IMG/VR virus record: IMGVR_UViG_3300044643_000369
Span: 1 to 21,301 of that record
From: a virus
Length of the DNA stretch: 21,301 bases
Reading direction: 5' to 3' (one strand)
Under the pieces are notes generated by a model. That model was given only the letters and a program-made list of their open reading frames with translations. It did no database searches and was not told where the DNA came from. Position 1 is the first letter of the stretch; every line of letters starts with the position of its first letter. Made by a program: the position numbers and the translations under genes. Shown in pieces: positions 1-21,301 of this stretch.

Positions 1-152
1 ATCCTGATGTAATTTCAACAGACGATTCATCTGAAAAAATTATGTCCATTACAGGTTGGAGCAAAACAGAAGCTCGTCTTGTCAAAGCCATCCAAGAACA
101 ACAAGCAATCATTGAATCACTCAAGGCACGTTTGGATGCCGCTAACCTGTAA
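1..152 (+). CDS. C-terminal end of a tail fibre-like protein (5' truncated by window)
   Basis: An open frame enters the window at base 3 and ends at TAA 150-152, giving 49 visible residues. The visible part ends in a short amphipathic helix (TEARLVKAIQEQQAIIESLK) after a small 'ITGWSKTEA' segment. This resembles the C-terminal helical tail of phage tail fibres that carry a peptidase S74-type intramolecular chaperone domain, which trimerises the fibre and is often cleaved off. The position just before the internal-virion and lysis genes fits a tail fibre or spike. The catalytic Ser/Lys of an S74 domain would lie upstream of the window, so the call rests on the helix pattern and context only. 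Confidence 0.5.
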   Translation, partial: PDVISTDDSSEKIMSITGWSKTEARLVKAIQEQQAIIESLKARLDAANL

Positions 153-160
153 GGAAAATC

Positions 161-460
161 ATGACAACATACAACTGGTCAGTCTCAAATCTTGATAGCA
201 AAACAGCAGACGGGTTCGTTTTTTGTGCCCATTGGACTTGCACAGCAGTAGATGGAGAACACTCTGCCTCTGCCTACGCAACAGTCTCATGGGCTGAAGG
301 CACTCCTACAATTCCTTACGCATCCCTCACAGAAGCAACAGTCCTTAATTGGGTATGGGAAAGCGTAGACAAAGAAGCTACAGAGTCTGCTTTGGCGGCT
401 CAGATTGAGTTGAAGAAAAACCCTGTAAAAGCTACTGGTAAGCCTTGGGGTGAAGCATGA
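161..460 (+). CDS. small conserved phage protein of unknown function (99 aa)
   Basis: ATG at 161 follows the fibre stop by 8 nt, with AAGGAAAATC (Shine-Dalgarno AAGGA) just upstream. The protein is soluble, with no membrane segment. It begins MTTYNWSVSNLD and alternates beta-like and Trp-rich stretches (CAHWTCTAVDGEH, VLNWVWESVD). Small proteins of this type with a 'TYNWSVSxLD' start commonly follow tail-fibre genes in phages, and I recall them only as a DUF family without known function. It overlaps the next gene by ATGA, so the two are probably translationally coupled. A role in fibre assembly is possible from position alone. Confidence 0.75.
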   Translation: MTTYNWSVSNLDSKTADGFVFCAHWTCTAVDGEHSASAYATVSWAEGTPTIPYASLTEATVLNWVWESVDKEATESALAAQIELKKNPVKATGKPWGEA

Positions 461-594
461 ATTTAGATTTAGAACAAAGTGAAGTCCAATTTATTTTAAA
501 TGTTCTTGGTGAGATGCCAGCTAAATCTGGTGTCTGGCCTTTGATTGTTAAGATTAAAGAACAAGCAGAAGCACAAATCCCTAAAGTGGAGTAA
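457..594 (+). CDS. small phage protein (45 aa), coupled to upstream gene
   Basis: ATG at 457 overlaps the preceding TGA (ATGA), a typical coupling arrangement. The frame runs 45 codons to TAA 592-594. The protein starts MNLDLEQSEVQFILNVLGEM and contains a 'PAKSGVWPLIVKI' segment, predicted to form two helices with no membrane segment and no cysteines. Similar 40-60 aa proteins with an 'E.qfIlnvLg.lP...gv.PLi.kI' pattern sit between fibre and structural genes in many phages. I know of no assigned function. The next gene starts 5 nt downstream. Confidence 0.65.
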   Translation: MNLDLEQSEVQFILNVLGEMPAKSGVWPLIVKIKEQAEAQIPKVE

Positions 595-599
595 AAATT

Positions 600-2735
600 A
601 TGGCTAGAGCAAGAGAAAACAATTTCCTGATGGACTTCGAGGACACAGGTTTACAGCCTAGTATTCAGCAAATGCTTGCTCCGCCACCTGTTGTTCAGCA
701 ACCTACTATGGCAAAGCAACCTACTATGGCTACAGATAAAGCAACAATCATTGATAACTTGGTAAAACAAATCCAAGCCAGAAGCAACACATCTCAATGG
801 TCAGGTGGTGTTGGTGCTGATCAAGCTACTAAGGACATGGCTCGAATTCTTGCTGAAACAGGAATTACAGACATTAGTCAGTTTGGCCCAATAACCCAAC
901 AAGTTGAGAAGATCGTAGGTTATGAGGATACAGGCGAGCCAATTTACCAGACTGTAACTGAGCAAACCTATGGCAATAAGGTAACTGGTCAAGCAGTTCC
1001 TAACACCTACACAACACGACAAACAGGTGAGTTCTTTGGTGGAACTTACGAGGGTAAGGGTAATACTGGATATGGTGTTCAGTTTGATGAACAAGGAAAC
1101 CCTACTTTCTTTACCCAAGGTGCATCAAGCCGTGATCCTATTGTAAAAGCGGCAATCCCTATCGGTGCTCTTGCATTGGGTACTCTTGGTGCTCAAAGTC
1201 TATTGGGTGGTGCGGCAACTGGTGCTACAGGAGCTGGCAGTGCAGGTGCTTCAGGTTTAACAGCCGCAGAATTAGGTTTAACCGCTACAGAGGCAGCGGC
1301 ATTAGGATTGCCAGCGGCAGAGGCAGCGGCGGCAGGTACGGGTGGTTTACTCTCAAGTGCTGCTCCTAGTCTTGCCGCAGTAGCCCCAGAAGTAGCGGCT
1401 ATTGCCCCAGAGGTAGTTGGCATGGGCGCTGGTGGTGGCATTACCGCAGGTTCTAGTGGTTTTGGTTTACAAGCGGGTACTGCAGGATTAGGCACTTCTG
1501 GTGTAGGCGCAGGTATTACTGCAGGTGGTGGCTTGACAGGAACTGGTGTTTTATCAGGTTCTACTTTGGGTACTGGTTTGTTGGGTACAACAGGTGCAAC
1601 TGGTTTAACAGGAACAGGTATTTTGTCTGGTTCTACACTAGGAACACAATTGCTAGGAACAGGTGCGGGTACAGCCGCTACAGTAGGCGGGGTAGGTAAC
1701 ACAATGGCAAATCTTGGAACTGGTGCTTTAAATACAGGAGTTGGTTCTGCTCTAGGTTCTGGTTTAGGTTCTGGTTTAGGTTCTGGACTTGGAAATCTTC
1801 TGTCAACAGGTTTAACTCTTGGTGGTGGATTACTACAAGAGCAAACAGCTAGAGAAGCGGCTCAAAAAGCCCAAGCAATGATTGAAGCTGAGACTGCTGC
1901 CGCTAAACAAGCCGCACAGTTCCGTCCTGTTGGAATGACAACTAGATTTGGCACTTCTGAGTTCAAAGTTGATCCTACAACTGGTCAATTGGTTAGCGCA
2001 GGGTATACCTTAACACCTGAAGCTAAAGCCCAACAAGATAGATTAGTTGCTTTACAGAACCAAGGATTGACTCAGGCAGAACAGGCTCAAGCACAATTTG
2101 CTCCTTTGCAAACAGGCGCTCAATCTCTGTTTAACCTTGGTAATCAGTATCTGGCTCAAAGCCCTCAATCTGTTGCTCAGAATTACTTGAATCAACAGTT
2201 GGCTTTGTTGCAACCAGGCAGAGAGTTAGAGTTGGCTAATCTGCAAAACAGACTACAACAGCAAGGTCGTTCGGGTCTTTCTGTTGCTCAAGGTGGCTCT
2301 TATGGTGCTACGACTCCTGAGTTACAGGCTCTGTATAACGCTCGTGCAATGCAAGAGGCTCAATTGGCGGCTCAAGCCCAACAAGCTGGTCAACAGCAAG
2401 TTCAATTTGGTGCGGGATTACTTGGTCAAGGTGCTAGTGCAATGGGTCAGTACTATGGTGGTCAACAAGCGGCTTATACACCCTATACAACTGCTTCTGG
2501 ACAAGTTCAAGGGCTTGAGGCTCTTGGTCAACAACCATTGACTATGGGTTCTGCTCTTGGTCAACAAGCGGCACAAGCGGGTGCTAATGTTGGTCGACTT
2601 GGTTTGGTTGGTGCGGGTCAGAGTGCTGAGTTGGCAACAAGTCAAGCGGCAACGACCAATCCTTATGCTTCTTTACTGGGTGGACTGGGCGCATCTCCAA
2701 CATTTGGCAGATTCCTCGGTGGTTTATTTGATTAA
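600..2735 (+). CDS. large Gly/Ala- and Gln-rich structural protein, putative internal virion/DNA-ejection protein (711 aa)
   Basis: ATG at 600 lies 5 nt after the previous stop, with GTGGAGT upstream as ribosome site. The N-terminal ~180 residues are mixed polar sequence with a Pro/Gln patch (APPPVVQQP). A hydrophobic stretch follows at about 181-205 (AAIPIGALALGTLGAQSLLG). Residues ~205-400 are low-complexity Gly/Ala/Thr/Leu with internal tandem repeats (see the repeats at 1533 and 1743). The C-terminal ~270 residues are helical and very rich in Gln/Ala. No enzymatic motif is visible. Size, composition and position between fibre and lysis genes, followed by two more large helical proteins, fit the ejection proteins of podoviruses (T7 gp14-16 or P22 gp7/16/20 by analogy). 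Other virion-associated roles are possible. Confidence 0.6.
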   Translation: MARARENNFLMDFEDTGLQPSIQQMLAPPPVVQQPTMAKQPTMATDKATIIDNLVKQIQARSNTSQWSGGVGADQATKDMARILAETGITDISQFGPITQQVEKIVGYEDTGEPIYQTVTEQTYGNKVTGQAVPNTYTTRQTGEFFGGTYEGKGNTGYGVQFDEQGNPTFFTQGASSRDPIVKAAIPIGALALGTLGAQSLLGGAATGATGAGSAGASGLTAAELGLTATEAAALGLPAAEAAAAGTGGLLSSAAPSLAAVAPEVAAIAPEVVGMGAGGGITAGSSGFGLQAGTAGLGTSGVGAGITAGGGLTGTGVLSGSTLGTGLLGTTGATGLTGTGILSGSTLGTQLLGTGAGTAATVGGVGNTMANLGTGALNTGVGSALGSGLGSGLGSGLGNLLSTGLTLGGGLLQEQTAREAAQKAQAMIEAETAAAKQAAQFRPVGMTTRFGTSEFKVDPTTGQLVSAGYTLTPEAKAQQDRLVALQNQGLTQAEQAQAQFAPLQTGAQSLFNLGNQYLAQSPQSVAQNYLNQQLALLQPGRELELANLQNRLQQQGRSGLSVAQGGSYGATTPELQALYNARAMQEAQLAAQAQQAGQQQVQFGAGLLGQGASAMGQYYGGQQAAYTPYTTASGQVQGLEALGQQPLTMGSALGQQAAQAGANVGRLGLVGAGQSAELATSQAATTNPYASLLGGLGASPTFGRFLGGLFD
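1533..1661 (+). repeat. 24-codon tandem duplication inside the 711-aa gene
   Basis: Residues from L312 (base 1533) read LTGTGVLSGSTLGTGLLGT. From base 1605, exactly 72 nt later, they read LTGTGILSGSTLGTQLLGT: 17 of 19 positions are identical. At the DNA level many third positions differ (for example gtt-tta-tca against att-ttg-tct), so the duplication is old or the copies are held similar at protein level. Confidence 0.8.
1743..1790 (+). repeat. four 12-bp tandem repeats encoding GSxL units
   Basis: Four consecutive 12-nt units start at 1743, 1755, 1767 and 1779. The middle two are identical (ggttctggttta) and the outer two diverge slightly at their 3' ends. They encode a Gly-Ser-Gly-Leu run. 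Being in frame and a multiple of three, they can expand or contract without breaking the gene. Confidence 0.85.
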
Positions 2736-2744
2736 GGATTTATC

Positions 2745-4001
2745 ATGGCAGAAAATATGGTAGCGGGTCTATTTGGTTTGACACCTGAAATGTATGGTGA
2801 GCAACAACGAATAAGCGCACTAAATGAAGGCATTAACCTTGCCAAACTAAATCCATCAGCCCGTGGTACGGCAATGATTTATGGTGGTGCTAAAGGATTA
2901 GGTAATGCTATTGGTAGTTTGATGGGTGTAGAAGACCCACAAATGAAGATAATCTCTGCTCGTCAACAGATCATTGGTCAACTTGATCAAACTAATCCAC
3001 AATCTTATGTAAATGCTGCTAATCAATTAAATCAAATTGGTGATGCACAAGGTGCTATTGCATTGATGGATTATGCTCGTAAAGCAGAAAGTGACTTAGC
3101 TCTTGTTGGTCAAAGAAGAGCGGCAGAGCAAGCATCATTAGCTCAAGCATCTAAAACTCAACTGTCCATTCGACAAGAAGAGCAATTGCGTGATGAGTTG
3201 TCTAAACTTGGCCCTGATGCAACACAAGATCAGGTTCTTGCCATTGTTACTAAATATGGCTCTCCAGATAAGGTTTTGGCGGCTTTACAGGCTTCAGCAG
3301 ACAAAGCGGCAGCAAATGTAGCAAGAAATGAAACGGCTCAACTTGCTAATCAGGCAAGAATTGATGCGGCTAAAGTTGCGGCTGATGCCAAACTTGAAGC
3401 GGCTCGTGTAGCTGGCGCTAATGCCAAAGAAATTGCACAAATGAGAATTGACTCGGCTAGAGAGTTAAGAGAGCTAACAAATTCACTTAAAGGCCCTAAA
3501 GTCCTTGCTCCTTCTTTACAAAAAGAAGAGGATAAAGAGTTGGAATTGGTTGATTCATTAAAAGCTCGTCAGGATTCATTAGCTCCTGCTATTGCTACAT
3601 TAACACCAGATCCTAAAACTGGAAAACCACCACTAGAACTTGGCCCTGTAAACAATCTGCGCTATCAAGCACAGAATGCGGCAGGTAACTCTAGTGTTGA
3701 AAGTCGTAACTATGCGGCTTTACAACGTGCTGTTCAAGAAGCTACCAACTTGAAGACAGATGCGGCTAAAGGAGTTCAAACTGATAAAGACGTTTTGCGA
3801 TTTGCTAATGAACTTATTGCCGCTTTTGGTGGTTATGACACAAAAACAACACTTGAGGCTCTTAGTAACTTTTCTAAATCTACTGAAAAAGCTAGAGAAA
3901 ATGCTCAAAAACGCATTGATAGTCGCCGTAAGTCACAAGGTGTTGAGCCTTATTACGGCCCTGCGGTTGGTACACCACAAAACCCTATTAAACTAGACTA
4001 A
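2745..4001 (+). CDS. coiled-coil structural protein, putative internal virion protein (418 aa)
   Basis: ATG at 2745 is 9 nt after the previous stop, with AAGGA upstream. The N-terminus contains GLFGLTPEMYGEQQ, then a Gly-rich hinge (MIYGGAKGLGNAIGSLMGVE, ~44-63) and an 'EDPQMKIISARQQI' segment. Residues ~105-245 are strongly helical and Ala/Lys/Glu-rich, consistent with a long coiled coil. No signal peptide or catalytic motif is seen. The N-terminal pattern (TPE-QQ, later 'ATxIYxGAxxLGxxIGxxxGxEDPxM') recalls a family of putative internal structural proteins in marine and freshwater podoviruses. It sits between two other large virion candidates, so a shared ejectosome role is inferred. Confidence 0.6.
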   Translation: MAENMVAGLFGLTPEMYGEQQRISALNEGINLAKLNPSARGTAMIYGGAKGLGNAIGSLMGVEDPQMKIISARQQIIGQLDQTNPQSYVNAANQLNQIGDAQGAIALMDYARKAESDLALVGQRRAAEQASLAQASKTQLSIRQEEQLRDELSKLGPDATQDQVLAIVTKYGSPDKVLAALQASADKAAANVARNETAQLANQARIDAAKVAADAKLEAARVAGANAKEIAQMRIDSARELRELTNSLKGPKVLAPSLQKEEDKELELVDSLKARQDSLAPAIATLTPDPKTGKPPLELGPVNNLRYQAQNAAGNSSVESRNYAALQRAVQEATNLKTDAAKGVQTDKDVLRFANELIAAFGGYDTKTTLEALSNFSKSTEKARENAQKRIDSRRKSQGVEPYYGPAVGTPQNPIKLD

Positions 4002-4012
4002 AGGTAAGCATC

Positions 4013-5548
4013 ATGCCAACTGTTTATGAATACAAAGGCGTATCGTATGAATTGCCTGATGGCTTAACAAATGAAGCCGCTTTAGCCAGAATTAAGGCTA
4101 GTTTAGGCAATGCACCTACAGAGACTGCTCAAGCATCTCCAGAAGCTCCTAAAACGCCTTCTGAAGCGCCAAAAGAGCAAGGTCTAGGTGATATGTTGCG
4201 TAGACAACTTGGCTTGGCTACTCGTGCTGTTATTACTGGTGCATCTGCTCCTTCAAATATCGTTACTGACTTTTTAAGTGGAGCGGCCAATTTAGGCGCT
4301 ATGGCTGTTGGTTCTGAAAAGCGTGTTCCATATTTGTCTCAAGCACAAAGTCGTGGTTTGACGCAGTTAGGTGTTCCGCAACCTGAAACTGGTGCTGAAA
4401 GAGCCGCACAAGCTGGAATGCAGGGTTTAGTATCTGCTGGTGGTATGGCGGCAATGGCTCCTAAATCAATCTTTGGTGCGGATCTTGTCCGTCAACTACC
4501 TGCGGCTACAACTGCTCCTATGGTTGCACAACCTGTTGCAGAAGCCACAAAAGAAATAACAGGAAGCGATTTGGCGGCAACTATTGCAGCTTTGGGCGTT
4601 TCAGGTGCTGTTGGCAAAACAACTGGAGATGTAGCGGGTCGCCTTTCTTCTGGAAAACAACCAACTACCACAATGGCTGATGTTCAGCAAAAGGCATCTC
4701 GTGCTTACACAAAAGTAAGCGATCAAGGTATTGAGTTATCTAATAAGAATGCTACTAGTTTGGTAGACAAAGTAAAAACAAAACTTGATGCTGTTGACTA
4801 TATTCCAGAAAATGCTGCGCCTGTTGCAAACATCTTGAATAAGTACGAGAGCATCCTACAGCGTGGAAACATTACTTTTGACAATGTTGAACAGATGCGT
4901 AGATTGGCAAACAATCTAAAAAGCAATCCAGACAAGAATATTCGCCGTTTAGCAAGAGAGATGGTCGACACTATTGACGATCATGTGGCTACTTTGTCTC
5001 CAAAAGATGTTGTTTCTGGTGCGGGTGGAATTGATACTGCGGTCAAAACAATAATGGATGCTCGTAAGGATTTTAGAAATCTAAGTCGTGCTTCAACGCT
5101 TGATAACATTTTGAATGTTGCTGAAACCAAAGCGATAAATCCAACTGCTTCTGAAAGTGAGTTGATTCGCCAAGGATTCATTAGTCTTGCGGCTAACAAA
5201 AACAAGATGAATTTGTTTAGCAAAGATGAGCAAAATGCCATTAAAGCGGTTGCCAAAGGTAGTTCTTTAGACCCATTGCTCACTTTGATGGCTAAATTTA
5301 ACCCACAACGCAGTCAATTGATTACTGGTGGAGCAGTTGGTTTCGGTGTTGGAAGCCCTGAAACTTTGAAATATTCAATTCCAATTGCTGCGGCTGGTTA
5401 TGGCGCTGATAAACTTCAGGCACTGATTCGACGACAAGCGGCTGAAAAGGCTATGAGTGGCTTATTAACTGGCACTACTCCTGGTCAACAACCATCTTAT
5501 TTCACTAGAGGTTTGCTAAGTTCTGTAATGAATCCTACAGAACAATGA
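4013..5548 (+). CDS. putative internal virion protein with N-terminal YxxxGxxYxxPDG module (511 aa)
   Basis: ATG at 4013 follows the previous stop by 11 nt, with AAAGGTAAGC upstream. Residues 1-30 (YEYKGVSYELPDGLTNEAAL) form a small module I have seen at the start of several phage internal or tail-associated proteins. Residues ~60-100 and ~140-210 are Ala/Gly-rich and mildly hydrophobic. The middle (~215-400) is helical and charged. A second hydrophobic stretch follows at ~435-465 (ITGGAVGFGVGSPETLKYSI, then AAAGYGA). Two or three membrane-active segments in a 500-aa helical protein fit a DNA-ejection protein that inserts in the host envelope. No lytic transglycosylase motif is visible. Confidence 0.58.
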   Translation: MPTVYEYKGVSYELPDGLTNEAALARIKASLGNAPTETAQASPEAPKTPSEAPKEQGLGDMLRRQLGLATRAVITGASAPSNIVTDFLSGAANLGAMAVGSEKRVPYLSQAQSRGLTQLGVPQPETGAERAAQAGMQGLVSAGGMAAMAPKSIFGADLVRQLPAATTAPMVAQPVAEATKEITGSDLAATIAALGVSGAVGKTTGDVAGRLSSGKQPTTTMADVQQKASRAYTKVSDQGIELSNKNATSLVDKVKTKLDAVDYIPENAAPVANILNKYESILQRGNITFDNVEQMRRLANNLKSNPDKNIRRLAREMVDTIDDHVATLSPKDVVSGAGGIDTAVKTIMDARKDFRNLSRASTLDNILNVAETKAINPTASESELIRQGFISLAANKNKMNLFSKDEQNAIKAVAKGSSLDPLLTLMAKFNPQRSQLITGGAVGFGVGSPETLKYSIPIAAAGYGADKLQALIRRQAAEKAMSGLLTGTTPGQQPSYFTRGLLSSVMNPTEQ

Positions 5549-5580
5549 CTTTTTAACTACAACTTACCAGAGGTTTTGGA

Positions 5581-6078
5581 ATGTTGCCCATAGATCCAGT
5601 AAGCGCTCTAGCAGGTATACAGAGTGCTGTAAAGCTCATTAAACAGGCTTCTAAGACTGTTGATGATGTTGCTTCTCTTGGGCCACTTTTAGGTAAGTAT
5701 TTCAATGCCAAGAGTGAGGCTACGAAGGCTGTTGTAGAGTCCAAGAAGAAGGGTGGCTCTAGCATGGGTATGGCTATCGAGATTGAGATGGCTCTTGAGC
5801 AGACCCGTGAGTTTGAGAAAGAACTTCAGATGTTGTTCTTTCAGGCTAATAAGATGGATGTCTGGGCAAAGATCAAGGCTCGTGCTTCTGCGATGGATGT
5901 ACAAGAAGCCCACAATGCTCGTAAAGAGAAAGAAGCTCTTGCTCGTAAGAAAAAGCAAGAACAAGAAGACCTTGAAATGGGTCTAATGATTGGTGGGCTT
6001 GTATTGGTTGTTGCGCTTATTGCGTTTGGTGTCTATGAACTACTAGATCATTGTGCAAAAGTGAGGTGCGGAAGATGA
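5581..6078 (+). CDS. conserved phage protein with C-terminal membrane anchor (165 aa)
   Basis: ATG at 5581 has an AGAGG site about 9 nt upstream (5570-5574). The sequence has an N-terminal helix (VSALAGIQSAVKLIKQASK), a conserved-looking 'SLGPLLGKYFNAKSEATKAV' block, a Gly/Ser/Lys linker and a long charged helix (EMALEQTREFEKELQMLFF). A basic stretch follows (RKEKEALARKKKQEQ), then one transmembrane segment at ~134-155 (LMIGGLVLVVALIAFGVYEL). I recall this type as a conserved hypothetical in podoviruses and myoviruses near lysis or fibre genes. Function is unknown. It overlaps the next small membrane gene by ATGA. Confidence 0.75.
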   Translation: MLPIDPVSALAGIQSAVKLIKQASKTVDDVASLGPLLGKYFNAKSEATKAVVESKKKGGSSMGMAIEIEMALEQTREFEKELQMLFFQANKMDVWAKIKARASAMDVQEAHNARKEKEALARKKKQEQEDLEMGLMIGGLVLVVALIAFGVYELLDHCAKVRCGR

Positions 6079-6224
6079 ACTTCTATCAAAAGCAAGCAGA
6101 TATGACTTTCAAGATAGTGGGCTATTCTTGGGGAACTATTCTCTTCTTTGACATTATGAAAGTACTTCCTAACTTCTTGTCCGACAGAATAATGAACGCT
6201 CTTTTAGCAAAGTTGCCAATATGA
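6075..6224 (+). CDS. small membrane-associated protein (49 aa)
   Basis: ATG at 6075 overlaps the upstream TGA (ATGA), and its own TGA (6222-6224) overlaps the next ATG at 6221. The chain MNFYQKQADMTFKIVGYSWG is followed by a hydrophobic/aromatic stretch (TILFFDIMKVLPNFL), enough for one membrane helix. Coupling on both sides and the position at the head of the lysis cluster suggest a membrane role. The family is not one I recognise. Confidence 0.65.
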   Translation: MNFYQKQADMTFKIVGYSWGTILFFDIMKVLPNFLSDRIMNALLAKLPI

Positions 6225-6433
6225 GATATTTGATTTTGTTATCTGCAGTATTTCTATCTGGTTGTTTTGATGACAGATACAGGTACTTTTGCCAAAATCC
6301 TGATAACTTTGTTCACGCTAACTGCCAGAAACCTAAGTGTTTGTTTACCCAGACTTGTCCTGAATACCTTGTAGCCCCAATCTTGGAGAAAAAAGTCAAT
6401 GAACAGCAATCAGAAACCAAGACCAACAATTGA
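6221..6433 (+). CDS. cysteine-rich phage lipoprotein (70 aa)
   Basis: ATG at 6221 couples to the previous gene by ATGA. The N-terminus MRYLILLSAVFLSGC is a clear lipoprotein signal with lipobox LSGC (Cys15), so the mature protein should be lipid-anchored in the cell envelope. The mature part has five further cysteines in a compact region (YFCQNP, HANCQK, PKCLF, TQTCPE), which may form disulfides in the periplasm. Small lipoproteins with this Tyr-Arg-Tyr-x-Cys-Gln pattern occur near lysis genes of many tailed phages. Possible roles are superinfection exclusion or spanin-like function. It is not the Rz1 of this phage, which is nested at 7107. Confidence 0.72.
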   Translation: MRYLILLSAVFLSGCFDDRYRYFCQNPDNFVHANCQKPKCLFTQTCPEYLVAPILEKKVNEQQSETKTNN

Positions 6434-6899
6434 AGAGGTGGAAACCTACGTCTGGGGCTTTGTGGTCGTCATGGTCACATTGATTCTTTGCTTTATTGTG
6501 GTTGCTTTGCTCTACTCTGTCACGTTTGTGACTCAACCTATTAAGAGCATGGCCCCGATTGATATGGCCTATACCAAGATGCTGAACGACATTGTTCTGC
6601 TGATTGTGGGTGGTATCGGTGGAGTTATCGGTAAAAAGGGCGTAGGAACGGCTTTAAACGCCATCCAAGGCACTCCAACACCGCCTCCTAGTCCTACACC
6701 GCCTCCTGTGCCTGTAACGCCTCCTGTGGCATCTAATACTTGGACATCAACAGGTTCAGCACCTAATTGGTTGAATTTCAAGAATCCTGATTTAGATGAG
6801 TCTTGGACACCTCCTCCTCCTCCGACTACACCTCCTGATTTGCTAGAACCAGACCATGAGCGTGAGCAGTTGGCAATGGCTCGTAAAGAGGCTCAATGA
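6399..6899 (+). CDS. two-TM protein with proline-rich tail, holin candidate (166 aa)
   Basis: ATG at 6399 lies inside the end of the lipoprotein gene (35-nt overlap), with GGAG 10 nt upstream. Two transmembrane segments are visible at ~19-44 (WGFVVVMVTLILCFIVVALL) and ~64-80 (DIVLLIVGGIGGVIG). A Pro-rich linker of repeated PPP/PTPPP units follows (~91-115 and ~138-146), then a charged C-terminus. It is immediately upstream of Rz/Rz1 and the endolysin, which is where a holin is expected, and the two-helix topology fits class II. The long proline tail is unusual for a holin and could instead span periplasm or peptidoglycan. The call is from topology and context only. Confidence 0.55.
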   Translation: MNSNQKPRPTIEEVETYVWGFVVVMVTLILCFIVVALLYSVTFVTQPIKSMAPIDMAYTKMLNDIVLLIVGGIGGVIGKKGVGTALNAIQGTPTPPPSPTPPPVPVTPPVASNTWTSTGSAPNWLNFKNPDLDESWTPPPPPTTPPDLLEPDHEREQLAMARKEAQ

Positions 6900-7396
6900 T
6901 GTTTGGCATACCATTACCTTGGGTTTTGGTGGTTCTTTGTATAACCTTATTTGGAACTTACAGAGGTGGATACCACTTTGGTTGGTCAGACAGGGATAAA
7001 GAGATGCAGATTGAGATTGCTCGCAAGAATCAGGAATCTCGTCAAACTGAACAGAAACTTAACGAACAACTAAACACTACTGCTAGTAAACTTTTGGAGG
7101 TTAACAATGTTGTCACTCAGAAACAGTCTGCTCTTGATCGTGCTATTAGGGATGGCAGGGTGCGGCTCAACACCTCAAGTTGTGTACAAGCCCCCACAAG
7201 TACCCCCGTTGCCACCACAGATACAAAAGCAACCAGTGAACCTGACAGACCGACTGACACAGCTTCTGATGCCGAAAGAGCAACCCTTGCCGCCATCGCA
7301 GAAATAGTGGCACAGGGAGATCGGAATACTGCTGCACTCAATGCGTGTGTGGATTCGTACAATCAGATGAGAGATTTGCTAAATGGTAACAAGTGA
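6896..7396 (+). CDS. Rz: Rz-like i-spanin (166 aa)
   Basis: ATG at 6896 overlaps the previous TGA (ATGA). One N-terminal membrane segment (~7-21, LPWVLVVLCITLFG) is followed by a long charged helical region (~33-95, with EMQIEIARKNQESRQTEQKL). A Thr/Ser/Pro/Asp-rich linker (~100-127) and a terminal helix (AAIAEIVAQGDRNTAAL) follow. This is the inner-membrane spanin architecture: anchored in the inner membrane and spanning the periplasm to contact Rz1, fusing both membranes after peptidoglycan degradation. The nested lipoprotein ORF at 7107-7307 in the +1 frame strongly supports the assignment. The gene overlaps the endolysin start by 14 nt. Confidence 0.85.
   Translation: MMFGIPLPWVLVVLCITLFGTYRGGYHFGWSDRDKEMQIEIARKNQESRQTEQKLNEQLNTTASKLLEVNNVVTQKQSALDRAIRDGRVRLNTSSCVQAPTSTPVATTDTKATSEPDRPTDTASDAERATLAAIAEIVAQGDRNTAALNACVDSYNQMRDLLNGNK
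7107..7307 (+). CDS. Rz1: Rz1-like o-spanin lipoprotein nested inside Rz (66 aa)
   Basis: The ORF lies wholly within Rz in the +1 frame. ATG 7107 is preceded by TTGGAGG (7095-7101), a good ribosome site. The N-terminus MLSLRNSLLLIVLLGMAGC is a lipoprotein signal with lipobox MAGC (Cys19). The mature part is short and proline-rich (YKPPQVPPLPPQIQKQP), the hallmark of Rz1 outer-membrane spanins, which pair with Rz to complete lysis of Gram-negative hosts. Total nesting is the classic lambda-like arrangement and indicates a Gram-negative host. This is not a shadow ORF, because signal peptide, lipobox, ribosome site and proline content all agree. Confidence 0.88.
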   Translation: MLSLRNSLLLIVLLGMAGCGSTPQVVYKPPQVPPLPPQIQKQPVNLTDRLTQLLMPKEQPLPPSQK

Positions 7397-7976
7397 ACAA
7401 CTTAAACAGCTTCATATCGGCCCTGAGTGGTTGGATGGTTTAAATGCCACTTTTGAGCGTTTTGACATTATGAATCCCCTTAGAAAAGCGGCTTTCATTG
7501 GTCAATGTGGGCATGAGTGTGGGAACTTCAAAATACTTGAGGAAAACCTGAACTATCGTGCAGAGGCTTTACAGAAGTTATGGCCTAGAAGGTTTGATGC
7601 TACCAAAGCACAGATGTGCGCTCGCAATCCTAAGGCTATTGCCAATACTGTTTACAGCTCACGTATGGGAAACAGGGATGAGGCTTCTGGTGATGGCTAT
7701 CGGTTTAGAGGTCGTGGGTGTATCCAATTGACAGGACACGCCAATTATTACCATGCTGGTCAGGCTTTAGGGGTGGATTTTGTGATGAATCCTGATCTTG
7801 TGGCAACCCCAATGTATGCTGCACTCACTGCGGGATGGTTCTGGGACACCCATAAGCTAAACCAATACGCTGATACCAAAGACTATAAGACCATGACCAA
7901 AAAGATCAACGGGGGATTTATTGGTTTGGCAGACAGAGAAAAGCACATTGCCCATGCTCTCTCTGTCCTTGGTTAA
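7383..7976 (+). CDS. GH19-type endolysin (197 aa)
   Basis: This is a peptidoglycan hydrolase of the chitinase/GH19-like endolysin family. The fold markers are HEC at 44-46 followed by 'EENLNY' (53-58), with Glu45 the likely catalytic acid as in HExxxF...NLNY endolysins. The diagnostic segment YRFRGRGCIQLTGHANY lies at 106-122, and a C-terminal INGGFIG at ~174-180 is typical of GH19 active-site loops. There is no signal peptide or TM, so it should be released by the holin. Length is normal for a single-domain phage lysozyme. It starts within the end of Rz and is the last gene of the plus-strand late block. Its TAA overlaps the stop of the convergent gene. Confidence 0.9.
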   Translation: MVTSEQLKQLHIGPEWLDGLNATFERFDIMNPLRKAAFIGQCGHECGNFKILEENLNYRAEALQKLWPRRFDATKAQMCARNPKAIANTVYSSRMGNRDEASGDGYRFRGRGCIQLTGHANYYHAGQALGVDFVMNPDLVATPMYAALTAGWFWDTHKLNQYADTKDYKTMTKKINGGFIGLADREKHIAHALSVLG

Positions 7977-8224
7977 CCTTTCATGTTCCTTACGAAAGCA
8001 GCGAAACTCTGTGCAGTATCACCAAATGACTTCATTAAACTGAATTCATGGGCAACCTCATCTAAAGTCTTGTTGCGTACTGGACAGTTCCTTCCTTGAA
8101 CACAATCGTATGTGCAGCAGTCCATTCCACTAGATTTGTTTGCTCGCAATATCTGCTTTCCAAGGTTACTGTTTTGTTCAACCATGTTAAAGGCTTCGTC
8201 CTCTTCTTTTGTCCATTGAGTCAT
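7973..8224 (-). CDS. small Cys-rich phage protein (83 aa)
   Basis: The start ATG (8224) overlaps the upstream gene's TGA, so it is translationally coupled as the last member of the minus-strand operon. The central motif CCTYDCVQGRNCPVR has four cysteines, similar to small 'C..DC.QGR.CP.R' motifs found in many phage hypothetical proteins and possibly metal-binding. The flanks are helical and acidic. Function is unknown. The stop codon TAA (7975-7973) shares bases with the endolysin TAA (7974-7976), so the two operons converge without a spacer or an intervening terminator. Confidence 0.75.
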   Translation of the reverse strand: MTQWTKEEDEAFNMVEQNSNLGKQILRANKSSGMDCCTYDCVQGRNCPVRNKTLDEVAHEFSLMKSFGDTAQSFAAFVRNMKG

Positions 8225-8889
8225 GTGTTCTTCTCCTTGAGTTGATAGTCTTTAAAAACAGTTCCTTTGCTTGCATCACCTTTCCAACATTCACTCACCC
8301 AACCGCGCTTTCCTGATTTGTAAGTGCGCCAATGTCCACGCACTTGATGGCGGCGTGGCGTTGCGTGTGTACCACCTTGCGGGTCATTCTTTTGTTTTGG
8401 CGGCTCTATCACTACGGTGTGCCAATCAAATGTCAAGGCTGGTTTTCCTTTTGACTGGCGCTTTTGGTTGATGAATGTGCGTTGGGGTGTAGGTTTGTAG
8501 CCCTCAGACTGCATGGCCAACTTGGTCACCACAGCAAGCACCATGCGATGCACTGGCTTGATGTCCTCTAGGGTGATTTCTTCACCTTTGCGGTAAACCT
8601 TAAAGCCATCTGGCGTTACGATGTATGCGTATGGCGCAAAGTATTTGCCACCATGCCACATTGAACACCCTCCAACGGCAACAGAACCATCACCCTTTGT
8701 AAGCCACAGGGCAAAATCTTTTCCGCCTGTGTCAAGTCCAACAATGCCAGTTCTTTTTGATGGCAAGTTCATTAAGGAATCAGCAGGAACTTTCATTGCG
8801 GGAGTTGTATTCATCTGACCAACATCAAACCACAGTGCTGTTTCTGGCTCTGGCGCGAACTTAACGGCTTTACAAACTAATGGAGTCAT
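8221..8889 (-). CDS. conserved phage protein of unknown function (222 aa)
   Basis: ATG at 8889 directly overlaps the end of the upstream 42-aa gene, and its end overlaps the next start. No membrane segment is seen. The C-terminal 50 residues carry a distinctive basic block, THATPRRHQVRGHWRTYKSG, then 'WVSECWKGD', ending in 'FKDYQLKEK'. I recognise this His/Arg/Trp block (PRRHxxRGHWRxxxxGxxxWV) as recurring at the ends of otherwise diverse phage hypothetical proteins, probably a nucleic-acid- or protein-binding module. The N-terminal ~140 residues match nothing I know. A role in host takeover is plausible from operon context only. Confidence 0.75.
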   Translation of the reverse strand: MTPLVCKAVKFAPEPETALWFDVGQMNTTPAMKVPADSLMNLPSKRTGIVGLDTGGKDFALWLTKGDGSVAVGGCSMWHGGKYFAPYAYIVTPDGFKVYRKGEEITLEDIKPVHRMVLAVVTKLAMQSEGYKPTPQRTFINQKRQSKGKPALTFDWHTVVIEPPKQKNDPQGGTHATPRRHQVRGHWRTYKSGKRGWVSECWKGDASKGTVFKDYQLKEKNT

Positions 8890-9014
8890 TGTGGTTTCTC
8901 CTCGTCTGCAAAATCCATTTCTTGCGGATGCAATATATCGTCATGCACAATGACCCCGTGTTCGTTTGCCAACAAAAACCTGCCGCACACTACGCAGTAA
9001 TAGCCATCACTCAT
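8886..9014 (-). CDS. tiny CxxC protein (42 aa)
   Basis: ATG 9014 overlaps the previous TGA (ATGA), and the TGA at 8888-8886 overlaps the next ATG. The sequence is MSDGYYCVVCGRFLLANEHG followed by 'VIVHDDILHPQE' and an acidic tail. CVVC plus His19 and nearby His residues suggest a half zinc ribbon. Coupling on both sides is the main evidence that it is real. Function is unknown. Confidence 0.65.
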   Translation of the reverse strand: MSDGYYCVVCGRFLLANEHGVIVHDDILHPQEMDFADEEKPQ

Positions 9015-9208
9015 GTGTTCTTCTCCTTGAGTTTGGCCTCAACAGCTCTGGCAAAATCCTTGTAGAAGTACATTGGGTTCATTTGAAGATGAATTTGCTC
9101 ATATTCAGCATCTGTCAGACCAACCCAAGGGCGCTTCTTTTTCCCGTCAAATAAGCCATCTATGTAAGCATATGCCATGCTTTGTATCTCTTTTCTCTCT
9201 TTACTCAT
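9011..9208 (-). CDS. conserved phage protein with WVGLTD motif (65 aa)
   Basis: The start is placed at ATG 9208 rather than further upstream because GCAGGAGAAGAA gives an AGGAG site right before it and it overlaps the upstream TGA (ATGA). The protein has an N-terminal helix (MSKERKEIQSMAYAYIDGLF), then RPWVGLTDAEYEQIHLQM and a C-terminal helix ending AVEAKLKEKN. The 'PWxGLTDxE....aIEaKLKEkN' pattern recurs in phage hypothetical proteins of 60-100 aa. No function is established to my knowledge. Confidence 0.75.
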   Translation of the reverse strand: MSKERKEIQSMAYAYIDGLFDGKKKRPWVGLTDAEYEQIHLQMNPMYFYKDFARAVEAKLKEKNT

Positions 9209-9366
9209 TTCTTCTCCTGCAAAGAGATAGGCATATAGATGCAAGCCTTGTCCTTGCTGTTGACGCAAGAAACATGAACAACATCCCTTAAACCAAAGCG
9301 TTTACAGTTCTTACACTTAGAGTCAGGCTCTTTTGGCAAACAACCAATGATCTTAAAACCGATCAT
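9205..9366 (-). CDS. small Cys-rich protein, possible zinc finger (53 aa)
   Basis: ATG 9366 is preceded by CAGGAGGGTCAA, one of the best Shine-Dalgarno sites in the window. The TGA overlaps the next ATG. The protein begins MIGFKIIGCLPKEPDSKCKN and has CKNC at 18-21 plus Cys9, Cys34 and Cys42, which could bind one metal. It ends in MPISLQEKK. It is basic and has no hydrophobic helix. Function is unknown. Confidence 0.65.
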   Translation of the reverse strand: MIGFKIIGCLPKEPDSKCKNCKRFGLRDVVHVSCVNSKDKACIYMPISLQEKK

Positions 9367-9536
9367 TTGACCCTCCTGAATTCAACCTTCTCTGGTGGAG
9401 GAGGAATCATCTTTTCTGAGGGTGGAGTCCAACCATGCTTTCTCCAAAGTGCCTGGACATCAGACCCTGACTCCCACTTGAAATCCTTGGTCGGAATAGA
9501 GGGATAACTGATCTTTGAATGTGGAGGAAGTGTCAT
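9363..9536 (-). CDS. small proline-rich protein (57 aa)
   Basis: ATG 9536 overlaps the TGA of the winged-helix gene (ATGA), and its TGA overlaps the next ATG. The chain starts MTLPPHSKISYPSIPTKDFK and has a central 'VQALWRKHGWTPPSEK' and a late PPPPEK run. The 'LWRKHGW.PPSE' segment resembles a short piece recurring in phage hypothetical proteins. It is probably unstructured apart from one helix. Confidence 0.6.
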   Translation of the reverse strand: MTLPPHSKISYPSIPTKDFKWESGSDVQALWRKHGWTPPSEKMIPPPPEKVEFRRVK

Positions 9537-9868
9537 TTTGTCACCCGCATAATTCTTTGTTTTCTACCTGAACGACCATTGCGTGTACCAGTAATCTCAA
9601 TGAATCCCTTGTCTAACAAAGCACGATAACGAGCTGTTATGGAGGAATATGGGTATTGGGGATACATCTCTAGCACCTGATCAGAAATACACCCATCTGG
9701 GAAGCTCTTAATGGCCTCATAGACGAGTTGTTCTATCTTGGTGGTGTCAATGGCTTGGGATGCCTCATGGCTCGTTACAGGGTCTTCTTTGCGTACCAAC
9801 TTAAATGCTGGTGTACCAAAGAATCTGTCCATTGACTGCTTCATGTTGTTAAAAATATCATTCATCAT
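9533..9868 (-). CDS. winged-helix DNA-binding protein (111 aa)
   Basis: ATG 9868 has AGGAG 5 nt upstream (AGGAGTCAATGATG). The chain contains 'KEDPVTSHEASQAID', then a helix-turn-helix-like stretch (KIEQLVYEAIKSFPDGCISD, then VLEMYPQYPYSSITARYRAL). A wing ending 'GFIEITGTRNGRSGRKQRIM' follows. The combination (DPxTSxxAA ... SSITARYRALxxKGFIExTG ... RSGRxQRVM) is a familiar phage winged-helix family of the MarR/replication-regulator type. It probably binds phage DNA, either as a transcription regulator or near an origin. It is a candidate for binding the TAGGG-N-CCCTA sites, which is inference. Confidence 0.78.
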   Translation of the reverse strand: MMNDIFNNMKQSMDRFFGTPAFKLVRKEDPVTSHEASQAIDTTKIEQLVYEAIKSFPDGCISDQVLEMYPQYPYSSITARYRALLDKGFIEITGTRNGRSGRKQRIMRVTK

Positions 9869-9969
9869 TGACTCCTATTAGGTGAGGCTACTCGCTGCGT
9901 CTGTGCGTAATCAGAGGCTTTTGATCGCAACTGGCACAGCATCCGCTTTCGCCTCGTAAACTTACTCAA
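9865..9969 (-). CDS. possible 34-aa basic peptide filling the operon gap
   Basis: A frame starting at TTG 9969 (overlapping the upstream TGA as TTGA) runs 34 codons to TGA 9867-9865, which overlaps the ATG of the winged-helix gene. It would be a basic peptide (SKFTRRKRMLCQLRSKASDY plus AQTQRVASPNRSQ). An internal ATG at 9942 with GAGG upstream is an alternative start (25 aa). The only support is that it exactly fills an otherwise noncoding 97-nt gap in an operon where almost every other junction overlaps. The same stretch can also fold as RNA (GAGGC 9884/GCCTC 9951 enclosing CTGTGC 9901/GCACAG 9934), so it may instead be a structured leader. Confidence 0.3.
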   Translation of the reverse strand: MSKFTRRKRMLCQLRSKASDYAQTQRVASPNRSQ

Positions 9970-10202
9970 AATGGCAAATCTTCGTCTGCAAAACTAGCCT
10001 TCTTAGGGGCTTGTTTAGGCTGATAATCTTCTTTGGGTGACAGTGCTAAACCCATGAATTTGCCTGATTTACCTTCTTTGATCCAAGCAGATAGCCAGTA
10101 ATCCTGACCATTTACAGTTATGTTCCCTTTATAATCAGGGTGGTTTCCTGTTTCTTTCTTATCGTTTTTGAACAAAACGCCAGAGTTATCTTTCTTTTCC
10201 AT
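9966..10202 (-). CDS. SSB-like OB-fold protein with acidic C-terminal tip (78 aa)
   Basis: ATG 10202 shares a base with the upstream TAA (TAATG). The core reads 'NHPDYKGNITVNGQDYWLSA' then WIKEGKSGKFMGLALSPK, a short beta-rich pattern like DUF736/OB-fold small phage proteins. It ends in a disordered Gln/Pro/Lys linker and the acidic-hydrophobic tip DEDLPF, which mimics the conserved SSB tail (DDDIPF) that recruits host replication and repair proteins. It sits directly downstream of the annealing protein, as SSB genes often do in phage recombination modules. Probable single-stranded-DNA-binding or SSB-tail-mimic function; binding is inferred. Confidence 0.68.
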   Translation of the reverse strand: MEKKDNSGVLFKNDKKETGNHPDYKGNITVNGQDYWLSAWIKEGKSGKFMGLALSPKEDYQPKQAPKKASFADEDLPF

Positions 10203-10810
10203 TACATTTCCTTCGCTTTCTTTAACGCACTTCTTACTTTACTTGGAAGGAGTGTCCATAGGGCAATCTTTTGTTGATCGTCTAGGTTCTCTCCCTCTAA
10301 CTTAACCCAAGCTGCCTTGGGATCACCTTGCTCACAAGTGGCAATCAGTTCAACTGCCATCTCTTGTAAGTACTGTAATTCTTCTGGAGGAATATCATCT
10401 GTTGCACCCTGAGTAGGTGTGATAACTACTGATCTGCCCTCTTCTGGAAGGTCTTCTCCCGCATAAATGTAGAGTCCCAAGCCATGCAGACTCAGGGCTT
10501 TTGTCATACAACGCATGATGGCAGTATTGACTGCAAAAGCATCAGGATTAGGGATTGCCTTGTTTCTGTAGTCCATCACAGGAAGTTGACAGGTCATTGG
10601 TTTGCCAAACATGGTGGCAGTAACAAACACCATTGCCGTACCATTGATATCCATGAAACACTTGTCTCCAAACATCTCTACCTTGTAGGAAGCAGTAGGA
10701 TCGGCTTTGAGAGCCTCTGCCCATGCCCAAGCCCATGACAGATAGGTAAGGTTGTTTTTCTTCTCTGTATGAGAATTAACATCTTTTTTAAGTAACGCTT
10801 CTATTGACAT
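10202..10810 (-). CDS. Sak-like single-strand annealing protein (202 aa)
   Basis: ATG 10810 is chosen over the GTG two codons upstream because AGGAG lies 5 nt before the ATG (AGGAGTGAATATG). The N-terminal half has the diagnostic pattern of the DUF1071/Sak annealing family: NLTYLSWAWAWAEALK, then 'VTATMFGKPMTCQLPVMDYR', 'NKAIPNPDAFAVNTAIMRCM', and TKALSLHGLGLYIYAGEDLP. These proteins anneal complementary ssDNA during phage recombination and replication. The C-terminal ~60 residues are a separate helical tail (LQEMAVELIATCEQGDPKAA). The SSB-like gene next door and RusA at 13883 complete a recombination set. Confidence 0.88.
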   Translation of the reverse strand: MSIEALLKKDVNSHTEKKNNLTYLSWAWAWAEALKADPTASYKVEMFGDKCFMDINGTAMVFVTATMFGKPMTCQLPVMDYRNKAIPNPDAFAVNTAIMRCMTKALSLHGLGLYIYAGEDLPEEGRSVVITPTQGATDDIPPEELQYLQEMAVELIATCEQGDPKAAWVKLEGENLDDQQKIALWTLLPSKVRSALKKAKEM

Positions 10811-10820
10811 ATTCACTCCT

Positions 10821-11003
10821 TTAAAAATTATCGTTTAACTCTTGATCAATGATTTGTGTTTGTTGGTCAAGGTCTAAATCCTTGAACTCGATAAAGTCTG
10901 CTTCTTGGCAGCAAACTATTCTGTTTCCCTTGATTGTCAGACAATAAGGACAGTATTTAATGTCAGAAAACTCTTCCAAATAGGTCTGAAATAGTGATTT
11001 CAT
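10821..11003 (-). CDS. small zinc-ribbon-like phage protein (60 aa)
   Basis: The start is placed at ATG 11003, 1 nt after the upstream TAA. The longer frame from 11042 would overlap the upstream gene by 38 nt. The protein reads MKSLFQTYLEEFSDIKYCPY, with CPYC and a later 'IVCCQEADFIEFKDLD', followed by 'DQQTQIIDQEL'. The CPYC...CC pair suggests one metal site. The pattern 'YCPYC....i.CC.e..F..F.dLd.dqQ..iI' recurs in phage genomes, function unknown. No good Shine-Dalgarno site is visible, so translation probably depends on coupling. Confidence 0.68.
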   Translation of the reverse strand: MKSLFQTYLEEFSDIKYCPYCLTIKGNRIVCCQEADFIEFKDLDLDQQTQIIDQELNDNF

Positions 11004-11004
11004 G

Positions 11005-11205
11005 TTAGTGGAGACTGTCGTAAGCCATTTCCCAAAGAACATCAGCCGCCAGATCGGAGAGTCTAATTAACTCATCGTCTGTCAATGGTGTTCCATCTTC
11101 GTAGCATCCACCTGAAAAGTAAGCATCAGAGAAGTCTGGATAATCTCTGCTATCTACCCCATCTACTTCTAGGTCTATGACCTTTTTTCCATTAAGAATC
11201 GGCAT
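11005..11205 (-). CDS. conserved acidic phage protein with DYPDFSDAYFS motif (66 aa)
   Basis: ATG 11205 shares a base with the TAA of the upstream gene (TAATG). It contains VDGVDSRDYPDFSDAYFSGG, then 'YEDGTPLTDDELIRLSD' and a final helix 'VLWEMAYDSLH'. This pattern (EVDGVDxxDYPDFSDAYFxxAxxxDGxxLxxxEL) is strongly conserved in small hypothetical proteins of many phages. The protein is very acidic, so a host-factor inhibitor or DNA-mimic role is conceivable, but nothing establishes it. Confidence 0.78.
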   Translation of the reverse strand: MPILNGKKVIDLEVDGVDSRDYPDFSDAYFSGGCYEDGTPLTDDELIRLSDLAADVLWEMAYDSLH

Positions 11206-11423
11206 TATTCGCCCCTTGCTTTGAGCATGGCATCGGCTTGTTGATAAGCTGATTCAGCAATTTCATAAATGGTTGAAAAATCACAATCTTCATTGTGAAG
11301 AATTGCGTCCTCAATTCTCAATGAGTGCATAGCTTTAGCCGCAAAGTAGTCACGCAATGTCATGCCATTCCGCTGAGGCAAATGCCCCTCATATTCGCAA
11401 GGAAACGCTGGTTGGTTTTTCAT
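11205..11423 (-). CDS. conserved phage protein with GMTLRDYFAAKAM motif (72 aa), first gene of the operon
   Basis: The start is ATG 11423, with AGGAG 5 nt upstream in the same 13-nt block (AGGAGTGAATATG) that precedes the annealing gene. The frame stays open 46 codons further upstream to a TTG, but that extension has no ribosome site or familiar sequence. The protein begins MKNQPAFPCEYEG, then NGMTLRDYFAAKAMHSL, and ends AYQQADAMLKARGE. This is a widespread small phage family of unknown function, usually among early genes. It heads the minus-strand operon that runs to 7973. Confidence 0.76.
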   Translation of the reverse strand: MKNQPAFPCEYEGHLPQRNGMTLRDYFAAKAMHSLRIEDAILHNEDCDFSTIYEIAESAYQQADAMLKARGE

Positions 11424-11598
11424 ATTCACTCCTATTTGTTTATCAAAGATGTCCGTTTTTGCAATTCGTCCCTGCATGACCCCTAATGGAATCAGTTGGC
11501 TCAAGTTTCGATGGCATTGCAACTTTTTAGCATGATGGACTTCACACAGGTACTTAGCCAACGCCTTTAATGTGCCACAGGTTTTACAACTATTTAAT

Positions 11599-11613
11599 AG
11601 GGGTTTTCCCTAC
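11599..11613. promoter_or_regulatory. TAGGG-N5-CCCTA inverted repeat in divergent control region (site A)
   Basis: TAGGG-GTTTT-CCCTA (TAG from 11598) lies between the divergent minus-strand operon (start 11423) and the plus-strand genes (start 11694). On the plus strand, CCCTAC is followed after exactly 22 nt by TAATCT (11636-11641), a good -10 box, so the repeat would be centred near -43 of a plus-strand promoter, a position typical of class II activator sites. Related copies are at 13660, 15148, 18259, 18671 and 18723. Confidence 0.6.
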
Positions 11614-11693
11614 TTACGCAAAGTTTTTTCTATGCTAATCTGAAAAGACTTGTCCTATTAGTAAATAGTCCTTCTACCTACTTCCTTCTTCTT

Positions 11694-11873
11694 ATGCACG
11701 TTGAAATACTTGAACAAAGATGCGCTGAAGCCTTGCTTGGGTACTCTCAAACAATGGCAGATGCTTATACAACCGAACCAGAGGACTTAGATGCTTCTAT
11801 TACTGCTTTGCTTGGCAGAACGCTAGAACTACATCTAAACCGCCAAATCAATTTGGAGAACCTTTTCAAATGA
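11694..11873 (+). CDS. small acidic phage protein (59 aa)
   Basis: The frame opens at ATG 11694 and its TGA overlaps the ATG of the winged-helix gene at 11870. The chain starts MHVEILEQRCAEALLGYSQT, continues MADAYTTEPEDLDASITAL, and ends in LELHLNRQINLENLFK. It is mainly helical with no membrane segment. No Shine-Dalgarno site precedes the ATG. The leader is pyrimidine-rich (cttctacctacttccttctt), so the true start could be the internal ATG 11754, or translation could be S1-dependent. Coupling to the next gene is the main support. Confidence 0.55.
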   Translation: MHVEILEQRCAEALLGYSQTMADAYTTEPEDLDASITALLGRTLELHLNRQINLENLFK

Positions 11874-12235
11874 CTCAAGCCATGATCATTAAAGCTCTAC
11901 AGAATGGGCCACTTACTTCACAAGAAGTCTGTGATTTAACAGGGATGCCTAAATCCTCTGTATTGTCCACAGCTAAGAAGTTGAGATACAAAGGTGAGTT
12001 AACCACAGAAGAGGTCAAGGTTGGTCGCTACAGAGTTGCCAGGTACACCCTTGCTGACCACTTGATTGAGAGTAAGCCAAAAGACGAAACTCGCTGCTTA
12101 CTAAACCCTTTTGACATCAGGAACGCCAAGGGTATCTTTAGTAAAGCAGAGTATGCGGTGATGAACGCACAAGCTAAACGATTGCTTGGTAGACCAAAAC
12201 CTGCAAAAGAGATCACAAATAATCAATTTATTTAA
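11870..12235 (+). CDS. winged-helix/HTH transcriptional regulator-like protein (121 aa)
   Basis: ATG 11870 overlaps the upstream TGA (ATGA). Residues ~1-55 read as a winged helix: MIIKALQNGPLTSQEVCDLT, then GMPKSSVLSTAKKLRYKGEL (recognition helix) and a wing 'EEVKVGRYRVARYTL'. The C-terminal ~60 residues contain 'DIRNAKGIFSKAEYAV' and a basic 'KRLLGRPKPAK'. This matches small phage regulators with an N-terminal MarR/GntR-like domain. It is encoded just downstream of repeat site A and directly upstream of the promoter and RNA element at 12245, so autoregulation or control of that promoter is a reasonable inference. Confidence 0.75.
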   Translation: MTQAMIIKALQNGPLTSQEVCDLTGMPKSSVLSTAKKLRYKGELTTEEVKVGRYRVARYTLADHLIESKPKDETRCLLNPFDIRNAKGIFSKAEYAVMNAQAKRLLGRPKPAKEITNNQFI

Positions 12236-12244
12236 AAAAACTTC

Positions 12245-12271
12245 TTGACATCTCTTTGTTTTGTGTATAAT
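12245..12271 (+). promoter_or_regulatory. sigma70-like promoter upstream of the structured RNA
   Basis: TTGACA (12245-12250) and TATAAT (12266-12271) both match consensus perfectly. The spacer is only 15 bp, shorter than the preferred 17, so strength is uncertain and an activator or repressor may modulate it. The expected start is near 12278. It lies 10 nt after the stop of the winged-helix gene, in AT-rich DNA, and nothing coding starts until 12799. Confidence 0.7.
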
Positions 12272-12277
12272 CCAACT

Positions 12278-12752
12278 TGTCTGAGTGGCATCAGGCGATG
12301 AAAAGAATTGAGAACCCCATAGATTCCTGTGTGGTCTTGCCTGACAACAGGCGAACTTTTGATTCTTTTCAATCGTTTGTTGTTGCTCTCGCCAAGAGCC
12401 AAGACCACAGAGTGATTTATGGGGTTTTTGCTTTTGGGGACTGTAAGGATTGCAGACCAAAGTTAGCTGCAAGTAAAGTAGGACTCAGAACCTAGCCATT
12501 AGAGACTGGACACAGGTAGACCGCTCGTAAGGCCGCCGTAACTGTGTTGAGAGGCAACGGGGGAACTATCCCAAGCCAAGCCCACATGAGTGACCCGAAA
12601 GGGGTGCAGGAACGGGCAGATAGGACGCTCTGAGGCGTGTAATCCTGCAAGCTATGCAATCAGTAAGGTATAGCCCAATGTTCGTCCCAGACTTGTCTGA
12701 AACTAGCATAGGTACTCACTAATCTTGTTAACTCAGGATTAGGTGAGTATTT
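12278..12752 (+). ncRNA. candidate large structured noncoding RNA, or structured operon leader
   Basis: About 475 nt between a consensus-like promoter and the next gene. By hand count, 91 of 160 bases at 12501-12660 are G/C (57%), clearly above the AT-leaning flanks. Nested pairing seen: AACCCCATA 12313-12321 with TATGGGGTT 12418-12426, extendable with wobble pairs on both sides; inside it TGTGGTCTTG 12330-12339 with CAAGACCACA 12400-12409; inside that CCTG/CAGG at 12340-12351 and GCTCT/AGAGC at 12385-12399. Downstream: TTGCAG 12450/CTGCAA 12467; ACACAG 12510/CTGTGT 12542; GGGG 12560/TCCC 12569; CCC-GAAA-GGG 12594-12603; TGCAGGA 12605/TCCTGCA 12643 enclosing ACGC/GCGT; GCTAT 12651/ATAGC 12670. 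It does not show the hallmarks I know for tmRNA, RNase P RNA, group I/II introns or 6S RNA. Confidence 0.6.
12713..12749 (+). terminator. long hairpin closing the RNA region (weak terminator or RNA 3' end)
   Basis: TACTCACTAATC (12713-12724) pairs with GATTA-g-GTGAGTA (12737-12749), a 12-bp stem with a single bulged G742 and a 12-nt loop. It is followed only by TATTTG, not a true U-run, so it may mark the RNA 3' end by processing or act as a partial terminator or attenuator before the operon that starts at 12799. Confidence 0.5.
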
Positions 12753-12798
12753 GCCAATTTGAACCCGACTGAACTGAACTAGCATATATAGGAAATGT

Positions 12799-13008
12799 AT
12801 GAACTACTTAGTTAACCCGAACAAACCTTCCTCTCGTGCTCACCTTTGGGATGATGGAGATACATACTGCAAGATGTATTTAACTGGTGGGATGAGAAAG
12901 AAAAAATACAGGGTTTATCCTGATTCACAGGACAGGGAAATTTGTTTAATGTGTGGGAATGTTTGGAAACAAATACACACATACAAGGATGAACATGGAA
13001 AAGTTTGA
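12799..13008 (+). CDS. small phage protein with CxxC (69 aa)
   Basis: ATG 12799 has AGGA 5 nt upstream (AGGAAATGT). The chain is basic: MNYLVNPNKPSSRAHLWDDG, DTYCKMYLTGG, then 'KKKYRVYPDSQDREICLMCG' and NVWKQIHTYKDEHGK. CLMC with Cys24 and the histidines could form a zinc site, similar to small zinc-ribbon phage proteins. It is the first gene after the structured RNA region and overlaps the next gene by 14 nt. Confidence 0.7.
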   Translation: MNYLVNPNKPSSRAHLWDDGDTYCKMYLTGGMRKKKYRVYPDSQDREICLMCGNVWKQIHTYKDEHGKV

Positions 13009-13354
13009 ATTATTTTGGGCAGCATGGCCTAAGTCATTTAGAAAAGGTGGCAAGGCTGCCTGTCTTGTAAAGTGGAAAAAGTACTACTGTGAAACCTGTG
13101 CAGATCAGATCATTAAGCACATTGAGTGGATGAAAACAACTGATGCTTGGAGAAAAGACGATGGTGCTTTTATTCCTGCACCTTTGGTCTATTTGAACCA
13201 ACAAAGATGGGATGGGGCAGAGATTCCAGAATCATTCGGGATCAAAGTTGAAGTGAAAATTGATCCTGCCTTGGCAAAGATTGAGGCCGACAGAAAAAAA
13301 GCCGCCCCTATGCCTGAACATATCCGAGCAAGACTAGCTGAACTAAGGAAATAA
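12995..13354 (+). CDS. replication-initiator/helicase-loader-like C-terminal domain protein (119 aa)
   Basis: The start is set at ATG 12995, with AAGGA 5 nt upstream. The in-frame extension to 12953 adds 14 residues lying wholly inside the previous gene. The sequence MEKFELFWAAWPKSFRKGGK, then 'ADQIIKHIEWMKTTDAWRKD' and DGAFIPAPLVYLNQQRWDGA, matches the conserved 'FxxFWxxYPrK.gK..A...W......W.kd.g.fIP.P.tyLNq.RWeD' domain. That domain is found at the C-terminus of phage replication initiators and DnaT/helicase-loader-like proteins. Here it stands alone, with a basic tail (PEHIRARLAELRK). It may help load the host helicase, but no ATPase or HTH domain is fused. Confidence 0.7.
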   Translation: MEKFELFWAAWPKSFRKGGKAACLVKWKKYYCETCADQIIKHIEWMKTTDAWRKDDGAFIPAPLVYLNQQRWDGAEIPESFGIKVEVKIDPALAKIEADRKKAAPMPEHIRARLAELRK

Positions 13355-13356
13355 AA

Positions 13357-13563
13357 ATGCGTTTACAAGATTCATACCCAACAGAAGTTTATGTTTCTGA
13401 TTGCGGTTATTTTGTTATCAAACAAGAGTGTTTTGAATGCGGTCGTGAAACTCAATTCTTAATCTCACCTCAACAAACCAAAATTTTGTTTAACTTGCTA
13501 CCAGATTTAATGAAAGAACAAACAACTAAATGGACTGGCATTTATACGCCATCAGAAGAATGA
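13357..13563 (+). CDS. small phage protein (68 aa)
   Basis: ATG 13357 follows the previous stop by 2 nt, with AAGGAAATAAAA upstream. It contains an antiparallel-looking N-terminal half (YVSDCGYFVIKQECFECGRE) with CFEC plus Cys16, then 'FLISPQQTKILFNLLPDLMK' and a tail 'KWTGIYTPSEE'. It could be a small zinc-containing beta fold, but the family is not known to me. Its TGA overlaps the next ATG. Confidence 0.68.
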   Translation: MRLQDSYPTEVYVSDCGYFVIKQECFECGRETQFLISPQQTKILFNLLPDLMKEQTTKWTGIYTPSEE

Positions 13564-13667
13564 ACTACTTTGAAGCAATGAGACTCTTAGACAAGGTGCG
13601 TGAGGGAGTTCCTTACCCTCTCCACTTGATAAACAAAGCCTTAGAGCTTACTGGCGACCTAGAGTAA
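13560..13667 (+). CDS. tiny conserved phage protein (35 aa)
   Basis: ATG 13560 overlaps the upstream TGA (ATGA) and the frame ends at TAA 13665-13667. The sequence MNYFEAMRLLDKVREGVPYP is followed by LHLINKALELTGDLE. The pattern 'YFEAMRLLDxVReGxPYPxxxInxALELTGDL' is one I recognise from small ORFs in other phages, which supports its being real despite its size. Function is unknown. Confidence 0.7.
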   Translation: MNYFEAMRLLDKVREGVPYPLHLINKALELTGDLE

Positions 13668-13675
13668 ACCCCTAT
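13660..13675. promoter_or_regulatory. degenerate copy of the TAGGG/CCCTA repeat (site F)
   Basis: TAGAGTAAACCCCTAT overlaps the stop of the 35-aa gene and the ATG (13674) of the next. The left half is mismatched (TAGAG). No -10 box stands 22 nt downstream. It may be a decayed copy or an operator that competes with translation initiation. Confidence 0.3.
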
Positions 13676-13886
13676 GGCTTATTCGAGAAAAACAATATCC
13701 AATGAGAGCGACAGAGTGATCCTAGAGCAAGCAGAGGCTAGGGAACTCTATCGCAATTGGGAATGGGGAAAGAATCGTGATCTCATTCGTGCCAGACTTG
13801 AGAGAGCAGAAAGAATTTATGGCACTGGTGCTAGAGACAGAATCCGAGAATATATGAACAGAATTAAAGATGGGACATTGCTATGA
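13674..13886 (+). CDS. small phage protein, charged helical (70 aa)
   Basis: ATG 13674 lies 6 nt after the previous stop, and no clear ribosome site is seen because CCCCT precedes it. The chain MAYSRKTISNESDRVILEQA, EARELYRNWEWGKNRDLIRA, RLERAERIYGTGARDRIREY is highly charged and helical, probably nucleic-acid-associated or a coiled dimer. It is coupled to RusA by ATGA at 13883. I recognise no family. Confidence 0.68.
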   Translation: MAYSRKTISNESDRVILEQAEARELYRNWEWGKNRDLIRARLERAERIYGTGARDRIREYMNRIKDGTLL

Positions 13887-14311
13887 GCTTCATGGTCACT
13901 TTCAAGGTAGACGCTAACCCTGTTGGCAAACAAAGAGCAAGATACGCCAAACGTGGAAACTTTGTCCAAACTTACACCCCTGACAAAACAAGAAACTATG
14001 AGACTTTAATCAAAGAAGCCGCCATAGAAGCAATGGGAAGTAGCGAACCATTGGAAACCCCTGTAACGCTGTATTTGTACATCAGAGCGCCAATCCCTAA
14101 GTCTTTGTCCAAAAAGCGCATAGAAGCCTGTTTAAACGGCTTAGAGAAGCCAATTAAGAAGCCAGATGCATCCAATGTGCTTAAAAGTGTAGAAGACGCT
14201 ATGAATGGAGTTGTTTACAAGGATGATTCTCAGATTGTGAATATCCATGTTTCCAAGGTTTATTCAAGTGTTTCAGGAGTAGATGTTTGCGTTAAGGAGT
14301 GTTTGGAATGA
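13883..14311 (+). CDS. rusA: RusA-family Holliday junction resolvase (142 aa)
   Basis: ATG 13883 overlaps the upstream TGA. Family signatures: N-terminal 'VTFKVDANPVGKQRARYAKR'; a central 'APIPKSLSKK'; and the catalytic segment KKPDASNVLKSVEDAMNGVV then YKDDSQIV. Its acidic residues (Asp in KPDxSN, Asp of the VEDA turn, Asp-Asp of YKDDSQ) match the metal-binding aspartates of RusA. The enzyme cuts four-way junctions as a dimer, resolving recombination or replication intermediates before packaging. Length is normal for a phage RusA. It forms a functional set with the annealing protein and the SSB-like protein. Confidence 0.92.
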   Translation: MSFMVTFKVDANPVGKQRARYAKRGNFVQTYTPDKTRNYETLIKEAAIEAMGSSEPLETPVTLYLYIRAPIPKSLSKKRIEACLNGLEKPIKKPDASNVLKSVEDAMNGVVYKDDSQIVNIHVSKVYSSVSGVDVCVKECLE

Positions 14312-15150
14312 GCAACCCATTTGAGATTATTGAGCCAACTTGTATTAACTTCTCAGGAGGTAGAACATCGGCTTATATGCTTTATCGAATCCTACAGGCT
14401 CACGACATGAGCCTCCCACCCGAAGCAATTGTCTGTTTTGCAAATACTGGGAAAGAGTGCGAGGAGACCTTGGAGTTTGTCCATGCTTGCGAGACAAACT
14501 GGGGTGTCAAAATAAATTGGCTTGAGTACAAAGCCCACGAAGTGCCAAAAGAGAGGTTTAAGGTTGTAACTTACGAAACAGCAAGCCGAAATGGTGAGCC
14601 TTTCTTTGACTCAATTAACCAAAACGGCAAGCCATATCTTCCAAATCCAGTTGCCAGGATATGCACAATCAACATGAAGATTCGGGTAATTCACCATTAT
14701 TTGAAGTCCTTGGGTTGGCATCACAACGAAAACATGGATTGGGTGGGGATTCGAGCAGATGAGCAAAGAAGGGCAGCCAAGATTGACCGAAGCAGAACAC
14801 CCTTAGTGGCGGCAGGAATCACAAAGGAACACGTTGGAGCATTTTGGAAAAGCCATGTATTTGACCTTAAATTGCCAAACAACAATGGGGTAACGATGCA
14901 CGGGAATTGTGATTTGTGCTTTTTAAAGCCAGCCCACCAGATTCAGTCCCTGATCCAAGAAAAGCCAGAAAGGGCTTTATGGTGGATGAAGATGGAAGCT
15001 CACGCCAATAGTTCAAACAAGACCTATGGCGATGGAGCAAAGTTCCGCAAAGACCGCCCAAGTTATGCAGAAATGCACAAATATGCTTTGGCTCAGACAG
15101 ATATGTTTGACAAAAACGAAGAGGGAATATCTTGTTTCTGCGGAGATTAG
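14308..15150 (+). CDS. PAPS reductase-like adenine nucleotide alpha-hydrolase (280 aa)
   Basis: The start is ATG 14308 (overlapping the RusA TGA, AGGAG 8 nt upstream), not the upstream GTG. Residues 12-24 hold the PP-loop CINFSGGRTSAYM (SGGRTS at 16-21), which binds ATP/PAPS. 'CFANTGKECEETLEFV' (43-58) and 'VGIRADEQRRAA' (146-157) are further family markers. Cys119, the pair Cys201/Cys204 (NCDLC) and the C-terminal Cys276/Cys278 (CFCGD) could ligate a metal or Fe-S cluster, reminiscent of DndC-type enzymes rather than classical CysH. Such genes are frequent in phages, but the substrate is unknown. Sulfur modification of DNA or RNA or nucleotide activation are possible; no partner modification gene is visible nearby. 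Confidence 0.82.
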   Translation: MSNPFEIIEPTCINFSGGRTSAYMLYRILQAHDMSLPPEAIVCFANTGKECEETLEFVHACETNWGVKINWLEYKAHEVPKERFKVVTYETASRNGEPFFDSINQNGKPYLPNPVARICTINMKIRVIHHYLKSLGWHHNENMDWVGIRADEQRRAAKIDRSRTPLVAAGITKEHVGAFWKSHVFDLKLPNNNGVTMHGNCDLCFLKPAHQIQSLIQEKPERALWWMKMEAHANSSNKTYGDGAKFRKDRPSYAEMHKYALAQTDMFDKNEEGISCFCGD

Positions 15151-15162
15151 GGTAAATCCCTA
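15148..15162. promoter_or_regulatory. TAGGG-N5-CCCTA inverted repeat with aligned -10 (site C)
   Basis: TAGGG-TAAAT-CCCTA; its first three bases are the stop codon of the PAPS-reductase-like gene. CCCTAT (15158-15163) is followed after 22 nt by TAACAT (15186-15191), a plausible -10 box for the gene at 15212. This is the same spacing as at sites A and B. Confidence 0.6.
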
Positions 15163-15211
15163 TTCAAACACCAATCAAACAAGACTAACATTTAATTTTT
15201 AACAGGAGTCA

Positions 15212-15445
15212 ATGATGGAAAAAACTTGGGAATTTGACACAACCACAGGCGAAGGTAGCGAGATCGTTACAGTAGTTTACGAGTATGAGAACGATGGTGA
15301 AACTACCTATAACGAGTCGATCAAAGAGGTTTGGTTTGAGGGTCGCAATGTCATCGGGCTATTCTCTGACGAACACTTCAAAGAACTCGAAATGGAAGCA
15401 GCAATGCGTTTCCAACACCATAAGCTGAACTACAAGCACGAATGA
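15212..15445 (+). CDS. small acidic phage protein (77 aa)
   Basis: ATG 15212 (or the adjacent ATG 15215) follows AGGAG in a 14-nt block (AGGAGTCAATGATG) identical to that preceding the winged-helix gene at 9868. The protein is acidic: 'WEFDTTTGEGSEIVTVVYEY', then 'TTYNESIKEVWFEGRNVIGL', and a C-terminal helix with FKELEMEAAMRFQHHK. It is a beta-then-helix layout of unknown family. The last codons overlap the next start (ATGA). It begins a separate transcription unit if the promoter at site C is real. Confidence 0.7.
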   Translation: MMEKTWEFDTTTGEGSEIVTVVYEYENDGETTYNESIKEVWFEGRNVIGLFSDEHFKELEMEAAMRFQHHKLNYKHE

Positions 15446-15903
15446 GAAAGCGAACTAAACGCAAGGTCTGGGCATTGATTGACCCACTTACTCACGCAAT
15501 AGTAGGTGCGTCAATCACCCACAGAGACAAACTAGACAAGCTCAGAATGATGGAATACTCAGCACTAGAAGCAATGACAAAGGGACAAGGAACAGTAACC
15601 GATTGGCGTACCCTTGTTGACGTTCTAAACCTAAGTGAAACGATGGCAAGGCACAACATCGGAAAAGATGAGGTCTTACCAGTTTGCCAAAAAGCACAAG
15701 ATGCCTTACATCAAGCGGCAGAACGCTACCAAAACACAATGAAAATGGGTTTATCAGGTGAAGGCATTAAAGCGGTGAGGGATTTAATTGAATATGCTGA
15801 TTTACAACAATCAAGCATTAGTCGATCAGAATTCGAGAGATATATTAAGAAAACCAAAGATTATATTAAATCAAATAATGATTTAGTCGTGGAGATAATA
15901 TGA
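15442..15903 (+). CDS. conserved phage protein (153 aa), KRKVWALIDPLTHAI type
   Basis: ATG 15442 overlaps the previous TGA. The start MRKRTKRKVWALIDPLTHAI, followed by GASITHRDKLDKLRMMEYSA, is characteristic of a conserved family I know from beta- and gammaproteobacterial phages and plasmids. The remainder is helical, with 'MARHNIGKDEVLPVCQKAQD', and ends 'YADLQQSSISRSEFERYIKK'. It is probably an all-helical, basic, nucleic-acid-associated protein. The next gene (107 aa) accompanies it in related phages as far as I recall. Function is unassigned. Confidence 0.8.
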   Translation: MRKRTKRKVWALIDPLTHAIVGASITHRDKLDKLRMMEYSALEAMTKGQGTVTDWRTLVDVLNLSETMARHNIGKDEVLPVCQKAQDALHQAAERYQNTMKMGLSGEGIKAVRDLIEYADLQQSSISRSEFERYIKKTKDYIKSNNDLVVEII

Positions 15904-16223
15904 ACGAGCCAACTAAAGCCATTCAATACATAATAGATACTGCTCCACTATATGCCAAAGCCAAAGCCGACAGAATGTATTTAGACGAATACAGACGCAG
16001 TAAACACGCACAACTAAAAAGTCTTGCGGGTACTGAGGTACTTGGAAAACAGGACACCTTTGCTTATGCCCACCCAGAATACATCGAGATTTTGGAGGGT
16101 ATTAGACAAGCCGTAGAGCTTGAGGAGCGTTACCGATGGCTAATGACGGCTGCTCAGGCACGGGTGGAGTGCTGGAGAACCGCCCAATATTCAGCCCGCA
16201 TTGAGCAAAAAGCAACCCAATGA
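15900..16223 (+). CDS. conserved helical phage protein (107 aa)
   Basis: ATG 15900 overlaps the previous TGA. Entirely helical: 'YAKAKADRMYLDEYRRSKHA', then 'AHPEYIEILEGIRQAVELEE' and 'RYRWLMTAAQARVECWRTAQ'. The 'KADRxYLxEyRKSKxAxLm ... AYAHPEYxxxLxGlrxAvexEExxRWlmxAAQArxExWR' pattern is a conserved phage family of unknown function, plausibly a structural adaptor in a recombination or replication complex. It is coupled by ATGA to the HNH-like gene downstream, and that order is suggestive of a functional link. Confidence 0.8.
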   Translation: MNEPTKAIQYIIDTAPLYAKAKADRMYLDEYRRSKHAQLKSLAGTEVLGKQDTFAYAHPEYIEILEGIRQAVELEERYRWLMTAAQARVECWRTAQYSARIEQKATQ

Positions 16224-16510
16224 ATAACAAACTAAACGCAAAAGAGAGGTTGCACCTAGCAAGGGTTAAAAACCTCCCGTGTAGCGTTTGCCAGGCACAA
16301 GGCCCAAGCGAAGCCCATCATTACAAGCAAGGTCTTCAATACACTTGCATAGCCCTTTGTGTTGATTGCCACAGAAACCCAGTGCTTGGATGGCATGGGC
16401 AAAAGAGGGCTTGGGCTATCAATAAAATGGATGAAATAGACGCATTGAATGAAACCATCCGCAGATTGTGTGAGGATATGCCTTTAAAAAGCGATAAAAG
16501 CCCCTTTTAA
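16220..16510 (+). CDS. HNH/Ref-like zinc-binding nuclease domain protein (96 aa)
   Basis: ATG 16220 overlaps the previous TGA. The core has Cys21-x2-Cys24 (PCSVCQ), the His33-His34 pair in 'PSEAHHYKQGLQY', Cys47-x2-Cys50-His51 (ALCVDCHRNP) and His59. This is the beta-beta-alpha-metal arrangement of HNH/Ref-type nucleases, in which two CxxC pairs hold a structural zinc and the His-His/His set is catalytic. In P1 Ref, a relative by motif, activity depends on RecA. It is the last gene of the plus-strand operon, next to RusA-type recombination genes. Nuclease activity is inferred. Confidence 0.78.
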   Translation: MNNKLNAKERLHLARVKNLPCSVCQAQGPSEAHHYKQGLQYTCIALCVDCHRNPVLGWHGQKRAWAINKMDEIDALNETIRRLCEDMPLKSDKSPF

Positions 16511-16587
16511 GACGTTTTTCAGGGCTTGTGCATACCAACTATGCCAGACGTAAAAAAAGAGCCTATAGCCCTTATTTGACAGACAAC

Positions 16588-16607
16588 AAAAAACCCTCCG
16601 TAGAGGG
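16588..16607 (-). terminator. Rho-independent terminator for the minus-strand clamp operon
   Basis: On the minus strand, CCCTC-TACG-GAGGG (16607-16594) is followed directly by six T's (16593-16588), a classical intrinsic terminator. It lies about 67 nt past the stop of the minus-strand gene ending at 16674, so it ends that transcription unit before it meets the plus-strand operon ending at 16510. Confidence 0.8.
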
Positions 16608-16613
16608 CTTGAA

Positions 16614-16651
16614 ATTAGCGTTTTGTAAGTATTCGCAAAATTAGGGCTAAT
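16614..16651. other. bulged hairpin downstream of the minus-strand operon
   Basis: ATTAGC (16614-16619) and TTTTG (16621-16625) pair with CAAAA (16636-16640) and GCTAAT (16646-16651), leaving a 1/5-nt internal loop and a 10-nt apical loop. It precedes the terminator on the minus-strand transcript and may act as a 3' stabiliser. The 163-nt interval 16511-16673 holds no convincing gene. Confidence 0.45.
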
Positions 16652-16673
16652 GTTGCATAGATCATAAAGCCCC

Positions 16674-17117
16674 TTAATAAACGCAAATGCCACGGGAATA
16701 ATAAGAATCTACATTTTTGCCCTCTGGGATATCATCAGGGCGAATCAAATAAAGCGCTGCACCCCTTGGATCACCTTGGATATAGGGCTTAATTTCAACT
16801 TGTGACATAGGGCAGCCTTGAAAAGCCCATTCCCTAGTGTTTCTCATGCCAATAAAATGATTAAGACGCTTTTTAGCCCCTTTTTCTCTGTCTGCAATGG
16901 GTGAGAGTTTGCCTGAGTATTCACTACGCCAAAAAGGTTTGCCAGCCTCATCCCGTTCAACACACCCGCCATCGATACCGCATTCAAGCTCATGCCATCT
17001 TTGCAAGGTCATGCTTATTTTGCGAAGTTTCTCAGCCTCAAACGCTGTAAAACCTAAGTTTATAAGAGTATTTTCTTGTGCTGTAATGCGCTGTTTTTCA
17101 CGTTTTGTCATTGCCAT
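16674..17117 (-). CDS. conserved phage protein of unknown function (147 aa)
   Basis: ATG 17117 follows TATAGGTGTCAAC (ribosome site AGGTG). Helical N-terminus (MAMTKREKQRITAQENTLIN), then 'LRKISMTLQRWHELECGIDG', GGCVERDEAGKPFW, 'PIADREKGAKKRLNHFIG', and a C-terminal beta part (GAALYLIRPDDIPEGK, YYSRGICVY). The block 'LRxISmxLxRWHELECGxDxGCIERDExtGKPFw' followed by 'PIxDREkGA' is a pattern I recognise from phage and plasmid hypothetical proteins. The conserved Cys/His/Asp residues hint at a metal-dependent role, but none is established. It shares a leader design with the clamp gene upstream. Confidence 0.78.
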   Translation of the reverse strand: MAMTKREKQRITAQENTLINLGFTAFEAEKLRKISMTLQRWHELECGIDGGCVERDEAGKPFWRSEYSGKLSPIADREKGAKKRLNHFIGMRNTREWAFQGCPMSQVEIKPYIQGDPRGAALYLIRPDDIPEGKNVDSYYSRGICVY

Positions 17118-17139
17118 GTTGACACCTATAAATTGAAAA

Positions 17140-17157
17140 CCTTGGGAAATTCCAAGG
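17140..17157 (-). promoter_or_regulatory. 5'-leader hairpin of the 147-aa gene
   Basis: CCTTGG-GAAATT-CCAAGG, a 6-bp perfect stem with a 6-nt loop, is followed on the minus strand by TTTTCAATTTATAGGTG and the ATG. The leaders of the clamp gene and the 59-aa gene share this design: hairpin, A/T-rich spacer, then ATAGGTG or ATAGGCG. Confidence 0.5.
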
Positions 17158-17160
17158 CCA

Positions 17161-17183
17161 TAAGCCCCTAAATTAAGGGCTTA
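17161..17183. other. TAAGCCC/GGGCTTA hairpin after the clamp gene
   Basis: TAAGCCC (17161-17167) pairs perfectly with GGGCTTA (17177-17183), 12 nt past the clamp stop on the minus strand. No T-run follows on either strand, so it is not a standard intrinsic terminator. It is more likely a processing or stability element between the clamp gene and the 147-aa gene. Confidence 0.5.
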
Positions 17184-17194
17184 CAGTCTTAAAA

Positions 17195-17821
17195 TTAAGC
17201 GTTTTCAGGCACTTCTACGGGTTTCACAGAGGGTATATAGCACCATGCGGGCACTTTGGCTGGGTGTTCTTTTCCCATAGGCATGATGACTCCAATAAAA
17301 CTGTCATCTAATGGAAAACTGACAATAGCACTTGAAGTTCCCCGTTGCAAAACTGCAGGAATCTGACGTTTTCCAAAAAGTTCCTCAGATACATCTACAA
17401 AACGCACCATCAGATCAGGGTTAAAAGTACCAGGCGAATTATCCTCAGGCTTGAAAATTAAGGGAATCACTCTGTCAGTATCTGGAAACCTTGCGTCATG
17501 CGCTGAAAAACGGGTAGTTGACTGAGAATCAATACACTCTACTGATAAGCCGTTAACGTCAAAATGAAGCCACTCGTCAGACTGTTTTTTAGTTCCTTTT
17601 AGCTTTGCAAGTGCATCAGTAGGCAAAACAACATTGATTTTTGTATCTGACCTGATTCCATCAATCAATAAACGGCCTAGAACATGGCCATCAGTAGCTT
17701 CTAAGTACGTTCCCCGATTGTCACGGACAACATTGATGCCTTGCAAATAGTAGCGAATATCTTTTTTAGCTGCCAAGTGGAGCATGGCGCGGATAGATTT
17801 GCGTTGAATTGAGAATTTCAT
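17195..17821 (-). CDS. two-domain DnaN-like sliding clamp (208 aa)
   Basis: ATG 17821 is chosen over GTG 17830 because AGGTG lies 6 nt before the ATG. The sequence matches domains 2 and 3 of bacterial beta clamps: DIRYYLQGI (21-29; E. coli beta has DVRYYLNGM), EATDGHVLG (41-49; VATDGHRLA), 'VVLPTDALAKL' (64-74), ARFPDTDRVIP (110-120; GRFPDYRRVLP), FNPDLM (133-138; FNVSYV) and 'FIGVIMPM' (175-182; YVVMPMRL). Domain 1 is absent. A two-domain clamp of this size would be expected to form a six-domain ring as a trimer, as T4 gp45 and PCNA do (inference). A 26-residue extension follows the position where the bacterial clamp ends. It probably tethers a polymerase or nuclease to DNA, or competes with the host clamp. 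Confidence 0.8.
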   Translation of the reverse strand: MKFSIQRKSIRAMLHLAAKKDIRYYLQGINVVRDNRGTYLEATDGHVLGRLLIDGIRSDTKINVVLPTDALAKLKGTKKQSDEWLHFDVNGLSVECIDSQSTTRFSAHDARFPDTDRVIPLIFKPEDNSPGTFNPDLMVRFVDVSEELFGKRQIPAVLQRGTSSAIVSFPLDDSFIGVIMPMGKEHPAKVPAWCYIPSVKPVEVPENA

Positions 17822-17846
17822 TGTGAACACCTATTGAATTGAAATA

Positions 17847-17860
17847 GTGCAACATTGCAC
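17847..17860 (-). promoter_or_regulatory. GTGCAA-CA-TTGCAC inverted repeat in the clamp leader
   Basis: A perfect 6+6 inverted repeat with a 2-nt centre lies 26 nt upstream of the clamp ATG. On the minus strand it is followed by TATTTCAATTCAATAGGTG. As DNA it could be an operator; as RNA it matches the hairpin position in the neighbouring leaders. ATAAGC 17864/GCTTAT 17881 form another stem just upstream, after the stop of the 31-aa gene. Confidence 0.45.
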
Positions 17861-17897
17861 CGCATAAGCCCAACCCGTGAGCTTATACGTTGAAATT

Positions 17898-17993
17898 TTA
17901 CTTTATGAGCACGTCAAAATAAGCCAACATGAGAGACAAAGCCACGCAAAAAAGCACAATGCCCCCGATAGTTTCAAGAATGATAGTTTTCAT
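17898..17993 (-). CDS. single-TM mini-protein (31 aa)
   Basis: ATG 17993 has a strong site AGAGGTCAACAT upstream. The 31 residues (MKTIILETIGGIVLFCVALS, then LMLAYFDVLIK) form essentially one transmembrane helix with a short charged start. It lies 11 nt after the previous stop. Small one-helix proteins in early phage operons often modulate host membrane processes, but no function is visible here. Confidence 0.6.
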   Translation of the reverse strand: MKTIILETIGGIVLFCVALSLMLAYFDVLIK

Positions 17994-18004
17994 ATGTTGA
18001 CCTC

Positions 18005-18184
18005 TTAGCCGTTTTTAGCGATAAGGTTGAAAGAACGGAGATAGTCTCTAGCTGCCTGGTAAGTATCGGTCATGATCTTATCGGCTAAGTCGCCTTGTTT
18101 ATAGAGCTTGACAATGTAATAACCGCTTGGCAATGTGCGCTCAAAAGTAGTGTAATTGCCGTTTTTTTGTTCAGTAATTTTCAT
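18005..18184 (-). CDS. small phage protein (59 aa), first gene of the clamp operon
   Basis: ATG 18184 is preceded by AAATAGGCGTTAATATC (weak AGGCG site). The protein starts MKITEQKNGNYTTFERTLPS, then 'GYYIVKLYKQGDLADKIMTD' and a helix 'YQAARDYLRSFNLIAKNG'. The beta-beta-helix layout with a 'GxYxVxLyxxGdlxDKixcDtYxxAxeYxxaF' feel is common in small phage proteins. Function is unknown. The predicted transcript starts about 40 nt upstream, at the leader hairpin at 18207. Confidence 0.68.
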   Translation of the reverse strand: MKITEQKNGNYTTFERTLPSGYYIVKLYKQGDLADKIMTDTYQAARDYLRSFNLIAKNG

Positions 18185-18206
18185 GATATTAACGCCTATT
18201 TATTGC

Positions 18207-18223
18207 ACTTTCCGATTGAAAGT
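18207..18223 (-). promoter_or_regulatory. hairpin at the predicted 5' end of the clamp-operon transcript
   Basis: ACTTTC-CGATT-GAAAGT gives a 6-bp stem. The -10-like TATTCT at 18235-18230 (minus strand) predicts a start near 18223, so the RNA would begin exactly at this stem. A 5'-terminal stem can protect mRNA from RppH/RNase E decay. Confidence 0.45.
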
Positions 18224-18258
18224 AGGATAAGAATAGCACCAAAAAAATAAAAAAAACA

Positions 18259-18274
18259 TAGGGATAAACCCTTA
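18259..18274. promoter_or_regulatory. TAGGG-N5-CCC repeat between divergent genes with aligned -10 (site B)
   Basis: On the minus strand TAAGGG-TTTAT-CCCTAT ends at 18258. After exactly 22 nt (mostly two T-tracts) comes TATTCT (18235-18230), a plausible -10 for the clamp operon. The site also lies about 40 bp upstream of the plus-strand gene at 18317, so it could serve both directions. Confidence 0.6.
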
Positions 18275-18316
18275 GATGATAGAATTTATTTAAATTATTT
18301 ATTCAAGGGGATGGAA

Positions 18317-18595
18317 ATGGCGGGAAGACCCTCAAGCCCTCAGACAAGGAATTTTCTCAGAAGATTGTCAGACCCTCAGAGAATGATACTGTTGGCGGCG
18401 GGAAATGGTGACTTGTCCAAAGGTTTTGAAAACGTATTAGACCTTTATCACTATGCCCACAATGAGGGATATAGATCAGGCATGGAATTGAATTCCTTAC
18501 AAATAGGCCGCGCAACAACAAGCAACCCCAATTCAGATCAATCTATAGTAGGTAAGGTAAGAGAAGATATAAGGGAAGACAAGGTAAACGGGTAA
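18317..18595 (+). CDS. small phage protein (92 aa)
   Basis: ATG 18317 is preferred over ATG 18311 because AAGGGG (18305-18310) then lies 6 nt upstream; from 18311 the spacing would be zero. The protein has an N-terminal basic stretch (MAGRPSSPQTRNFLRRLSDP), a helix-loop 'QRMILLAAGNGDLSKGFENV' and 'LDLYHYAHNEGYRSGMEL', then a polar, probably disordered tail. It stands alone between the clamp operon and the packaging region. Its N-terminus resembles DNA-binding arms of phage regulators, but no known domain is recognised. Confidence 0.65.
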   Translation: MAGRPSSPQTRNFLRRLSDPQRMILLAAGNGDLSKGFENVLDLYHYAHNEGYRSGMELNSLQIGRATTSNPNSDQSIVGKVREDIREDKVNG

Positions 18596-18670
18596 GCCTG
18601 GAATAATTCAAGTACATCAAAATAGGTGCATCTGTCTCGTTCATGCAACTAGTTATAAATCATAACGATC

Positions 18671-18684
18671 TAGGGTAAACCCTA
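18671..18684. promoter_or_regulatory. perfect TAGGGTAAACCCTA inverted repeat (site D)
   Basis: TAGGGT-AA-ACCCTA is fully symmetric apart from the central AA, giving 4-nt spacing between TAGGG and CCCTA, against 5 nt at sites A-C. TACTGT (18704-18709), 18 nt after CCCTAT, is a weak -10 candidate for terS transcription. Confidence 0.55.
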
Positions 18685-18722
18685 TGACTGTATGTGTGGC
18701 CAGTACTGTAAGGATAACCATG

Positions 18723-18734
18723 AGGGTAAACCCT
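18723..18734. promoter_or_regulatory. AGGGTAAACCCT inverted repeat (site E), 51 bp from site D
   Basis: Same 4-nt spacing as site D, and its AGGG starts 51 bp after that of site D, close to five helical turns, so proteins bound at D and E would face nearly the same side of the DNA. Confidence 0.55.
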
Positions 18735-18743
18735 AGGTTGTAT

Positions 18744-18767
18744 GGGGGGGGAGGGGGTGGTGATGGG
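18744..18767 (+). other. G-quadruplex-forming G-tract upstream of terS
   Basis: Runs of 8 G, 5 G and 3 G (18744-18751, 18753-18757, 18765-18767), separated by A and TGGTGAT, satisfy the G3+N1-7 four-run rule when the 8-G run supplies two runs. It lies about 57 nt upstream of terS on the coding strand. Homopolymer length may be uncertain in the assembly. Confidence 0.6.
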
Positions 18768-18823
18768 TGGTAGAAATTTGTGGTACTTCCTATCCTCAGA
18801 AAAAGTGAAATTGAAAGGAAAAC

Positions 18824-19198
18824 ATGGAAACGACTCTAAAGCGTGGAAGAGGAAGGCCGAAGGGGAGCGTCAAGATGACGATACAGAGGTTTGCTGACAA
18901 TCCTCCTGCAATACTGCCTAAGACTGATCACCAGAGGCTCAAGGAGTTGAAGGAGTTGATGATTAGGAGTGGAGGTAAGGATGTTGCTCAGAAGGTGATA
19001 GAGATAGCGTTGAATGACGAGCATCCGCATCAATTGGTGGCTTTGAAGATGTGTTTAGACAGGACTCTTCCTGTTAGTATGTTTGAGAAGGATAAGTCTC
19101 AGAGGAGTGCTGTGACCATCAACATCACTGGGTTAGGTGAAGAGCCGACAATAATCAGTACTGAACAAGCAGAAGATGTAGAGGCTAAGTATGGCTGA
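18824..19198 (+). CDS. terS: terminase small subunit-like protein (124 aa)
   Basis: ATG 18824 has AAAGGA 5-6 nt upstream. The N-terminus is basic with an AT-hook-like KRGRGRPKGSVK. The central helical part reads LKELKELMIRSGGKDVAQKV and 'IEIALNDEHPHQLVALKMCL', followed by DRTLPVSMFEKDK and a C-terminal 'VTINITGLGEEP' beta segment. That helical region (AQKVIeiALn.dh..qLvAlKm.ldR.lP.s.fek) is typical of phage small terminases, which recognise the packaging site and form a ring that stimulates TerL. The assignment is supported by the 8-nt overlap with terL. Confidence 0.82.
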   Translation: METTLKRGRGRPKGSVKMTIQRFADNPPAILPKTDHQRLKELKELMIRSGGKDVAQKVIEIALNDEHPHQLVALKMCLDRTLPVSMFEKDKSQRSAVTINITGLGEEPTIISTEQAEDVEAKYG

Positions 19199-20450
19199 TC
19201 TTAATTTCTCTCTCTTACCTTGGCAACAAGAAGTATTCAAGGATACGACTCGGTTCAAGGTTGTCGCTGCTGGAAGGCGTTGTGGTAAGAGTAGGATGGC
19301 GGCTGTAACACTACTGATAGAGGGATTGAAGTGTCCTCAAGGGTCTGCTGTGTTGTATGTGAGTCCTACGATGGGTCAATCAAGACAGATTATCTGGGAC
19401 TTGTTGTTAGACCTTGGTAGAGAGGTTATACAGAGTAGCCATGTAAATAATCTAGACATTACCCTGATAAACGGGGCTAGGATTTATGTTCGTGGGGCTG
19501 ATAGACCTGATACCTTGCGTGGTGTGTCTTTGACCTATGCGGTGTTAGACGAGGTAGCGGATATTAAGCCCGAGGCTTGGGAACAGGTTATTAGGGCTTC
19601 TTTGTCTGACAAGAAGGGTAGAGCGTTGTTTATTGGAACGCCAAAGGGACGTAACTGGTTCTATGATACCTTTAAACTAGGTGAGAGTGAGGATGATCCT
19701 GATTGGAAGAGTTGGCACTTCACTACTGCTGATAACCCTCTGATTGACGCAAAAGAGATTGAATCTGCCAAGAAAACCCTTAGTAGCTTTGCTTTCAAGC
19801 AAGAATACATGGCTTCGTTTACCAATGCGGGTTCGGATATTTTCAAGGAAGAGTGGATCAAATACGGGGTTAAGCCTGAACATGGAAGCTATTACATCGC
19901 TGTTGACTTGGCAGGATTTGAGGAAGTTGCCAAACAAGCCGCTAACTCTAAGAAACGTTTGGACGAGTCTGCTATCTCGATAGTGAAGGTGACAGACGAT
20001 GGAAAGTGGTTTGTTGAGAAGATAGAACACGGGAGATGGGATATTCGTGAGACTGCCTCTAAGATTCTGATTGCCATTCGAGACTACCGCCCTTTAAGTG
20101 TGGGGATAGAGAGGGGGGCATTAAAGAACGCTGTTTTGCCCTATCTAAGCGACCTGATGCGAAAGAACAACACTTTTGCTCATATCGTAGATTTGACCCA
20201 TGGGAATAGAAAAAAAGCGGATCGAATCATCTGGGCTTTACAAGGAAGGTTCGAGCATGGCAGAATTGTGTTAAATTCGGAAGAAGATTGGGATGAGTTC
20301 GTAGACCAGTTAATCCTGTTCCCCGCACAAGGGGTTCACGATGACTTGCCTGACTCCCTTAGTTACATTGACCAACTTGCTGTCACTTCGTATATGGAAG
20401 AAGATGACTCCGAGGAGTGGGAACCAGTAGATATTATTAGCGGGGTATAA
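19191..20450 (+). CDS. terL: terminase large subunit (419 aa)
   Basis: ATG 19191 lies 8 nt before the terS stop, with GAGG 7 nt upstream. The ATPase half has Walker A GRRCGKS (28-34), 'YVSPTMGQSRQI' (56-67), Walker B YAVLDE (116-121) with catalytic Glu121, and a coupling motif 'LFIGTPKGRNWF'. The nuclease half starts around 'YYIAVDLAGFEEV', giving the first catalytic Asp, and ends with 'HDDLPDSLSYIDQLA', carrying the last acidic cluster of the RNase H-like fold. It pumps DNA into the prohead through the portal and cuts the concatemer. At 419 aa it is compact. No frameshift or intein is visible. Confidence 0.95.
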   Translation: MADLNFSLLPWQQEVFKDTTRFKVVAAGRRCGKSRMAAVTLLIEGLKCPQGSAVLYVSPTMGQSRQIIWDLLLDLGREVIQSSHVNNLDITLINGARIYVRGADRPDTLRGVSLTYAVLDEVADIKPEAWEQVIRASLSDKKGRALFIGTPKGRNWFYDTFKLGESEDDPDWKSWHFTTADNPLIDAKEIESAKKTLSSFAFKQEYMASFTNAGSDIFKEEWIKYGVKPEHGSYYIAVDLAGFEEVAKQAANSKKRLDESAISIVKVTDDGKWFVEKIEHGRWDIRETASKILIAIRDYRPLSVGIERGALKNAVLPYLSDLMRKNNTFAHIVDLTHGNRKKADRIIWALQGRFEHGRIVLNSEEDWDEFVDQLILFPAQGVHDDLPDSLSYIDQLAVTSYMEEDDSEEWEPVDIISGV

Positions 20451-20451
20451 G

Positions 20452-21301
20452 ATGGAATATCAAGAACCAACCGAGTCCGACAAGGAAATAGTTAACTTTG
20501 TTGTTAACCATTGTGATCGTTGGAGGGATTGGAGAGATGTTAACTGTCTTGATGATTGGCTAGAGTACGAGCGTATCTTCAATGGTGAGTGGGATGTCCA
20601 AGACAAGACAAGGGACTCTGAAAGAAGCCGTATCGTTACCCCCGCTACCCAACAAGCCGTAGAGACACGCCATGCCGAGATCATGGAAGCAATCTTTGGT
20701 CAGGGTGAGTTCTTTGATATTCAAGACGATATTCGTGATGTCAATGGTAGTCCTTTAGATGTTGCTGCCATCAAAGCACAACTCATGGAAGACTTTAAAG
20801 TAGACAAGATTCGCAAGTCTATTGACCAGATTGAGTTGTTGGCTGAGATTTATGGTACTGGCATTGGTGAGATTGTTGTCAAAACAGAGAAAGTCTATGT
20901 TCCTTCTACTCAGGCAATACCTGGTCAAATAGGTCAAGCCGCTATCGGAGTAGTAGAACAAGACCGAATCGCAGTCAAGATTGTTCCTGTTAACCCCCGT
21001 AACTTCCTGTTCGACCCTAATGGAACATCTATTGATGACTGTATGGGTGTGGCTATTGAGAAGTATGTCTCTATCCACAAGATTGTTAGAGGTCAAGAAG
21101 AAGGTATCTACCGCAAGGTAAAGGTTGGTACTGACTCGATGGACACGGACTTAGAGCCTACACAAGAAGTCTCTCAGTACGAAGATGACAAGGTAAAACT
21201 ACTTACTTACTATGGCTTAGTCCCTCGTGAGTACCTAGAACAGTTGGAAAACGAAGATGGTGAAGTAGAAGATTTCTTCCCTGATGACACTATTCAGGAC
21301 G
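20452..21301 (+). CDS. portal protein (3' truncated by window)
   Basis: ATG 20452 follows the terL stop by 1 nt, and the frame is open for 283 codons to the window end. Signatures: 'CDRWRDWRDVNCLDDWLEYE', RIFNGEWDVQDKTRDSERSR, IVTPATQQAVETRHAEIMEA, 'IFGQGEFFDIQDD', then 'LLAEIYGTGIGEIVV'. The 'dseRSrIVTPAtQqAvEt' and 'AEiYGTGiGEi' blocks are typical of podovirus-like portal (head-tail connector) proteins. The portal forms the dodecameric DNA channel to which TerL docks. Order terS-terL-portal is canonical. The C-terminal half lies beyond the window. Confidence 0.85.
   Translation, partial: MEYQEPTESDKEIVNFVVNHCDRWRDWRDVNCLDDWLEYERIFNGEWDVQDKTRDSERSRIVTPATQQAVETRHAEIMEAIFGQGEFFDIQDDIRDVNGSPLDVAAIKAQLMEDFKVDKIRKSIDQIELLAEIYGTGIGEIVVKTEKVYVPSTQAIPGQIGQAAIGVVEQDRIAVKIVPVNPRNFLFDPNGTSIDDCMGVAIEKYVSIHKIVRGQEEGIYRKVKVGTDSMDTDLEPTQEVSQYEDDKVKLLTYYGLVPREYLEQLENEDGEVEDFFPDDTIQD

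Follow-up and report, generated by a model that had tools for sequence, protein, structure and literature searches.

The question raised by this locus is what kind of gene lies behind its promoter. In the window, that is, the whole 21,301-nt stretch of viral DNA analysed here, the first-pass annotation had noticed perfect TTGACA and TATAAT hexamers followed by an interval without a convincing gene, and had proposed that this interval encodes an undescribed large structured RNA. We found that positions 12279-12786 contain a noncoding RNA gene that is widespread: it has relatives in more than 100 phage contigs, the carriers being freshwater phages. That we are dealing with an autonomous, noncoding and modular phage RNA gene is near certain. 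The locus is arranged as follows.

11870-12235, + strand: small HTH protein gene, the upstream context (weak MarR/HTH matches)
12245-12250 and 12266-12271, + strand: predicted sigma-70-type promoter, TTGACA and TATAAT with a 15-bp spacer
12279-12429, + strand: 5' module A of the RNA
12430-12786, + strand: 3' module B, highly structured, swapped for module C or D2 in relatives
12799-13008, + strand: small variable ORF, a CxxC protein in the window, replaced by other small ORFs in relatives
12995-13354, + strand: replication-initiation or primosomal-like protein (phrog_9474, E 1.6e-14)

The promoter hexamers are present as had been described and are conserved in the relatives that share the module; a consensus scan with 16-18-bp spacers omits the pair because its spacer is short. 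The + strand of 12275-12760 folds with an energy of -178.7 kcal/mol compared to -144.6 +/- 6.4 kcal/mol for shuffled sequences (z = -5.4), none of 100 shuffles being as good, whereas the fold of the minus strand is weaker (z = -3.4). The high G+C content, counted by hand as 57% over 12501-12660, was measured as 58% at 12500-12649. A reading frame of 72 aa (12277-12495) is not a gene, since 30 of the 46 homologues have a stop in it within the A region, in line with the first-pass annotation, which saw no convincing gene here; a Pfam search found no protein domain in it, and ARAGORN predicted no tRNA or tmRNA in the window. None of the 4227 families of Rfam 15 matched the window at the gathering score (best sub-threshold E values 0.14 and 1.1), and six relatives of the RNA had no match up to E 0.5. 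A likeness to a group I intron or other ribozyme noticed by eye (GAGACTGGACA...GGTATAGCCC) was dropped, as it had no Rfam match at E values up to 5. Strong covariation and a promoter of its own, together with the lack of an Rfam match and of a reading frame, support the proposal of an undescribed large structured RNA, which occurs in far more than this window.

A search with the neighbouring replication-type protein (12995-13354) yielded 80 related viral contigs. Pattern searches retrieved 16 stretches with the RNA pattern, 95 with the 5' hairpin, 19 with module D2 and at least 120 with the module C motif; some of these counts come from hand-built regular expressions, by which divergent members can be missed, and the collection contains near-duplicate contigs. 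BLAST comparison splits the region into two blocks, 12235-12442 and 12447-12799, which occur independently of each other. All 62 distinct sequences of the slot between the HTH and replication genes, a few of them contig-end fragments, carry recognisable modules, in the combinations A+B (as in the window), A+C or D1+D2. One of them was classed AD on a match to A that is promoter-proximal only; true A+D2 loci exist elsewhere. Up to position 12250, locus L032 shares 99% identity with the window, but beyond it a different RNA follows; thus modules are exchanged at the promoter. Two loci have shortened modules, L041 being without most of module A and L200 without the middle of module C; these may be natural deletions or assembly joins.

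Nucleotide searches against named phages with A+B, A+C and D1+X+C (X is an extra module, see below) found no match, nor did a search of plasmids with A+C, and no published description of the RNA was found in the literature searched (open-licence papers). The RNA gene is new to Rfam, to named phages and to this literature, and its presence in well over 100 environmental phage contigs points to a sizeable gap in the knowledge of phage RNAs.

Module A consists of a 5' hairpin followed by a branched one with a U-tract at its end, an architecture fixed by covariation. Its elements, with percentages referring to homologues, are the following.

12279-12296, + strand: HP1, 5' hairpin where the RNA is expected to start, of 6 pairs (100% paired in 46 homologues) and a conserved GUGGCA loop
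12300-12308, + strand: pseudoknot arm a' (GAAAAGAAU), in the linker, hypervariable; covaries with 12362-12370
12314-12324 with 12415-12425, + strand: P2, basal helix of the long branched hairpin, next to the U-tract; 99.6% paired, 7 of 11 pairs doubly changed somewhere
12330-12339 with 12400-12409, + strand: P2b, upper helix, mostly invariant GUGGUCUUG/CAAGACCAC; 98.7% paired in 46 homologues
12343-12352 with 12375-12384, + strand: P3, apical arm presenting arm a; 95.7% paired, 2 pairs doubly changed
12362-12370, + strand: pseudoknot arm a (AUUCUUUUC), hypervariable, at the apex (loop) of the branched hairpin; covaries with 12300-12308
12385-12399, + strand: P3b, apical arm GCUCU-CGCCA-AGAGC with invariant loop; 99.1% paired
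12425-12429, + strand: U5 tract (in full U5GCU4), candidate intrinsic terminator conserved in A modules

Over 46 distinct sequences, 98.4% of the cells of the drawn structure (50 pairs) are paired, and 17 pairs have changed on both sides. The covariation score was reached by none of 500 shuffles, and slid versions of the structure were at most 46% paired. The HP1 stem appears in the wider relatives as GUCUAG/CUAGGC, GUCUUG/CAAGAC and others. Of the features described in the first-pass annotation, the two nested helices (P2 and P2b) are real, and the T5 run closing the first domain is present, as are the two small hairpins within these helices, 12343-12384 and 12385-12399. That annotation had overlooked that a pseudoknot covaries, that there is a direct repeat and that modules are exchanged. 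The loops of HP1 (12285-12290) and P3b (12390-12394) contain UGGC and GCCA, respectively, both invariant, and might contact each other. Termination at the U-tract would release an RNA of about 150 nt. Because the U-tract hairpin is conserved in A-type relatives, the existence of a short (~150 nt) and a long (~500 nt) form of the RNA is plausible.

The most unusual part of the RNA is the pseudoknot. When its 8 pairs (12301-12308/12362-12369) are tested alone, 98.1% of the cells are paired and 105 are doubly changed; the covariation score is 0.757, compared to at most 0.10 for slid versions. All four Watson-Crick pairs occur at single arm positions. Arm a, the 3' arm, has 19 alleles in 126 loci and many more in wider relatives. 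The two arms of the same RNA pair at a score of at least 8 in 99% of 114 modules, arms swapped between RNAs in 10%; the median duplex energies are -23.4 and -13.1 kcal/mol, respectively. The arms change fast: their entropy is 1.05 bits as against 0.05-0.44 bits for the other helices. Between RNAs having 0-2 differences in 138 other columns, 28% of the arm sites differ, with both arms changing together, and 51 of the 63 such close pairs differ in their arms. The arms have undergone diversifying change at the RNA level with their pairing kept. Arms that evolve so fast and yet always pair are rarely seen, and are a sign that RNA pairing itself is under diversifying selection. A very divergent A module (L239:5653-5834, 48 bits) has a different apex and has kept the pseudoknot (GCCAAGAG with CTCTTGGC).

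What do the arms pair with? Several arm alleles contain G-U pairs, which favours RNA pairing over a pair of DNA operators; the operator explanation is disfavoured also by compensated length changes in the arms. A trans target elsewhere in the same genome was rejected, since 8 arm copies were counted and 13.9 +/- 3.4 expected; an arm therefore has its partner in its own RNA or in a sibling RNA. Pairing within one molecule (cis) and pairing between two (trans) leave the same covariation and cannot be told apart by it.

One way to read these data is that the pseudoknot is purely structural, the arm sequence drifting freely as long as it remains paired, and that the RNA has a role other than self-recognition, such as blocking a host defence. 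The roughly constant arm length (8-10 bp) is what one would expect of a fixed helix, the other helices are conserved in sequence, and the accessory, module-swapping distribution would suit an anti-defence or host-adaptation role. However, the arms change about 28-fold faster than the rest of the RNA and do so together, which is hard to reconcile with free drift, and we regard this explanation as quite unlikely.

The reading that we prefer, with a probability of roughly one in three (about 0.35, the modular RNA description included), is a self-recognition between RNAs of the same allele, exerted through the terminator that the RNA carries. Transcription initiated at the strong promoter would be attenuated at the U-tract hairpin; the pairing of a' with a may compete with this hairpin or reshape it, and the state of this pairing would set the level of read-through into the 3' module and the downstream genes. 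If another copy in the cell makes RNA of the same allele, that RNA would offer identical arms in trans and interfere. The arms would then serve as a self-recognition tag, in homo-immunity or incompatibility, and for such a tag selection would keep changing the arms while their complementarity stays. Covariation of the arms, their fast paired change, the difference between own and swapped pairing, the single copy per genome and the several genomic positions all point in this direction. The same logic recurs in D1, the other, unrelated-looking 5' module, in which the loop of hairpin 1 pairs with the apex of the U-tract hairpin, with covarying alleles such as GUGAGAA/UUCUCAC, GUAGGAA/UUCCUAC and GUGGUAG/CUACCAC; D1 modules elsewhere end in U6-U8.

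The working principle resembles P4/P1 RNA immunity and plasmid incompatibility RNAs. The P4 CI RNA and the C4 RNA of P1/P7 are phage leader RNAs with same-strand complementary segments, whose allele-specific pairing is linked to premature transcription termination. Here, too, same-strand complementary segments differ between phages with their pairing kept. Nevertheless, the RNA matches no phage antisense-RNA family in Rfam. P4, P1 and P7 immunity relies on Rho-dependent termination, whereas our RNA has a hairpin resembling an intrinsic terminator, at which termination is predicted; it has, in addition, large exchangeable 3' modules and is without a sign of lysogeny genes. A classical lysogenic immunity is doubtful, since 14 long relatives yielded no tyrosine integrase and the neighbourhoods listed showed no CI-like repressor gene next to the HTH gene. 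Lysogens in bacterial genomes were also considered; the sole exact match to the HP1 pattern among genome contigs lies in an apparent archaeal coding sequence and was judged to be due to chance.

The self-recognition model does not explain what the 3' modules and their direct repeats (r1 and r2, see below) do. A broader version, in which the RNA belongs to a widespread phage self/non-self system, the arms being an allele-specific identity tag between the RNAs of co-infecting phages and the exchangeable 3' modules its effector domains with an identical repeat pair, we consider doubtful. Small constructs would allow one to ask directly whether base pairing lets a phage tell its RNA from a rival's.

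If the arms pair between molecules, the RNA might instead be an oligomeric scaffold, a homo-multimer comparable to the GOLLD/ROOL cages or phi29 pRNA, hypervariability preventing mixing among co-infecting phages. In phi29 pRNA covarying loops are able to pair between molecules, and in one lineage of our phages the RNA gene adjoins the terminase; however, the secondary structure is different, these phages have ordinary large terminases and most copies of the RNA gene are elsewhere. GOLLD and ROOL are, similarly, large structured phage RNAs of undefined function with covarying loop contacts, some of which proved to be intermolecular; the GOLLD kissing loop was first found by covariation (PMC12286853). 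The large structured modules and the possible contact between the invariant UGGC of HP1 and GCCA of P3b in the alignment would fit such an assembly. Against this, our RNA is smaller, has no covariance-model match to GOLLD/ROOL and has hypervariable arms. Its modules are exchanged by recombination, and a wholesale exchange of 3' modules would be odd for a cage. A terminase neighbourhood is found in one lineage only. We think that a scaffold is unlikely, and GOLLD and ROOL, suggested as analogies by the first-pass annotation, are not homologous as far as tested, the analogy being one of function only.

The genomic surroundings bear on two other explanations. In 77 of the 88 loci with enough flank, the RNA is upstream of the replication-type gene, and it often follows a small HTH gene that is Cro/YdaS-like. 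In 5 others it is flanked by the large terminase gene on one side and a structural gene on the other, and in 3 it lies shortly before terminase genes. The location between a promoter and an operon, as annotated originally, holds in most relatives and fails in a second lineage, where the gene follows the large terminase. The slot behind TerL, followed among relatives of the L248 terminase, carries the A module in 3 and the D1 module in 18 to 21 cases; with no recognised RNA in 49 of the 73 scored, an essential role in this slot is not obvious. Each of the 19 A-type genomes tested carries the RNA once, and in D1-type genomes the A model matches nothing; the apparent second copies in a genome turned out to be matches to the palindromic reverse strand. 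The RNA gene is thus accessory: it has a promoter of its own and does not belong to any one operon. The ORF slot behind the RNA holds variable cargo, a different CxxC protein in L012 and L060 and an HNH-like endonuclease in L056.

One of these explanations is that the RNA is a cis-acting leader for antitermination or attenuation of the following operon, with no function in trans. It directly follows a promoter, is co-directional with the genes behind, and its U-tract hairpin precedes genes that read-through would reach. The put RNA of HK022, named as an analogy in the first-pass annotation, is likewise structured and directly follows an early phage promoter; it is ~70 nt long, has two stem-loops and occupies two sites per genome (PMC9378689). 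In contrast, our RNA is 350-500 nt long, present in one copy per genome, pseudoknotted and modular; as far as tested it is not homologous to put, and the analogy is one of function only. Moreover, the genes that follow differ (replication gene, structural gene, small terminase), the position behind the large terminase in the second lineage makes a dedicated leader of one operon unlikely, and a purely cis role gives no reason for the hypervariability of the arms. On balance this explanation seems improbable.

The other is that the RNA starts or controls DNA replication, as a primer or initiator similar to ColE1 RNAII, with the arms as compatibility determinants. The 77 loci just upstream of a replication gene speak for it, and there is a precedent in the RNA-based origins of extrachromosomal mycobacterial prophages (PMC7157519). 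ColE1 RNAII/RNAI and the mycobacteriophage initiator RNAs are structured RNAs upstream of replication functions and define compatibility groups (PMC7157519). On the other hand, no antisense partner RNA was recognised here, the gene is absent or elsewhere in many relatives, and in the second lineage it stands behind the terminase. A replication RNA would surprise us.

The exchangeable 3' modules and their identical repeats pose separate mechanistic questions. In module B of the window the following elements were distinguished.

12566-12623, + strand: long-range helix within B, CUAUC (12566-12570) with GAUAG (12619-12623); one pair A-U to G-C in 7 of 13 sequences
12701-12710, + strand: direct repeat r1 (AACTAGCATA), spacing 76 to r2
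12713-12749, + strand: distal hairpin of 15 bp between r1 and r2, in both the MFE and the centroid fold
12777-12786, + strand: direct repeat r2 (AACTAGCATA), identical to r1

Module B is nearly invariant in the 13 known sequences, a single covarying pair being visible (A12568-T12621, G-C in 7), probably the result of a single event; most of the drawn stems of B therefore remain predictions. The hairpin said to close the second domain is present, with 15 bp in place of the 12 bp described. In module D2 (37 sequences) 97.7% of the cells are paired over 35 pairs, 21 of them doubly changed, a pseudoknot of its own included, and in module C (28 sequences) 99.5% over 23 pairs, 15 doubly changed.

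The repeats r1 and r2 are the sole direct repeat of at least 8 nt in 12430-12830. Modules B and C both close with a block of about 75 nt between identical direct repeats. In C, a variable segment of ~8 nt after TGGCTCC recurs identically after the conserved 3' end TTCACCA; over 70 loci the longest common stretch is 7.9 nt for own repeats and 4.1 nt for swapped ones, and the start-to-start spacing has a median of 75 (10th-90th percentile 74-77). In C-type loci such as L012, L204, L128 and L248 the repeat sequence varies between phages and r1 equals r2 within each. An internal partner of r1/r2 was rejected, the best complementarity being equal to the control (5.97 vs 5.85). A role as guide to other genome sites was not retained either: the complement occurs 27 times against 16.7 +/- 4.9, a weak excess inflated by near-duplicate contigs. 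To our knowledge, the combination of hypervariable but always complementary arms, exchangeable 3' modules and an identical repeat pair has no counterpart in any described RNA.

Further variation was seen around the 3' modules. In L225, L235 and L249, D1 and C are separated by an additional structured module, X (GGAACTAGGTCGGG...CCGACCTAGTTCC). Behind TerL, the 3' modules joined to D1 in L300-L308, L311 and L312 are without a close match to B, C or D2 and are possibly new. In L032, L055 and their relatives a conserved hairpin (CTTGGAGAAGGT...CTATCCACCCTTGGAGAACC), which includes a near-repeat, lies 3' of D2, directly before the replication gene.
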